64,000 nt of DNA from an uncultured Bacteroidaceae bacterium (lineage in GTDB: Bacteria > Bacteroidota > Bacteroidia > Bacteroidales > Bacteroidaceae): the NCBI GenBank assembly GCA_905234555.1, contig CAJOHO010000005.1, positions 1 to 64,000 of the forward strand. Direction: 5' to 3'. How positions within the stretch are numbered: the first letter of the stretch is position 1; each line of letters starts with the position of its first letter. The position numbers and the translations under genes are program-made. The notes beneath the pieces were generated by a model that had not been told where the DNA came from, searched no databases, and was given only the letters and a program-made list of their open reading frames with translations. Shown here in pieces: positions 1-64,000 of the stretch.

Positions 1-478
1 GTATGTTCAACAGGGCTAAGGCCGATGTCCTGAGAGCAAAACTTCTTTATAGTGGCATGAAGTGGAACTGGAATTACCACCCAAATTGACGCAGAACCTA
101 ACTTTTGGGGATTTTGCTTTGCAAGTTTATTCAAGTTGAGCAACTTCCATTGCACAGATGGATAATCCTTGAAATAATCAAATTCATATCCGTCCCATTC
201 CGGCTGTCCTGATTCGAAACTAATCAGAAACTTCTTATCTTCTTCTGTCACGAGAGACTTGACATCCGAAATGAGTTTTGCACGAGTTTCTTCAAATTCT
301 TCGTAAGTAAATGGGATTTCTGTCATTCCAGAGAATTGATTCTTCATCGCCTCTCGTTGGTCAATCAGACTTGGTGCAAATGATTCATAAATACTCCTTC
401 TTCCATAATAATCGGAATCAGGCGTAGGAGCAATTCCACCTTTTGAGCATAAACGTTTGATTTTAGTTTCTCATTCAT
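1..478 (-). pseudogene. AbiEii-type nucleotidyltransferase toxin remnant (frameshifted, central region missing)
   Basis: Minus strand reads MNEKLKSNVYAQKVELLLRLIPIIMEEGVF (AbiEii-like N-terminus), then a stop. Another frame reads ...IYESFAPSLIDQREAMKNQFSGMTEIPFTYEEFEETRAKLISDVKSLVTEEDKKFLISFESGQPEWDGYEFDYFKDYPSVQWKLLNLNKLAKQNPQKL (AbiEii-like C-terminus). NTase-core motifs are absent between them. Confidence 0.6.
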
Positions 479-1037
479 ATTCTGCAAGTTCTTTAGAGAT
501 GGTCATGTTGTACTTTTTTATGTTTTTTCCTGTCGGCGTGATCATAAGCCTTGATGTCCCAATGTCTATGTTTTCTTTTTTTAGAGCTTTCAACCAGGGA
601 TGGTTTGCTTTCTCTGCCATATAGAGGAATAAACGTTTTACTTTATGAGAAGAGCAAACTTCCAACAAAACCTGTAGCAATTCAGGTCGCAAAGTCGTCA
701 GCCCCTCCATGATGTAATAAAGGTCTAACAGGAAAGAAGAAGCGTCTGGTAAGTTCAAGCACTCAAGAAATGCACGTTCTGGCGATGATACGAGTAAGTC
801 ATGCTGCTCTACACTCATTGTCTCAACGCCTATCAGTTCATCTCCTAAAAACGAAGTTGTCATATATCTCACCATCATATTCCAGTTTGCTTTTACCAGC
901 CATTGGGGTAGCTTATTGTTTTTATCGGTGAAAAGATATGCTGTTGGTTTCCCCATTGATAAATAATGTGAAGTTTGTAAGTGCGTTGGAAACACAAACG
1001 CAAATTGCAAATGAAAGGGTGAAAGGTGAAAGGTCAA
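471..1037 (-). pseudogene. AbiEi-type antitoxin fragment (N-terminal wHTH apparently lost)
   Basis: HYLSMGKPTAYLFTDKNNKLPQWL...SPERAFLECLNLPDASSFLLDLYYIMEGLTTLRPELLQVLLEVCSSHKVKRLFLYMAEKANHPWLKAL resembles the AbiEi C-terminal domain. The N-terminus MTFHLSPFHLQFAFVF looks repeat-derived. Stop overlaps the start of the AbiEii remnant. Confidence 0.6.
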
Positions 1038-1151
1038 GTGTGTCTTGTAGAAAAAGGAAAAGCCAAATGTCGGTGTGTCGGTGCGTGCTAAGCAGCCCCC
1101 TGAATCAGGGTTGTGGTTTAATATTCTCTGTTAACTGCTATCTCCACCTTG

Positions 1152-1353
1152 CATAACCGAAAATAAATTTTGCCTTAAGACTTACGAAATTTTGCCTTAA
1201 GAGAAAGTTGGCTAAGTCTTAACACAAACTGGACTTTTGCCTTAACACTACTTTTTAAAGGCCTATATTTAACATTAAGTGTTAAATTCTGCGCCCGACA
1301 AAAACTTTCTTTATAATTGTTTGCATATTACAAAATAAATTCGTAACTTTGTG
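1152..1353 (+). repeat. Copy 1 of a ~202-bp direct repeat ending in a consensus promoter
   Basis: cataaccgaaaataaattttgccttaag...ctaagtcttaacacaaactggac.tttgccttaacactacttttt...gttaaattctgcg...cgtaactttg, matching 27146-27347. Confidence 0.85.
1320..1351 (+). promoter_or_regulatory. Bacteroidetes-type promoter (TTTG-N20-TAACTTTG)
   Basis: TTTG 1320-1323, TAACTTTG 1344-1351. Confidence 0.75.
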
Positions 1354-1717
1354 CACATATTCGAACAGCATACTATAAATAAAAGCATCACTTCCCTGAA
1401 AAAAGTTAGATGATTTTTCTTTAAGCCAACAGACGACATATATAAATTAAGGTAGAGAGGAGTCCCCACGCTGGGATTCCTCTCTGCTTCTTACCCCTCA
1501 ATTCACCAAATTTATATGAAATTTAGTGAGTTCATTCACCAAATTTGGTATAAATTTAGGGATTTGGCTACAAAATCCTCAACATCTGAATACACGAAAG
1601 GTGATCCAAATCGGCTCACCTGCAAAGCCCTGTGTTTAGATTTAAACAAAAACCTCAAAAACCAATTTTCTCCATGCGCAGCCTTTTTTAGTGAAGCGCA
1701 GCGGAACGGTGTTTTTG

Positions 1718-1843
1718 CTTTTTGATGTTTGTAATAACGAAGTTATGTGATAAGGACTATGGCTTGACGTAGGAGCTTGCTCTTAAAGGCAAGGCATCGT
1801 ACTTAGCACACAAGGCTCTGAAAGAACTGCAAACATCAAAAAG
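1718..1843 (+). ncRNA. Candidate structured RNA / inverted-repeat element with 14-bp perfect closing stem
   Basis: CTTTTTGATGTTTG 1718-1731 pairs with CAAACATCAAAAAG 1830-1843. Inner elements: ATAAC-GAA-GTTAT 1734-1746; imperfect rod 1747-1763/1793-1809; CTTGC/GCAAG 1776-1793. Confidence 0.5.
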
Positions 1844-1920
1844 TGTTTTTCCTGTTTTTTTCTTTATTACAATCTGCAAGCAAACACAGGAATTTACAAG
1901 TGAGACTTTTTTTGTCGTTT

Positions 1921-1952
1921 TTTTGTGGTTTCAAAAAAAATACTTAACTTTG
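1921..1952 (+). promoter_or_regulatory. tdk-ligA promoter
   Basis: TTTTG 1921-1925, TAACTTTG 1945-1952, about 20 bp upstream of the tdk start. Confidence 0.7.
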
Positions 1953-1972
1953 CAGCACTAAATAACAACAAT

Positions 1973-2575
1973 ATGTCTGAATTATCATATAGAGGTGGGG
2001 GCGAGATGACTCGCCGAGGACGCGTGGAGGTGATCTGCGGGTCGATGTTCTCTGGAAAGACGGAGGAACTGATTCGACGGATGCGACGTGCCCAGTTTGC
2101 CAAACAGAAAGTGGAAATCTTCAAGCCAAGCATCGACGTACGCTACAGCGAGGAGGAGGTGGTGTCGCACGAAGGCAACTCCATCGTCTCGACGCCTGTG
2201 GATTCGTCGCAGAGCATCCTCCTGCTGGCTGGTGACAGCGACGTCATCGGTGTGGATGAGGCGCAGTTCTTCGACGAAGGTATCGTGGGTGTGTGCAACG
2301 AACTGGCACAGCGTGGTGTGCGTGTCATCGTGGCTGGACTGGACCTGGACTTCAAAGGGGTGCCGTTCGGACCGATGCCGAAACTGCTGGCTATCGCAGA
2401 CGATGTGACGAAGGTGCACGCCATCTGTGTGCGCTGTGGCTCGCTGGCATACGTGAGCCACCGCATCGTGGAAGGAGACCGCCAGGTGATGCTGGGCGAG
2501 ACGAAGGAATATGAACCGCTGTGTCGCGAATGCTACGCACGTGCCTTGCAAAACGACCAATCCTCGAAGGAATAA
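1973..2575 (+). CDS. tdk: Thymidine kinase
   Basis: [48 protein letters not shown], zinc ribbon CxxC...CREC. Start placed at MSELSY, downstream of the promoter. Confidence 0.95.
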
Positions 2576-2580
2576 ACGAT

Positions 2581-4662
2581 ATGGCAAATCCAGAGACAGC
2601 ACAACGAATGAGGGAGTTGGTGGACGGACTGAACCGAGCCGCCGACGCCTATTACAACGGGCAGGGCGAACTGATGAGCGACTACGAATGGGACGCTCAG
2701 TTCGATGAACTGAAACGGCTGGAGGAAGAGACTGGCGTGGTGCTGGAGGACAGTCCTACGCAGAAGGTGTCGGAAGACCAGATTGCCGGACAGCGTGAGG
2801 CCCACGAGTTTGCAGCACTCTCGCTGGCAAAGACCAAACAGCCAGCTGAGCTGGTGAAATGGGCAGAAGGACGACCTATCTGGATTTCGTGGAAACTGGA
2901 CGGCCTGACGCTGGTAGTGACCTACGACGGAGGTAAGCTGACGAAGGTGGTGACACGTGGCAACGGACACGAAGGCACGAATATCACCCACCTGTCTCGT
3001 GCCATCGAGGGAATTCCCCAACGCATCCCCTACAGCGGACATGTAGTGATTCGTGGCGAGGCTGTCATCTCCTACGATGACTTCAACCAGTTCCTCATGG
3101 AGACGGATTCGGACTTTGCCAACCCACGCAACTTGGCGTCAGGATCGCTGTCGCTGAAGGACGTGAACGAAGTGAAAACACGCCATATCCAATGGATTCC
3201 CTTTACCTTAGTATATATAGAGAACGACATCCCGACGTGGGGCGCACGCATGGACTGGCTGCAGCAGCAGGGCATGAAGAGCGTGGAACACGAATGCATC
3301 GAACATCCTACGCTGGAAAATGTGAACCAAAGCATAGACCGCTGGACGGAGAAGGTGACTTCGCGCCAAAATCCCTTCCCTGTGGATGGACTCGTCATTT
3401 GCTACGACGATACTGCCTACGCCCAGACGGGTTCTGTGACGGGCCATCATGCCACCCGTGCAGGCTACGCTTTCAAGTGGCAGGACGAGGCTGCCCAGAC
3501 AGAGCTGGAAGAGGTGGAGTGGTCGTGTGCTGCCAGCACCATCTCGCCAGTCGCCATCTTCCGTCCTGTTGAACTGGAAGGAACGACCGTCCGTCGTGCT
3601 TCTCTCTGTAACATCAGCGAATGTGAACGGTTAGGTATGGGCGGTCCAGGCACACGCCTCTCTGTCATCAAAGCCAATAAGATCATCCCTAAAGTCATCA
3701 AGGTGGAGCAGACGGTGGGCGACTTCGTGATTCCCACCCATTGTCCGGTCTGTGGCAGTGAGACGGAAGTAACCACCAGCGAAAGCGGCACCCGTTCGCT
3801 CCATTGCACGAACGACGCCTGTCCTGCCAAGCAACTGAAGAAATTCGCCCGTTTCGTCTCGAAAGAGGCACTTGATATCGACGGTATCTCAGAACAAACA
3901 CTCTCGAAGTTCATCAATCAGGGCTGGATCAGCGAGTATGCCGACATCATGGATTTGGGCAAATACGCCCTTCAGATAGCAGCTTTAGAAGGTTTCGGCG
4001 AGAAATCTGCTCGTAACCTGATGCAAGCCATAGAACAGGCACGTACTGTTGAGGCCCAGAAGCTGATGTACGGACTGAGTATTCCACTATGCGGCATTGA
4101 TGTATGCAAACGTCTGCTGGCTGCCTATCCTTTCCGCGAATTGATGGAGAAAGCAGCAACGGTGGAAGATCCTGCGTTCTTCTCCCATATCCCCAATATC
4201 GGTCCAGAGAAATCGTCGGCTGTGGTCGGTTGGTTCCGTCAGGAAGCGAACTACAAAGCCACAGAACACCTGCTGGAACGCCTGCACCTGCAGGAAAGCA
4301 GACAGGAGGCGGCTGGACAGCTGTGCGAAGGACTGACGTTCGTGGTGACAGGCGACGTTCACCATTTCAAGAATCGCAAAGAACTGCAGACGTATATCGA
4401 GTCGCAAGGCGGCAAAGTGACGGGCAGCGTGAGCAACGCCACCCATTACCTTATTAATAATGATGTGCAGTCCACATCCACAAAGAACCAGAAGGCTCGT
4501 GAACTGAATATCCCCATCCTGTCGGAAGAGGACTTCATCGAACGGTTCATGCGGAAAGAAGAGAATGCTGACACTTCTACCCCACCCACAGCTGACACCA
4601 ACACTCCACCTCAGCGACCAGCTTCAGAACCCCTGATGGGGGACTTATTCGGGGCTTTTTGA
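2581..4662 (+). CDS. ligA: NAD+-dependent DNA ligase, divergent LigA-type with BRCT
   Basis: KLDGLTLVVTYDGG, TRGNGHEGTNIT, VIRGEAVI, NPRNLASGSL, C4 zinc finger CPVCG...CTNDACPAKQ, HhH region, BRCT TGDVHHFKNRKELQTYIESQGGKVTGSVSNATHYLINND. Confidence 0.9.
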   Translation: MANPETAQRMRELVDGLNRAADAYYNGQGELMSDYEWDAQFDELKRLEEETGVVLEDSPTQKVSEDQIAGQREAHEFAALSLAKTKQPAELVKWAEGRPIWISWKLDGLTLVVTYDGGKLTKVVTRGNGHEGTNITHLSRAIEGIPQRIPYSGHVVIRGEAVISYDDFNQFLMETDSDFANPRNLASGSLSLKDVNEVKTRHIQWIPFTLVYIENDIPTWGARMDWLQQQGMKSVEHECIEHPTLENVNQSIDRWTEKVTSRQNPFPVDGLVICYDDTAYAQTGSVTGHHATRAGYAFKWQDEAAQTELEEVEWSCAASTISPVAIFRPVELEGTTVRRASLCNISECERLGMGGPGTRLSVIKANKIIPKVIKVEQTVGDFVIPTHCPVCGSETEVTTSESGTRSLHCTNDACPAKQLKKFARFVSKEALDIDGISEQTLSKFINQGWISEYADIMDLGKYALQIAALEGFGEKSARNLMQAIEQARTVEAQKLMYGLSIPLCGIDVCKRLLAAYPFRELMEKAATVEDPAFFSHIPNIGPEKSSAVVGWFRQEANYKATEHLLERLHLQESRQEAAGQLCEGLTFVVTGDVHHFKNRKELQTYIESQGGKVTGSVSNATHYLINNDVQSTSTKNQKARELNIPILSEEDFIERFMRKEENADTSTPPTADTNTPPQRPASEPLMGDLFGAF

Positions 4663-4794
4663 GAAATGCATAAAAACAGCAAAAAACAACGATTTTTGGT
4701 GTGTGCGCGCACACAACCCTTGATTTTAGTCAATAAAATAGGCTTTTTTTGAGAAAAGTAGGTAAGAAATGATGCGTAGTTCAAAAAGTCGTCG

Positions 4795-4802
4795 TAACTT
4801 TG
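4795..4802 (+). promoter_or_regulatory. -7 element of a promoter for the sORF/structured RNA unit
   Basis: TAACTTTG at 4795-4802; -33 box weak. Confidence 0.5.
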
Positions 4803-4913
4803 CAGCGTCAAAAGGAAAAAAGGGTGACAGAGGTTACCCACCGTCAACCAAAAATGACGGTATCATAAGATTAGTTTTTTAGGTTTTAATAAATTGGTAA
4901 AAAGATTGAGATT

Positions 4914-4991
4914 ATGGAAACTATGACAGTGTTGGTAGCTGCCGTTATGGTAATTGCAGCAATCGTCAGCAATATTTCCATTATGAAATGA
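4914..4991 (+). CDS. 25-aa hydrophobic small protein METMTVLVAAVMVIAAIVSNISIMK
   Basis: ATG...TGA sORF between a promoter element and a structured RNA/terminator, with a continuous hydrophobic stretch. Below the ORF-track cut-off. Confidence 0.45.
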   Translation: METMTVLVAAVMVIAAIVSNISIMK

Positions 4992-4993
4992 GC

Positions 4994-5120
4994 TGACCGT
5001 TCGGCACCAATGACCTCCGCCAACGAGGTGTCAAGCCGAACCAAAGAATCGCAACCAGTGCAGGGTTCTAAACCCTGCCATCCAGAGTGGAAATTAAACC
5101 ATTTGAACTGGAAGCGGTCA
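4994..5120 (+). ncRNA. Candidate structured RNA: four-helix junction
   Basis: P1 TGACCG 4994-4999/CGGTCA 5115-5120; P2 TTCGGC 5000-5005/GCCGAA 5035-5040 with inner CCTC/GAGG; P3 GCAGGGTT 5060-5067/AACCCTGC 5071-5078; P4 TCCAG 5081-5085/CTGGA 5108-5112 with inner GTGG/CCAT. Confidence 0.55.
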
Positions 5121-5190
5121 TAATTGAGAGAATTAGTTAGTTAATATTAGTTAGGTTGATAAAATTAGGTGTTATTTAGTTAGAACGTTA

Positions 5191-5230
5191 GGTGGATGCC
5201 ATCCGTGAAGGACAGCATCCACCGTTTTTT
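5191..5230 (+). terminator. Intrinsic terminator
   Basis: GGTGGATGC 5191-5199 / GCATCCACC 5215-5223, then G and a T-tract. Confidence 0.85.
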
Positions 5231-5382
5231 TGTTACTAACTATGCTTGATGCATGAAAAACGGGCCGTTTAATCATTTTTGACGTAGAATTGATGGCGGA
5301 ATAAAATTAAATGATTATATTTGCAGCCTAAATCCAATGCATAATTGAAATTCTTAATTGATAATCTAAAAACCTCAGACTT

Positions 5383-5745
5383 ATGAAAAGACTACTGATT
5401 TTGTTGGCTGTGCTGACGATGGGGCTTCAAGGAGCTTCTGCACAGAGTGACTACTACATGAGGCAGGCGCAGAGTTATCAGCGTGATGCCGAGTACTATA
5501 TGAAACAGGCGCAGGGCTACGACCGTGATGTTGAGTATTATCAGCGTCAGGCACAGGGCTATATGCGTGATGCTGAATACTATACGCGTCAGAACAACAC
5601 AGATAAGGCGAGAACTTATCAGCGCTGGGCGAGTGAGGCGATGGACAAAGCTAACTTGCGGATGCGCTGGGCGAACGAAGCACGTGAGAAGGCTCAGCTG
5701 CGGATGAAGTGGGCACAAGACGCGATGGAGAAAGCAAGGAGGTAA
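5383..5745 (+). CDS. Secreted coiled-coil-like protein made of 14-aa tandem repeats
   Basis: Signal peptide MKRLLILLAVLTMGLQGASAQ, then YYMRQAQSYQRDAE / YYMKQAQGYDRDVE / YYQRQAQGYMRDAE and RWASEAMDKANLRM / RWANEAREKAQLRM / KWAQDAMEKARR. Confidence 0.8.
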   Translation: MKRLLILLAVLTMGLQGASAQSDYYMRQAQSYQRDAEYYMKQAQGYDRDVEYYQRQAQGYMRDAEYYTRQNNTDKARTYQRWASEAMDKANLRMRWANEAREKAQLRMKWAQDAMEKARR

Positions 5746-5825
5746 AAAGCCTCACCCCCGACCCCTCTCCGAAAGAGAGGAGAGAAACAAACTCGCAGAA
5801 AAGTTAAAACTAAAGAGAAATGATT

Positions 5826-7139
5826 ATGGATGAGCAATATGGGCTGAATGGGCAGCTTGATGGACCTATTGGGCTGAATGTGGCTGAGGCGGACGATAAT
5901 GCCTGGGCGATGTCGCAGTTCATGGGGCTGAACGGGCAGATGGAGGCTTTCCGTCTGTATCTGGCCCAGTATCCAGACGGAAGGCATGTAGAGGAATGTC
6001 GGGCCTTGCTGGATGATCCAGCTTGGTTCTTGGCTCGTAAGACCAATTCTGTCGCTGCTTTCAGCGAATATATGACAAATTTCCCTGGTCGGCACGATCA
6101 AGAGTGTCAGGAGTATATTGATCTGCTGAAGGCGGAGGAAGAGCGGCGTAGGGAGGAAACCAAGAAGCAGCGTGAGGTGGTTATTCGCCAACTTCTGACC
6201 CAACGAGACTCTTATTCCAGCATCGAACTTCGTAACTTCTTAGAGAACGCTGTGCTGTCGGAGGATGATCTGAAATCCTGCGGCTATACGGACGATATGA
6301 TTGCTTCTATCCGTCTTTATCAGCAACCCACTCGTCTGCCAGAGAACCTGCCCGACGAGAACCTGCCGAGTGGTGCTACGGAGTTTTATTTCTGGGGAAC
6401 GCCAGGTAGCGGCAAGACCTGTACGCTGGGTGCTGTGCTCAGTACGGCAAGCCGAATGGGTATGATGGGTAACATCCTGGAGGGTGGAGGCCAGCATTAT
6501 TTCAATATGCTCAAGGGCATCTTCAAGAAAAACAGTCCCTGCATCCTGCCAGAAGGCACTTCACACTCGAATATCGCCAGCGCCAAGATTGAATTCCGCG
6601 ACGAACAGAACCACATCCATCAGGCGACGTTGGTGGATCTGGCAGGAGAGGTGTTCCGCAGTATGCTGGACAAGAAACATGGTGTGATGACGGGTAGTCC
6701 GGAAGCGGCTCGCAGTCTGGATTTCACCCTAAAATATCTGAAAAACACCCGTAACCACAAGGTGCATTTCTTCCTGATTCCCTACGGAGAGGAAGAACTG
6801 GACTGGGACGGTATGTATATAGACTCCTACCTGTCGGAAGGTGCTACCTTCTTGGAACAACAAGGGGTGTTTAACAGCAGCACGGACGGCGTGTATATCC
6901 TGCTCACGAAGTGCGACCGAATGCCTCAGCATACCACTCGTGGTGAGGAGGCTCGTCGCTATATCCAGGAGAACTATCTTTCATTCTTGCGAAACCTGGA
7001 ATCTTACTGTAAGAAGCACAAAATCAAAGGATTCAGCGTCATCTCTTTCTCTATCGGCGACGTGTTTGCCAAGCAGAACTGCTGTTTCGACGAAACTGAT
7101 TCGTTGAAGGTGCTCAAGAAGATACTGGAAAAGACATAG
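5826..7139 (+). CDS. Helical-repeat protein with C-terminal P-loop GTPase domain
   Basis: G1 GTPGSGKT, G3 VDLAGE, G4 LLTKCD; N-terminal AFRLYLAQYPDGRHVEECRALLDD / AFSEYMTNFPGRHDQECQEYID repeats. Confidence 0.75.
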   Translation: MDEQYGLNGQLDGPIGLNVAEADDNAWAMSQFMGLNGQMEAFRLYLAQYPDGRHVEECRALLDDPAWFLARKTNSVAAFSEYMTNFPGRHDQECQEYIDLLKAEEERRREETKKQREVVIRQLLTQRDSYSSIELRNFLENAVLSEDDLKSCGYTDDMIASIRLYQQPTRLPENLPDENLPSGATEFYFWGTPGSGKTCTLGAVLSTASRMGMMGNILEGGGQHYFNMLKGIFKKNSPCILPEGTSHSNIASAKIEFRDEQNHIHQATLVDLAGEVFRSMLDKKHGVMTGSPEAARSLDFTLKYLKNTRNHKVHFFLIPYGEEELDWDGMYIDSYLSEGATFLEQQGVFNSSTDGVYILLTKCDRMPQHTTRGEEARRYIQENYLSFLRNLESYCKKHKIKGFSVISFSIGDVFAKQNCCFDETDSLKVLKKILEKT

Positions 7140-7173
7140 AATTTAATGCATAATTCATAATTCATAATGCATA

Positions 7174-8415
7174 ATGATGAATGGGTTTAATGGGCAATAC
7201 GGGCAGAATGGACAGCTGAATGGTTTTCATGCGATTCGGCTTCGGATCAGTTTGCAATACGGAGAGAAGGGATCGGTCAACTATTTGCTGACACCCGACT
7301 GTGGTGACCGCTGGGAACAGGTGGTGCCGCAAGATAGTCGCACGACGATGCGTCAGTTGTTCGAATCTCCTGTCTCAGCCTATCAGCTGGGCAACTACGC
7401 CCAACTGGGTGGCTTGGTCTATACCCACATCATTCCCAATCCTGTGGATTTCAGGGGTGGGTTCATACAGACTTCGCTCTATGTGGATCGTCGTTACCAA
7501 CTGGCTGCGCCAACGATTCTTGAGGCGTTGGGTAAGACGGAACACCTGCTGTTGGCGCAACAGGAGCGGTTCCACGCATCCATCAAAGGTCAGGACTATG
7601 CCTATAAGCAACAGGTGCAGGCTGCAGCCGATGCTATGCTGCAGGAACTCACGAGACACCTGAAGCCGGCATTGGGTAAGGGTGTTGCGAAACAAGCACC
7701 TGTCTCTACGATGACTTATTACCGTGTGGTGACGAATCGTCAACAGCTGGAAGAAATCTTCAGTTATCCAGATCAAGGTATCTTTACGAAAACGCCTCTC
7801 CTGACGATTGTGGAATCAGCACCTTATCCTGCCTCTCCCCTTGGTCATTCCTTTGTTCCCTACGACCGAACGGGCAAGTGTGTGGAGGTGCGCGAACCTA
7901 TTGTCAAGCCTTCTGAGTTTGTTCCTGCCACCAACGGAAAGATGTACGGACTGAATAATGCTGTCAACTACCCCAACCAAACTGAAAAAAAATCTTTCTT
8001 CAAGAAAAACTGGCCATTGCTGGTTGCGTTCTGCTTTGGTGTGCTGTTCGCCTATCTGGTTTATTGTGTTGCCAGCGTGATGAACGATCACAATCCTTGG
8101 CCATTCCAAGGTGAAGAAGCCTCCCCCCTGCCCCCTCCGATAGAGGGGGAGAGCGATGATGAGTATGAGTGGGAGGATGATGAGTTCATGGAAGAAGATT
8201 CCCTCTATGAACAAGATTATGACCTTGACTATGAGTCAGATAAGATACCTCCTGCTATCGAGGGAGAACAACCACTTCCGATTGAGAAGGAGCGCACCTC
8301 TCTGATAGAGGAGAAGGAAAAAGCCTCGCGAGAGTCCTTCGATTATCGTAGGAATCAACACGAGGCTGTAAAAAAAGCCTCGCGACAAAATCGCGAGGCT
8401 AAGTATCAAGATTAG
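7174..8415 (+). CDS. GTPase-associated membrane protein (soluble N-domain, one TM, acidic tail)
   Basis: Same orientation, 34 bp after the GTPase gene; N-terminal NGQYGQNGQLNG echoes the GTPase N-terminus YGLNGQL; TM WPLLVAFCFGVLFAYLVYCVASVM; tail rich in D/E. Confidence 0.7.
   Translation: MMNGFNGQYGQNGQLNGFHAIRLRISLQYGEKGSVNYLLTPDCGDRWEQVVPQDSRTTMRQLFESPVSAYQLGNYAQLGGLVYTHIIPNPVDFRGGFIQTSLYVDRRYQLAAPTILEALGKTEHLLLAQQERFHASIKGQDYAYKQQVQAAADAMLQELTRHLKPALGKGVAKQAPVSTMTYYRVVTNRQQLEEIFSYPDQGIFTKTPLLTIVESAPYPASPLGHSFVPYDRTGKCVEVREPIVKPSEFVPATNGKMYGLNNAVNYPNQTEKKSFFKKNWPLLVAFCFGVLFAYLVYCVASVMNDHNPWPFQGEEASPLPPPIEGESDDEYEWEDDEFMEEDSLYEQDYDLDYESDKIPPAIEGEQPLPIEKERTSLIEEKEKASRESFDYRRNQHEAVKKASRQNREAKYQD
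8376..8400 (-). terminator. Intrinsic terminator of the Na/Pi cotransporter gene, inside the convergent ORF
   Basis: AGCCTCGCGA-caaaa-TCGCGAGGCT (10 bp); the minus-strand copy is followed by T6-7. Confidence 0.8.
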
Positions 8416-8421
8416 AAACCT

Positions 8422-10152
8422 TTAGATGTCAGTACGGGTGCCTAAGCGTGCTTCAACTACGTTGACAATGTAGTCGCCCAGTTTCTCGCACTCGCTGATG
8501 AGGTCGGTGTACATAGTGCCGACGGCGTAATCGTACTTGTGCTCGTCGATGGATTGGATGTTCTCACGCTTCAGACGGTCACGAGTCTGGTTGATTTTCT
8601 CCTCAATGCGGATGGTCTCGTCCATATTGAAGTCTTCGCGATGACCTGCCATCACACGATCCATCTGCGTAAGTGCATCGTCGGTGAGTTGCAGCATTCC
8701 CTTGAGTTCTGTTTCCTGATTTTCAGTAAACTGCTTGCCTGACTGATGCTTGCGATTGAGAGTGCGAGCGAGGTTGAAGCAGGAGTCGCCAATACTTTCT
8801 ATCTCGCTGATTTGACGCATCATCTGGCGGATCTTACCCTTGGTTTCGTCGCTGAGGTGGGCATCGCTGACTTGCTCCAGATAGTTGGCGATTTCAATCT
8901 CCATGTTGTCGCTGATGCCTTCGTATTTCTCAATACGTGTATAGAGCTTCACGAAATCCTGTTCGTCGGTCTTGCTGTTCATCGTCATTTCGTGGAGGTC
9001 GCGTACCATACCATACATACGGTGCATACGTACACAGAAGAGCACAATCTCCTTCTGAGCCATATAGACGGAGATTTCGGGCGTCTTCATCAGACCAGAG
9101 CTGATATAATGCAGACGCGTATCTTCTTCCTCGTCCTCCTTCTTCGACTTGATGACCTTGCAGACGAGCTTCTCAATCTGCGGAATGAACCAGATGAGGA
9201 TGAGGGTGTTGATAATATTGAAGCAGGTATGGAAGGCTGCCAGCACGAAGTTCAGTTTGGCAGCATTGGCAGCAAATCCTTCGCTTCCCTTGGTCATTTC
9301 TGCGTCGTAACCCACCAATGAGCAGACGCCATTGACAAAGGGTCTGAACACGATGAGAATCCATACCACGCCAAAGAGGTTGAAGAACATGTGGGCAAAG
9401 GCTGCACGACGTGCCTGAGTTCCTGCTGAGAGTGCCACGATGTTGGAGGTCACCGTCGTACCGATGTTCTCACCCATTACCAGCGCAATACCTTGATGGA
9501 TGGGTAGCGCTCCACTGGAACAGAGAATCATGGTGATGGCCATAACGGCAGCAGAAGACTGCACACACATGGTGAGCACACCACCGATAAGGAGGAAGAT
9601 GATGGTGGTGAGGAAGCTGTGGGGGTCGAAGCTGGAGAAGAAGTTGAGCAATGCTTCGTTCTCGCCCAAGTTCATATCCACACCCGTCTGACGCAGGGTG
9701 CCCAATCCGAGGAACATAAATGCCACACCAAAAATGAAGTCTCCGAGTGTGCGACGTTTCTTGTTGTAAATCAGCACGATGGCTGCAATAAATGCAGGAT
9801 AGACCAATGTGGTAACATTGAAGGATGCTCCTGCGGAAATGATCCACGCCGTGAGGGTGGTTCCGATGTTCGCACCCATGATGACAGAAATGGCCTGAGC
9901 CAGTGTGAGCAGTCCGGCACTGACGAAAGAAACGGTCATCACCGTTGTTGCCGTAGATGACTGGACGGCTGCCGTCACGCCTACACCTGTCAGCATTCCT
10001 GTGACGCGGTTGGTGGTCATAGCGCCGAGCACGTGGCGCAACTGTGGTCCTGCCATCTTCTGGAGGGCATCACTCATGGTTTTCATACCAAACATCAGCA
10101 ATGCCAGCGAACCAAACAGCCGGAATGCCAATACTACATAATCTTGTTCCAT
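8422..10152 (-). CDS. Na/Pi cotransporter family protein with C-terminal PhoU-like domain
   Basis: LFGMKTMSDALQKMAG, GVGVTAAVQSSTATTVMTVSFV, MGANIGTTLTAWI, second QSSAAVMAI / GENIGTTVTSN repeat. Confidence 0.9.
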   Translation of the reverse strand: MEQDYVVLAFRLFGSLALLMFGMKTMSDALQKMAGPQLRHVLGAMTTNRVTGMLTGVGVTAAVQSSTATTVMTVSFVSAGLLTLAQAISVIMGANIGTTLTAWIISAGASFNVTTLVYPAFIAAIVLIYNKKRRTLGDFIFGVAFMFLGLGTLRQTGVDMNLGENEALLNFFSSFDPHSFLTTIIFLLIGGVLTMCVQSSAAVMAITMILCSSGALPIHQGIALVMGENIGTTVTSNIVALSAGTQARRAAFAHMFFNLFGVVWILIVFRPFVNGVCSLVGYDAEMTKGSEGFAANAAKLNFVLAAFHTCFNIINTLILIWFIPQIEKLVCKVIKSKKEDEEEDTRLHYISSGLMKTPEISVYMAQKEIVLFCVRMHRMYGMVRDLHEMTMNSKTDEQDFVKLYTRIEKYEGISDNMEIEIANYLEQVSDAHLSDETKGKIRQMMRQISEIESIGDSCFNLARTLNRKHQSGKQFTENQETELKGMLQLTDDALTQMDRVMAGHREDFNMDETIRIEEKINQTRDRLKRENIQSIDEHKYDYAVGTMYTDLISECEKLGDYIVNVVEARLGTRTDI

Positions 10153-10531
10153 TTTGATAGTTGTTAGTTTGACAGCTAAGTGGAAAATAATGGATTATTC
10201 ATCCGTGATAAGTGCTGCAAAGTTACGATTAAGTGAGCACAATACAAAATGAAAACAAAATTTTTTCATTTTTTATTGTCAAACCGACGCCAAACCGAAC
10301 GAAATTAAACTTGTTTGGGTTTTCTGAGGTGCGAAGGAGGAAGACGTAGTCAAACGTGAGTAACTTCTGTGAATTTATGAGCAAAAGATATGAAGAATAA
10401 TTGTAACGAGCAAAAAAAAAGAAAAAAATGTCTTTGTCATTTGTTTATCCCATGAATTCTTATTAACTTTGCTCGCAGTTTAGACGAAATGTATCGTCAT
10501 TAGTCGTAGAACTCATTTTGAAAAAGAAGAA

Positions 10532-11422
10532 ATGAAACATAGTTTTAAGGATTATGTGCTGGCTACTCGTCCTTGGTCGTTTCCTGCGAGTGCCATGCCT
10601 GTTGTTGTGACGCTGGCTTGTATGTTTGCCGTAAAAGGAAGTATCAATTGGTGGATGGGCTTATGGACGCTGCTCACAATTGTTGTGGTGCATGCTGCCG
10701 GCAACACGTGGAGCGACTATTTCGACTACAAAAAGAAGGTGGATCGTCCTGACGCTTTTGCCGTACCGACTTTGGTCAGCGGTCAGTTCCAGCCGAAGGA
10801 AATCATGCGTTTGTCCTTATTCCTTCAGACGATAGCGCTGCTTTCAGGCGTGGGTTTGGTATTGGCAACGGGTCTTCCGCTGTTGTGGATCGGACTGGCA
10901 GGCATTGCCTTGTCCTTGCTCTATCCGCCTCTCAAATACATGGCGCTGGGTGATGTAGTCATCTATTTCTGCTATGCCTTCCTGCCCATGCTGGGAACGT
11001 CGTTCATCGTGACGGGAGTGGTGGTGTGGCCTATGTTGTGGTTGAGCGTCCCTGTGGGACTCATCACGATATCCATCCTTCATGCCAACAACACTCGCGA
11101 CATCGAGACTGACGGAGAAGCTCACATCAAGACCTTTGCTATGATTCTCAGTCGTCCGGTGGCTGCTGTACTCTACTGCGCAGAAGTGATTGTCCCCTTC
11201 CTGTGGATGACGGCTTTGGTGATCTTTGGCGTATGTCCGTGGTGGACGCTGCTGGTGTGGCTGGTCTTCCCAATGGCGATGAAGAACTCGGTGGTGATGA
11301 TGGGCTACAAGAAGAACGGAGTGGCCTCGTTTGCGGCTCTCGACCAAGCTTCTGCCCAATTGCAGCTGGCATTCAGCCTTTTGCTTTCCATCGGCTTCAT
11401 TCTCTACCATTTCGTAGGATAA
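10532..11422 (+). CDS. menA: 1,4-dihydroxy-2-naphthoate polyprenyltransferase
   Basis: LATRPWSFPASAMPV, NTWSDYFDYKKKVDRPDA, LHANNTRDIETD. Confidence 0.85.
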   Translation: MKHSFKDYVLATRPWSFPASAMPVVVTLACMFAVKGSINWWMGLWTLLTIVVVHAAGNTWSDYFDYKKKVDRPDAFAVPTLVSGQFQPKEIMRLSLFLQTIALLSGVGLVLATGLPLLWIGLAGIALSLLYPPLKYMALGDVVIYFCYAFLPMLGTSFIVTGVVVWPMLWLSVPVGLITISILHANNTRDIETDGEAHIKTFAMILSRPVAAVLYCAEVIVPFLWMTALVIFGVCPWWTLLVWLVFPMAMKNSVVMMGYKKNGVASFAALDQASAQLQLAFSLLLSIGFILYHFVG

Positions 11423-11470
11423 CACACGCCCATTTAATCCATACACCCCATTAACCTCATCAAAACAATC

Positions 11471-12088
11471 GTGAAACGCCTGATTCTATCTGTACTGATT
11501 GCCTTCGTGCTGTGGACGCTGATGTTCTCGCCGTGGACAGCCCACCTGTTCAAATTCTGGACAGGTATGACGGTGGCTGCCTTGGTGCTAACCACTTTGG
11601 TCTGCTGCTTTGCTCGCGACACCTGGCGATTGGTGCGATTGAACGTGGGTGACGTGTTGCTGGGCATCAGCATCGCTGTGGTGCTGTGGTGCGTGTTCTG
11701 GTTAGGCGATGTGGTGTCATCGTGGATACTACCCTTTGCCCGTGAACAGGTCAACAGCATCTATGGTTTGAAGACGGGTGAGTCACCCTGGTTGGTGTCA
11801 GCCCTGTTGTTGTTCATTATCGGACCGGCAGAAGAGCTGTTCTGGCGAGGTTATGTACAGCGTGAGCTGTCTGCCCATTGGAACCCCAACCGAGGATACC
11901 TCGTAGCCACCCTACTCTACACCTTGGTGCATATCACTTCGTTCAACTTCATGCTGATGATGTCGGCATTGGTGTGTGGACTGGCGTGGGGTGGTCTCTT
12001 CCGACTCGTTCCCCATCGTTTCGGAGCCATCCTCCTGTCTCATGCTCTGTGGGATGCAGCCGTCTTCATCTGGTTCCCCATCTCATAA
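11471..12088 (+). CDS. CPBP family intramembrane metalloprotease
   Basis: PAEELFWRGYVQREL, LVHITSFNFMLMMSALVCGLAWG; GTG start. Confidence 0.85.
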   Translation: MKRLILSVLIAFVLWTLMFSPWTAHLFKFWTGMTVAALVLTTLVCCFARDTWRLVRLNVGDVLLGISIAVVLWCVFWLGDVVSSWILPFAREQVNSIYGLKTGESPWLVSALLLFIIGPAEELFWRGYVQRELSAHWNPNRGYLVATLLYTLVHITSFNFMLMMSALVCGLAWGGLFRLVPHRFGAILLSHALWDAAVFIWFPIS

Positions 12089-12158
12089 TTCGTGTTCAGC
12101 GGTTCTCCCTCGAGAAAATCTTTAAACTGTAAACTGTAAACCGTAAAACAATACCAAC

Positions 12159-12674
12159 ATGGCACATTACATCAGAAAAAACTTGGAGAAAGGCGAGAAG
12201 ATCGTCTTTCGTGGTCGTCTGCACTGGACCTACATTTACAAGTATTTATTTGCTTCCATCTTTGGCGTAATCTTAGCCATCGCAGCAGCTATAACAGCTT
12301 GTAAGACAGACAACAAAATTTGGTACTACGTGGGAGGCGGTATCTTATTCGTGGCACTGGTGATTTATATCATCGGTCGCATCATCCGCACCCGTACTGA
12401 GTTTGTGGTCACCAACAGCCGCTTCATCCAGAAAGACGGTATCTTTAACATCAAGATGACGGAGATTCCGCTGTTCAAGATCGAAACGGTGAATTTCGAG
12501 CAGACCTTCTGGCAGCGTATTCTGGGAACAGGCAGCGTGGAACTGGTAGGCAGCGGTGGCACTTTCCATCGTGTTCACTACATCAAGAAGCCACAACTGG
12601 TGCGCAAGACCATCGTCAGCACGATCAACCAATACAGCCTTGCCAGCGCTTCCAACGAAAAGAAGATGGATTAA
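12159..12674 (+). CDS. Bacterial PH domain membrane protein
   Basis: LEKGEKIVFRGRLHW, two TMs, TEFVVTNSRFIQKDGIFNIKMTEIPLFKIETVNFEQTFWQRILGTGSVELVGSGG. Confidence 0.8.
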   Translation: MAHYIRKNLEKGEKIVFRGRLHWTYIYKYLFASIFGVILAIAAAITACKTDNKIWYYVGGGILFVALVIYIIGRIIRTRTEFVVTNSRFIQKDGIFNIKMTEIPLFKIETVNFEQTFWQRILGTGSVELVGSGGTFHRVHYIKKPQLVRKTIVSTINQYSLASASNEKKMD

Positions 12675-12703
12675 GGTTAATTCATAATTGAGATTAGATA
12701 ATT

Positions 12704-13240
12704 ATGGATAAGATAGGTGTTTTTTGCTCATCCAATAATCAGGTGAGCCAAGTGTTTAAGGATGCTGCCCGTGAGTTGGGGCTGTGGTTAGGCGAGAACA
12801 AGAAAACCCTCGTCTATGGCGGCAACGCCAGTGGACTGATGGAAGAATTGGCTCAGGCTGCCCATCAGGCTGGTGCTCAGGTTTATGGCGTCATTCCTCG
12901 TAAGCTTATGGAGGAAGGAAGGGTGAGCGACGCTGTCGATATCTCCTTCCATTGTGAAGACCTTAACGACCGTAAGGAGTGGCTCATCAGCGAAAGTGAG
13001 ATCATGGTGGCAATGCCAGGTAGTGTGGGTACGCTTGATGAAGCTTTCTCGGCTATGGCTCAGAACACCTTCGGTATGCACGACAAACTGCTGGTGTTCT
13101 ACAATGTGGACGGTTTCTACGACGCCCTCTTTGCCTTCCTCGACTCCCTCGACGCTCGTGGTGTGGTCAATAAACCCTGGTCGCTCGTCTATCGTCGTGC
13201 CAACACCTTCGACGAACTCATCCAAATCCTCAATCCGTAA
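12704..13240 (+). CDS. LOG family Rossmann-fold protein (TIGR00730-like)
   Basis: IGVFCSSNNQ, LVYGGNASGLM, GVIPRKLMEEG, ALPGSVGTLDE-type motif (AMPGSVGTLDEAF). Confidence 0.9.
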   Translation: MDKIGVFCSSNNQVSQVFKDAARELGLWLGENKKTLVYGGNASGLMEELAQAAHQAGAQVYGVIPRKLMEEGRVSDAVDISFHCEDLNDRKEWLISESEIMVAMPGSVGTLDEAFSAMAQNTFGMHDKLLVFYNVDGFYDALFAFLDSLDARGVVNKPWSLVYRRANTFDELIQILNP

Positions 13241-13254
13241 ACTGTAAACTGTAA

Positions 13255-14190
13255 ATGGCCCGTAAAATCATAGGTATCGGAGAGACCATCATGGACATTA
13301 TCTTCAAGGATGGTCAGCCCACGGCAGCTGTGCCGGGAGGGAGTGTGTTCAACGGAATGGTGTCGCTGGGGCGTCTGGGCGAAGACGTCACCATGATCAC
13401 AGAAATCGGTAACGACCGTGTGGGGCGCATCATTCTCGACTTCATGACGGAGAACGGAGTGAACAATCACCATGTAGCCACCTACGACAACAGTAAGAGT
13501 GCCATTTCGCTGGCTTGGCTCAATGAACGGAACGATGCCGAATATATGTTCTACAAGGATTATCCGGCTGCCCGTCTCGAAGTGCAGTTCCCAGAAGTTC
13601 ATGCTGACGACATCGTGATGATGGGTTCCTACTTTGTACTCAACCCTGTGCTTCGTCCACGTGTGAAAGAATTCCTGCAATATGCACGCAGTCAGGGTGC
13701 ACTCATCTACTACGACCTGAACTTCCGCAGCAGTCATCGTCACGAACGCATTAAGATCTATGCCGACATGCTGGAGAACCTGGAGTTTGCTGATATCGTC
13801 CGTGGTTCGACCGAAGATCTTGAAAACCTCTTTGAGAACAACAATCCGCAGGATATCTACCAGCGCGAAATCTCGTTTTATTGCAAACAGATGCTCTGTA
13901 CCGATGCCGACGGTGACATCCAGCTGATTACGCCTGGCATCCGAAAGAGCTACCAGGTAGAACGCATCCCTACGGTCAGCACCATCGGTGCAGGCGATAA
14001 TTTCAATGCCGGCATTGTTTATGGACTGATGCGTTACGATGTGCGACGCGACCAACTTACTTCGTTGCCTGTCTCCACATGGGATGCCATTATCCGCTGT
14101 GGAACTGACCTCGCAGCCCAAGTCTGCCAGACCTTCGACAACAGCATCTCTCGAGAATTTGCCACTTCCTATCGAAAATCCGATTTCTGA
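13255..14190 (+). CDS. PfkB family carbohydrate kinase
   Basis: GIGETIMDIIF, AVPGGSVFNGMVSLGRLG, STIGAGDNFNAGIVYGL. Confidence 0.9.
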   Translation: MARKIIGIGETIMDIIFKDGQPTAAVPGGSVFNGMVSLGRLGEDVTMITEIGNDRVGRIILDFMTENGVNNHHVATYDNSKSAISLAWLNERNDAEYMFYKDYPAARLEVQFPEVHADDIVMMGSYFVLNPVLRPRVKEFLQYARSQGALIYYDLNFRSSHRHERIKIYADMLENLEFADIVRGSTEDLENLFENNNPQDIYQREISFYCKQMLCTDADGDIQLITPGIRKSYQVERIPTVSTIGAGDNFNAGIVYGLMRYDVRRDQLTSLPVSTWDAIIRCGTDLAAQVCQTFDNSISREFATSYRKSDF

Positions 14191-14220
14191 GTACTCAGAT
14201 TCCCTTAAATCCCTAATTAT

Positions 14221-15123
14221 ATGAGCACTATTCAACTGGTTGAACCCAGCCAAGGAAAAGACGCCCTACGCATTGGTGACAGCAATGGGCTGGTGGTTGT
14301 GGATAAATCTGAAGGATTTCCCAAGGGTGACTTTGCGGTTGCCAAGCATGCCCACGTTTTGATATGTACCAACGGTCAGGCTCAGTTCGAGTATAACGGA
14401 AAAACCATCCAACTCCGCAAAAACGACCTGTTCCTCTATATTATGCTCAACAGCGTCATCAGTAATTTTACGTGCTCACCCGATTTCAACTGCCATAAGA
14501 TTTGGTTTACGAGAGAGGAAGCATGGAACATGAACATGTATGGGAATGTCAATCTCTCGAATATGGTCGTCTCCATGAAGCAGCACCCAAAGATAACGCT
14601 CTCCGACGATGAGGCCGACTTGCTTGAAAGCTACTTCCAGGTGCTCTGCCAACAGATGCGAGACCAAGATGCTTTTCTTTATAACGATATCGTGCGTTCG
14701 CTGATTGGTACGTTCCTGCTGAGAATTCTCTCCTACTATCGAACCAAAAACGAACAAGAGGAGGACGCCCAAGAAAATCCCGTTCTCAGCGGAAAACAAC
14801 TGGCTGACCGTTTTGTGGCAATGGTGGAAAAGAGTGAGGGGCGCATCCGACGAGTCGATGACTTTGCCAGAAAGCTTAACGTCTCTCCGAAGTACCTCTC
14901 CACTGTACTTCAGGACACCATCAACCGTCGTCCAAGCGAAATTATTGCCATCTTCACCATGAAGGCGATAGAACAACGCCTTCGCTTCACCAACCAGACC
15001 ATGCAGGAGATAGCCTACGACATGAACTTTCCTAACGCTTCCTTCTTTGGGAAATATGTGAAAGCACACCTGGGTATGACTCCGATGGGTTTTCGCAGAA
15101 AATATGCTAATACTAATTCATAA
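14221..15123 (+). CDS. AraC family transcriptional regulator
   Basis: C-terminal FARKLNVSPKYLSTVLQDTINRRPSEIIAIFTMKAIEQRLRFTNQTMQEIAYDMNFPNASFFGKYVKAHLGMTPMGFRRK. Confidence 0.9.
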   Translation: MSTIQLVEPSQGKDALRIGDSNGLVVVDKSEGFPKGDFAVAKHAHVLICTNGQAQFEYNGKTIQLRKNDLFLYIMLNSVISNFTCSPDFNCHKIWFTREEAWNMNMYGNVNLSNMVVSMKQHPKITLSDDEADLLESYFQVLCQQMRDQDAFLYNDIVRSLIGTFLLRILSYYRTKNEQEEDAQENPVLSGKQLADRFVAMVEKSEGRIRRVDDFARKLNVSPKYLSTVLQDTINRRPSEIIAIFTMKAIEQRLRFTNQTMQEIAYDMNFPNASFFGKYVKAHLGMTPMGFRRKYANTNS

Positions 15124-15135
15124 TTAACTATGTTG

Positions 15136-15197
15136 AATCTTGTCGCGACTCAGCAATCATTAAGCAAGCTTATGATTGCGTTCGCTGCTCCAAGATT
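15136..15197. repeat. Nested inverted repeat / hairpin element
   Basis: AATCTTG/CAAGATT, CAGC/GCTG and CAATCATTAAG/CTTATGATTG nested. Confidence 0.6.
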
Positions 15198-15229
15198 TCA
15201 CAATTCATAATTCATAATTGTAAATCCAA

Positions 15230-17536
15230 ATGGTAAAGCAAGCTAAATTATGGATACTTGCTGCTATGGCGGTGATGTCGATGGCAGTGAAAGCGCAGGT
15301 AAACATCGACGACAGCCTAGCAGGAAAGGATGAAGCAACGGAAACGACCGGTCCTGCACCAACGGCTCGCAAGAAAGTTGCCGTCGTGCTGAGTGGCGGT
15401 GGTGCGAAAGGTATGGCACATATCGGTGTGCTGAAGGTGTTGGAACGTGCTGGCATCCCCATCGACATCGTTACCGGCACATCCATAGGAAGCATCGTCG
15501 GCGGACTCTACTCCATCGGCTACAACGCCCATTCGCTCGACTCTATGGTGAGGGCACAGGACTGGAGTTATGTCATTACCGACAAGGAAGACTTGCGCCG
15601 TCAGAGCCTTAGCGACCGCAAGAAGCAGAACACCTATTTATTTACCACGGGCTTGACCATTGGCAAGAAGGATATGAACGCCGGTGGCCTCATCAAGGGC
15701 AAAAACCTGGCAGAGCTGTTCCAGCAGTTATGTGTGGGTTATACCGATTCACTCGACTTCTCTCGTGACCTTCGCATCCCGTTTGCCTGTGTAGCCACGA
15801 ATATCATGGACAACAGCGAAGTGGTGTTCCATAGTGGACGACTGCCGCAGGCCATGCGTGCCTCAATGGCGATTCCTGCCGCTTTCTCACCCGTGAGAGT
15901 TGGGGATATGGTGCTGGTCGATGGTGGTTTGAAGAATAATTTCCCTGTGGATGTGGCTCGTGAGATGGGTGCAGATATCGTCATCGGCATCACTCTGTCA
16001 GGCAAGCCGAAGAAAGCAGAAAACATCGGAGGCACCATGAGTATCGTGGGTCAGATTATCGATGTAAACTGTGTCAATAAATACGATGAGAACAAAGCTC
16101 TCACCGATCTTTACATGAATGTGGATCCTCACGGACTTTCTACCGCCAGTTTTACAGCAACAGCCATCGATTCGCTGATACGCTATGGTGAGGAGGAAGC
16201 TATGCGCCATTGGGACGAAATCATCGCTCTCAAGCAGCGCATCGGCATCGACGAGTCGTTCCGCCCTACCATCTATCATCCGCTGCGTCCACAGGTAATG
16301 ACAGAGAAACAGAAGGTGACGGGATATACATTCGAGAATATGACTCCGCAGGCAGAGAAATTCCTTCGTCAGAAGTTCCACCTGAACCGAATCGACAGTA
16401 TCGATGCGACAATGGAACAGGAACTGACCACTTCCATGCGTATAGATCTGTTCTACCAAACCGCAGAGTGCCGACTGGTACCCAATGGGGACGGAGTGCG
16501 TGTGGTTTTGTCAGCTGGTAACCGCAAGTCGATGCAGCTCCATGCAGGTGTGCGTTACGACACAGAGGAATATGCTGCCGTGCAGGTTGGACTGGACATC
16601 CCACTCAAAACAGCGATGCCCGTCAGCACCGACATTACCGTTCGACTGGGAAAGCGCATGAAGACACGTGCCGAACTGACTGCCCATCCACGCAGTTTCA
16701 CCAGACCTACACTCAGTTATGAATTCCGTCGAAGTGATGTGGATGTTTATCGAAAGGGTGACCGTTCCTACAACATCCTCTTCAACCAGTTCCAGGGAGA
16801 GCTGATGCCGTTCAACTACGACTTCCGCCACCTTAACATCCAGCTTGGTCTTCGCTGGGACTATTTACACTATCGTAACGCACTGGGTGCAAATACAGCC
16901 CGTCAGGTGACGCTCAAGAACGAGCATTTCATCAGCTACCGTGCCCGCTTCAAGTACAACAGCGAGGACAACTGGAACTTTCCCACACGAGGTGCCCGCT
17001 TCAATGCCGAGTATGCCTACCTCACCAACAATTTCACCAAGCTCAACAACCGTGCTGCCGACGGTTCAGTCCTCGGAAAGAAACCTGGTATGAGCGATGT
17101 CAGTGCCGATTGGCGCATGTCGTTCACCATCGGCAGTCGCTTCACACTTCAGCCCATGCTCTATGGCCGTATGCTCTTCGGTGCGGTCGTTCCTCCAGTC
17201 TTTGGCAATACTGTCGGTGGCGAGTGGTTCGGCCACTATATTGAGCAGCAGATGCCCTTTGTCGGCATCGGCAACTTGGAGTCTGTAGACCATCAGTTCG
17301 TGGCTGCCCAACTACAGGCCCAGCAGCGCATTGGCAATAACAACTATGCGCTGATCCGTCTGGTGGCAGGTCAGCAGTCCGACAAACTCAAGAGCCTCTT
17401 CGACCGCCGCACCCTCTATGGTATTCAAGCCGTATATTATTACAACACCATATTCGGACCCATTGGTGCATCCGTCGGCTACAGCAACCGTACGGAGAAA
17501 CCTTACTTCTATTTAAATATCGGTTATGAATTCTAA
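15230..17536 (+). CDS. Patatin-like phospholipase fused to an outer-membrane beta-barrel (BamA/TamA-like) domain
   Basis: GGGAKGMAHIGVLKVL, GTSIGSIVGGLYSIGY, VDGGLKNNFPVDVAR; C-terminal beta-rich domain ending FYLNIGYEF. Confidence 0.9.
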   Translation: MVKQAKLWILAAMAVMSMAVKAQVNIDDSLAGKDEATETTGPAPTARKKVAVVLSGGGAKGMAHIGVLKVLERAGIPIDIVTGTSIGSIVGGLYSIGYNAHSLDSMVRAQDWSYVITDKEDLRRQSLSDRKKQNTYLFTTGLTIGKKDMNAGGLIKGKNLAELFQQLCVGYTDSLDFSRDLRIPFACVATNIMDNSEVVFHSGRLPQAMRASMAIPAAFSPVRVGDMVLVDGGLKNNFPVDVAREMGADIVIGITLSGKPKKAENIGGTMSIVGQIIDVNCVNKYDENKALTDLYMNVDPHGLSTASFTATAIDSLIRYGEEEAMRHWDEIIALKQRIGIDESFRPTIYHPLRPQVMTEKQKVTGYTFENMTPQAEKFLRQKFHLNRIDSIDATMEQELTTSMRIDLFYQTAECRLVPNGDGVRVVLSAGNRKSMQLHAGVRYDTEEYAAVQVGLDIPLKTAMPVSTDITVRLGKRMKTRAELTAHPRSFTRPTLSYEFRRSDVDVYRKGDRSYNILFNQFQGELMPFNYDFRHLNIQLGLRWDYLHYRNALGANTARQVTLKNEHFISYRARFKYNSEDNWNFPTRGARFNAEYAYLTNNFTKLNNRAADGSVLGKKPGMSDVSADWRMSFTIGSRFTLQPMLYGRMLFGAVVPPVFGNTVGGEWFGHYIEQQMPFVGIGNLESVDHQFVAAQLQAQQRIGNNNYALIRLVAGQQSDKLKSLFDRRTLYGIQAVYYYNTIFGPIGASVGYSNRTEKPYFYLNIGYEF

Positions 17537-17669
17537 ACTTAATCCTGCCCCCTGGAACCCATAAAACTGACACAAAAATTTCTGTTATAAAACGCCCGTA
17601 AGTTCACAATGAAGCATAACTTGTGAAAGTACGGGCGCTTTGTAGTTAGTGCAAAAGAAAGATTGGTTG

Positions 17670-19046
17670 TTAGGAGGGAATGAGTTGGATTAGGATGCCG
17701 GCGAGGAAACTGGTGGCATTGCACAGGAGGCTGTAGATGCAGGCCTGGCTCCACTTGCGGACAAACCAGAAATACCACAGGGCTTCGACGATGAGCACCA
17801 ACACCTCACCCACGATGACAGCCTCTGTGCTGATTCCGTTGGTCAGCAGGTAGATATTCAGCGGCACGTTGGTCAGGATATTCACGAAGATGGCGCCTAC
17901 CAGCACCTTCTTCCGCTTCTCGCCCATCAGCATCAACATGCCCAGTTCTACTGCGATGGTGAGGAGTAGGGCCGACAACATGAAATGGTGGTTGGGAGTG
18001 AGGTGGAGGTTGGTGGCCAACAGGTAGCCTGGAATCAGGACTGCTGCCAACAAACCAAAAGCCAATCCTTCGCATCTGGGCAACAGGCGGTTCGCCAGAC
18101 AGAGCGTCATCGGCATCGTGCAGTTGATGGCAAAGATGCCTAAAAGCACAGGCAGGAGCTGGGGAGCGTTTCCTGTTCTCAGCATCATGCAGGCAGCTGT
18201 GATGCCCACACAGAGCACGAGTGCCTGACGGATGTTCCAGGCACGTGCCACCCATCCGCCGCCAGCCTTTCCAATCATTGCCGTTGCTGCCATGAGGAGC
18301 AGGACTTCAGATGGTTTCTCCAACCCAGCAGAGATTGCTTCGCCTACGAACGCACGCAGCATAACAAAGAGAAGGATGAGGAGAAGAAAGAAAAGAGTGA
18401 AGAGTGAAGAGTGAAGTGTGAAGAATGGAGAGGAAGGAAGGCTGAGGGAAGATTCAGCGGGGAAACCGCTGGAGGCTGTGGCTAAGGGCTGAGGGGTGAG
18501 GGATTGAGGCTGAGGAAAGCGGGAAAGATAGAGAATGCCTAAGAGGTTGATGAGCAACAACATACCCGCCAGCATCCACCAGGAGGCATAGAGCACGCCG
18601 AGAGTCAGACCCATAACGCCAGACGATACAAATACGCCCAGGAACCTCATATCGTTGCCAGCCACGAGAACGGTGGTTTTTCCGCCCCATACATGGAAAA
18701 GGGAGTTGCCCAGCCCCAGCAGGACAGCGATGGTGAGCATAGAGAGGAAGTTGAATCCCCACCACGCTGTGGCAGCCAACTGAAGGATAACGGCTGTGGT
18801 GAGCAGTCCAATGGCGATGAGCAGAGCCGGTTGTTTCTGGTTCAGCCGATCCACCCACCAACCCGTCAGGGGCTGTGACATAAACGCCAATATATTATAG
18901 GTAAGGAAGAGCGCCAGCAGATTGCTTGTTCCGCTTGCGTCAGCCATCTGATACAGACTGCACGCACAAAGTCCGTCCACCAAGAGGTGGAGAGCTGTGG
19001 CGATGCCTACCGAAAAATATTTGGTACAGCCTGTTTTTTTATTCAT
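17670..19046 (-). CDS. MFS transporter
   Basis: 12-TM-like hydrophobicity; MNKKTGCTKYFSVGIATALHLLVDGLC...MSQPLTGWWVDRLNQKQPALL. Confidence 0.8.
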   Translation of the reverse strand: MNKKTGCTKYFSVGIATALHLLVDGLCACSLYQMADASGTSNLLALFLTYNILAFMSQPLTGWWVDRLNQKQPALLIAIGLLTTAVILQLAATAWWGFNFLSMLTIAVLLGLGNSLFHVWGGKTTVLVAGNDMRFLGVFVSSGVMGLTLGVLYASWWMLAGMLLLINLLGILYLSRFPQPQSLTPQPLATASSGFPAESSLSLPSSPFFTLHSSLFTLFFLLLILLFVMLRAFVGEAISAGLEKPSEVLLLMAATAMIGKAGGGWVARAWNIRQALVLCVGITAACMMLRTGNAPQLLPVLLGIFAINCTMPMTLCLANRLLPRCEGLAFGLLAAVLIPGYLLATNLHLTPNHHFMLSALLLTIAVELGMLMLMGEKRKKVLVGAIFVNILTNVPLNIYLLTNGISTEAVIVGEVLVLIVEALWYFWFVRKWSQACIYSLLCNATSFLAGILIQLIPS

Positions 19047-19112
19047 GGCAAACCAGTATTCTTGATAAAAATCAAGAAAAACGAGGTTTTGGCATTTTTT
19101 TCTCAACAATAC

Positions 19113-19240
19113 TTGCAAAAGAGGTGAAAAGCCACTAACTTTGCAACGTGTTTTTCATAGTATTAGATTTAAGGTTAACAAGATTGGGGTAAGGCGTTAC
19201 CCCTTTTTTTATGTCCGTAGGTCTCGTGGAGACCTTTTTT
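19113..19240 (+). ncRNA. Candidate short non-coding transcription unit with two tandem terminators
   Basis: TTGC 19113-19116, TAACTTTG 19136-19143; GGGGTAA-ggcg-TTACCCC-T7 (19186-19210) and GGTCTC-gtg-GAGACC-T7 (19220-19241). Confidence 0.5.
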
Positions 19241-19294
19241 TGTGCCTAATCGGAAATCGGTTAATCCGAAAATCCGTAGATCCGTAAATCCGTC

Positions 19295-19621
19295 TTATGC
19301 TTCCCCTGGATTGATATTGAACGGAGCAATCGTGCTGCCTGGACGAGGACCCTGACGCTGCTGGACGCGAATTTCACCAAACTGCTGTTCGTATTTCCGT
19401 ATGTTATCCTGAAGTGCGAGGAGAAGACGCTTGGCGTGTTCGGGTGCCATGATGATACGACTGCGTACTTCTGCTTTCTGAAGACCAGGCAGCAAGGAAG
19501 CCATATCAATGATAAACTCTGAGGAAGAATGAGTAAGAATTGCCAAATTGGCATATACTCCCTGTGCCACTTCTGGCTTCAGCTCAATCTGGAGCTGTTG
19601 TTGGTTTTGTTCGTTTGCCAT
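19295..19621 (-). CDS. DUF3467 family protein
   Basis: IELKPEVAQGVYANLAILTHSSSEFIIDMASLLPGLQKAEVRSRIIMAPEHAKRLLLALQDNIRKYEQQFG. Confidence 0.85.
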   Translation of the reverse strand: MANEQNQQQLQIELKPEVAQGVYANLAILTHSSSEFIIDMASLLPGLQKAEVRSRIIMAPEHAKRLLLALQDNIRKYEQQFGEIRVQQRQGPRPGSTIAPFNINPGEA

Positions 19622-19672
19622 TTTTATCTGATTTTTAGTTATGTGATTTATTTACGGTGCAAAGATACGATT

Positions 19673-19712
19673 TTTAATTCATAATTCATAATTCATAATT
19701 CATAATTCATAA
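19673..19712. repeat. Heptanucleotide tandem repeat (TTCATAA)5
   Basis: aattcataattcataattcataattcataattcataa. Confidence 0.9.
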
Positions 19713-19727
19713 AAAACGCATTGATTA

Positions 19728-19759
19728 TTTCGTATTTACGAAAAAACCTATTAACTTTG
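19728..19759 (+). promoter_or_regulatory. murI promoter with 16-bp palindrome TTTCGTATTTACGAAA
   Basis: Palindrome 19728-19743, TAACTTTG 19752-19759; same layout at 33174-33205. Confidence 0.65.
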
Positions 19760-19790
19760 CACCCACTTCTCACTTCCTTTCTCTCCCCCT

Positions 19791-19886
19791 GGGGGCGACT
19801 GGGGACTTTAGAGGAGGCACTGAATGTGGCTCCGACCCCACAAAGGGTTGCAAGTCCCCACTTGCAACGGTGGCAAGGGAGGGGGC
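19791..19886. repeat. ~95-bp GC-rich dispersed repeat, copy 1 (in murI 5' UTR)
   Basis: gcgactggggactttagaggaggcactgaatgtggctccgaccccacaaagggttgcaagtcccc.acttgc matches 27033-27127. Confidence 0.9.
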
Positions 19887-19900
19887 TACTCTTCACTCTC

Positions 19901-20728
19901 ATGACTACAGCACTTTCACCCATTGGCGTTTTCGATTCAGGCTACGGCGGACTGACCATCCTTGACGGGATTCGTCGGCTGATGCCGCAGTTCGACTATG
20001 CCTATCTGGGAGATAACGCTCGTGCGCCCTACGGCACACGTTCTTTCGACGTGGTCTATCAGTTCACACTCCAAGGTGTGGAAGCCCTTTTCGACTTAGG
20101 TTGTCCGCTGGTGGTGCTGGGATGTAACACCGCTTCAGCGAAAGCCCTCCGAAGCATTCAGCAGAACTATATTGCCCTGAAGATGCCCGACCGCCGTGTG
20201 TTGGGTGTCATTCGTCCTACAACAGAAGTGGTGGGTTCGCTGTCACGCAATCTGCATATCGGCGTATTGGCAACCGAAGGTACCATCCGCAGCGAGAGTT
20301 ACAAACTGGAGATCGAACGCCTGCATCCTGGTTCTGTGGTCACAGGATTGGCCTGTCCCATGTGGGTTCCGCTGATTGAGAACGGCGAATACGACCAGCC
20401 AGGAGCTGACTATTTCGTGCAGAAATACATCGATCAGCTATTGACGAAAGATCCTCAGATTGATACCATTATCCTGGGTTGCACCCACTATCCGCTGCTT
20501 ATGGAGAAGATTCGCCAATACACGCCTCTGGGCATTACATTGGTTCCACAGGGACGTTATGTGGCTGCCAGCCTTCACGACTACCTGCATCGCCACCCCG
20601 ATATGCGTGCTCGTATTTCCACAGGTGGCACCTGTCGCTACCTAACAACGGAATCAGCTGAAAAATTCCGCGAATCTGCCTCCGTCTTCCTCCACGAAGA
20701 CGTAGAAGTGGAACATATTACTCTCTGA
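19901..20728 (+). CDS. murI: Glutamate racemase
   Basis: PIGVFDSGYGGLTILDGIRRLMP, YLGDNARAPYG, VLGCNTASAKALR, LGCTHYPLL. Start chosen at MTTALSP because upstream ORF sequence is promoter and repeat. Confidence 0.92.
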   Translation: MTTALSPIGVFDSGYGGLTILDGIRRLMPQFDYAYLGDNARAPYGTRSFDVVYQFTLQGVEALFDLGCPLVVLGCNTASAKALRSIQQNYIALKMPDRRVLGVIRPTTEVVGSLSRNLHIGVLATEGTIRSESYKLEIERLHPGSVVTGLACPMWVPLIENGEYDQPGADYFVQKYIDQLLTKDPQIDTIILGCTHYPLLMEKIRQYTPLGITLVPQGRYVAASLHDYLHRHPDMRARISTGGTCRYLTTESAEKFRESASVFLHEDVEVEHITL

Positions 20729-20787
20729 ATCAACTTTTTTCCAGAAAATATTTTGTGGTTCGGAAAATAATCCGTACCTTTGCAGCC

Positions 20788-20860
20788 GCAATTAAAAATT
20801 GCACCATCCGCTTTGCGAAAAAATCTTCGGATTAGTATGCCGTGACGACGGTCGCGAAGC
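20788..20860 (+). promoter_or_regulatory. rpsO leader with candidate H-type pseudoknot
   Basis: ATCCG 20806-20810/CGGAT 20828-20832 interleaved with CTTTGCG 20811-20817/CGCGAAG 20853-20859; flanking hairpin GCAATT/AATTGC 20788-20802. Confidence 0.45.
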
Positions 20861-20901
20861 AAAAATTCATTATTTATCATCATCATTTAAAATTTATCAT
20901 T

Positions 20902-21171
20902 ATGTACTTAGATTCAGCAAAGAAGCAAGAAATCTTTAGCAAGTACGGAAAGTCTAACACGGATACTGGTTCTTGCGAAAGCCAGATTGCCCTGTTTTCC
21001 TACCGTATTAGCCGTTTGACCGAACACATGAAGGCCAATCACAAAGATCATAGCACGAATCGAGCACTTGTTCACCTCGTAGGTCAGCGTCGTCGACTGC
21101 TCTCTTACTTGAAGGACAAGGACATTGAGCGCTACCGCGCCATTGTGAAGGCTCTCGGTCTGCGTAAGTAA
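20902..21171 (+). CDS. rpsO: 30S ribosomal protein S15
   Basis: MYLDSAKKQEIFSKYGKSNTDTGSCESQIALFSYRISRLTEHMKANHKDHSTNRALVHLVGQRRRLLSYLKDKDIERYRAIVKALGLRK. Confidence 0.97.
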   Translation: MYLDSAKKQEIFSKYGKSNTDTGSCESQIALFSYRISRLTEHMKANHKDHSTNRALVHLVGQRRRLLSYLKDKDIERYRAIVKALGLRK

Positions 21172-21193
21172 TCTTGCAGGAGCTAAAAGCGAA

Positions 21194-21229
21194 AACGCAA
21201 CGTTCATCATCTGGACGTTGCGTTTTTTT
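21194..21229 (+). terminator. rpsO terminator
   Basis: AACGCAACGT...ACGTTGCGTT followed by T-tract. Confidence 0.85.
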
Positions 21230-21276
21230 GTATGTTTCGTTATTCTCGTTGTCGAAAAAAGTATCTTTCTGAGTAC

Positions 21277-21849
21277 CTAATAGATGATGAGGCCGGCGAT
21301 GCCACAGAGGAGAATCATCAGGATGGGGTGAATCTTGTAGAGTCTCGTTCCCACAAAGGCAAAGCAGAACAGCAGGATGCTCACGATAAACTGGAACCAG
21401 CTTTCTTGTGGACTGCTGAAATTCTCCTTCGACATCAGCAACAACGCAGCTGCGGCAATCAGTCCGACGATGGCTGGACGCAACACGCTGAACACATCGT
21501 TCACAGGCTTCGACTTGCCGTGTTTCAGCAGGAAACGGCTGATGGTCAGCATCAGGATGAACGGAAGCCAGATGACGGACAACGAAGCCAGCACAGCACC
21601 CAGAACAGCTGCCCATTGGGGATAGCCCTCGTTCATCACAGCCGTATAACCCACATAGGTGGCGCTGTTGATTCCGATAGGACCAGGCGTGCTCTGCGAG
21701 ATAGCCACGATATCAGCAAACTCGCTGTTGGTCAGCCACGAGTTCTTCACCACCACCTCGTTGTGAATCAGCGAAAGCATGGCGTAGCCGCCACCAAAGT
21801 TAAAAATACCGATTTTCGAGAAAACCAGGAATAGTTTCAAAAAGATCAT
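21277..21849 (-). CDS. Chromate transporter (ChrA half)
   Basis: FLVFSKIGIFNFGGGYAMLSLIHNEVV, SQSTPGPIGINSATYVGY. Confidence 0.9.
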   Translation of the reverse strand: MIFLKLFLVFSKIGIFNFGGGYAMLSLIHNEVVVKNSWLTNSEFADIVAISQSTPGPIGINSATYVGYTAVMNEGYPQWAAVLGAVLASLSVIWLPFILMLTISRFLLKHGKSKPVNDVFSVLRPAIVGLIAAAALLLMSKENFSSPQESWFQFIVSILLFCFAFVGTRLYKIHPILMILLCGIAGLIIY

Positions 21850-22406
21850 CGTACGCCTCCTTTCCTGCTTTTCACTTTATCTTCAAAGAAACGGCCATAG
21901 ACATAGCCTCCCACTCCTGCCAGAAGAATAATCCAGATAGGCGATACACCAAAGGCAGCAATCAGCAGACACGCCACGATGGGAATCCACATATTATATA
22001 AGGTAATATGGGCTGACTTCGCCATCGAGAAGCAGGGAGCAGCTATGAGTGCTACCACAGCTGGACGGACACCTCGGAAGAACTTCTCCACATAGATGTT
22101 ATCCTTGAAGGTCTGGAAGAACATCGCAATGAGCAGAATGGCAATGATGGAAGGACCTGCCACACCCAATGCGCTCACGATGCCTCCCTTCACTCCACAC
22201 AGCTTATGACCAATGTGCGAAGCCATATTCATGGCGAACAGACCTGGAGTTGCCTGCGCCACCGCCAGGATGTTCAGAAACTCCTCACGGTCAATCCATC
22301 CGTGCTTATCCACCACTTCCTTCTCCAGTATGGGTACCATCGCATAGCCTCCACCCAGCGTGAAGGCTCCGACTTTAGAGAAAGTGGTGAATAATTCTAA
22401 TAACAT
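21846..22406 (-). CDS. Chromate transporter (ChrA half)
   Basis: FTTFSKVGAFTLGGGYAMVPILEKEVV, AQATPGLFAMNMASHIGHK. Start at MLLELF; upstream ORF sequence is octamer repeat. Confidence 0.9.
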   Translation of the reverse strand: MLLELFTTFSKVGAFTLGGGYAMVPILEKEVVDKHGWIDREEFLNILAVAQATPGLFAMNMASHIGHKLCGVKGGIVSALGVAGPSIIAILLIAMFFQTFKDNIYVEKFFRGVRPAVVALIAAPCFSMAKSAHITLYNMWIPIVACLLIAAFGVSPIWIILLAGVGGYVYGRFFEDKVKSRKGGVR

Positions 22407-22492
22407 TGGTTTCGATTCGCGATGATTCTTTTCGGTTTTTCGGTATTCCGGTATTCCGTAATTCCGGCATTCCGTGATTCCGTGGCTCCGTC

Positions 22493-25400
22493 TTATTTCT
22501 GGCTTTCCACCCACTTCCGGGCATTCACGAAGGCTTCCATCCAAGGAGTGATTTCGTCCTTGCCCAGACGGTCGAGCGGATAGTTGGCTTCCTGCCAGGG
22601 GAAGATGGCACGTTCGAGGTGAGGCATCATCGCCAGATGGCGTCCGTCGGCACTTGCCAACGCTGCCACGTCATAGTCGCTGCCGTTGGGATTGCCTGGA
22701 TAACCAGAATAGCTGTATTTCGCCACGATGTTGTAGTTGTCTTCTGCCTGAGGCAGCGAGAAGCGTCCTTCGCCGTGAGCCACCCAGATGCCCAGTCGGC
22801 TGCCGCTCAGCGAGCCGAACAGCACGCTGTCGTTCTGAGGGATGCTGACGGTGAGGAAACCACTCTCAAACTTATGGGAGATATTATGCTGCATGGTGGC
22901 AGTCTTGGGCTTAGCTCCTTCTCCACGATTCAGCAAGCCCAGTTCTACCATCAGCTGGCAACCGTTACAGATACCCAGCGAGAGGGTGTCCTTGCGGGCA
23001 TAGAAGGCGTCGAGGGCAGCCTTGGCCTTGGGGTTGTAGAGGAACGCACCAGCCCAGCCCTTCGCACTTCCCAGCACGTCGCTGTTCGAGAAGCCGCCGC
23101 AGAACACAATGAACGAGATGTCTTCCAGCGTCTCGCGTCCACTTACCAAGTCGGTCATCATCACGTCCTTCACCTCAAAGCCTGCCAGCCATAGCGAGTA
23201 GGCCATTTCACGTTCACCGTTCGTACCTTTCTCACGTATAATCGCTGCCTTGGGACGTGAAGATTGGTGGGCAGAGAGGGAAGCGTCCTTCCAGCGGTCT
23301 GGGTCCAGACCGTACTGGCTCAGCTTGCCCGTGAAGTCCTTGTTGAACACCTGCTGGATGGGCTGTGACTTATAGTTCTTAAAACGCTCGTCTGCCATTC
23401 CGTTGAAGCTCTGCTTCTGATCCAGGCGGGCCGATGTGCTGTACCACACATCACGCAGATAGTCTATGTCGTAAGTCAGCGCCTTGTGCTCCTGCTTCAG
23501 AATCAGCTTGCGTTCAGCGATGGGATGGCCCAGCGGCACGAAGCCGACACCTTCATTTTCGAGCAGGTTTTCCACAGCGGCCTTGTTCTTGTTGGCAACC
23601 TGAATCACCACACCAGGGTTCTCAGCAAACAGAACCTTTACCATATCTTCCTCTGCAAAGCCCTTCAGCGAGATATTCAATCCGCCTTTCGTGTTGGCAA
23701 AGGTCATTTCGAGCAGGGTGGTCACCAGACCGCCTGCGCTGATATCGTGTCCTGCCAGCAGCAGACCGTCGTTCACCAGCGTCTGGATGGCATTGAAAGC
23801 ATCTGCGAAATACTCAGCATTCTTCACCGTCGGCACATCGCTGCCCACATAGCCCAGACTCTGGGCAAAGGCGCTACCACCCAAGTGCAGGGAGTCGAAG
23901 GAGAAGTCGATATGATAAAGCGTAGAGTCAGGAGTGTTGACGATGACCGGACTGACCACCTTCTTCACATCGCTCACCTCTCCGCCAGAGCTGACAATTA
24001 CGGTTCCTGGGCTAATCACCTTGCTGCCGTCAGGATATTTCTGCGTCATAGAGAGCGAATCCTTACCCGTCGGCACATTCACGCCCAACGCAACACAGAA
24101 CTCACTCAGCGCCTCCACACCCTGATACAGACGGGCATCCTCGCCTTTCTGCGAACGGCAAGGCCACATCCAGTTGGCACTCAGCGACACGCTGTCCAAT
24201 CCTTCTGCCAAGGGTGCCCAAACGAGGTTCGTCAGCGACTCTGCCACACTCAGCACACTACCTGCAGCAGGATCGGCAAGACCTGCCTGCGGCGCATGAC
24301 CGATGGCGGTGGCAATACCTTTCTCGCCACGATAGTCGAGAGCCACCACACCACAGTCGCTCAACGGCAACTGCAGTTCACCCACACACTGCTGACGTGC
24401 AATCTTACCCGTCACGCTGCGGTCCACCTTGTTGGTCAGCCAGTCCTTGCAAGCCACACTTTCCAGCTTCAGCACACCTTCAAGGTAAGCATCTGTCTTT
24501 GTACTGTCGTATTCCACATCCTGATAAGTACGCACCACCGTCTCGTCCTTCATCACCGTCTTGGGCGAATGGCCGAACATCTGTGCCACCTCCAGGTCGA
24601 AGGGACGCACACCGTCACCTTGCTCAAAGGCAAAATGGGCATCACCAGTTGTCTCACCCACCACATACAGCGGGGCACGTTCGCGTTCAGCCACTTGACG
24701 CACATGTTCGATGTGCTCCTCCTGTATCAGCAGTCCCATGCGTTCCTGGCTCTCGTTGGCGATGATTTCCTTCGACGACAGCGTCTGGTCGCCAATAGGC
24801 AACTTGGTCATGTCGATAAGACCGCCACACTCCTCCACCAGTTCACTCAGGCAGTTCACATGACCTGCGCTACCGTGGTCGTGGATAGATACCACAGGAT
24901 TCACATCCTCTTCACACAGCGAACGCACCAGGTTGTAGGCACGCTTCTGCATCTCAGGATTGGCACGCTGTACGGCGTTCAGCTCAATTCCGCTGCTGTA
25001 GCGGCCTGTGTCAACCGACGACACAGAGCCTCCACCCAGACCGATGCGGTAGTTATCACCACCCACCACAACAATCTTGTTGCCCTTCTCAGGAGTGCCC
25101 TTCAAGCAGTCGCGCTTAGTGCCGTAGCCCACACCACCAGCCAGCATGATGACCTTGTCGTAGCCATACTGCTCACCGTTTTCTTCGTGGTCGAAAGTCA
25201 GCACCGAACCCGTAATCAGCGGTTGACCGAACTTGTTGCCGAAGTCGCTGGCTCCGTTCGAAGCCTTGATCAGAATCTGTTCTGGAGTCTGGTAGAGCCA
25301 GGGACGGTCTGCTGTTGTCGGACTGGTCATATACACAGCCGTTCCGGCAATCGGCCAGGAGCCAACGCCACCGCCCATACGGTCGCGGATTTCACCGCCC

Positions 25401-26185
25401 GTACCAGTGGCAGCGCCGTTGAACGGCTCCACCGTCGTTGGGAAGTTGTGAGTTTCTGCCTTCAGCGAGATGACGGATTCAATCTCCTTCACCTCGAAGT
25501 AATCGCTGGTGGCATGATCCTTCGGCGAGAACTGCTCCACCATCGGACCCTGTGCAAACGCCACATTATCCTTATAGGCAGATATGATTTGGTTGGGATT
25601 CTCCTGCGTTGTCCGCTTAATCATCTGGAAGAGAGAGGATTCCTTCTCCACGCCGTCAATCACGAATGTACCGCCGAAAATCTTGTGGCGGCAGTGCTCC
25701 GAGTTGATTTGGGCAAAACCGAACACCTCAGAGTCCGTCAACTTGCGTCCCAGCTGACCCTCCACCTTGTGCAGATACTCAATCTCCTCAGGGCTGAGTG
25801 CCAGACCTTCCTGTTCGTTGTAAGCCTCCAAGTCCTCGATGTGGAGAATGGGGGCAGGTTCGATATTCACCGTGAAGATATCCTGGTCCAACCCCTTGTA
25901 GCGGCGTTGCAGCATCGGATCGAAGTCCGCAGCAGCAGGGAAATACTCTTCAATGCGATCTATGCCCTGCATAGCCATGTTCTGCGTGATTTCCACCGCG
26001 TTTGTGCTCCAGGGAGTCACCATTTCGCGACGAGGGCCAATCCATTCGCCCTCCATCGTCTCACTCTCTACCTGTTGTGCTTCGCCAAACAACCAGCAAA
26101 GCTTGTCCGTCTCCTGCTGCGTCAATGCATGGTTCGCACTGACAGCAACAACAGTTTCGGATTTAGTCCTAAAAAAATAAATCAT
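22493..26185 (-). CDS. purL: Phosphoribosylformylglycinamidine synthase
   Basis: 1230 aa; [38 protein letters not shown], C-terminal glutaminase [37 protein letters not shown]. Confidence 0.97.
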   Translation of the reverse strand: [1230 protein letters not shown]

Positions 26186-26272
26186 ACCTTAATGAGTATC
26201 TTATACAAATTTTGTACAAAGTTAGTGCAAATCAAGCGAAGAACAAAATAAAGTGCACAAAACTTTCATTTT

Positions 26273-26338
26273 TATGAACGAACAAGTGTAACTTCGGCGG
26301 ATTTTGAACTAAAGTTACTCTGTTTTTCGTTCGTACAC
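26273..26338. repeat. Imperfect inverted repeat upstream of purL
   Basis: acgaac...gtaactt / aagttac...gttcgt. Confidence 0.55.
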
Positions 26339-27032
26339 ATAAAATTGCCCAAATAATTGCGCAATTAATGCTGTTTTTTGCTCGAAAAATTCGTAATTTC
26401 AGGAAAAACACCCTGCCAAACAGCCCTCCAACAAGAACACATTATATTGCAGAAATGGCGCCACACCACTGATAATCAATATATTAACGTGGATACCACA
26501 TCTTCATTAGGGGGATAAATCGTGACAATGACAAAATGACAAAATGACATTAAGGTGTTTTCAATGTGCAGATAAACGAACGGGGTAACAATCAAGCACG
26601 AAACAGCCCCCAAAAGTAACAGATTGTAAGTATAGAAATTTTATAATATTATAACTCATAGCATGTGCACACTTAGAAAGTGCTTATTGTCATTTTGTCA
26701 TTCTGTCATTTGTCACTTTTGGGAGTGTTTAAAAAGCTATGTGCTTGATTGAAAGCTAATTAGCATTCAGCTCGGTAAACCTCAAAAACAAAATGTAGGT
26801 AAAAGTAGCAAAATTAGGGCTATTTTCTGGTTCAAATTTGTGCTATTTTTAGCACATTTCTGACTTTTTTCGTACGTTTTGTGAACAAATCACGCTTTTT
26901 CATGAGAAACTTGTATATCTTAACGTTAACCTTACCTTTGACTTTATCTTTTTCCCTGAATACACCAGTCAATGGCGGACTATATACTCCCCTCCCTCTA
27001 CGGGAGGGGTTTCTGTCCCCCGATTAACGGGG

Positions 27033-27127
27033 GTCGACTGGGGTCTTTAGAGGAGGCACTGAATGTGGCTCCGACCCCACAAAGGGTTGCAAGTCCCCCA
27101 CTTGCGACGGTGGGCGCGAAGGGGGTG
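27033..27127. repeat. ~95-bp GC-rich dispersed repeat, copy 2
   Basis: tcgactggggtctttagaggaggcactgaatgtggctccgaccccacaaagggttgcaagtcccccacttgcgacggtggg. Confidence 0.9.
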
Positions 27128-27145
27128 TAAAGACCATTGAGATGA

Positions 27146-27347
27146 CATAACTGAAAATAAATTTTGCCTTAAGAGAAAATAATTTTTGCCTTAAGAGAAA
27201 AATTGCTAAGTCTTAACACAAACTGGACCTTTGCCTTAACACTACTTTTTGAGGACCTTTTTTTTAACACTTAATGTTAAATTCTGCGACAGATAAAAAG
27301 TTCCCAGCGATTTACTTGCGTGTTTCAAAAATATTTCGTAACTTTGC
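27146..27347 (+). repeat. Copy 2 of the ~202-bp promoter-bearing direct repeat
   Basis: Matches 1152-1353 along its length; ends TTG-N20-TAACTTTG (27339-27346). Confidence 0.85.
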
Positions 27348-27471
27348 GTAGTGTTTAAAAACAGCGCGATTGGCTTGAAATAGGATAACAAGGGGCGTTG
27401 AAGACGCTGATTTACGGCTGTCAAAGAACAAAAATGAGGGTGTGTCTAAACAGGCACATCCTCATTTTTTA
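27347..27471 (+). ncRNA. Candidate short non-coding transcript downstream of repeat copy 2
   Basis: Consensus promoter at 27316-27346; no convincing ORF; strong terminator at 27431-27470. Confidence 0.5.
27431..27470 (+). terminator. Intrinsic terminator
   Basis: AAAATGAGGgTGTG tctaaacagg CACAtCCTCATTTTTT. Confidence 0.85.
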
Positions 27472-27494
27472 TCCGATTACACCGACGATCGCGG

Positions 27495-27716
27495 TTAATA
27501 TTCTTCTTCATCCCACAGAAAATCTTCTTTTGAAGGGTAGTCGGGCCAAATCTCTTCGATTGACTCATACACATCGCCTTCATCTTCAATTTCCTGAAGA
27601 TTCTCTATTACTTCCATCGGCGCACCGCTTCGGGTTGCATAGTCGATGAGTTCTTCTTTGGTGGCCGGCCAAGGTGCATCTTCCAGTGAGATAGCCAATT
27701 CCAATGTCCAATACAT
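27495..27716 (-). CDS. DUF2795 family small acidic protein
   Basis: YWTLELAISLEDAPWPATKEELIDYATRSGAPMEVIENLQEIEDEGDVYESIEEIWPDYPSKEDFLWDEEEY. Confidence 0.8.
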   Translation of the reverse strand: MYWTLELAISLEDAPWPATKEELIDYATRSGAPMEVIENLQEIEDEGDVYESIEEIWPDYPSKEDFLWDEEEY

Positions 27717-27919
27717 AATATTTAGTTTAAGGCCCCCACCTACTCCCCAAGGGGGAGAGATTTGATGATGAAAATGGGGCTAAAGATGAGAATTTTTGAA
27801 AAATGTGCGCAAAATTAGTGCAAAGTGTTGAATTGGCAAAATATTAAGATTAAAAAAATGTTAAACCTAAGTCGGTTTTTAGGATTTATGACAGATTGGG
27901 CGTTTTATTGAACGGATGC

Positions 27920-28489
27920 TCATTTTTTACGGGGTTGCCAGAGGATTTCTTCTTTCCCTGCCTCGACATTGAGTTTGCGTGAGAGTGCGAAGAAATAATC
28001 GGACAGGCGGTTGACGTAGGCAAGGACCTGCGGATCGAGTGGGAAGCCGAGTTCTTCCTGTAAAGCGAGGATTCGCCGTTCTGCCCTGCGACAGACGGTG
28101 CGGCAGACGTGGGCAACACTGGCGCCACGCGTTCCGCCTGGCAAGATAAACAGGCGAAGTGGGGGCAGAGAGGCATCGAGGAGGTCGATGGTGTGTTCGA
28201 GCTGGGTCACCATCTCTTCGGTCACGATGCTCTGCTCACGCAATTCACGCTGGGTGGTGTCGGTGGCGAGATAGGAACCGACCACGAACAGTTTCGACTG
28301 GATGTCGATGAGTTGCTGACGGTCTTCCTCGCCGGTATAGGTGGCAAGGAGTCCAATCTGGGCGTTGAGTTCGTCGATGGTGCCATAGGATTCCAGACGT
28401 GCGCTGTTCTTGCGAACTCGCTGTCCCCCAACGAGGCTGGTCATACCTGCGTCGCCGGTACGGGTATAAAGGATGGATTTTTTTGTCAT
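27920..28489 (-). CDS. Cob(I)alamin adenosyltransferase (PduO-type)
   Basis: MTKKSILYTRTGDAGMTSLVGGQRVRKNSARLESYGTIDELNAQIGLL, FILPGGTRGASVAHVCRTVCRRAERR. Confidence 0.92.
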   Translation of the reverse strand: MTKKSILYTRTGDAGMTSLVGGQRVRKNSARLESYGTIDELNAQIGLLATYTGEEDRQQLIDIQSKLFVVGSYLATDTTQRELREQSIVTEEMVTQLEHTIDLLDASLPPLRLFILPGGTRGASVAHVCRTVCRRAERRILALQEELGFPLDPQVLAYVNRLSDYFFALSRKLNVEAGKEEILWQPRKK

Positions 28490-28530
28490 AGGTTGATCGT
28501 TTCCCTCGCGGAAAAGCGCGAGGCGCTGTT

Positions 28531-28968
28531 TTATAATAGATATCTTTGGCGTTGGCGGGCGGGGTCGAAGAAGGCGATGCCGCGATGGCGGAGGTCGAAG
28601 GTGGAGGTGTGCTTGAGAGATTGGTGTATGCCTTCCCAGAGTCCACGGTTCTTTCCCTGTATGTCTTCGATGATGAGGCAGGTGTCAGGACGGATGTCCT
28701 TGGCGTCGTAGGGCAGGATCTGCACGTCGGCTTTAGCTGCATGGATATAGGCTTCTGCCTGCGGACTGCCATCGACAAGCATCAGGGACTTGGGTTGCAG
28801 CCAGTTGACGATACGGAACAGCTGTTCGTCGTCTTCCGTTCCCTGAAGTGTGTCGAAGGCGTAGTAGCGGTGCTTCTCAAAGAGCACGTCCCTGACAAAC
28901 TCGTAGGCCCAAGGCGACTGAATGCCAAATCCGTGGCGATGTTTCCAACGTGTGAAGCTACAATTCAT
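28531..28968 (-). CDS. Short protein with N-terminus resembling Bacteroidetes SAM-methyltransferase-like proteins
   Basis: RWKHRHGFGIQSPWAYEFVRDVLFEKHRYYAF; no SAM-binding glycine loop seen; 145 aa. Confidence 0.5.
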   Translation of the reverse strand: MNCSFTRWKHRHGFGIQSPWAYEFVRDVLFEKHRYYAFDTLQGTEDDEQLFRIVNWLQPKSLMLVDGSPQAEAYIHAAKADVQILPYDAKDIRPDTCLIIEDIQGKNRGLWEGIHQSLKHTSTFDLRHRGIAFFDPARQRQRYLL

Positions 28969-28977
28969 AATGCATAA

Positions 28978-30807
28978 TTACAACGCCTGCATGTCGTTGA
29001 GTTTCTTGTAGTAACCATCCATGGCGATGAGTTCCTCGTGTGTTCCCTCTTCCACGATGCGTCCCTCGTGGAGCACATAGATGCGGTCGGCATTCTTGAT
29101 GGTGGAAAGGCGGTGGGCAATAGCGATGGTGGTACGCGACTTCATGAGCCGTTCGAGGGCATCCTGCACGAGGCGTTCGCTCTCTGTATCAAGGGCGGAG
29201 GTGGCTTCGTCGAGGATGAGGATGGGCGGGTTCTTCAGGATGGCACGTGCGATGCTGATTCGCTGGCGCTGACCACCTGAGAGACGTCCGCCTCGGTCAC
29301 CCACCTTGGTGTTGTAGCCTTCTTCCATCTCCATGATGAAGTCGTGGGCGTTGGCGATACGAGCCGCTGCCTCCACCTGCTCCTGTGTGGCGTTTTCCAT
29401 ACCGAAGGCGATGTTGTTGAAGACGGTATCGTTGAAGAGGATGGCTTCCTGGTTGACGTTGCCGATGATGCCTCGCAGACTCTTGACCTTCAGCGACTTG
29501 ACATTACGTCCATCGATAAGGATTTCGCCATCGGCGATGTCGTGGTAGCGAGGGATGAGATCGACCAGCGTAGATTTGCCAGAACCCGATTGACCCACAA
29601 GTGCGATAGTCTTACCTTTGGGAACGGTGAGGTTGATGTCGTGCAGCACTTCACGCTGGCTGTTATAGGAGAAGGAGACGTGACGCAGTTCAATCTTCTC
29701 GTTCAGTCCGTCGATGGTCTGAGCGTTAGGAGCGTCCTTGATGGGGTTCTCCGCATTCATAATCTTGTTGATGCGTTCCATCGACGCCAACCCCTTCTGG
29801 ATGCTGTAACCCGCTTTGGAGAGTTCCTTCAGCGGCTGCAGCATGGTGTAGAGGATGATGAGGTAGTAGATGAACGTGCTGCCGTCGATGGGTGAGTTGC
29901 CTGAGAAGATGAGGTAACCGCCAAACCACAGCACAAACACAATCATGAGGGTTCCCAGAAATTCGCTGACTGGATGAGCGGCACTCTGACGAATCGCCAC
30001 TTTCATGGCAGCAGAACGGTGTTCGTTGTTCACTTTTGTAAAGCGATCCTCCATCTTTTTCTCAGCAATGAACGCCTTGATGATGCGCAGTCCGCCCAGC
30101 GTCTCCTCAATCTGACTGAGTCCGTCGCTCCACTTCGACTGGGCGAAGAGGGAACGGCGCTTCAGCGTCTTGCCGATGCGTCCGATGCCAAACGCCATGA
30201 GTGGCACCACGAGCAAGGTAAAGATGGTGAGCTGCCAACTAATAGCGACCAAGGTACCCATATAAATAAGGATAAAGATGGGGTTCTTGATGATCATATC
30301 GAGGGACGAAGTGATGGATGAATCGACCTCGTTCACATCGGTGCTGACACGAGCCAGGATGTCGCCCTTGCGTTCCTCTGAGAAGAAGGAAAGGGGCAAG
30401 GATAGAATCTTGCGATAGAGGTTGTTGCGGATATCACGCACGATACCCGTCTTGATGGGCATGAGTGTGGCGCTGCCACCAAAATAAGAGGCGGTCTTGA
30501 GCAGCGTCATGAACGCCAGTCCCAAACCCAGCAGCAGGAGAGTGGTGGATTCGCCATATTTCTCTATCAGCTCTTGGGAGAAATAATAGAGGTTATTGGT
30601 GGCTGTTTCCTTCAGGTCGCCTTCACCCCAAGGGATGTACTCATAGTGAATTTGCTCAACTTTGAACAAGATATTGAGAATAGGCAGGAGCAACGTGAAG
30701 GTGAACACGTTGAAGATGGCGGTAAGGATATTGAGTCCGAGCGTTGCCGCCATGTATTTTTTGTAGGGGGCGAAGTAATGCCCCATCGTCTTGAAGAATT
30801 CTCTCAT
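28978..30807 (-). CDS. ABC transporter ATP-binding protein/permease (MsbA-like)
   Basis: N-terminal TMs; Walker A GQSGSGKST, signature LSGGQRQRISIARAIL, Walker B PILILDEATSALD. Confidence 0.95.
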   Translation of the reverse strand: MREFFKTMGHYFAPYKKYMAATLGLNILTAIFNVFTFTLLLPILNILFKVEQIHYEYIPWGEGDLKETATNNLYYFSQELIEKYGESTTLLLLGLGLAFMTLLKTASYFGGSATLMPIKTGIVRDIRNNLYRKILSLPLSFFSEERKGDILARVSTDVNEVDSSITSSLDMIIKNPIFILIYMGTLVAISWQLTIFTLLVVPLMAFGIGRIGKTLKRRSLFAQSKWSDGLSQIEETLGGLRIIKAFIAEKKMEDRFTKVNNEHRSAAMKVAIRQSAAHPVSEFLGTLMIVFVLWFGGYLIFSGNSPIDGSTFIYYLIILYTMLQPLKELSKAGYSIQKGLASMERINKIMNAENPIKDAPNAQTIDGLNEKIELRHVSFSYNSQREVLHDINLTVPKGKTIALVGQSGSGKSTLVDLIPRYHDIADGEILIDGRNVKSLKVKSLRGIIGNVNQEAILFNDTVFNNIAFGMENATQEQVEAAARIANAHDFIMEMEEGYNTKVGDRGGRLSGGQRQRISIARAILKNPPILILDEATSALDTESERLVQDALERLMKSRTTIAIAHRLSTIKNADRIYVLHEGRIVEEGTHEELIAMDGYYKKLNDMQAL

Positions 30808-31265
30808 TTCCGTCCAAAGTCAGCGGGGATTTCTCCCCAGTTGTCTGTATCCCATTTGAGAATGGGGTTGGTATAGGTGTTGGTCTGGAGCCAGCGTTCA
30901 GCACGGGCGATGATGTCGAACAGTTTCTCGGTCTGCGGCGTGCGTTGGAGGGTGGTCTTGCATTTCTTCTTCTGCACCCATATCTGAGCCGTACGGCTGT
31001 CGCTGTAGATGGGCATATTGGGCAGGTTCTTCTGCTTGAGCAGCGCCAGGGCATGGACGATGGCGAGGAACTCGCCGATGTTGTTGGTTCCCTGCACAGG
31101 CCCGAAGTGGAAAATCTGCTTTCCACTGGGCAGGTGCACACCCCGATATTCCATCGGTCCTGGATTTCCGCTACAGGCGGCATCGACAGCTAAGGCGGAC
31201 CCACCCCCTTGCCCCTCTCCTGTAGGGAGGGGAGTGGTTACCTTTCCTGTACCATCATTATCCAT
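30804..31265 (-). CDS. Ribonuclease H family protein
   Basis: VDAACSGNPGPMEYRGV, GTNNIGEFLAIVHAL, IYSDSRTAQIWV, WGEIPADFGRK. N-terminus carries repeat-derived VTTPLPTGEGQGGG. Confidence 0.85.
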   Translation of the reverse strand: MDNDGTGKVTTPLPTGEGQGGGSALAVDAACSGNPGPMEYRGVHLPSGKQIFHFGPVQGTNNIGEFLAIVHALALLKQKNLPNMPIYSDSRTAQIWVQKKKCKTTLQRTPQTEKLFDIIARAERWLQTNTYTNPILKWDTDNWGEIPADFGRK

Positions 31266-31268
31266 AGC

Positions 31269-33086
31269 TTACATTCTTTCAGGCATTTCGATTCCCAGAA
31301 GCCCCATACCGAGAGCCAAAACTTTGGCAACGGCCTGAGCCAGCACGAGGCGGAAGGAACGCGTCTGCTCGTCGGTCTCGCCGAGGATGCTGAAATCGTG
31401 GTAGAACTGGTTGAATTCCTTTGTCAGCTCGTAGCAGTAGTTGGCGATGCCTGAAGGACTGTAGTCGATGCCAGCCTGACGAACTGCAGCACGGAAGCCA
31501 TAGAGCTTCTGGATGAGGGCAATCTCCTTTTCTGAGATGGCAGGAACGCCTGTTATCTTGATGTCAGAGATACCTGCATCCTTCGCCTTACGAAGGATGG
31601 AGGCGATGCGGGCATAGGTGTATTGGATGAACGGACCTGTGTTTCCGTTGAAGTCGATGGACTCTTCAGGGTTGAAGAGCATATTCTTGCGGGCATCCAC
31701 CTTCAGGATGAAGTACTTGAGCGCACCCATTCCCACCTTGCGAGCCACTTCGCGTGCTTCTTCCTCTGTGAGCTGGATTTTCTTCGTCATTTCCTTCGAG
31801 GCAGCATAGGCATCCTCTATCATCTGAGCCATCAGGTCGTCGGCATCCACCACCGTTCCTTCGCGACTCTTCATCTTGCCGTTGGGCAGTTCCACCATTC
31901 CGTAGGAGAAGTGAACGAGGTCCTTGCCCCAGGCGAAGCCGAGTTTGTCGAGCAGGATGGAGAGAACCTGGAAGTGGTAGTTCTGCTCGTTGCCCACGAC
32001 ATAGATCATCTTGTCGATGGGATAGTCCTCGTAGCGAAGCTTCGCCGTACCGATGTCCTGGGTCATATAGACAGATGTACCATCGGAACGCAGCAGGAGT
32101 TTCTCGTCCAGTCCGTCAGCTTCGAGGTTTGCCCATACGCTGCCGTCCTCACGTCGGTAGAAGAGTCCCTTCTCCAGTCCTTCAAGCACTTTCTCCTTGC
32201 CTTCGAGGTAGGTGTCCGACTCGTAGTAGATCTTGTCGAACGAAACGCCCATCTGCTTGTAGGTTTCGTCGAAACCGGCATACACCCATTCGTTCATGGT
32301 GCGCCACAGGCTGCGTACTTCCTCGTCACCTTGCTCCCATTTCACGAGCATTTCGTGGGCTTCCTTGATGAGGGGAGCTTCCTGCTTGGCTTTCTCCTTG
32401 GCTTCTTCGATGCTCAGTCCTTCTGTCATGAATTGATGGGTAAGTTCGTCGCACTCAGCTTTATAGTGCTTGTCGAAAGCCACATAGAAATCGCCGATGA
32501 GGTGGTCACCTTTCTTGCCAGCAGTCTCTGGTGTGATGCCGTTGCCCCACTTCAGCCAAGCCAACATGGACTTGCAGATATGGATGCCTCGATCGTTCAC
32601 GATGTTGGTCTTCACCACTTTGTTGCCGTTGGCTTCCACGATGCGGGCGAGCGCCGAACCCAGCAGGTTGTTGCGCACGTGTCCCAGGTGGAGCGGTTTG
32701 TTGGTGTTGGGCGATGAGTATTCAATCATCACCAAGGGGCTGTTGTCGGTGGCGGCGGTGAAGCCGAATCGTTCGTCGGCAGCTATATCGTTGAGAAGGG
32801 CAATCCAAGCCGCAGGACTGACCACGAGGTTGAGGAATCCCTTCACCACGTTGTAGGCTGCCACCACGTCGGCTGCGTTCTCCTGGAGATAGGCACCCAA
32901 TTCCTGTGCACAGGCTTCTGGGCTTTTGCGTGCCATCTTCACAAAGGGGAATACCACGACTGTGAGGTGTCCTTCAAACTCTTTCTTGGTTTTCTGCAAC
33001 TGCACCTGCTCGGCAGTCACGTCGGTGCCGTACAAAGCCTTCACTCCAGCTACGACGGCATTCGTTATTTGCTGTTCTATTGTCAT
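31269..33086 (-). CDS. argS: Arginyl-tRNA synthetase
   Basis: EYSSPNTNKPLHLGHVRNNLLG, MKSREGTVVDADDL, C-terminal RLVLAQAVAKVLALGMGLLGIEMPERM. Confidence 0.97.
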   Translation of the reverse strand: MTIEQQITNAVVAGVKALYGTDVTAEQVQLQKTKKEFEGHLTVVVFPFVKMARKSPEACAQELGAYLQENAADVVAAYNVVKGFLNLVVSPAAWIALLNDIAADERFGFTAATDNSPLVMIEYSSPNTNKPLHLGHVRNNLLGSALARIVEANGNKVVKTNIVNDRGIHICKSMLAWLKWGNGITPETAGKKGDHLIGDFYVAFDKHYKAECDELTHQFMTEGLSIEEAKEKAKQEAPLIKEAHEMLVKWEQGDEEVRSLWRTMNEWVYAGFDETYKQMGVSFDKIYYESDTYLEGKEKVLEGLEKGLFYRREDGSVWANLEADGLDEKLLLRSDGTSVYMTQDIGTAKLRYEDYPIDKMIYVVGNEQNYHFQVLSILLDKLGFAWGKDLVHFSYGMVELPNGKMKSREGTVVDADDLMAQMIEDAYAASKEMTKKIQLTEEEAREVARKVGMGALKYFILKVDARKNMLFNPEESIDFNGNTGPFIQYTYARIASILRKAKDAGISDIKITGVPAISEKEIALIQKLYGFRAAVRQAGIDYSPSGIANYCYELTKEFNQFYHDFSILGETDEQTRSFRLVLAQAVAKVLALGMGLLGIEMPERM

Positions 33087-33122
33087 GATTTTGCTAATTT
33101 GGGTGCAAAGTTACGAAAAAAA

Positions 33123-33150
33123 GTGAAGAGTGAAGAGTGAAGAGTGAAGA
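33123..33150. repeat. Heptanucleotide repeat (GTGAAGA)4
   Basis: Four perfect units in the argS / AAA ATPase divergent intergenic region. Confidence 0.95.
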
Positions 33151-33173
33151 ATTTACAAAAAAAGTACAGATTA

Positions 33174-33205
33174 TTTCGTATTTACGAAAAAACCATTTAT
33201 CTTTG
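33174..33205 (+). promoter_or_regulatory. Promoter of AAA/DUF4435 operon with 16-bp palindrome
   Basis: TTTCGTATTTACGAAA 33174-33189, TATCTTTG 33198-33205. Confidence 0.65.
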
Positions 33206-33257
33206 CAAAAAATACAAAACGTTTGATTAACATCCGTCATCAACCGACAAACGATTC

Positions 33258-34088
33258 ATGGACAAGATAGCAGATTATATCAGCAGTATCGAGATCAAGG
33301 CGCTGTGGAAGGGTGGCAGACACATCAAGTGGGAACTGCGACCCGATGTGAATATCCTCAGTGGCATCAACGGAGTGGGCAAAAGCACCATCATCAACCG
33401 TGCTGTCCACGGTCTGAACCTGATGGACTCCGGAGAACTGCACCCAGGAGAGATAGCCGAAGGCATCACCATCGAGCTGTCGCCTGCCGACGCCACCACC
33501 ATCCGCTACGACGTCATCCGTTCGTTCGACCGTCCCCTGCTCCGCTCCGACCTTCTGGAGAAACTGGCAGATTCACGTGTGAAGACCGAACTTGACTGGC
33601 AGATCTACAAGTTGCAGAAACGCTATTTGGACTATCAGGTGAACATCGGTAACCGCATCATCGAACTCCTCACCAGCGGCGACCCGCAGGATGCCCTTCA
33701 GGCAGCAGAGGTGTCGCGGCCCAAAGCCCTTTTCCAGGACACGATGGACCAGTTGCTGGCTGACACGCACAAAGCCATCGACCGCCGCTCGAACGAAATC
33801 CAGTTTGAGCAGAACGGCGAGTTGCTCACACCCTATCAGCTCTCATCGGGCGAGAAGCAGATGCTGGTCATCCTGATGACGGTTCTGTTCGAGTGTGGCG
33901 AGCCCTATGCCCTCCTGATGGACGAACCTGAAATCAGCCTGCATATCGAGTGGCAGCAACAGCTCATCACCCTCATCCGACGACTCAACCCCAACGCACA
34001 AATCATCCTTTCCACTCACTCCCCTGCCCTCATCATGGACGGATGGACTGACGTGGTGACGGAAGTGGAAGAGATAACCAATGAATAA
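33258..34088 (+). CDS. AAA/ABC-type ATPase (RecF/OLD-like), partner of DUF4435
   Basis: LSGINGVGKSTIIN, YQLSSGEKQMLVILMTVLF, ALLMDEPEISLHIEWQQQLI, IILSTHSPAL. Confidence 0.88.
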   Translation: MDKIADYISSIEIKALWKGGRHIKWELRPDVNILSGINGVGKSTIINRAVHGLNLMDSGELHPGEIAEGITIELSPADATTIRYDVIRSFDRPLLRSDLLEKLADSRVKTELDWQIYKLQKRYLDYQVNIGNRIIELLTSGDPQDALQAAEVSRPKALFQDTMDQLLADTHKAIDRRSNEIQFEQNGELLTPYQLSSGEKQMLVILMTVLFECGEPYALLMDEPEISLHIEWQQQLITLIRRLNPNAQIILSTHSPALIMDGWTDVVTEVEEITNE

Positions 34089-34111
34089 TTCACAATTCAT
34101 AATTCATAATT

Positions 34112-35182
34112 TTGCCTAAACACCTCACTGCCAACATCAACTCACGCTACCTCGAAGCTGCTAACCGCATGCGTCCTGGTGGACGACAGAAGAAGCGCAT
34201 CATTGCCTACGTGGAGAGCTATGACGACATCTTCTTCTGGCGGAGTGTGCTGAGTGAGTTTGAGAACGAAGAACGGGAGTTCCAGGTGATGCTTCCTTCG
34301 CGTACCTCGCTGGTGAGAGGCAAGAAACAGGCGATGACCAACAAACTGGGCGAAGGACTCGGCACCAGTATGATTGCCTGTGTGGATGCCGACTACGACT
34401 ATCTGATGCAGGGACACACGCCTTACTCCGAGTCCATGCTCCGCAATCCTTATATCTTCCACACCTACGCCTATGCCATTGAGAACTACCAATGCTACGC
34501 CCCTTCGCTCCATAATGTCTGTGTGATGTCCACGCTCAACGACCGGCCTATCTTCGATTTTGAGGACTACCTGTTGCAATACAGCCGCATCGTCTATGAC
34601 CTCTTCGTCTGGAGCGTGTGGCTCTATCGCCGACAGATGTATCGCGATATGCCGCTGAACACATTATGCAATTTCATCAGCGTAGATAAGCTGAACCTCT
34701 TCAACCCCCATACTGCGCTTGAGGAACTGCGCAGGAAGGTGAACCGCAAACTGGCGTGGATGCAGCGTCAATACCCGCAGGCAAGGGGAACGTTCAAGCC
34801 TCTGAAGGCAGAACTCGAAACGCTGGGCCTGACACCCGACACCACTTATCTCTTTGTGCAGGGACACCACATCATGGAGAACGTGGCGATGGCTGCCCTC
34901 GATCCTGCCTGCACCATCCTGCGGCGTGAACGGGAAAAGGAAATCAAACGGCTCGCCGGCAACAACAAGCAACACATGGACAACGAACTGGCGAGCTACC
35001 AGCACAGCCAGATGCCCATCCAGCAAATGCTACGCCGAAACACCTCCTTCCATTCCTGTCCCCTCTACCAACGCCTTCGCGCCGACATCATGCATTTCCT
35101 CGGCATTGAGGAAAAGATGCCCGATACAGAAGGTGTGTCGAGCGGTTCCCCCACAGGAACTCAACCCGAACAACATTTCTAA
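34112..35182 (+). CDS. DUF4435 (TOPRIM-like) domain protein
   Basis: IIAYVESYDDIFFWRSVLSEFE, SMIACVDADYDYLM, YIFHTYAYAIENYQCYAPSL; TTG start 23 bp after the ATPase. Confidence 0.82.
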   Translation: MPKHLTANINSRYLEAANRMRPGGRQKKRIIAYVESYDDIFFWRSVLSEFENEEREFQVMLPSRTSLVRGKKQAMTNKLGEGLGTSMIACVDADYDYLMQGHTPYSESMLRNPYIFHTYAYAIENYQCYAPSLHNVCVMSTLNDRPIFDFEDYLLQYSRIVYDLFVWSVWLYRRQMYRDMPLNTLCNFISVDKLNLFNPHTALEELRRKVNRKLAWMQRQYPQARGTFKPLKAELETLGLTPDTTYLFVQGHHIMENVAMAALDPACTILRREREKEIKRLAGNNKQHMDNELASYQHSQMPIQQMLRRNTSFHSCPLYQRLRADIMHFLGIEEKMPDTEGVSSGSPTGTQPEQHF

Positions 35183-35235
35183 ATTTTTAAATCCTAAAAA
35201 ACATTATTTATAAACCCCTAAAAAAACAAATGACA

Positions 35236-36222
35236 ATGAAAAAAATGTATTTCTGGATGCTGGCTCTCCTGATGGTGGGCGGCATGACTTGTGTGTCTTG
35301 CGACGACGATGACGAGAAGGATAACGGTGGTGGCGACAGCAAAAACGAACTGGTGGGCGTATGGGCCTCAACGGATAACCCTATACCCATCGATTATGAT
35401 GATGACGAAGGAGGCCCCAAGGCCAAGCAGACCCGCTTAATTTTGCCTTCCGAAGAAGCTACCCATGAGGACGGTTACATGATTTTCCGTGAAGACGGAA
35501 CGTTCTACGGCTTGGATGTTTACTTCAAACAGAATGGCTCAAAGATGGTGTATCTGACCTTCGACATGAACAAGGGCACCTACAAAGTGAAGAACGGAAA
35601 AATCACCGTTACATACGATGACGACTCCGACCCAGAAGATGGTCCGCTGAATGTGAAGTACTCCATCAAGAGCGGAAAGCTCACAATTTACGATGACAAA
35701 GGCAACGGCTACACCTTTAAACGCGTAGAGGAATCGGAAGTCAAGGAGTATCTCGATCAGTACGAAAAGGACGAAGAAGCAAAGAAGCTCCTGGCAACTG
35801 GTTATTGGGCATATGCTGAAAACCCCTATAAAGATTCTGACGGAGATTATTGGCGCTATTTTTATGAGTACAACCTAAATGGCTCATGCCAATACTACGA
35901 GTTCTACTTTGGCAATTCGACCGCTTCCTGTAAGAGTGGAGTTACCTATGGGGGCCATTGGGACATCATAGGCGGTTACTACTATGAATCCTACGCATGT
36001 TATGACGGAGATGGAGACTTTTTCGGCTATGACACAAATGTCTTTACCTATTCTTTTTATACGAATGAACAGATAGGAAGAGTCTATCTCACCCTTTCTA
36101 ATGGCGAAAACACTTGGAGATATTTCCAGGTTTCACAGTCTTACATCGATGATTACCTGCCCTATCTGAATAACGACAACATAAGAGCGCCTATGCGTTC
36201 GTTCGCTCCTCATTGCAAATAA
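35236..36222 (+). CDS. Acidic lipoprotein, possibly surface exported
   Basis: Signal peptide ending VSC then DDDDEKDNGGG (acidic stretch after lipobox Cys). Confidence 0.7.
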   Translation: MKKMYFWMLALLMVGGMTCVSCDDDDEKDNGGGDSKNELVGVWASTDNPIPIDYDDDEGGPKAKQTRLILPSEEATHEDGYMIFREDGTFYGLDVYFKQNGSKMVYLTFDMNKGTYKVKNGKITVTYDDDSDPEDGPLNVKYSIKSGKLTIYDDKGNGYTFKRVEESEVKEYLDQYEKDEEAKKLLATGYWAYAENPYKDSDGDYWRYFYEYNLNGSCQYYEFYFGNSTASCKSGVTYGGHWDIIGGYYYESYACYDGDGDFFGYDTNVFTYSFYTNEQIGRVYLTLSNGENTWRYFQVSQSYIDDYLPYLNNDNIRAPMRSFAPHCK

Positions 36223-36268
36223 TTTCTCACGTAAGATTTACGATGCTGCCTCTTTTCGGCAACTATGA

Positions 36269-36308
36269 AAAAAGGTGCCCGTCGCCCCAGCGACGGGTTC
36301 CTTTTTAC
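36269..36308 (+). terminator. Intrinsic terminator
   Basis: aaaggtgCCCGTCGccccaGCGACGGGttccttttt. Confidence 0.75.
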
Positions 36309-36472
36309 CTTATCTTCCCTGTTTTTTCGGCTGATGTAATCATGTGTAATGATTTTTTTGCAGGTTTTGGGAAAACGCCGTAATTTTGCATCGTCCGGAC
36401 AAGACAACAGCCCCACGATCTTTCCCCAAAAAGGGGGGGCGTGATTGTAAAACCAATTAAAATTTAAAAACG

Positions 36473-36877
36473 ATGAAGAAATTTTTATTTATGGCGTTGA
36501 TGGCAATTTTCTGCCTCACGACGGCAAGCGCACAGAAAACGGTAGTTGCCAAGAAAAATCAGAAAGTCTATGACGTAGTAGAGAAGCTGCCAGAATTCCC
36601 TGGTGGAATGGAAGGTATAATGAAATTCTTTGCGGAAAACATCAAATATCCGGAAGAAGCCAAAAACAAAGGTGTGGAAGGCAGGGTAATGGTACGTTTT
36701 ATTGTGGAAACGGACGGTAGTCTCAGTGAAGTGGAAGTTGTTCAGAAGGCATTCCCATCACTTGATGCCGAAGCCGTCAGAGCTGTAAAAGCTATGCCCA
36801 ACTGGACTCCAGGCATGCAAAAAGGCAAAAAAGTTCGTGTTCATTTCACCATTCCCGTATCATTCAAATTGCAGTGA
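36473..36877 (+). CDS. Secreted stand-alone TonB C-terminal domain protein
   Basis: MKKFLFMALMAIFCLTTASAQ; FPGGMEGIMKFFAENIKYPEEAKNKGVEGRVMVRFIVETDGSLSEVEVVQ...VRAVKAMPNWTPGMQKGKKVRVHFTIPVSFKL. Confidence 0.88.
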   Translation: MKKFLFMALMAIFCLTTASAQKTVVAKKNQKVYDVVEKLPEFPGGMEGIMKFFAENIKYPEEAKNKGVEGRVMVRFIVETDGSLSEVEVVQKAFPSLDAEAVRAVKAMPNWTPGMQKGKKVRVHFTIPVSFKLQ

Positions 36878-38424
36878 AACACCTTTTATTATTTATCCTG
36901 TCCATCATCGTTGTGGGCTGTTCACGCGAGCAGTCCCACAACGCCCTTCTTTCCCGTGCCGAAGAGATGGTGTTTGAGAACCCAGACTCCGTCATCATCA
37001 TGCTGGAGCCGTGTTGGGGCGATTCAACGTTGACACAGGCCGACCAGGCTCTCTTCGGACTTCTCTATACCGAAGCACTCCATCGTAGCGGTCTGAAAAT
37101 GGAGTCTGACTCACTGATTCTCGCCAGCAGAAAGTACTTTGAGCAGCATGACGATCAACCACGTCTGGCACGTGCCTTGCTCCATCACGCCATCGCGCTC
37201 TATCATCAGCAACAAACCCACGAGGCCGTATTAACCATGAAGCAGGCAGAGCTGCTGGCTACGGAAGTGGACGCCCCCGCTTTCAACTGTTATCTTTATG
37301 CGGTTCTGGGTGACATTAACGACAATGTGGACAACTCCACCCAGACACTCTACTATTATAAAAAGGTTTTAGAGGCTGCTCACTTATGTAAAAACGACAC
37401 GTGGACCGTCCGCGCCCTGAATAACATCGCACAGACCTTCGACCTGTTAGGCGAGACCGACAGCCTGCATTACTACATCAATCAGGCCAAACCCTATGCA
37501 CCTCATACGGACGGCGAGGTTTATGCCACCTATCTCGCTAATCAAGCCAGCTACTTGCTTCATCAAGGGAAAAACAAGCAAGCAAAATTCTTATTGTTAA
37601 AAGCTCAACAGCAGTTACCTACTGACAGAGCGTCAAAACTGTTAGCCGACGTATATCTAACCGAAAACGATACGGTCAAGGCTGCTGAACAGTGGTATCA
37701 GCTGGTCAATTCCTTCTCGCCGGATGTCTGCATCAGTTCCTACCACCTGCTAATTGACTACCTGATGCAACGTGGAGAGGTGGAGAAAGCATCTATCTAT
37801 AGCCAACGCCTCAACGAAGTCTATCAGAATCTTTATAAGCACAGTGATGCTGCCGCTATCATCGACCTGCAATCACAGTTCGACGAACAGCAGGCTGAGC
37901 GCCGCCAATACAGAACTACGATTATCATGTTGGCTGCCATTATCCTGCTCATCCTTGCCTCCATGTTAATTATCTGGTATAGCAGACGACGCATCGACCG
38001 GCTCAATACCCGTTTTGTGGAAAGTCAGCAGAAATACGACCTCACCCGTCAGGAGCTGACGCAGATGCGCAAGCAGAAGGAACGAGAAGAACGTGTGAAC
38101 TCAGAGCAGCTAAAAGCCGTCATATCTCATCTCCACGCATTGGCGAACAAAGGTCGCGAAGCCACCGATGAGGACATGAACGCATTGGCTCAACACTCCT
38201 ACGCCCTCAGTCCTAATCTGCAACTGCTGCTGACTTCCGTCACCATAAAAGAACAGAACATTTGTCTGTTGGTTCGCCACAACTTCCAACCTACGGAAAT
38301 TGCCTCACTCACAGGCTCTTCACCTCAAATCATCACCAACACACGCGTCCGCCTACTCCGAAAACTCTTCAACGAAACAGGTGGAGCCAAGGACTTCGAC
38401 ACCCGCCTCACACAAATCAATTAA
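36874..38424 (+). CDS. TPR lipoprotein-like sensor with TM and C-terminal LuxR-like HTH
   Basis: LLFILSIIVVGCSREQ lipobox, TPR-like region, TM TTIIMLAAIILLILASMLIIWY, coiled coil, HTH FQPTEIASLTGSSPQIITNTRVRLLRKLF. Confidence 0.75.
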   Translation: MKHLLLFILSIIVVGCSREQSHNALLSRAEEMVFENPDSVIIMLEPCWGDSTLTQADQALFGLLYTEALHRSGLKMESDSLILASRKYFEQHDDQPRLARALLHHAIALYHQQQTHEAVLTMKQAELLATEVDAPAFNCYLYAVLGDINDNVDNSTQTLYYYKKVLEAAHLCKNDTWTVRALNNIAQTFDLLGETDSLHYYINQAKPYAPHTDGEVYATYLANQASYLLHQGKNKQAKFLLLKAQQQLPTDRASKLLADVYLTENDTVKAAEQWYQLVNSFSPDVCISSYHLLIDYLMQRGEVEKASIYSQRLNEVYQNLYKHSDAAAIIDLQSQFDEQQAERRQYRTTIIMLAAIILLILASMLIIWYSRRRIDRLNTRFVESQQKYDLTRQELTQMRKQKEREERVNSEQLKAVISHLHALANKGREATDEDMNALAQHSYALSPNLQLLLTSVTIKEQNICLLVRHNFQPTEIASLTGSSPQIITNTRVRLLRKLFNETGGAKDFDTRLTQIN

Positions 38425-38475
38425 CTCTAATCGGTCGTCAGGAATGATGGTCTAATGACCGATTTGGGTTGAATA

Positions 38476-39663
38476 CTACTTCATAAACAGGTTGAGATCA
38501 ATACAGTTACCCATTGTCTCGTAGCCTTTGGCGTTGAAGTGCAGCCAGTCGTTCTCGAACAGGAATTGCGACTGCATGGCCTCTGGGTCTTGCGGATTGC
38601 GTACGGCCTGGTCGAAGTCGATCACTCCGTCCAGCAGCTCCGTCGTGCGAATCCACTCGTTCAGCGTGGTGCGACCTTTCTCGTGATCCTCTGAATAATA
38701 GTTGTTGCCCTTGAACGGCGTGATGGTGGCACCATAGACGCGGATGCCTTTCTCGTGGGCTTCACGAATAATTCCCTTGTAAACCTCGATGACACGCTGA
38801 GCGGTTTCCACTCCATTCCGCGAGCCACCTAAGTCGTTGACTGCCTCGAAGAGGATGATCCATTTCACTCCTTCCTGTCCGAAGATATCACGTGGATAGC
38901 GCTTCTCGCCCGTAGGACCTAATCCGCCACGCAGCACACAGTTGCCGCCGATACCCATATTGAGCACTCCCACCTGACGGGTTTTCTTGTTCTGAAGCAG
39001 GCGACGTGAAAGCACGTCGGCCCAGCGGTTCTGCTGATTGGTGGTAGAGCCGCGTCCGTCGGTGATGGAATTGCCCAGAATTGCCACAGCACCCGCTTTC
39101 TTCGGAGCCATCACCTCCAGCGTCTGAATGTTGTACCAATGGTCCGTCCTCACAGCCTTGCTGAAGTCGGAAGTATTTCCTTCAGCCAGATAGGAAGTGG
39201 TGCGAGAGCCTGGGTGTCCGCTGACGGTGGGCGAAGTCTCACCATAGTGGATAGTAATCGCCACGTTCTCGCGGTTGCCCATCTTGAATTTCACTGGGTC
39301 GGAGACCACCTTTTCACCAGCAGGAATCGTGACAGAAGGCTTGCCGTCGAACGTCAGGCTGACCGTTGTCGCCTCATCAATCTCGCTGCTGCTGCCGGCA
39401 GTCTTGGCAATGGCCAGTTCGACAGCCTTGATTTCCGTAGGCTGCTGGCTGAACTCGTTCGTCAGTTTCAGGCGGACCTGCTTGCCGCCGATAGACACCT
39501 GCACGATTTCCCTCAGCGAATTGTTTGTCAATCCTGGAGCTGGCGGATTGTTGTGACGTTCAACCAACTGTGGAGCTGTGCCCCATGTTCCCACCCAGTG
39601 CTTCTGACCAAGTGCCACACCTGCTGTCAAGATGCAGGCAAATACCAATACGATTTTCTTCAT
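38476..39663 (-). CDS. SGNH/GDSL hydrolase
   Basis: GAVAILGNSITDGRGSTTNQQNRWADVLSRRL, GIGGNCVLRGG, WIILFEAVNDLGG, DWLHFNAKGYETMG. Confidence 0.9.
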   Translation of the reverse strand: MKKIVLVFACILTAGVALGQKHWVGTWGTAPQLVERHNNPPAPGLTNNSLREIVQVSIGGKQVRLKLTNEFSQQPTEIKAVELAIAKTAGSSSEIDEATTVSLTFDGKPSVTIPAGEKVVSDPVKFKMGNRENVAITIHYGETSPTVSGHPGSRTTSYLAEGNTSDFSKAVRTDHWYNIQTLEVMAPKKAGAVAILGNSITDGRGSTTNQQNRWADVLSRRLLQNKKTRQVGVLNMGIGGNCVLRGGLGPTGEKRYPRDIFGQEGVKWIILFEAVNDLGGSRNGVETAQRVIEVYKGIIREAHEKGIRVYGATITPFKGNNYYSEDHEKGRTTLNEWIRTTELLDGVIDFDQAVRNPQDPEAMQSQFLFENDWLHFNAKGYETMGNCIDLNLFMK

Positions 39664-39969
39664 TTTAATCTAAAATTAGGTTTTGGAAGCTTTTCCATGC
39701 AAAGTTACAAAAAAAATGAAAAAGGAAGAATAAAGAATAAAGATTTTTTTTGTTGAGCGAAAGTAACTTATCTGAAGTTACGATTAAGCGAGAACAACAC
39801 AAAATAATAAGGAGAAAAACTCCTTTTATTCTTTTTGTTTTATTGTCGAGCGAGATGTCCTCACCAAGAACGCCCTGTCTCTTAGCAAAGAATCTGAAAA
39901 GTGTTCAAAGAAAAAGTGAAAAGTGTTCAGAAAAAACTTCAAAAGTGTTCAGAGAAAAATTAAAATCTC

Positions 39970-40064
39970 ATTGTGATTTATAAGAATCATATTGTGATTT
40001 ATAAGAATCATATTGTGATTTATAAGAATCTCATTGTGATTTCTGAGAATCACATTGTGATTCC
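39970..40064. repeat. Four 21-bp tandem repeats plus partial, each with an imperfect dyad
   Basis: attgtgatttataagaatcat / attgtgatttataagaatcat / attgtgatttataagaatctc / attgtgatttctgagaatcac / attgtgattcc. Confidence 0.95.
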
Positions 40065-40338
40065 AATTTTTTTGTTAAGGAAAAAGAATTTTTTTGTGAA
40101 GAAAAAAGGGATTATATGCGAAGGGTAAAGGATTTCTGTGTGAAGGGAAAAGGAAGGGGGTGCAACGACGACTTGCTCTGCTAACGTGCTTTTTTGTTGC
40201 TCTTTTTACAGGTTACGCAATGATAATAAAAATGTTTTCATGTTTTAGGGTTAAATGTTGGATGTTTTTTGAAAAAAATTTTTTATCTTTGCACAGATAT
40301 TCATCATGCATCATGCATAATTTTATTCCTTAAAATAT

Positions 40339-41925
40339 ATGAAACTTAATGACATACTGAGCGGCCAGTATAATGCCGCTGAGTGGGAAGCCAAAGGCTA
40401 TGAGCTTCCTAAGTTTAACATCCAGGCTGTACGTGAGAAGACAAAGCAGGAACCCACTTGGGTTCACTTCGGCGGTGGCAACATCTTCCGTGCCTTCCCT
40501 GCTGCCATTCTGAACGATGCCCTGAACACGGGCAAGTATGACCGCGGTGTGATTGTGGCTGAGACGTTCGACTTCGAAGTGATTGACAAGGCGTATGCTC
40601 CTTATCACAACCTCTCGCTGCTGGTAAGCCTGCAGTCTTCGGGAACCATCGAGAAGAAGGTGATTGGAAGTGTGACGGAGGCGCTGAAGGCTGATCCTCA
40701 GTTTGAGGACTGGAACCGGCTGGTAGAGATTTTCCGCAATCCGAGCCTCCAGATGATTTCGTTCACAATTACGGAGAAAGGCTATACGTTCAACGAAGCC
40801 GACTTGGCTCGTAGGCTGAAGCCGCTGTTTGCAATGGGTAAGGTGACGGCTTTGCTGTACGAACGCTTTAAGGCAGGAAAACTGCCCCTCACCGTGCAGT
40901 CGATGGACAACTGCTCACACAACGGCGACAAGGTAAAGGCAGGTGTCTTTGCCTATGCTGAGCGATGGGTGAAGGACGGACTGGTGGAAGAGGCTTTCCT
41001 CAACTACCTGAAGGACGAGACGAAGGTGACTTTCCCTTGGTCGATGATTGACAAAATCACGCCTCGTCCACACGAGAAGGTGAAGGAAATGCTAGCTCAG
41101 GACGGTTTCGAGGACAACGAATACATCGAGACGGAGAAGCACACGTTCACGGCTCCCTTCGTGAATGCCGAGGAGGTGCAATATCTGGTCATCGAGGACA
41201 ACTACACCAACGGACGTCCCCCACTCGACCTGGGTGGCGCACTCTACACCACTCGCGAAACCGTCGATAAGGTGGAGACGATGAAGGTAACTACTTGTCT
41301 GAATCCGCTCCACACGGCAATGTCGATTTATGGCTGCATGCTGGGCTACACGCTGATTTCGGCTGAGATGGCAGACGAGGACCTGCGTCCGTTCATTCAG
41401 AAAATCGGCTATATGGAGGCTATGCCCGTAGTCGTTGACCCAGGTGTGCTGAATCCTTATGAATTCATCGGTGCCGTGATTAACCGCCGTCTGCCCAATC
41501 CTTTCATGCCTGACGCTCCACAACGTATCGCAATGGACACCAGCCAGAAACTGCCTATCCGCTTCGGAGAGACGCTGAAGAAGTACTGTGCACGTGGACT
41601 GGACAAGTCGAACCTCGTGCTGATTCCGCTCACGCTGGCTGGATATGCACGCTACCTGAAAGGTATCAAGGACGACGGCACTCCGTTTGAGTGTTCGCCC
41701 GACCCCATGCTGGCAGAATTGCAGGCTATCGTGGCTCCGCTGGAAATCGGCAAGGACGATCAGGACTGGAGTCCGCTGAAGCAGCTTTATTCTCGCAAAG
41801 ACGTCTTCGGTCTCGACCTCTACGAGGCTGGTCTGGGCGAGCAGATTGAAGGAATGGTGAAGGAACTCTTCGCTGGCAACGGTGCCGTTCGCAAGACCCT
41901 CCACAAGTATGTGGCTGCCCGCTAA
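40339..41925 (+). CDS. uxuB: Mannitol dehydrogenase family protein, probable fructuronate reductase
   Basis: WVHFGGGNIFRAFPAAILND, SMDNCSHNGDKV, CLNPLHTAMSIYGCMLG; adjacent to uxuA. Confidence 0.82.
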   Translation: MKLNDILSGQYNAAEWEAKGYELPKFNIQAVREKTKQEPTWVHFGGGNIFRAFPAAILNDALNTGKYDRGVIVAETFDFEVIDKAYAPYHNLSLLVSLQSSGTIEKKVIGSVTEALKADPQFEDWNRLVEIFRNPSLQMISFTITEKGYTFNEADLARRLKPLFAMGKVTALLYERFKAGKLPLTVQSMDNCSHNGDKVKAGVFAYAERWVKDGLVEEAFLNYLKDETKVTFPWSMIDKITPRPHEKVKEMLAQDGFEDNEYIETEKHTFTAPFVNAEEVQYLVIEDNYTNGRPPLDLGGALYTTRETVDKVETMKVTTCLNPLHTAMSIYGCMLGYTLISAEMADEDLRPFIQKIGYMEAMPVVVDPGVLNPYEFIGAVINRRLPNPFMPDAPQRIAMDTSQKLPIRFGETLKKYCARGLDKSNLVLIPLTLAGYARYLKGIKDDGTPFECSPDPMLAELQAIVAPLEIGKDDQDWSPLKQLYSRKDVFGLDLYEAGLGEQIEGMVKELFAGNGAVRKTLHKYVAAR

Positions 41926-41974
41926 AACCCATTCACCCCATAAAACCCATAAAACCCATTAAAACCCAAATAAC

Positions 41975-43228
41975 ATGGAAAGAACATGGAGATGGTTTGG
42001 CAAGAAAGATAAGATCACCCTTGCCATGCTCAGACAAATCGGAGTGGAAGGTATCGTTACTGCCCTCCACGATGTGCCTCTGGGCGAAGTATGGACACGC
42101 GAGAAGATTCGTGACCTGCGTGAGTATATCGAAAGTTATGGTATGCGCTGGAGCGTGGTGGAAAGCCTGCCGGTGGTGGAAACCATCAAGTATGGAGGTC
42201 CTGACCGCGACCAGCAGATTGAAGTGTATAAGGAGAGTCTGCGCAACCTCTCGGCTGAAGGCATCCATTGTATCTGCTACAATTTCATGCCTGTTCTGGA
42301 CTGGGCACGTACCGACCTTTTCCACAACAACCCCAACGGTGCCACGAACCTCTATTTCAACTACGCCGAATTTGCCTATTTCGACATCTATATCCTCAAG
42401 CGCCCAGGTGCACGCGAGGAATGGGCACAGTTCCAGTTCCCAGAGGGCTGGGGCAAGGGACGCAACGTGTTGGCAGAGTGTGACGAACTGGCTAAGACGA
42501 TGACACCTGAGAAGGATCACAAACTCGTGGAGAACATCGTCATCAAGACACAGGGATTCGTCTCTGGCAATTTCAGCGAGAACGACGAAGCACCTGTTCA
42601 GAAGTTCCGTGAATTCCTCGACCTTTACAAAGGTATCGACAAAGCTCAGTTGCGTGCCAATATGAAGTATTTCCTGGAGGCCATTATGCCTGTTTGCGAG
42701 GAATGCAACATGAATATGTGTGTTCACCCCGATGATCCCCCCATCGAAATACTGGGTCTGCCTCGCATCGTCCGCACCGAAGAGGATATCCAGTGGTTCC
42801 TCGATGCTGTGCCTAACAAGCACAACGGTCTTACGTTCTGTGCCGGAAGCCTTTCTGCAGGTGCCTATAACAACGTGGTGGAGTTGGCAAAGAAATTCGC
42901 ACCACGCACCCACTTCGTTCACCTGCGTTCGTGCCACATCTTCCCCAACGGCGACTTTACGGAAGCCAGCCACCTGGGTGGACGTGCAGACTTGATAGAA
43001 CTCTGCCGCATCTTCGAGAAAGAAAACCCACAGCTGCCCATGCGTGTGGATCATGGAATGACCTTCACCGATGAGCCTGGCGGTATTATGGATGAATCCA
43101 GCCACGGACACAACGCTGGTTACACGCTCCTGGGTCGTATGTTCGCACTGGGTCAGGTGCAGGGCATCCTTGCCACCGTTGATCGCGAACTCGGCATTGA
43201 ATACAAGCAACCTGGATTCTTTGATTAA
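41975..43228 (+). CDS. uxuA: Mannonate dehydratase
   Basis: RTWRWFGKKDKITLAMLRQIGVEGIVTALHDVPLGEVW, YNFMPVLDWARTDL, CVHPDDPP, HLRSCHIFPNGDFTEASH, VDHGMTF. Confidence 0.95.
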   Translation: MERTWRWFGKKDKITLAMLRQIGVEGIVTALHDVPLGEVWTREKIRDLREYIESYGMRWSVVESLPVVETIKYGGPDRDQQIEVYKESLRNLSAEGIHCICYNFMPVLDWARTDLFHNNPNGATNLYFNYAEFAYFDIYILKRPGAREEWAQFQFPEGWGKGRNVLAECDELAKTMTPEKDHKLVENIVIKTQGFVSGNFSENDEAPVQKFREFLDLYKGIDKAQLRANMKYFLEAIMPVCEECNMNMCVHPDDPPIEILGLPRIVRTEEDIQWFLDAVPNKHNGLTFCAGSLSAGAYNNVVELAKKFAPRTHFVHLRSCHIFPNGDFTEASHLGGRADLIELCRIFEKENPQLPMRVDHGMTFTDEPGGIMDESSHGHNAGYTLLGRMFALGQVQGILATVDRELGIEYKQPGFFD

Positions 43229-43251
43229 GATCCAACTCCGACTAAAACAAA

Positions 43252-43290
43252 GCCTCCTGCTCAGCACAACGCTGAACAGGAGGCTTTCAG
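43252..43290. terminator. Bidirectional intrinsic terminator
   Basis: AAAGCCTCCTGcTCAGC acaac GCTGAaCAGGAGGCTTT between convergent genes. Confidence 0.9.
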
Positions 43291-43309
43291 TTTAGAGGCA
43301 AAGTCCGTA

Positions 43310-46201
43310 TTAACGGAGTACCTTTGTGCGAGATACCTTGCCGTCGGCCTGACGAACCTGCTTGATGAGGATGCCCTTGGCGTTGGCATTGGCTACGCGA
43401 CCCTGGAGGTCGTAGTAGGTAACAGCACCTTCAGTCTTAGAAGTAGCACTGATGCCTGTCTCGTAATCACGTACGTATTCTTTGATGTCGTACCAACCGA
43501 TGTTAGAGTAGTTCTCTTCATCAAGACCACGATAGATGCTACGAACACCAATCTTGCTCCAAGAGAGAATTTCCTCTACTGGCTGGTTGAGGCAGAACGT
43601 CTCACCACCACGATCGATGTCGTATTCGTCAGTAAAGGTGTATGGGAACTCACTCATGCTCTCTTCCAGTGCAATGTAAAGATCTGGAGTTGCTGTGAGG
43701 GTAGAAACCACTCCATCTTTCTCGATAAGAACCTCATAAGAGAGCTTGCTGAGCACCATGTATTCACCTTCGGTATCAACTGTTGGAATATTGAACTCCA
43801 CGTATGGATACTTGGCACCATAAACCTCGAATCCAACAACAGAAGGATCTGCAGGAATGGCTGCTTTCTCCACAAGCTTGGTAATGGTTACATCAGCCAT
43901 TTCGTCCCAAGAACTGCCAGACTCACCAACGCTCTGGAACTCAGCGCAAGTAAAGGTAGAAGTAGCTGCGTCGTACTGCATGGTTGCCCCAGAGAATGCC
44001 AACTCGACATCGCCAAAGAATGATTCATAAACACCCAGATACCAACCAGGAATCGTGACAACACCATCAACCAGTGTTCCCTTCACCCAGGCGTCTGGAC
44101 AATATTGGCTCAAACCCAGGAAGTAAACATCGTTGCCATCGAAACCAACCTGTACCTCGTAAGTTGTTTCTTCCTCATAGTAAGTATCAGTACCTTTCAG
44201 CAAGTAAGCCTCTGTGATGAGAGCTGCTGGAAGTTCAGGCGTCACCGTGGAGTAATCAACATAGTATACGTCCATCTTCACGATACGAGTCTGAAGACCC
44301 TTACCAGGAATGGTGAAAGTCACTTCGTTGGCAGCACCTGTCCAAACGAGCTTCGTGTCAGATGTAGCTTCTACGGTGCCAGTGCTGGCTTCCATCTGGT
44401 TGTCATCCTTACCGGAACGAGGAGCCGTCACATAGAAAATGACCTTACCGATAGGCTCAGCGGTGGAAGTGAGGGTCAGCGTGTTGCCGGAATAGGTGCG
44501 GAGGGCGTTACCCGTAGTGTAGAAAGCAGGTGCGCTGGTTCCTGTTCCCTGAGCGAGAACTCCTACAAGAGTCTCAGAGATGGTGATTCCTTCGATTACC
44601 TGAGAATTCTCAAAACCTTGCTCAGCAGCTACCCAAGTAGCATCTGCTGAGATACCGATGAGCAGACCGGCTTCAATGACGCTGTAGAAGTAGAGATCGT
44701 TGCTCTTTCCGTTCACATAGAGGTTGTTGAGCAGTTCAAACTGACCCTTCTCTGCGTTATAGCGAAAGTAAACATTGTCAAGCTCTGTTTCTTCTTCCTC
44801 GTCACCATCGTATTCTTCGTCATAGTCTTCTTCGTCAGCGTATGGATCGTCGCCAACAACATATACAGAAGTACCGTATTCTGCGTGGACACCTACATAC
44901 TGACCACAAGGAATGGTCACAATGTTATCAGTAAGTGTACCCTTCACCCATCCGTCTGGAACTTCAGGAATGAGGTTCTGGAAATAAACGTCTGTGCCGT
45001 CGATACCAACAACGACAGGACCTGTGAATTCCTCTTCTTCATCTGTGTAGATGAATCCTTCGCAATCCTTCTCCACGGTTACCAGTCCTTCTGGAGGAGT
45101 GACTACCTCAGGACGAGTACCGATATACATAGATGAGAGATAAGCATACAGTCCATCCATGCTGAACATTATACCGTCCGCGTTGATGGTGATGAGGCCG
45201 TCGAGTTCGAAAGTCCCGCGTGCTTCATCGTAAATCATTTCAAAAGGCAAAAGAGTATTGTTGTCTTCTTCGTAACCAGCCAGGAAATACTTGTTGTTTG
45301 CTTCGTCGTAACCGATGAACTGAGGTTCAAATACGACTACTCCGTCCTCAAGCGTACCTTTTACCCATGCACTTGGTAAGCTCTCGCCTAAGGTGAAGAA
45401 CATATAGACATCAGAGCCGTCGAAGCCAACCTTGGTAACGAACTGGAAAGGTGATTGTTGGGCGTCACCCTCTTCATCCCAGCTTACGACTATACCTTCT
45501 ACTGGCATATCCTGAGTTTTGAGTTCGGCTGGAGGAGTGACGAGAGTGAGGTCTTCCTTGACTTCCGTATATACGGAATTCCATTCTGAATAGCCTGTCC
45601 ACGAGTTGTCGTCGGTCCAGAAGCAGCTGAGAATCAGATCCTCGGAAGCACCGTTCAGGGTAATGGTATTGCCATCAATGGTATAAGTCACCTCCGTGAT
45701 GGTTCTGTTGGGAGTGACACTCTCGCCATTGTTACCAAACCACATTTGGATGCCTGCATCATAGTTGGAGCTATAGTACAGGTTCTGGCCAAGAGGAACG
45801 GTGATGGTTTTCTTGTCCTCACTCAGCGTACCCTTCACCCACGATTCTGTGGTATATCCACAGATAGGCTCATAGATGTACACATCGTTACCTGCGAAAA
45901 CCATCGAAATAGCTCCACTCTGTGTGCCCTGATAGGCATAACCACCATTAACATAGGTGCAGTCGCCACTACGTTTGTACACCTTGACTTCGCCTTCGGG
46001 AGCCTCCGTTATGACGGGGAAGTCGGCGGCAGCCTTGCGAGGAGCCTTACGCAGGGTAAGCTGTTCCCTTAAGGACAGCATGCGTTTGGCGTTCTTGGGC
46101 TGCGTTTCTTTCAGACTTCGGTCCGAAATCTTCAAACCAGTCTGAGCGAATGATGTAACAGCAATGAATGCTGCCATCAGAATGAAAGTAAATCTTCTCA
46201 T
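43310..46201 (-). CDS. Large secreted repeat protein with WVKGTL repeats and YDLQGR-type C-terminus
   Basis: Signal peptide MRRFTFILMAAFIAVTSFAQ; four GxDVY...WVKGTLxDxxVxxP units; ends VTYYDLQGRVANANAKGILIKQVRQADGKVSRTKVLR. Confidence 0.8.
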   Translation of the reverse strand: MRRFTFILMAAFIAVTSFAQTGLKISDRSLKETQPKNAKRMLSLREQLTLRKAPRKAAADFPVITEAPEGEVKVYKRSGDCTYVNGGYAYQGTQSGAISMVFAGNDVYIYEPICGYTTESWVKGTLSEDKKTITVPLGQNLYYSSNYDAGIQMWFGNNGESVTPNRTITEVTYTIDGNTITLNGASEDLILSCFWTDDNSWTGYSEWNSVYTEVKEDLTLVTPPAELKTQDMPVEGIVVSWDEEGDAQQSPFQFVTKVGFDGSDVYMFFTLGESLPSAWVKGTLEDGVVVFEPQFIGYDEANNKYFLAGYEEDNNTLLPFEMIYDEARGTFELDGLITINADGIMFSMDGLYAYLSSMYIGTRPEVVTPPEGLVTVEKDCEGFIYTDEEEEFTGPVVVGIDGTDVYFQNLIPEVPDGWVKGTLTDNIVTIPCGQYVGVHAEYGTSVYVVGDDPYADEEDYDEEYDGDEEEETELDNVYFRYNAEKGQFELLNNLYVNGKSNDLYFYSVIEAGLLIGISADATWVAAEQGFENSQVIEGITISETLVGVLAQGTGTSAPAFYTTGNALRTYSGNTLTLTSTAEPIGKVIFYVTAPRSGKDDNQMEASTGTVEATSDTKLVWTGAANEVTFTIPGKGLQTRIVKMDVYYVDYSTVTPELPAALITEAYLLKGTDTYYEEETTYEVQVGFDGNDVYFLGLSQYCPDAWVKGTLVDGVVTIPGWYLGVYESFFGDVELAFSGATMQYDAATSTFTCAEFQSVGESGSSWDEMADVTITKLVEKAAIPADPSVVGFEVYGAKYPYVEFNIPTVDTEGEYMVLSKLSYEVLIEKDGVVSTLTATPDLYIALEESMSEFPYTFTDEYDIDRGGETFCLNQPVEEILSWSKIGVRSIYRGLDEENYSNIGWYDIKEYVRDYETGISATSKTEGAVTYYDLQGRVANANAKGILIKQVRQADGKVSRTKVLR

Positions 46202-46244
46202 ACGCAATTTGTTTTGAGTTAATAATAAAAGAATAAATGAATGA

Positions 46245-47318
46245 TCAATTATTTTGCTTTGCAAGAATAGTGGCAAGCATGGGTTGGAGTCGTTCCCAGA
46301 TGCGGTCTGCCGTGAGCAGGTTCATCCGCTCGGCATAGGTCATCTTGCGTTCCAGCTGCACATCCAACGGCACAAAGTCGTCTGGACTGATGCCTGCATA
46401 GCGTTTTCCTTCGTTGGGAAGCCAGATGGACTTGCGGATGCCAGGAGGGAAGATTGCAAACGACGGAACTCCAAGTGCCTGAGCCAGATGGCGCGGACCT
46501 CCTTCATTGCCGAAAAAGAAGTGGCAATTGGCAGTCAGGGCACAGAGGTCTGGCAGGCTGGGTGCTTCAATCGTGGTAAAGATATGCGGATCGTCGTTCA
46601 GCTCATGCTGATAACGGAGGGCGATGTCACGTTCCTTGCCTGCGAAATTGAAGATGATCTGTGCATCGAAGGTCTGGATGATGCGTCGCAACACTTCCTT
46701 CATCGTCTCTGCCGGCAACACCTTGTATTCCAGTCGGGCAGTAGGTGTAGCCAACAGCACAGGACGCTTGAAGTCTATCCCTTTCTCCTCCATCAGCTGG
46801 TGGTAGCGCTGACGCTGCTCATCGCTGACATAGAGGCGGAAATCCTCCGACGGCTTCACATGAACGTACTCGTCGAGGGGACGCAGCAGCAGGTTGTTCT
46901 GCTGAATACGATTGCCTGTTCCCTTTGCATGGTGATCCACACGGTGGGAGAGGATGCCACAGGAGTACCATTTCCTTTCACCGATACGAAGTGGGGTGCG
47001 GAAACGGGTAAAGAGCGAGAAAAGGAGGGTGCGAACTGTCGTCCGCATATCGATGATCAGGTCGTAGCGGGTATCATGCACCGTTCGCCATACCTTTTTA
47101 ATATATGTAAAGAAGTGCTGGTTCTCATCGTTGTTGAAGGTGATGCAACGATCCACGTCCGGATGATTCTCGTAGAGGGTGTGGATGCCTTCGTTGATAA
47201 CAAAGTCAATCTGTGCCTCAGGAAATGTCTGACGCAGTCCATGACACAAAGCCATCGAGAGGACGGAATCGCCCACTCGCCGAAAACGGATAACCAGTAT
47301 ATGTCTAATCTCTCTCAT
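46245..47318 (-). CDS. Glycosyltransferase family 9 (heptosyltransferase-like)
   Basis: ILVIRFRRVGDSVLSMALCHGLRQTFP, LCALTANCHFFFGNEGGPRHLAQALGVPSFAIFPP. Confidence 0.9.
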   Translation of the reverse strand: MREIRHILVIRFRRVGDSVLSMALCHGLRQTFPEAQIDFVINEGIHTLYENHPDVDRCITFNNDENQHFFTYIKKVWRTVHDTRYDLIIDMRTTVRTLLFSLFTRFRTPLRIGERKWYSCGILSHRVDHHAKGTGNRIQQNNLLLRPLDEYVHVKPSEDFRLYVSDEQRQRYHQLMEEKGIDFKRPVLLATPTARLEYKVLPAETMKEVLRRIIQTFDAQIIFNFAGKERDIALRYQHELNDDPHIFTTIEAPSLPDLCALTANCHFFFGNEGGPRHLAQALGVPSFAIFPPGIRKSIWLPNEGKRYAGISPDDFVPLDVQLERKMTYAERMNLLTADRIWERLQPMLATILAKQNN

Positions 47319-48377
47319 TTATACACTTAACAGTTTTCTGTAAAGCTCGATGTATTGCTCTATGTGGCGTTCGTAGCTGAAACTGAGGGCATACTGCTTG
47401 ATGGCTTCCATCCGTTTCTCGTCTTCATAGAAATGGGGTAGGAAATCCTTGATGCCTTCCACCAGCGTCTCTGTCCGCAGGTCTTTCCACACGTATGCAT
47501 AATCGCCTGCAATCTCAGGCAGACAGGTGCAAGGTGCCACAAAGACAGCACGGCTGAACTGCATTGCTTCGATGACAGGCAGACCGAATCCCTCACCCTG
47601 ACTGGGGAAGAGGAATGCTTCGCAATGGGCATAAAGCCAGGTACGTTCTGGGTCAAACACCTTGCCCACGAGATGAACATTGGTGATGTTCTCCTGCTCT
47701 ATCCGCTTGCGAATCAGTTCACCAGCAGCAAAATGGTCGTCACCGGCAATGTAGAGTTCCTTGTCAGGAAATGCCTTCATCACATCAAGCAGCAGGTGAA
47801 AGTTCTTCTTCAAACGAATCTGACCGATGGTGAAGAAGAAAGGGCGATCACCCACAAACGCAGGTTTCTGCTGAGGCTTGGTGTCTATTCGCTCCACACC
47901 GTTGTAAATCACCAGCATAGGCTTCTCTCCCAAATGAAAATTTGTTTTCACCTCGTCACCCACAAAACGGGAAATCGTAGTGATGGCATCAGCCTGACGA
48001 ATCTGGCGGCGCAGGAGCAGTTTATGCTTCATGCGGCTCAGCCAGCCTTTCTCACGCAAGTAGTTGAGGTCGTGGATGGTAAGTACCCGCTTCTGACCTT
48101 CCTTCCCATTGGAGAGGCGCAGGTTCTGATTGACAAAATGCCACAGATCCACTTTCGGAATGGCGGCATAGGAGTTCGCACTCCTACGTTTAACGTAATA
48201 GCAATCCACATCTTCTCCTTCGATTTTTCCTTCATAGCCTTCCGGCAAGACAAAGGCAAATCGCAGGTCGGGTAGGCGCAACTCGCTGAACTTTTGAGCA
48301 TAGTTCACGGCTATCTGTCCGAACCCACAAGTGGGATTCTTGATGTTCGTTAAATCAAGGAGAATCGTTTTCTTCAT
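47319..48377 (-). CDS. Glycosyltransferase family 4-like
   Basis: LTIHDLNYLREKG, VIYNGVERIDTKP, FLFPSQGEGFGLPVIEAMQFSRAVFV. Confidence 0.9.
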   Translation of the reverse strand: MKKTILLDLTNIKNPTCGFGQIAVNYAQKFSELRLPDLRFAFVLPEGYEGKIEGEDVDCYYVKRRSANSYAAIPKVDLWHFVNQNLRLSNGKEGQKRVLTIHDLNYLREKGWLSRMKHKLLLRRQIRQADAITTISRFVGDEVKTNFHLGEKPMLVIYNGVERIDTKPQQKPAFVGDRPFFFTIGQIRLKKNFHLLLDVMKAFPDKELYIAGDDHFAAGELIRKRIEQENITNVHLVGKVFDPERTWLYAHCEAFLFPSQGEGFGLPVIEAMQFSRAVFVAPCTCLPEIAGDYAYVWKDLRTETLVEGIKDFLPHFYEDEKRMEAIKQYALSFSYERHIEQYIELYRKLLSV

Positions 48378-48507
48378 ATCGGGAGAGTGTGAATTCAAAC
48401 TGCAAAGTTAGCGTTTTTTCGCCGAACAGGCAAATTAGGGTCTTATTTTTTGCCTAACTCACTATTTTTTCGTACTTTTGCATCAATTTTAATCCCTTTC
48501 AGATATC

Positions 48508-49347
48508 ATGCCGGAAAAAATAGTAAAATGTACGATACAGGAACATCAACAGTGCTCCCTGAAAATTCTGCTGGAAGTAGATCGCATTTGTCGCAAGCAT
48601 GACATCCCCTATTTTCTCACCAACGGAACGCTACTGGGTGCGGTGCGACACAAAGGGTTTATTCCTTGGGATGACGACGCTGACGTCGGGATGTTTCGTC
48701 CTGACTACGAGCGTTTTGTCAGCATCGTGCAACAAGAACTGCAGCCTCCCTACGAGTTTGTGGGAATGGAGACAAGCGACAAATATCCGATGGAACTCAG
48801 CAAGGTCATCAACGGCAACACCACCCTGATTGAACGCTGGGGCTTCAACCAACTGGGAGGTGTCTATCTGGATGTCTGGCCTCTCGATGCCGTTTCCGAC
48901 TGCAAGTTTCTGAGATCCATACACTTTTCTCTCTTTAAGATTGCAAACCGCCTCCTCTATATGCGGAACCGTGATCCTTACAAACGTGGACACGGATTGT
49001 CCTCCTGGTGGCCTCGCTTCATTCAGTTCTGCTTCAAGAACCGAACCCTCCAGCGGTTCATCCATTGGGTGCAGACTCTCTGCAATTTTGAGAAGCACGA
49101 ACGCATCTGCATGCTCGACAACGGCGAGAAGACCATCATCACTAAGTCTGTCATCGGTCAGCGCAAAGAGTACGAATTCGAAGGTCACAAGTTCTTTGGT
49201 CCAGAAGACTACGACACCTATCTGTCGCGCCTCTATGGTGACTACATGAAGATCCCTCCAGAAAACAAAAGACGTATTCATCGTCCTGACTATCTGGATC
49301 TTGAACATTCCTACCACGACTATCACGATACCCGTAAATTCAAATAA
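48508..49347 (+). CDS. LicD family protein
   Basis: IPYFLTNGTLLGAVRHKGFIPWDDDADVGMFRPDYERF, GGVYLDVWPLDAV. Confidence 0.92.
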   Translation: MPEKIVKCTIQEHQQCSLKILLEVDRICRKHDIPYFLTNGTLLGAVRHKGFIPWDDDADVGMFRPDYERFVSIVQQELQPPYEFVGMETSDKYPMELSKVINGNTTLIERWGFNQLGGVYLDVWPLDAVSDCKFLRSIHFSLFKIANRLLYMRNRDPYKRGHGLSSWWPRFIQFCFKNRTLQRFIHWVQTLCNFEKHERICMLDNGEKTIITKSVIGQRKEYEFEGHKFFGPEDYDTYLSRLYGDYMKIPPENKRRIHRPDYLDLEHSYHDYHDTRKFK

Positions 49348-49350
49348 AAG

Positions 49351-50103
49351 TTGAAAACCTACATCAGCCCTGCATACCAGCACCTCGTAAAAGAATTCGT
49401 AGCTGCTCTCCCAAGCCGCTTCGAAACCGAAGGCACTATGCTTTACAACAAACGCAACGTGGTGAAGCGGTTTGAGGTGAATGGCTTGACGCTGGTGGTG
49501 AAACGCTACAAAGTGCCGTTGTGGTTCCAACGCATCGACTACACGTGGTTTCGTCCGTCGAAAGCCTTGCGCGCCTATCGTTTTGCCTTGAGACTGAAGC
49601 AACTGGGCATAGACACCCCTGAAGCTGTTGCTTGTGTCGAAGTGACGCGCAGAGGTTTGTTCCGCCAGGGATTCTTTGTCTCTACGGAGTGCAGCGATCC
49701 TAACCTCAAATGCCTCGTGGAGAACGACCCCGCTCCTGACGATCTGTTCGAAGCCTACGTGTGTTTCCTTTTGGAGATGCACGAGAAGGGGTTCCTGCAC
49801 GGCGACCTCAACCTGAGCAACATCCTCTACCGTCGCCAGGAAGACGGATCGTTTCATTTTACGGTCATCGACACCAACCGTTCGCATTTCGTCAGTCATC
49901 CCACACGCTGCCAATGTCTGAAGAACCTGATGCGCATCCAACGCAACCGTGCCTTCAGCCGCAAGGTGGTCAGCCGCTATGCTCAACTTCGAGGATGGGA
50001 CGAGGAAGAAAGCGTGCAGTTTGTATTCCACCAGATTGACCGCTACGAACGCAAGCGGCGAATGCGGAAAATCAGCAAGAAAGTCATACGTCAAGAGAAA
50101 TAA
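49351..50103 (+). CDS. Kinase-fold LPS (InaA/Kdo) kinase-like protein
   Basis: LVVKRYKVP, EMHEKGFLHGDLNLSNILY, VIDTNRSHF. Confidence 0.8.
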   Translation: MKTYISPAYQHLVKEFVAALPSRFETEGTMLYNKRNVVKRFEVNGLTLVVKRYKVPLWFQRIDYTWFRPSKALRAYRFALRLKQLGIDTPEAVACVEVTRRGLFRQGFFVSTECSDPNLKCLVENDPAPDDLFEAYVCFLLEMHEKGFLHGDLNLSNILYRRQEDGSFHFTVIDTNRSHFVSHPTRCQCLKNLMRIQRNRAFSRKVVSRYAQLRGWDEEESVQFVFHQIDRYERKRRMRKISKKVIRQEK

Positions 50104-50145
50104 TCCAATTCACACGTCAAATCGTAGCTTATACAACATATTCCC

Positions 50146-50550
50146 ATGAAGAAAGTATTTACCGTTGGTGTTTACGACCTGCTCCATATCGGACACGTAG
50201 AGCTGTTCCGTAAGGCACGAGCTCTGGGCGATTACCTCATTGTGGCTGTACAGGATTCGGAAGTGGTGAAGGCATTCAAGCCCGAAGCCCAACTGCTCTA
50301 CACCACAGAGGAACGCTGCTATATGGCCCGCGCCATCCGCTACGTAGATGAGGTGGTGGTTTATCGCGATGTGAAAGACATCGTGAAGGAAGTGGATTTC
50401 GACATCTTCGTAAAAGGTCCCGACCAGCAACATGCCGGTTTTCAAGAAGCCGTACGCTGGTGCGAACAGCAAGGTCGCCAAGTCGTCACCCTCCAGCGCA
50501 CCGAAGGCATCTCCACCTCCGAACTCAAAGAACTCATCAAACATCTATAG
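50146..50550 (+). CDS. Cytidylyltransferase family (TagD-like)
   Basis: FTVGVYDLLHIGHVELFRKARALGDYLIVAV, EGISTSELKELIK. Confidence 0.9.
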   Translation: MKKVFTVGVYDLLHIGHVELFRKARALGDYLIVAVQDSEVVKAFKPEAQLLYTTEERCYMARAIRYVDEVVVYRDVKDIVKEVDFDIFVKGPDQQHAGFQEAVRWCEQQGRQVVTLQRTEGISTSELKELIKHL

Positions 50551-50569
50551 TGTGCCTCTCGTTTAGCCT

Positions 50570-51436
50570 ATGTCTTACGATATTCGTCCCCTTCAGCTTC
50601 ATCTTCAGAAAAATTTAGAAGAAATCCATCGTGTTTTTAGCGCCAACGGTCTGCGTTACTTCATGGTGAGCGGCACCATGCTGGGTGCTGTGCGTCATCA
50701 AGGCTTCATCCCTTGGGACGATGATGTGGATATCGCCATGCCTCGTGCCGACTATGAACGTCTGCTAAAAGAGTGGCGTCAGCTCTTGCCCAATCATCTG
50801 GAGTTTGTATCAGCAGAACAGGACGAGAACTATCCTCTGCCCTACGGAAAGATTCAGGATGCACGTACCACCGTCATTGAGAAGTCTTATCGTCAGTATA
50901 TCGGCGGTGCTTATATTGACATCTTTCCGCTTGATGGCGTTCCCTCTGGTTCTGTCGCCCGTTGGTGGCACTTCACCCGCTACCTCTTCTGGTACAAAAT
51001 GCTCTATTACAGCTGTCGGGATCCCTATAAACATGGACATGGCGTGAACAGCTGGGTACCTCTGCTGGTGCAGAAAGGGTTTAAACGGAAGACCATTCAT
51101 CGTCACCTGCGACGCATCCTTATGAAACGTGATTACGATGCCTCTCCCTTCATTTCAGAACATTACAACCGCCAGCGTCGCTTCTTTCCTCGCGAAGTCT
51201 TTGGCACACCCACGCCCCTTCTTTATGAAGGAGCCATGCTGATGGGTGTGGAACAACCCCACGAATATCTTCTGGAGGAATATGGAGACTACATGACCCT
51301 TCCCCCTGAGAACAAACGCCACCAGCACAACTTCTTCTACCTGAATCTCCACCGACCCTATCGCGACATGCAGGAAACCTATCAACGTTGGCTTGCTGGC
51401 GACATCAAGGAATTGCCGGAAAGCAACGCTTCCTGA
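50570..51436 (+). CDS. LicD family protein
   Basis: LRYFMVSGTMLGAVRHQGFIPWDDDVDIAMPRADYERL, GGAYIDIFPLDGVP. Confidence 0.92.
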   Translation: MSYDIRPLQLHLQKNLEEIHRVFSANGLRYFMVSGTMLGAVRHQGFIPWDDDVDIAMPRADYERLLKEWRQLLPNHLEFVSAEQDENYPLPYGKIQDARTTVIEKSYRQYIGGAYIDIFPLDGVPSGSVARWWHFTRYLFWYKMLYYSCRDPYKHGHGVNSWVPLLVQKGFKRKTIHRHLRRILMKRDYDASPFISEHYNRQRRFFPREVFGTPTPLLYEGAMLMGVEQPHEYLLEEYGDYMTLPPENKRHQHNFFYLNLHRPYRDMQETYQRWLAGDIKELPESNAS

Positions 51437-51464
51437 CAACAAAAAAGGGAAAACAGGGGAAAAG

Positions 51465-52592
51465 TCAATCCTTATCTAAGGTCAGCCAACAGATGATGGG
51501 ATAATGGTCGCTGGTATGGATGTCGGAATCGACATAGCAGCGATAAGGAGTCATGGCTGGCGAATAGAGAATATTGTCGATACGGAAATACATACCCGAT
51601 CGATGATAAGTAATGCCTGGTCCATTGCCCGAACGTGTAAAGGCATCGTTGAGATGGCGAGTCATGCGCCAGTGCACATACGACAGGCTGGCATCGTTGA
51701 AGTCGCCACAAGCTATGATATAGCGATAGGGGGATTTAGCGATTAGTTCATCGACAATATCTGCCTGCTTGGCACGAATGGCATTGGCTGCCGCCACCTT
51801 CGTAGAAAGGTCTTCGAAGTTCTGACGGGCATTCTCGTCGTCAGGATGCACCACCAACTCCTTGTATTCAGCCTTGTCGGCATCGTTCAGCTTGTAAGAC
51901 TCAAAATGGTTGTTGATAACCAGAACAGTATCACCCTTCACAAGCACCTTAAAAGCCACCGAACCGTTTCCAACAGAAGGATAATCGATACTGTCGCTGC
52001 CAACAATAGGGAAACGGGACAGACAAGCCACCGTCTCCGTGTGCACCTTCACATATTCACGATAAGGATATGCCGTAGCCAGAACCGAATCCACTTTCGC
52101 CTCCTTCAGAGGGAAGGCCTCCTGACAACAGACGATGTCGGCATCGCTGGCAACCAGATAATTGACAATCGGGCTTTCTTCCTTCGGTATGCCCGCCTCG
52201 CTCCAACTCTTTCCATCCACATTCTTCCCTAACTGATAGATGTTGTAGGACATCACCTTGATGGCTCCGTCTGGCGGTCCCGAAGGAAAGTTCAGAGGGA
52301 AGTAAGTACGGATGGCGACACAGCAGACCATCAATCCGATGCCCGAGATCAGTCCCCACCAACGTCGCAGGCAAAGCCAGAGGATGCCAAACAAAAAGGT
52401 AGGAATCAAGAATAAGGGAAAGGCCAAACCCCAATAAGAGAGACGAGGATGAGTCTGTGGGTCGAAATAAATGCTATAGGCACAGGCCACCATTCCCAGC
52501 ACACAGATGCTGTTCAGCACGATAGCCACGTACTTCACCATCTTGCGTGGGATCTTCACCCATAGCCGTTTCCACTTAAACCCTTTATTCAT
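51465..52592 (-). CDS. Endonuclease/exonuclease/phosphatase family membrane protein
   Basis: VMSYNIYQLG, DIVCCQEAF, IIACGDFNDASLSYV, HTSDHYPIICWL. Confidence 0.9.
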   Translation of the reverse strand: MNKGFKWKRLWVKIPRKMVKYVAIVLNSICVLGMVACAYSIYFDPQTHPRLSYWGLAFPLFLIPTFLFGILWLCLRRWWGLISGIGLMVCCVAIRTYFPLNFPSGPPDGAIKVMSYNIYQLGKNVDGKSWSEAGIPKEESPIVNYLVASDADIVCCQEAFPLKEAKVDSVLATAYPYREYVKVHTETVACLSRFPIVGSDSIDYPSVGNGSVAFKVLVKGDTVLVINNHFESYKLNDADKAEYKELVVHPDDENARQNFEDLSTKVAAANAIRAKQADIVDELIAKSPYRYIIACGDFNDASLSYVHWRMTRHLNDAFTRSGNGPGITYHRSGMYFRIDNILYSPAMTPYRCYVDSDIHTSDHYPIICWLTLDKD

Positions 52593-52603
52593 GTCTCTTT
52601 AAT

Positions 52604-52748
52604 CTATGCTTCGCGTTTTGCCACTGTGCCCTCGGCATCAGCCGTGGGTTATCCATCGTATTTCGCGTTTTGCCACCGTGCCCTCGGCATCGGCCGTGGA
52701 CCTTGTCCCGTCCTTTTTCAGGCGATTGAATCGCCGTCAGCCGTGGGT
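52604..52748. repeat. REP-like dispersed palindromic elements
   Basis: cttcgcgttttgccactgtgccctcggcatcagccgtgggtta plus two further variants. Confidence 0.8.
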
Positions 52749-52751
52749 TAG

Positions 52752-53642
52752 TTACTTATTGCTGGCATCGAAGAGGCGTTTCTTCTCATCTGCAGTCAGA
52801 CTCGAATACCCTCCCTTGCGAATCTTGTCGAGAATGCGGTCAATCTCAGCACTGTCTGCCGCCTTGCGCGCATTATATTCGTGATCCTTATTATAGTGAG
52901 GACTCTCATTCTCGTAGCTGATATGCATCTTCACCTTGGGCTGCTTCTTGCCACCCATCGATTTCTGCAGACGCGACCAGATACTTTCCCCTCCACCTCT
53001 GTCATAACCTCCAGCAGTAGTCGTCGTGTTCCAATAGCCGCCACCTGCCGTCTTTCGCTTCTTCTTTGCCTGCAGCTTCCAATATAATATAAGGAATAGG
53101 CCCACCACCATTCCACCTAAGTGAGCATAGTGAGCCACATTGTCACTGGAATGCATACCCTCCAGCAACTCAATAGCTGCATAAATCAGCACAAACCACT
53201 TTGCCTTGATAGGGAACGGAAAGGGAATGATGAAGAGCTTCTCTTCTGGGAACGTCATACCGAAAGCCAGCAACACACCAAAGACCGCCCCCGACGCACC
53301 GATGGTACTGCCGTATGGCGAGATGAGTCCTATGGCCTGACCGATTTCCTGAGCCAAACCTGCTCCGATACCGCAAAGCATATAATAGATCAGGAACCGT
53401 TTCGAGCCCCATGCCTGCTCAATGAATCGTCCGAACATCCAAAGCGCAAACATATTGAAGAAAATATGCATGAAGTCAGCATGCATGAACATATAGGTGA
53501 CCAACTGGAAGGGATAGAAGTAAGGAGACTCCAAATAGTAGAGAGCACCATACCCCGTAATTGGCTTAATAGCCAGTTGGAGGACAAACACCACAAGGTT
53601 CAGCAGCAACAAATATTTTACAACTGGTGGATATATCTTCAT
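52752..53642 (-). CDS. Rhomboid family intramembrane serine protease
   Basis: FMHADFMHIFFNMFALWMFG, GASGAVFGVLLAFG, HYAHLGGMVVGLFL. Confidence 0.93.
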   Translation of the reverse strand: MKIYPPVVKYLLLLNLVVFVLQLAIKPITGYGALYYLESPYFYPFQLVTYMFMHADFMHIFFNMFALWMFGRFIEQAWGSKRFLIYYMLCGIGAGLAQEIGQAIGLISPYGSTIGASGAVFGVLLAFGMTFPEEKLFIIPFPFPIKAKWFVLIYAAIELLEGMHSSDNVAHYAHLGGMVVGLFLILYWKLQAKKKRKTAGGGYWNTTTTAGGYDRGGGESIWSRLQKSMGGKKQPKVKMHISYENESPHYNKDHEYNARKAADSAEIDRILDKIRKGGYSSLTADEKKRLFDASNK

Positions 53643-53838
53643 ATTTTAAAATAAATGTACAACGTAGTTAATGATACATGATGCACGAAGCATGATGAAT
53701 CCTGTGTAAAGAATTGATTTCGACTGCAAAATTACTTTTTTTTTGCCGATTTTAGGTCATTTTTGGGGTAAAGAGTAGTTTTTTTAGCAATTTTTGTAAT
53801 TTTTTTCTCAAAAATGTTTGTTAGTTGATACTAAAAGT

Positions 53839-53846
53839 ATAACTTT
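53839..53846 (+). promoter_or_regulatory. -7 element of HU gene promoter
   Basis: TAACTTTG about 120 bp upstream of the HU start. Confidence 0.6.
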
Positions 53847-53966
53847 GTAACCAAACTCCGCTTTCCGACAGCGAAATGGAGAGAAAGACCGAGTCTGAAC
53901 AGATAAAACAAAACGATTATAGTTTAACTATTACAGTTTTTAATAACTAATTTAATTTCTAATTTT

Positions 53967-54239
53967 ATGAACAAAAGTGAACTCGTAAGCGAAATCGCAG
54001 CAAAGGCTGGATTGAGCAAGGCAGACGCAAAGAAGGCTCTCGACGCTACCGTTGAAGCTATCGCTGACGCATTGAAGGCAGGCGACAAGATCGCACTCGT
54101 TGGTTTTGGTACATTCTCAGTAGCTGAGCGTGGTGCTCGTCAGGGTATCAACCCACTCACCAAGCAGACTATCACCATCGCTGCCAAGAAGACTGCCAAG
54201 TTCAAGGGTGGTGCAGAACTCAATGCTGCTCTGAACTAA
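53967..54239 (+). CDS. HU family DNA-binding protein
   Basis: [90 protein letters not shown]. Confidence 0.97.
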
Positions 54240-54255
54240 TCGTCAGAACCTTCAA

Positions 54256-54292
54256 AAGAAAAAGGAATCTCTACCAGAGGTTCCTTTTTTGT
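54256..54292 (+). terminator. HU gene terminator
   Basis: AAAAGGAAtCTCT acc AGAGgTTCCTTTTTT. Confidence 0.8.
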
Positions 54293-54326
54293 TGCAACCA
54301 ACACAGACTTTTAAGTTCCCTTCCCT

Positions 54327-56117
54327 TCACTCTAACCAGCCCTCACGATCCAAGTTGCGATAACCGATGGCCTCAGCGATATGATGGGAGAGAATATTGG
54401 CTGAACCATCAAGGTCGGCAATGGTACGGGCAACTTTCAAGATACGGTCATAAGCACGAGCAGAGAGGTTCAGCCTCCGCATAGCCATACGCAGGTGGTT
54501 CATCGACTCATCATCCAGAGATGCATACTTCTGCAGAAGAGAAGTCGTCATCTGCGCATTGCAATAAACACCCTTCACACCACGGAACCGCTCCTCCTGT
54601 ATCTTGCGGGCACGAATCACACGCTCGCGGATACTCGCACTCGATTCACCCTTCGGAGCCTTGGCAATATCCTCGAAAGGAACACTTTCCACCTCAATCT
54701 GAATATCAATGCGATCGAGCAACGGTCCGGAAATCTTGTTCATATAACGCTGAATCTGCGCAGGCGTACAAGCACATCGATGCGTAGGATGATGATGATA
54801 GCCACAAGGACACGGGTTCATCGAGGCAACCAGCATGAACGAACAAGGAAGCGTGAATGTGTAACGGGCACGGCTGATCGTGATGATACGGTCTTCCAGC
54901 GGCTGACGCAGAGTTTCGAGAACCGAACGCGAAAATTCAGGCAGTTCATCAAGGAAAAGCACACCATTATGAGCCAGACAGACCTCACCAGGCGTAAAAG
55001 TATTGCCACCTCCCACCAACGCCACGTCACTCACCGTGTGGTGGGGCGAACGGAAAGGACGTTGACTGATAAGCGTAGAATGGCGGTTGAGCTTGCCTGC
55101 CACGCTGTGAATCTGCGTTGTTTCCAAACTTTCTTCCAAAGAAAGAGGAGGGAGGATGCTGGGCAGGCGCTTCGCCATCATCGACTTTCCACAACCAGGA
55201 CTACCCACCAGCAGAATATTGTGACCACCGGCAGAAGCCACCTCGAAAGCACGCTTCACGTTCTCCTGACCCTTCACCTCATCAAAATCATAGTCAAACA
55301 CACACTGCTGAGCATAGAACTCCTCGCGCGTGTGAACCACAGTAGGCTTATAGAACGCCCGTGCACAGAGAATGTTCACCACCTCCGAGATATGACTCAC
55401 CCCATAAACCTGCAAGGTATCCACCACGGCAGCCTCACGGGCATTCTCTTCCGGCACGAACAACGCTTCAAACTTCTCAGCACGCGCCTTGATAGCAATA
55501 GGCAACACCCCCTTGACAGGCTGGATGCTACCATCCAGTCCCAATTCCCCCACAAACATAAATCGATCCAAATCCTGACTCACCCCCTGACTCTGAACCA
55601 TATTCGCACCATTGGTCAGATTTGCGCCGTTGGTCAGATTTGCGCCGTTGGTCAAGTTCGAGAGTTGAATTTGGTTTTGATTAGGGTTCGAGCTTAGAGG
55701 TTGATTGGAGTTCAAACTAAGGGGTTGGGAGGGGTTAGAACTTAGAGGTTGGGAGGGGTTAGAGGCGCTGTTGGGTTTGGGATTGGGATTAGGGGGGCAG
55801 TTAGGATTGGAGTTGGAGGGGCGGAGCATACCGAAGGCGGCCATCATACCGATGGCGATGGGGAGGTCGAAGCCGGACCCTTCCTTTCGGAGGTCGGCAG
55901 GAGCGAGGTTTACCACCGTGCGGTGTACGGGAGGCTGGAAATTGTTCACCTTTAGGGCCGACAGAATGCGCTCCTGACTCTCCTTGACCGCATTGTCGGG
56001 AAGACCCACAATCACCACCGCCGGATGATCATTACACGGCTCCGTATTGATCTCAATCGTAATCGGAATCGCCTGCAACCCCTGCAGCGTCGCACTATAT
56101 ACTTTCGCAAGATTCAT
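54327..56117 (-). CDS. comM: YifB/ComM family Mg-chelatase-like AAA ATPase with low-complexity insertion
   Basis: FVGELGLDGSIQPVKGVLPIA, GSPGCGKSMMAKRLPSILPP, FLDELPEFSRSVLETLRQPLED, NPCPCGY. Confidence 0.93.
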   Translation of the reverse strand: MNLAKVYSATLQGLQAIPITIEINTEPCNDHPAVVIVGLPDNAVKESQERILSALKVNNFQPPVHRTVVNLAPADLRKEGSGFDLPIAIGMMAAFGMLRPSNSNPNCPPNPNPKPNSASNPSQPLSSNPSQPLSLNSNQPLSSNPNQNQIQLSNLTNGANLTNGANLTNGANMVQSQGVSQDLDRFMFVGELGLDGSIQPVKGVLPIAIKARAEKFEALFVPEENAREAAVVDTLQVYGVSHISEVVNILCARAFYKPTVVHTREEFYAQQCVFDYDFDEVKGQENVKRAFEVASAGGHNILLVGSPGCGKSMMAKRLPSILPPLSLEESLETTQIHSVAGKLNRHSTLISQRPFRSPHHTVSDVALVGGGNTFTPGEVCLAHNGVLFLDELPEFSRSVLETLRQPLEDRIITISRARYTFTLPCSFMLVASMNPCPCGYHHHPTHRCACTPAQIQRYMNKISGPLLDRIDIQIEVESVPFEDIAKAPKGESSASIRERVIRARKIQEERFRGVKGVYCNAQMTTSLLQKYASLDDESMNHLRMAMRRLNLSARAYDRILKVARTIADLDGSANILSHHIAEAIGYRNLDREGWLE

Positions 56118-56229
56118 ATATTATCCTCTTAAATTGATACAACTTCATGAAAGCTCTCATACTGAGCTGTTTTTTTAATGGGCTGAATGGGTTTATTGGG
56201 CGGAATGGGCGGAATGAACCGAATGAAAC

Positions 56230-57255
56230 TTAAGTTACATGCTCTATCACTCGTTCCACGATTTGCTGGGGGGTGATATGGGTCATGCAGCGCAAATCTC
56301 CGAATTTGCAGGGTTTCTTGCCGTAGATGGAGCAGGGTCGGCACACCAGGTCTGCATCCTGAATGATGAGGTTGTCGGGCTGCTGCCAGGGGGTGAAACC
56401 TGCCTTGGGATGGGTGGCTCCCCAAATGGAGATGACGGGGATGCCGGTGAGGGTGGCGATATGCATATTGGCTGAATCCATGGCTATCATCACGCGCAGA
56501 CGACTCATAAGCTGCATCTCCTCATGCAGCCCTTCAAGCTTTCCGCATACTGACGTTATCTGTGGCTGCTCCCAACTCTCCATCAATGCTGTCTCGTGAG
56601 GACCTGCACCAAAAAGGAGCACTTCGAAGCCCAGACTTGCCAGTTGTTTTGCCACATCGTGCATCTGCTCCAACGGATAAATCTTGCCTGGGTGAGCTGC
56701 AAAGGGGGCAATTCCAATCCAGGGCTTTTCCCGATGAATTCGCAGTTTTTGACTTATTTCCGCCAGTTTTTCCTCTGACGGAACCTCAAAAGGAGGAAGG
56801 GGTGCCGACAAATCTACGGGCAGGGAAAGTCGCTTCAACACATCGGCATAACGCTCTACGGTGTGGCACAGGGGTGAGGCGTCGAGTCCGTGACCCAGCA
56901 ACTGCTTCTTCTCCGCACGTCCCTTGTCGATAACTGCTACCTTCACACCTGCCCAACGGAAACGGCGACGCAGGTATTTCGTGCGTAGTACATCGTGGAA
57001 ATCTGCCACTGCATCGAAGGGCGTGGCCTTTACTTTCTTGAAGAGTCGATTGAGTCCTCCAAATCCTTTATACTGGTTGAGATCCACACCCATGAGATGG
57101 ATGTTCGGCTCGGCTGGGACAAAGAGCTGCGTAAGGCGCTGACGCGTCAGCACTGTAATATCCAGGTCGGGATATTGCAGTGCTAACCTTCTCACCAGGG
57201 GAACCATCATGGCTACGTCGCCCATGGCGGAGAAACGGATAATGAGCAGCTTCAT
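56230..57255 (-). CDS. Glycosyltransferase family 9
   Basis: MKLLIIRFSAMGDVAMMVPLVRRLALQYPDLDITVLTR, MIAMDSANMHIATLTGIPVISIWGATHPKAGFTPW. Confidence 0.9.
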   Translation of the reverse strand: MKLLIIRFSAMGDVAMMVPLVRRLALQYPDLDITVLTRQRLTQLFVPAEPNIHLMGVDLNQYKGFGGLNRLFKKVKATPFDAVADFHDVLRTKYLRRRFRWAGVKVAVIDKGRAEKKQLLGHGLDASPLCHTVERYADVLKRLSLPVDLSAPLPPFEVPSEEKLAEISQKLRIHREKPWIGIAPFAAHPGKIYPLEQMHDVAKQLASLGFEVLLFGAGPHETALMESWEQPQITSVCGKLEGLHEEMQLMSRLRVMIAMDSANMHIATLTGIPVISIWGATHPKAGFTPWQQPDNLIIQDADLVCRPCSIYGKKPCKFGDLRCMTHITPQQIVERVIEHVT

Positions 57256-57295
57256 TGAGTGAAGGGTGGAAAGTGAAGAGTGAAGAATGGAGAGT

Positions 57296-57397
57296 TCCTC
57301 GCGGAAAAACGCGAGGCACAGTGGGGGAACGCGAGGCACTGTGAATAACCCACGGCTGACGCCGAGGGCACAGTGGCAAGACGCGAGGACAGCGGGA
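57296..57397. repeat. REP-like dispersed palindromic elements
   Basis: ttcctcgcggaaaaacgcgaggcacagtg...aacccacggctgacgccgagggcacagtggcaagacgcgagg. Confidence 0.85.
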
Positions 57398-57399
57398 TC

Positions 57400-58002
57400 C
57401 TATTTCTTATAAAGGATGGGGTTGGTGCTGGGGTCGTTGTACATCTTCATCTGCTTATACACTTTCATGTATTTGCGGCCTGCAGCGATGTCGTCGAGCA
57501 GCTGGTCGATGGCAGAAGAGAGGTCCTTCCGCTGTTCGAGGAGCACGTCGAGTTTCTGCTGACACTTGGCGATGTGTTCGGCGCTGGCATCTGTACGTGC
57601 CACCTGTTCACGCATGTGGTAGATCTTCAGTGCGAGGATGCTGAGGCGATCGACAGCCCAGGCAGGACTTTCAGTGTTGATGACTGCATCAGCCTGTGGC
57701 TTCACGTCCTTGTAGAAGTCGAGGAAATAGCTGTCAATCATCTCCACAAGGTCTGTGCGGTCCTGGTTGCTCTTGTCGATACGACGTTTCAGCGTCATAC
57801 CTGCCACAGGGTCGATCTGAGGATCACGAATCAAATCCTCGAAGTGCCACTGAACGGTGTCAATCCAGTTCTTCAGGTACAGGTAGAACTCGATGCTTCC
57901 CTGAACGTACGGATTGTGGATGGGCTGATCGACATTGTCTGTCACATGATAATCTGCAATTGCCTGTTCGAAAATAGGCATGGCTCTCTGAGTAAAAGTC
58001 AT
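57400..58002 (-). CDS. DUF4254 family protein
   Basis: IYLKNWIDTVQWHFEDLIRDPQIDPVAGMTLKRRIDKSNQDRTDLVEMIDSYF-type sequence. Confidence 0.85.
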   Translation of the reverse strand: MTFTQRAMPIFEQAIADYHVTDNVDQPIHNPYVQGSIEFYLYLKNWIDTVQWHFEDLIRDPQIDPVAGMTLKRRIDKSNQDRTDLVEMIDSYFLDFYKDVKPQADAVINTESPAWAVDRLSILALKIYHMREQVARTDASAEHIAKCQQKLDVLLEQRKDLSSAIDQLLDDIAAGRKYMKVYKQMKMYNDPSTNPILYKK

Positions 58003-58150
58003 TTTATTTACAATTTAAAGATTGACGATTTACGATTTATTGATGATTTATAGTGCAAATCTACATAAAGAAAACGACTTTCGCAACTTTTTTGCCTTTT
58101 TCTTTATACTTTGTACTTCGTTCTATGTACTTTTTCTTAACTTTGCACCC

Positions 58151-59197
58151 ATGGAAGCAGTTGTAGATGACAAAATTCCGTATATCCAAGGACAGATAGA
58201 ACGGCTCGTTGACGAGGTGGTTTACCTGCCTGGCAGCGAGATTTCGGCTGCTGTTGTTCGTGATGCCGACATCTTAGTTGTAAGAACGCGGACACATTGC
58301 AACCGTTCCCTTCTGGAAGGCTCCCAAGTACGCCTCATCGTCACAGCCACCATCGGCTTCGATCATCTCGACACCGACTACTTGGAAGCAGCAGGCATCC
58401 GCTGGACGAACTGCCCTGGTTGTAACGCATCGTCTGTCTGCCAGTATGTGCACAACTCCCTGCTGGCAACTGGCTTTCTCACGTCCTCCTCTCCAGAACC
58501 CTTAGTGGCAGGTGTGGTGGGCGTAGGTCATGTGGGCAGTCTGGTGGCTGCCGACCTTCAGGCAGCAGGACTGAAAGTTCTGCTCTGCGACCCTCCACGT
58601 GCAAGAAAAGAAAAAGATTTTCGTTCTATTCCCTTGGAACGACTGGCTGAGGAGTGTGACATCATCACGTTTCACACTCCTCTGAACCGAGAAGGTGAAG
58701 ACGCCACCTACCATCTGGGTGATACGGCTTTTTTCAGGTCTTTACGCCGTTGTCCTGTCATCATCAACTCCAGCCGAGGCGAAGTCATCGACAACGCAGC
58801 GCTGGTCCAAGCCTTAGACTCCCGTCAGGTGCGAGCTGCCATCATCGACACCTGGGAAAACGAACCCGACATCAATCCCGACCTCCTTCAGCGGGCTGTC
58901 ATTGCCACACCACATATTGCCGGTTACAGCGCCGACGGCAAAGCCAACGCCACACGTATGTCGCTGCAAGCCATTGCCGAGTTCCTCCACAAACCTTTCA
59001 CATTAAGCATCCAGCCCCCTACCCTTCCCTCCGATTATCACTACGGAGCCGTCGCAGAAGGTCCTCTCCGTCTCTACGATCCTCGCGTCGATACACAGCA
59101 GCTACAATCCCATCCTGCTTCCTTTGAACAACTCAGAGGCAACTATCCCCTCCGTCGCGAACATCTCAATCCTATCGGTCGACTGATAGGGTTCTGA
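58151..59197 (+). CDS. pdxB: Erythronate-4-phosphate dehydrogenase
   Basis: MEAVVDDKIPYIQGQIERLVDEVVYLPGSEISAAVVRDADILVVRTRTHCNRSLLEGS, GVVGVGHVGSLVAADLQAAGLKVLLCDPPRA; promoter immediately upstream. Confidence 0.94.
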   Translation: MEAVVDDKIPYIQGQIERLVDEVVYLPGSEISAAVVRDADILVVRTRTHCNRSLLEGSQVRLIVTATIGFDHLDTDYLEAAGIRWTNCPGCNASSVCQYVHNSLLATGFLTSSSPEPLVAGVVGVGHVGSLVAADLQAAGLKVLLCDPPRARKEKDFRSIPLERLAEECDIITFHTPLNREGEDATYHLGDTAFFRSLRRCPVIINSSRGEVIDNAALVQALDSRQVRAAIIDTWENEPDINPDLLQRAVIATPHIAGYSADGKANATRMSLQAIAEFLHKPFTLSIQPPTLPSDYHYGAVAEGPLRLYDPRVDTQQLQSHPASFEQLRGNYPLRREHLNPIGRLIGF

Positions 59198-59210
59198 CAG
59201 TTTTATTGAA

Positions 59211-60377
59211 CTAAATACTTATCATGAGTTTGGCAAGAGCGAAACCCATGTAGGTACCGATGGCATAGCCGAAAAGACCGACGGCTATGCCTGGACCGAT
59301 GACGGCTTTGTTCTTCAGGGCGCTGCCCATGACAGGAGCAAAAGGTGGGGAACAGATAAGCGAGATGCTGGTGGTGAGGGTGGTGTCGGTGTCGATGCGG
59401 AAAATGGCGCTGAGCAACACATGGAAAAAGAGGGAACCGAGGGTGGCGACGGTGATGAAGAGGAAGACGTCGGTGTTGACGTCGGTCAGCGTCTTCAGGC
59501 TTACTTGTGAGGCTACTGCCACACTGAAGATGAGGATGAAGAAGGTGCCTGCCTCGAAGGTTCGTTTCAAGGAACGGACTTTGGGATGCAGCGAGGAGAG
59601 AACGGACAGCAGGCTGAGACTCAGGATAAATACGCTTTGGAAGGCATCCTTGGGCATGAGGCTGGCGATGCCTGCGCTGACAGCAATGATTCCAATGGTA
59701 AGCAGGAGACTGTACCCCAGGTCTTTCATGTTATCTCGACGGAAGAGACCTAAGAAGAGTTCTTCCTCGTGGTTTTCGGCAGAGAGACCGCTGAGGGCTG
59801 TACTTTCTGTATTCTTGTCGGCTTTGAAATCGGGCATAAACAGGCGGAGGACGCGCTTCCCTGCTATAATCACAAAGAAAAGATAGACGGCACTCATCAC
59901 TGTGCTATAAGCTGAGGTGAGGATGTAGGTTGTGTCATCGACGCCGAGGGCTATCTTCAGGGAGGCAAGGTTGGCATTTCCGCCTGTGTAGAGTCCTGTG
60001 AGCATACCACCGATATTGGCGAAGAGTGAAGGGTTGCTCTGCCCATAAAGGAGGAATCCCAAAAGGATGGCGAGGGCACAACCCAACAGCGCAAGGATGG
60101 TGCTTTTGATGAATGAAGGAGCCAGCCGTGCCCACGCTTTCAGGTCGGCAGAGAACAGCAGCAGAGGGATGGCAAAAGGAATGGCTGCTGAGGCAACGGT
60201 GGTCTGAACGGCGTGGGTCTGTTCTGTGTCGGGGATGAGTCCTAACAGGCCTAATGTGCAGCCAATGATATAGGCGAGGATGATACTGCCGATTCGTCGC
60301 AACACGCGGCTTTTGTATGTGAGCCACAGGATCAGGAGCGGCGATAGCAGGCAAATGAGGATGATGACGATGTTCAT
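59211..60377 (-). CDS. DUF819 family membrane protein
   Basis: Multi-TM; LIPDTEQTHAVQTTVASAAIPFAIPLLLFSADLKAWARLAPSFIKS, IGGMLTGLYTGGNANLASLKIALGVDD. Confidence 0.85.
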   Translation of the reverse strand: MNIVIILICLLSPLLILWLTYKSRVLRRIGSIILAYIIGCTLGLLGLIPDTEQTHAVQTTVASAAIPFAIPLLLFSADLKAWARLAPSFIKSTILALLGCALAILLGFLLYGQSNPSLFANIGGMLTGLYTGGNANLASLKIALGVDDTTYILTSAYSTVMSAVYLFFVIIAGKRVLRLFMPDFKADKNTESTALSGLSAENHEEELFLGLFRRDNMKDLGYSLLLTIGIIAVSAGIASLMPKDAFQSVFILSLSLLSVLSSLHPKVRSLKRTFEAGTFFILIFSVAVASQVSLKTLTDVNTDVFLFITVATLGSLFFHVLLSAIFRIDTDTTLTTSISLICSPPFAPVMGSALKNKAVIGPGIAVGLFGYAIGTYMGFALAKLMISI

Positions 60378-60381
60378 GTTT

Positions 60382-60452
60382 TTTCCTCGCGGAAAAGCGC
60401 GAGGCACTGTTAATGACCCACGGCTGACGCCGCGGGCACGGTGGCTAAACGG
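60382..60452. repeat. REP-like dispersed palindromic element
   Basis: ttcctcgcggaaaagcgcgaggcactgttaatgacccacggctgacgccgcgggcacggtggctaaacgg. Confidence 0.85.
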
Positions 60453-60455
60453 GGC

Positions 60456-61427
60456 TTAATGTTTGACGAGGTGGTAGAACCAACGAAGGGTTTTTCCTAA
60501 CCAGGTGTAACGGATGCCCCAATCGCGGATGGCTTCGCGGAAAAGGTCTTCGATGGCAGGATCGACTGCTGGTGTCTGACGGGTGACGGGAACAGGATGC
60601 TGAAGCGGTTCACGGTCGAAGGCATAGCGCTGCAGCAGTCGTGACGAAGAGAAGTGAGTGCCGTTACGTAGTCCGATGTTACGAACGAGTGTGTGGGTGG
60701 GATAGAGGCAAAGACCGCCAGCCTTACGGATGGCAATCTCCCAGCAGCAATCCCAAGGGATGGGATTTTTCTTCAACGATTTGAGGCAGGGGAACACGCC
60801 TCCATATTGTATGGCATCGATATCTTCGGGTGTCAACACGGCAAGGGCTTCTTCCTCGCTTTGGAAATGGTGGAAATGCTGCTGCCAGCGGTCGCGCCAG
60901 GTTGCCCAACCCCAGCCAGCCATGTGGGGAGTGAAGTAGAAGGCAGACCCCTCCCCAGCCCTCCCACAAGGGGAGGGAGTAGTTACTCCGTCTGCAGACT
61001 GATTCATTGAAGAGATTTCCAGGTTGGTGAAACCACCTATGTGCATGACGCGAGGGTCGTCCTGATAGGTGGTGAGGGCATCGTTGATGAACTGGAGGAA
61101 GTAGGGAGAAGTAACGATGTCGTCTTCGAGGACACAAATGGTGTCATAATGTTGCAGCACATAGTCGATGCCTTCGATGATATTGCGCTCAAGATAGTAA
61201 TTCTCTGGACGCAGTACCAACGTGAGACTGCGGAACGGATGGTTCTGCTCCAGCTCATGCAGATAGCTGCGGACTTCGTTGACCTGCTTCCACGAACGTT
61301 CGTCCTTGCCTCCATCGGCAAAGACATAAACGTCGGTCTCAGCTACCAGCGTGTTCTGCATGAGGGCAGCGAGGGTGCGGCGGGTATTATCCACGCGGTT
61401 ATAGACGAAAACGGCAACGGGAGTCAT
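60456..61427 (-). CDS. Glycosyltransferase (GT2-like)
   Basis: MTPVAVFVYNRVDNTRRTLAALMQN, ICVLEDDIVTSPYFLQFINDAL, GWGWATWRDRW. Confidence 0.85.
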   Translation of the reverse strand: MTPVAVFVYNRVDNTRRTLAALMQNTLVAETDVYVFADGGKDERSWKQVNEVRSYLHELEQNHPFRSLTLVLRPENYYLERNIIEGIDYVLQHYDTICVLEDDIVTSPYFLQFINDALTTYQDDPRVMHIGGFTNLEISSMNQSADGVTTPSPCGRAGEGSAFYFTPHMAGWGWATWRDRWQQHFHHFQSEEEALAVLTPEDIDAIQYGGVFPCLKSLKKNPIPWDCCWEIAIRKAGGLCLYPTHTLVRNIGLRNGTHFSSSRLLQRYAFDREPLQHPVPVTRQTPAVDPAIEDLFREAIRDWGIRYTWLGKTLRWFYHLVKH

Positions 61428-61471
61428 CTCTATTGATTATCTTCTCGCGGAAAAACCGCGAAACGCTTTGG

Positions 61472-62290
61472 TTAATCCTGAATGGTGAGTTCGTCGGAAT
61501 GGAGATGCATATCATCCAGGTTAGGAAGTTGCATGTAGTCACCGAACTTATCACAGAGATATGGGTCGCAATCGTGGGGAACAGGCATGGGATGTTCCTC
61601 AAACGGACGGGTGGAAAGTGGGAACATATAGCTGTCTCGTCGGATATCGTCGTAAGGAATGCCGTAGCTGTAGCGAATTTTCTTTCCTACAGGACAGATG
61701 TGGGCAAAGGCACGAAGCATCGGGAAGACAAAACGGGCATTGAAACGATAGATGCGGCGCACACGTCTTTTGGCTTCGTCATCGGAGTATTTGGGGTTGT
61801 TCAGCACCTTATAGGTACGACCTAAGGTTCGGCAGGAAATCCATCGGAGCCATTGAGGAGCACGTTCCATCGGGAAGATGTCGATGTAAATGCCTCGCAT
61901 CTGGAAGATACGGTCGTAGCGGTTGGTCTCAGCCAAATAACTGCGTTTATCGCGCAGTTTGGCGTAAGCATAAAAATAACCGTCGTCAGTCTCAGGAGTC
62001 TGAAGCTGCAAGTTGTCGGGGAGTTCCTGAGGCAGTATTTTAAGAAGACGAAGATAGTCGGACCGCAGCATCTCAACATCAAGGTCGTCGTCCCAAGGGA
62101 TATAACCACCATGCCGAACACAACCCAACAGCGTTCCAGAACAGAGCCAGTACTGGATGTTATGCTTCTGGCAGATGCGATCGAACGTCAGCAGCATTTC
62201 CGTCATGCGGTTTTGCTGACGACGCAGAAGCGAACCTTCGGGATTGAAACGTTGTTTGAGTTCTTGGGGATCAAATTCTGTTGATTTCAT
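61472..62290 (-). CDS. LicD family protein
   Basis: IQYWLCSGTLLGCVRHGGYIPWDDDLDVEMLRSDYLRL, RGIYIDIFPMERAP. Confidence 0.92.
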   Translation of the reverse strand: MKSTEFDPQELKQRFNPEGSLLRRQQNRMTEMLLTFDRICQKHNIQYWLCSGTLLGCVRHGGYIPWDDDLDVEMLRSDYLRLLKILPQELPDNLQLQTPETDDGYFYAYAKLRDKRSYLAETNRYDRIFQMRGIYIDIFPMERAPQWLRWISCRTLGRTYKVLNNPKYSDDEAKRRVRRIYRFNARFVFPMLRAFAHICPVGKKIRYSYGIPYDDIRRDSYMFPLSTRPFEEHPMPVPHDCDPYLCDKFGDYMQLPNLDDMHLHSDELTIQD

Positions 62291-62317
62291 GATAACGCGA
62301 GAACGATTTTGCCGTAT

Positions 62318-63055
62318 TTAACGCTGATCTCTTACCTTTACTTTATAGTCATAGCTGTGACGGCCCTCCGCACGGAAATCTTCGTGATAGCGCCGCAACA
62401 CATGTTGATACACTTCGTCGTATTGTGGAATGAAGAGATCGTCTCCCTGCTCCAAATGAGTGATAATGTCACGGGCAAGGGGTTGGATCTCTGGCAGGTC
62501 GTTGGTCGCAGCACCATTAAAACGTGTACCTCGGATAGAGCCAGGAGCCACGCAAAGGACACGATTCTGTGTGCCGGCTTTCTCCAGTTCCACGTTGACA
62601 CTCTCGCAAAAGATGCGAAGGGCTGCCTTCGTAGCAGCATAGACCGAAAAGAACGGTGAAGAAAGATAGCCGGCAATGCTGGACATCAATCCACAACGGA
62701 AAGGTGTGGGCGAAAGCAAGCGATCGTAGAAGCGACGGATGATGCGGATGGTGGCAACCGTGTTCACTTCGAACGAACGACGGATGGTGTCTTCATCGAC
62801 TTCCGAGAAAAGCGCCAGCCGTCCAAACCCAGCCGTAAGCATGAGCGCATCGATGTCCTGATACTGATCAAACAGGCTGTAGTCTTCACTACACACATCG
62901 AACTGCACACTGCTAATCTTGGGATGAGAGAATTCTGCAGGGAACGGGGCTTTGTCCACCACATATACCTGCTCACAATCATCTCGCTGGGCCATCTCCA
63001 CAGCGACACCCAGTCCTATGCCGTTGGCTCCTCCAACTATCAGAATCCGTTTCAT
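62318..63055 (-). CDS. SDR family NAD(P)-dependent oxidoreductase
   Basis: ILIVGGANGIGLGVAVEMAQRDDCEQVYVVDK, MLTAGFGRLALF, SSIAGYLSSPFFSVYAATKAALRIFCESV. Confidence 0.9.
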   Translation of the reverse strand: MKRILIVGGANGIGLGVAVEMAQRDDCEQVYVVDKAPFPAEFSHPKISSVQFDVCSEDYSLFDQYQDIDALMLTAGFGRLALFSEVDEDTIRRSFEVNTVATIRIIRRFYDRLLSPTPFRCGLMSSIAGYLSSPFFSVYAATKAALRIFCESVNVELEKAGTQNRVLCVAPGSIRGTRFNGAATNDLPEIQPLARDIITHLEQGDDLFIPQYDEVYQHVLRRYHEDFRAEGRHSYDYKVKVRDQR

Positions 63056-63056
63056 G

Positions 63057-63515
63057 TTATTTGACCCTCACATCTGGGTTAACACGACTCTCTACCTGAC
63101 TCTTCATGTCCTGATAATTGGCAAGAATCTCTTCCTTAATCTTCGTACTGCTTACGCCTTCGCCGTAGGGGAAATAAAAGACTGTGACGCCCAGTTCTTT
63201 CAGATAGTCGTACTTACCAGTCCAGTCGTCACCAACGACAAACACATCGATATTCAGTTTTTTGACAATCTCTGTGTGGTCGAGCGAATGCTGTGGAATG
63301 ACCACATCAGGATATTTCAGCGCCTCAATGATGGCAATTCGCTCCTCAAACGGAATGATGGGAGGACGCTTATAACTGCACACCAGTTCATCGGTACTGA
63401 CGCCGACGATGAGCGTATCGCCCAGCCCGCGTGCATACTTAATCATCTTAAGATGGTTGGAATGGAACATGTCGAAGGTTCCACTGGTGTAAACGACAAC
63501 TTTATTGTTATACAT
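63057..63515 (-). CDS. Cytidylyltransferase family (TagD-like)
   Basis: VYTSGTFDMFHSNHLKMIKYARGLGDTLIVGVSTDELV, GEGVSSTKIKEEI. Confidence 0.92.
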   Translation of the reverse strand: MYNNKVVVYTSGTFDMFHSNHLKMIKYARGLGDTLIVGVSTDELVCSYKRPPIIPFEERIAIIEALKYPDVVIPQHSLDHTEIVKKLNIDVFVVGDDWTGKYDYLKELGVTVFYFPYGEGVSSTKIKEEILANYQDMKSQVESRVNPDVRVK

Positions 63516-63571
63516 ATATGGTATGAATTTGAATGTACAAAGATAATACTTTCCGTTGAAAACAGAAAATA

Positions 63572-64000
63572 TCAGGAGCGTTTTCTAAGATATCCGACGC
63601 TTTCGCGAAGGATTTTGGCGTGTGCCAGCCAAAGAATGGCGAAATAGAGAGCAGCTGTGAGCAGAATGCGGCTGATGAGCAGCAGCAACAAATTGTGAAT
63701 GCCACAAGTAAGGAAGAAGGTGACGGCCAGACTGACAAGAGCAGTCAGGGCAAACGGCATCATGTCCTTCAGTGCCGACCAGAAACTCAGACGGATTTCA
63801 CGCCACACGAAGTAGTGCCAGATTAGCAGCCAGAGGATATAGACCAAGACGTAGGTCATCACCATCAGATGCAGAGGAGACAGATGAAACGTGAAGAGTG
63901 AAGAGTGAAGAGTGAAGAGTGAAGAATGAGGTAAGAGGTAGTGGATGGCTGCGAGGAGTCCCAAGACGAGGAGTCCTTGCGACAGGATATTCCACATATA
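63572..64000 (-). CDS. Membrane protein, probable C-terminal part of a polysaccharide flippase/biosynthesis protein (runs off the window)
   Basis: Multi-TM; ends IILWLAHAKILRESVGYLRKRS-like tail; located in glycan gene run. Confidence 0.5.
   Translation of the reverse strand, partial: YMWNILSQGLLVLGLLAAIHYLLPHSSLFTLHSSLFTFHLSPLHLMVMTYVLVYILWLLIWHYFVWREIRLSFWSALKDMMPFALTALVSLAVTFFLTCGIHNLLLLLISRILLTAALYFAILWLAHAKILRESVGYLRKRS
63891..63925. repeat. Heptanucleotide repeat (GTGAAGA)5 inside an ORF
   Basis: Five perfect 7-bp units; read on minus strand as SSLFTLHSSLFTF. Confidence 0.95.

Follow-up and report, generated by a model that had tools for sequence, protein, structure and literature searches.

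A short transcript under a double CRP/FNR-like operator in Bacteroidaceae: a candidate membrane-peptide mRNA with a putatively regulatory C-less tail

What role does a compactly folded RNA element play when it directly follows a tiny open reading frame in an uncultured Bacteroidaceae bacterium? The element, at positions 4994-5120 of the 64,000-nt stretch of DNA analyzed here (the window), had been proposed to form a four-helix junction closed by a helix termed P1, and to act as a riboswitch-like element or as a domain of a dual-function sRNA, possibly regulating a GTPase locus downstream. We examined the element within its predicted transcript, which would run from about 4808 to 5231. The start at about 4808 was derived from the promoter box TAACTTTG at 4795, which fits TAnnTTTG, the −7 consensus of Bacteroidetes (PMC7366714). 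Relative to this putative start, an upstream operator has its first palindrome near −100 and its second near −81. The features of the locus are as follows.

4700-4733 (+): composite operator of two palindromes, TGTGTGCGCGCACACA (4700-4715) and, after 4 nt, TTGATTTTAGTCAA (4720-4733)
4795-4802 (+): promoter −7 box TAACTTTG (TAnnTTTG), 61 nt after the operator end
4808-4913 (+): predicted 5′ UTR with two small hairpins and the leader motifs TTTTTAGG and GGTAAAAAGATTG
4914-4991 (+): sORF METMTVLVAAVMVIAAIVSNISIMK, 25 aa, predicted single membrane-spanning peptide
4965-4997 (+): stop-codon hairpin (4965-4970/4992-4997 and 4973-4978/4985-4990), enclosing the ORF end
4994-5120 (+): C-rich structured spacer with arms 4999-5041 and 5051-5115
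5121-5189 (+): C-less tail, 1.4% C, seven UUAG, with the genus-specific ATTAGGTGTTATTTAGTTAG at 5164-5183
5191-5231 (+): intrinsic terminator, stem of −22.2 kcal/mol, then T7

Fold and conservation of the structured element

The 127 nt from 4994 to 5120 have a minimum free energy of −45.4 kcal/mol, whereas shuffled sequences averaged −29.2 (z = −4.86), and none of 200 dinucleotide shuffles matched this stability. The structure in this segment thus exceeds chance. The complementary segments named in the original prediction are all in place, and the stable fold that it implied was recovered, but two of its helices do not form as drawn. TCCAG (5081-5085)/CTGGA (5108-5112) competes with, and is displaced by, CCAGT (5055-5059)/ACTGG (5107-5111), which has a pairing probability of about 0.9 and encloses the GCAGGGTT/AACCCTGC hairpin together with the GTGG/CCAT hairpin. 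P1 (4994-4998/5116-5120) reached a probability of about 0.6 when 4994-5120 was folded in isolation, versus 0.00 when the predicted full transcript (4805-5232) was folded, because GCTGAC (4992-4997) then pairs with GTCAGC (4965-4970) at a probability of about 1. Blocking the ORF, which mimics ribosome occupancy, raised P1 to about 0.25 only. The robust remainder consists of two adjacent arms, 4999-5041 and 5051-5115, which hold in all contexts but one: a ribosome halted at the stop codon opens the outer part of arm 4999-5041. These models do not favor the four-helix junction that had been drawn, and P1 is only an alternative.

No sequence homologue of 4994-5120 was found among 100 other genomes of the family. 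A search of Rfam 15 at gathering and relaxed thresholds returned nothing at or above gathering and only chance-level matches under the relaxed setting, in agreement with the earlier impression that the element looks novel. Three congeners (G006, G008, and G010) carry unrelated sequences between ORF and tail, each with an element closed by a GC-rich stem; these P1-closed equivalents gave z-scores of −2.2, −4.5, and −1.8, respectively. Three others (G003, G005, and G009) have no spacer element, the tail starting about 30 nt on, and the spacer is therefore judged dispensable. Since the MAFFT alignment of the spacer comprised three sequences too divergent for a formal covariation count, P1 in the relatives rests on individual folds, and since the genus assemblies examined are 56-89% complete, absences among congeners carry little weight. 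By sequence comparison, the spacer is recurrent, yet neither conserved in sequence nor required, and 4994-5120 is best described as a fast-evolving, lineage-variable 3′-UTR module or spacer, not an aptamer. With 28% C and no UUAG, it is compositionally the reverse of the tail.

These results bear directly on the proposal that the four-helix element acts as a novel riboswitch, or otherwise controls the GTPase-like locus downstream in cis, which we consider highly improbable. Its compact, stable fold would suit such a role, but the strong terminator predicted 3′ of the element is indeed present (5191-5231; stem of −22.2 kcal/mol over 5191-5234, then T7) and separates it from the next gene, for which a separate TATATTTG promoter box lies at 5316. 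Neither neighboring gene was found beside the relatives. Nor is an aptamer core conserved, as the segment has no homologue and the congener sequences are unrelated; P1, moreover, is not formed in the full-transcript fold. The region 5383-8415 (+) contains three ORFs: the first encodes a 120-aa repeat-rich protein with a signal-like N-terminus; the product of the second, 439 aa long, is a P-loop protein weakly similar to DO-GTPases (E = 0.05); and the third product, of 413 aa, has a single predicted membrane segment.

The 25-aa ORF and its stop-codon hairpin

The sORF upstream of the element had been assumed to be real, and its coding signature bears this out. Homologues of the 25-aa ORF occur in five genera; over 189 pairs (43-44 distinct coding sequences), pN/pS was 0.25 and third codon positions changed most, indicating that the ORF is selected as a protein. 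The peptide would be made and inserted in the membrane. One kind of operator-driven transcript encodes such tiny hydrophobic peptides, often several in tandem (e.g., METMTIIAVAIVAVAAIASNVSIFK), and none of these peptides matched a known protein family above threshold. A second peptide in tandem (e.g., MEQLTKIQMYWTAAFIATFVGLFLYAFAMVD) precedes the 25-aa ORF at loci such as L063 and L065 and weakly resembles the FixQ/CcmD small subunits, below threshold (E = 0.1-0.45).

The final ORF codons base-pair with nucleotides immediately beyond the stop codon, at a probability of about 1 in the full-transcript fold. For 43 homologues folded with their own 3′ UTRs, the energies summed to −452 kcal/mol versus −365 ± 12.6 kcal/mol with swapped 3′ UTRs. 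The observed energy was reached by none of 5000 random permutations overall and likewise by none of 5000 when swapping was confined to the g15-like group or to the rest. As related sequences share both arms, this swap test is conservative. The tally of pairs bridging the stop codon was less decisive (44/5000 overall, 9/5000 in the g15-like group, and 1094/5000 in the rest). In individual sequences, changes at a synonymous codon position are compensated in the 3′ UTR; for example, the hairpin reads GUCAGC/GCUGAC here, versus GUGAG/CUCAC in G008 and GAGCC/GGCUC at L065. The covariation is drawn from the swap test and these individual sequences, as distinct from an R-scape result. Together they point to the stop-codon hairpin, not the spacer, as the conserved RNA structure, which would represent a new feature of tiny-ORF mRNAs.

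A locus with a small hydrophobic peptide, repeated in tandem in several relatives, and a structured mRNA could also be a toxin–antitoxin pair in which the peptide acts as type I toxin. We regard this as improbable given that the operator control is dedicated, that noncoding relatives of the same RNA exist, and that no opposite-strand TAnnTTTG, the one box type considered, occurs within 4800-5300. A type I toxin with an antisense RNA was rejected on the last of these grounds. A search for phage or plasmid origin gave no match.

The double operator and the RNAs it drives

Both operator palindromes have a 5-4-5 spacing, which is typical of CRP/FNR-family sites, and TTGATNNNNATCAA is identical to the textbook FNR box. 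Of the 13 genus genomes, 11 carry exactly one copy of a strict form of the operator pattern, which in 10 of these 11 stands upstream of the 25-aa ORF/tail locus; in the eleventh (G012), it lies 153 nt from a contig end, leaving the promoter alone readable. A relaxed pattern matched 63 of 301 family genomes versus 1 of 301 for the reversed control, with the matches falling mostly in six genera (g1, g6, g15, g18, g21, and g53). A slightly stricter version was found in 0 of 146 other genomes from the order, nearly all of which belong to other families. Downstream, TAnnTTTG follows at 59-62 nt in 96 of the 99 distinct operators readable with their flank, and 94 of those 96 spacings are 60 or 61 nt. 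The operator is specific, and its distance to the promoter is fixed.

A candidate CRP/FNR-family protein would bind this operator. Two proteins with a Crp-type HTH are encoded in this genome, which favors a transcript with both peptide and RNA outputs; an FNR-type recognition helix is recognizable in neither, which counts against it. The double operator, with its fixed 60-61 nt spacing to TAnnTTTG, is found at 4700-4733 of the window and at about 95 loci in six genera, where it would control short RNAs and tiny-ORF transcripts. At L026 (G011:C188) and L098 (G212:C12), operator and transcript are common to genomes of different genera, which suggests transfer or assembly contamination.

The tail (5121-5189) comprises 69 nt with a single C and seven UUAG, and its 20-nt core, ATTAGGTGTTATTTAGTTAG, is limited to one genus. 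Three genomes of the window's genus have a transcript of ~155 nt with operator, promoter, and tail but no ORF, and two of the three also have the ORF form. It is chiefly these ORF-less transcripts that argue for the tail as a functional module of its own. In other genera, a second kind of transcript under the operator is dominant, namely noncoding RNAs with 8.7% C, in which UUAG (196 observed, 96 expected), AGAUUG (41 and 2.6), and AGGU (185 and 67) are strongly overrepresented. None of the operator-driven RNAs, whether tiny-ORF or noncoding, matches Rfam. Two observations speak against a dual output: no near-complementary site for the 20-nt core exists elsewhere in the genome at up to three mismatches, and in the full-length MFE structure weak A-U and G-U pairs occupy part of the tail (mean unpaired 0.41).

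The distribution of tail and ORF also bears on whether the transcript is an mRNA for the tiny membrane peptide alone, with the spacer and C-poor tail as 3′-UTR stability or termination elements that do nothing in trans. It is the ORF that is conserved across genera, the tail core is confined to a single genus, and a stop-codon hairpin fits mRNA protection; yet some RNAs have this operator, promoter, and tail without any ORF, and in other genera the noncoding C-poor kind prevails. We consider this simpler account possible but rather unlikely. Titration of an RRM protein by the UUAG repeats was also considered and rejected, as RRM_1 was not found here and is missing in most operator-bearing genera sampled: none was found in this genome (G000, an 81% complete assembly) or in the sampled g1, g15, g18, g21, and g53 genomes, and one of two sampled g6 genomes has it.

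A proposed dual-output RNA and its nearest known systems

We see an even chance that the locus encodes a dual-function-type RNA of a new family, combining a membrane-peptide mRNA and a regulatory C-less tail with a spacer between them. In such an arrangement, the promoter under the double CRP/FNR-like operator would produce one short transcript, about 4808-5231, whose 5′ part would serve as the mRNA for the 25-aa membrane peptide. The unstructured, nearly C-free 3′ tail would then most likely be the regulatory RNA segment, with the spacer and stop-codon hairpin holding translation and tail apart; the tail would act in trans and the spacer would insulate. The sequence itself shows the operator with its fixed spacing, the coding signature, the covariation of the stop hairpin, the C-less tail, the terminator, and the tail-only relatives. 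The proposed dual output draws on this fixed architecture, the operator specificity, the coding signature, the tail-only RNAs, the noncoding C-poor RNAs under this operator in other genera, and the swap test, as well as on the unrelated P1-closed elements in G006, G008, and G010, and is weakened by the lack of a spacer in three congeners. Of the dual-function sRNA originally suggested, the tiny ORF and the short, predicted terminated transcript stand, but the structured element on which the suggestion centered is itself a spacer.

The nearest working model is VcdRP of Vibrio cholerae, which combines the 29-aa VcdP with a base-pairing RNA and is repressed by CRP (PMC8672173). As in VcdRP and in AzuCR/Spot 42 of Escherichia coli, all of which CRP represses, a short transcript unites a tiny ORF with a candidate RNA part under putative CRP-family control. 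Unlike those systems, the present one belongs to a different phylum with a different promoter type, has its two palindromes roughly 80 and 100 nt 5′ of the putative start, includes ORF-less relatives in the same genomes, and has a trans activity that is putative. Furthermore, VcdR requires four consecutive cytosines, whereas the tail here is nearly C-free and UUAG-rich.

Within Bacteroidales, the FopS family (RF04319), described together with RbpB (PMC11697453), comprises multicopy sRNAs with single-stranded seed regions. In B. thetaiotaomicron, FopS binds a protein of the RRM_1 kind. The RNAs described here are likewise multicopy, with predicted single-stranded regions, but they lack an Rfam match and are under different promoter control, and no RRM_1 protein was found in this genome or in the sampled g15, g18, g21, and g53 genomes. 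The window has a FopS match of its own at 19148-19213 (+; RF04319, 77.2 bits), although the assembly, which is 81% complete, yielded no RRM_1 protein. UTR-derived sRNAs and type I-like sORF pairs have also been reported in Bacteroides thetaiotaomicron (PMC7366714). These resemble our locus in their short sORF transcripts, TAnnTTTG promoters, and Bacteroidales origin; they differ in that no antisense partner promoter is present here and the double operator occurs in 0 of the 146 other genomes from the order.

A search of open-access literature gave no description of a double-operator family of small RNAs and tiny genes, and this family, spread over six genera of one family, is apparently undescribed. 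A broader formulation has, in our judgment, a little less than an even chance of being correct: an undescribed RNA family, confined to Prevotella-like genera and governed by a rigid double CRP/FNR-like operator, whose members are C-free, multi-motif regulatory RNAs, some of them encoding membrane peptides of 18-31 aa. We infer the label "Prevotella-like" from family membership and sequence style. If true, a single signal-responsive control site would drive both RNA and peptide outputs. The four-helix element is itself a minor spacer, and its follow-up exposed a compact, repeatedly conserved regulatory unit in which a double operator at a fixed distance from the promoter is followed by a tiny membrane ORF or a C-poor RNA and then by a terminator. 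The unit recurs in several genera of an important group of gut and rumen bacteria in which small-RNA biology is barely known, and exact promoters, ORFs, and RNA ends are now predicted for testing. Elsewhere in the window, further C-poor, multi-UUAG stretches at 55669-55826 (+), 17624-17709 (+), and 35152-35248 (−) are possibly additional RNAs or UTRs of similar style.
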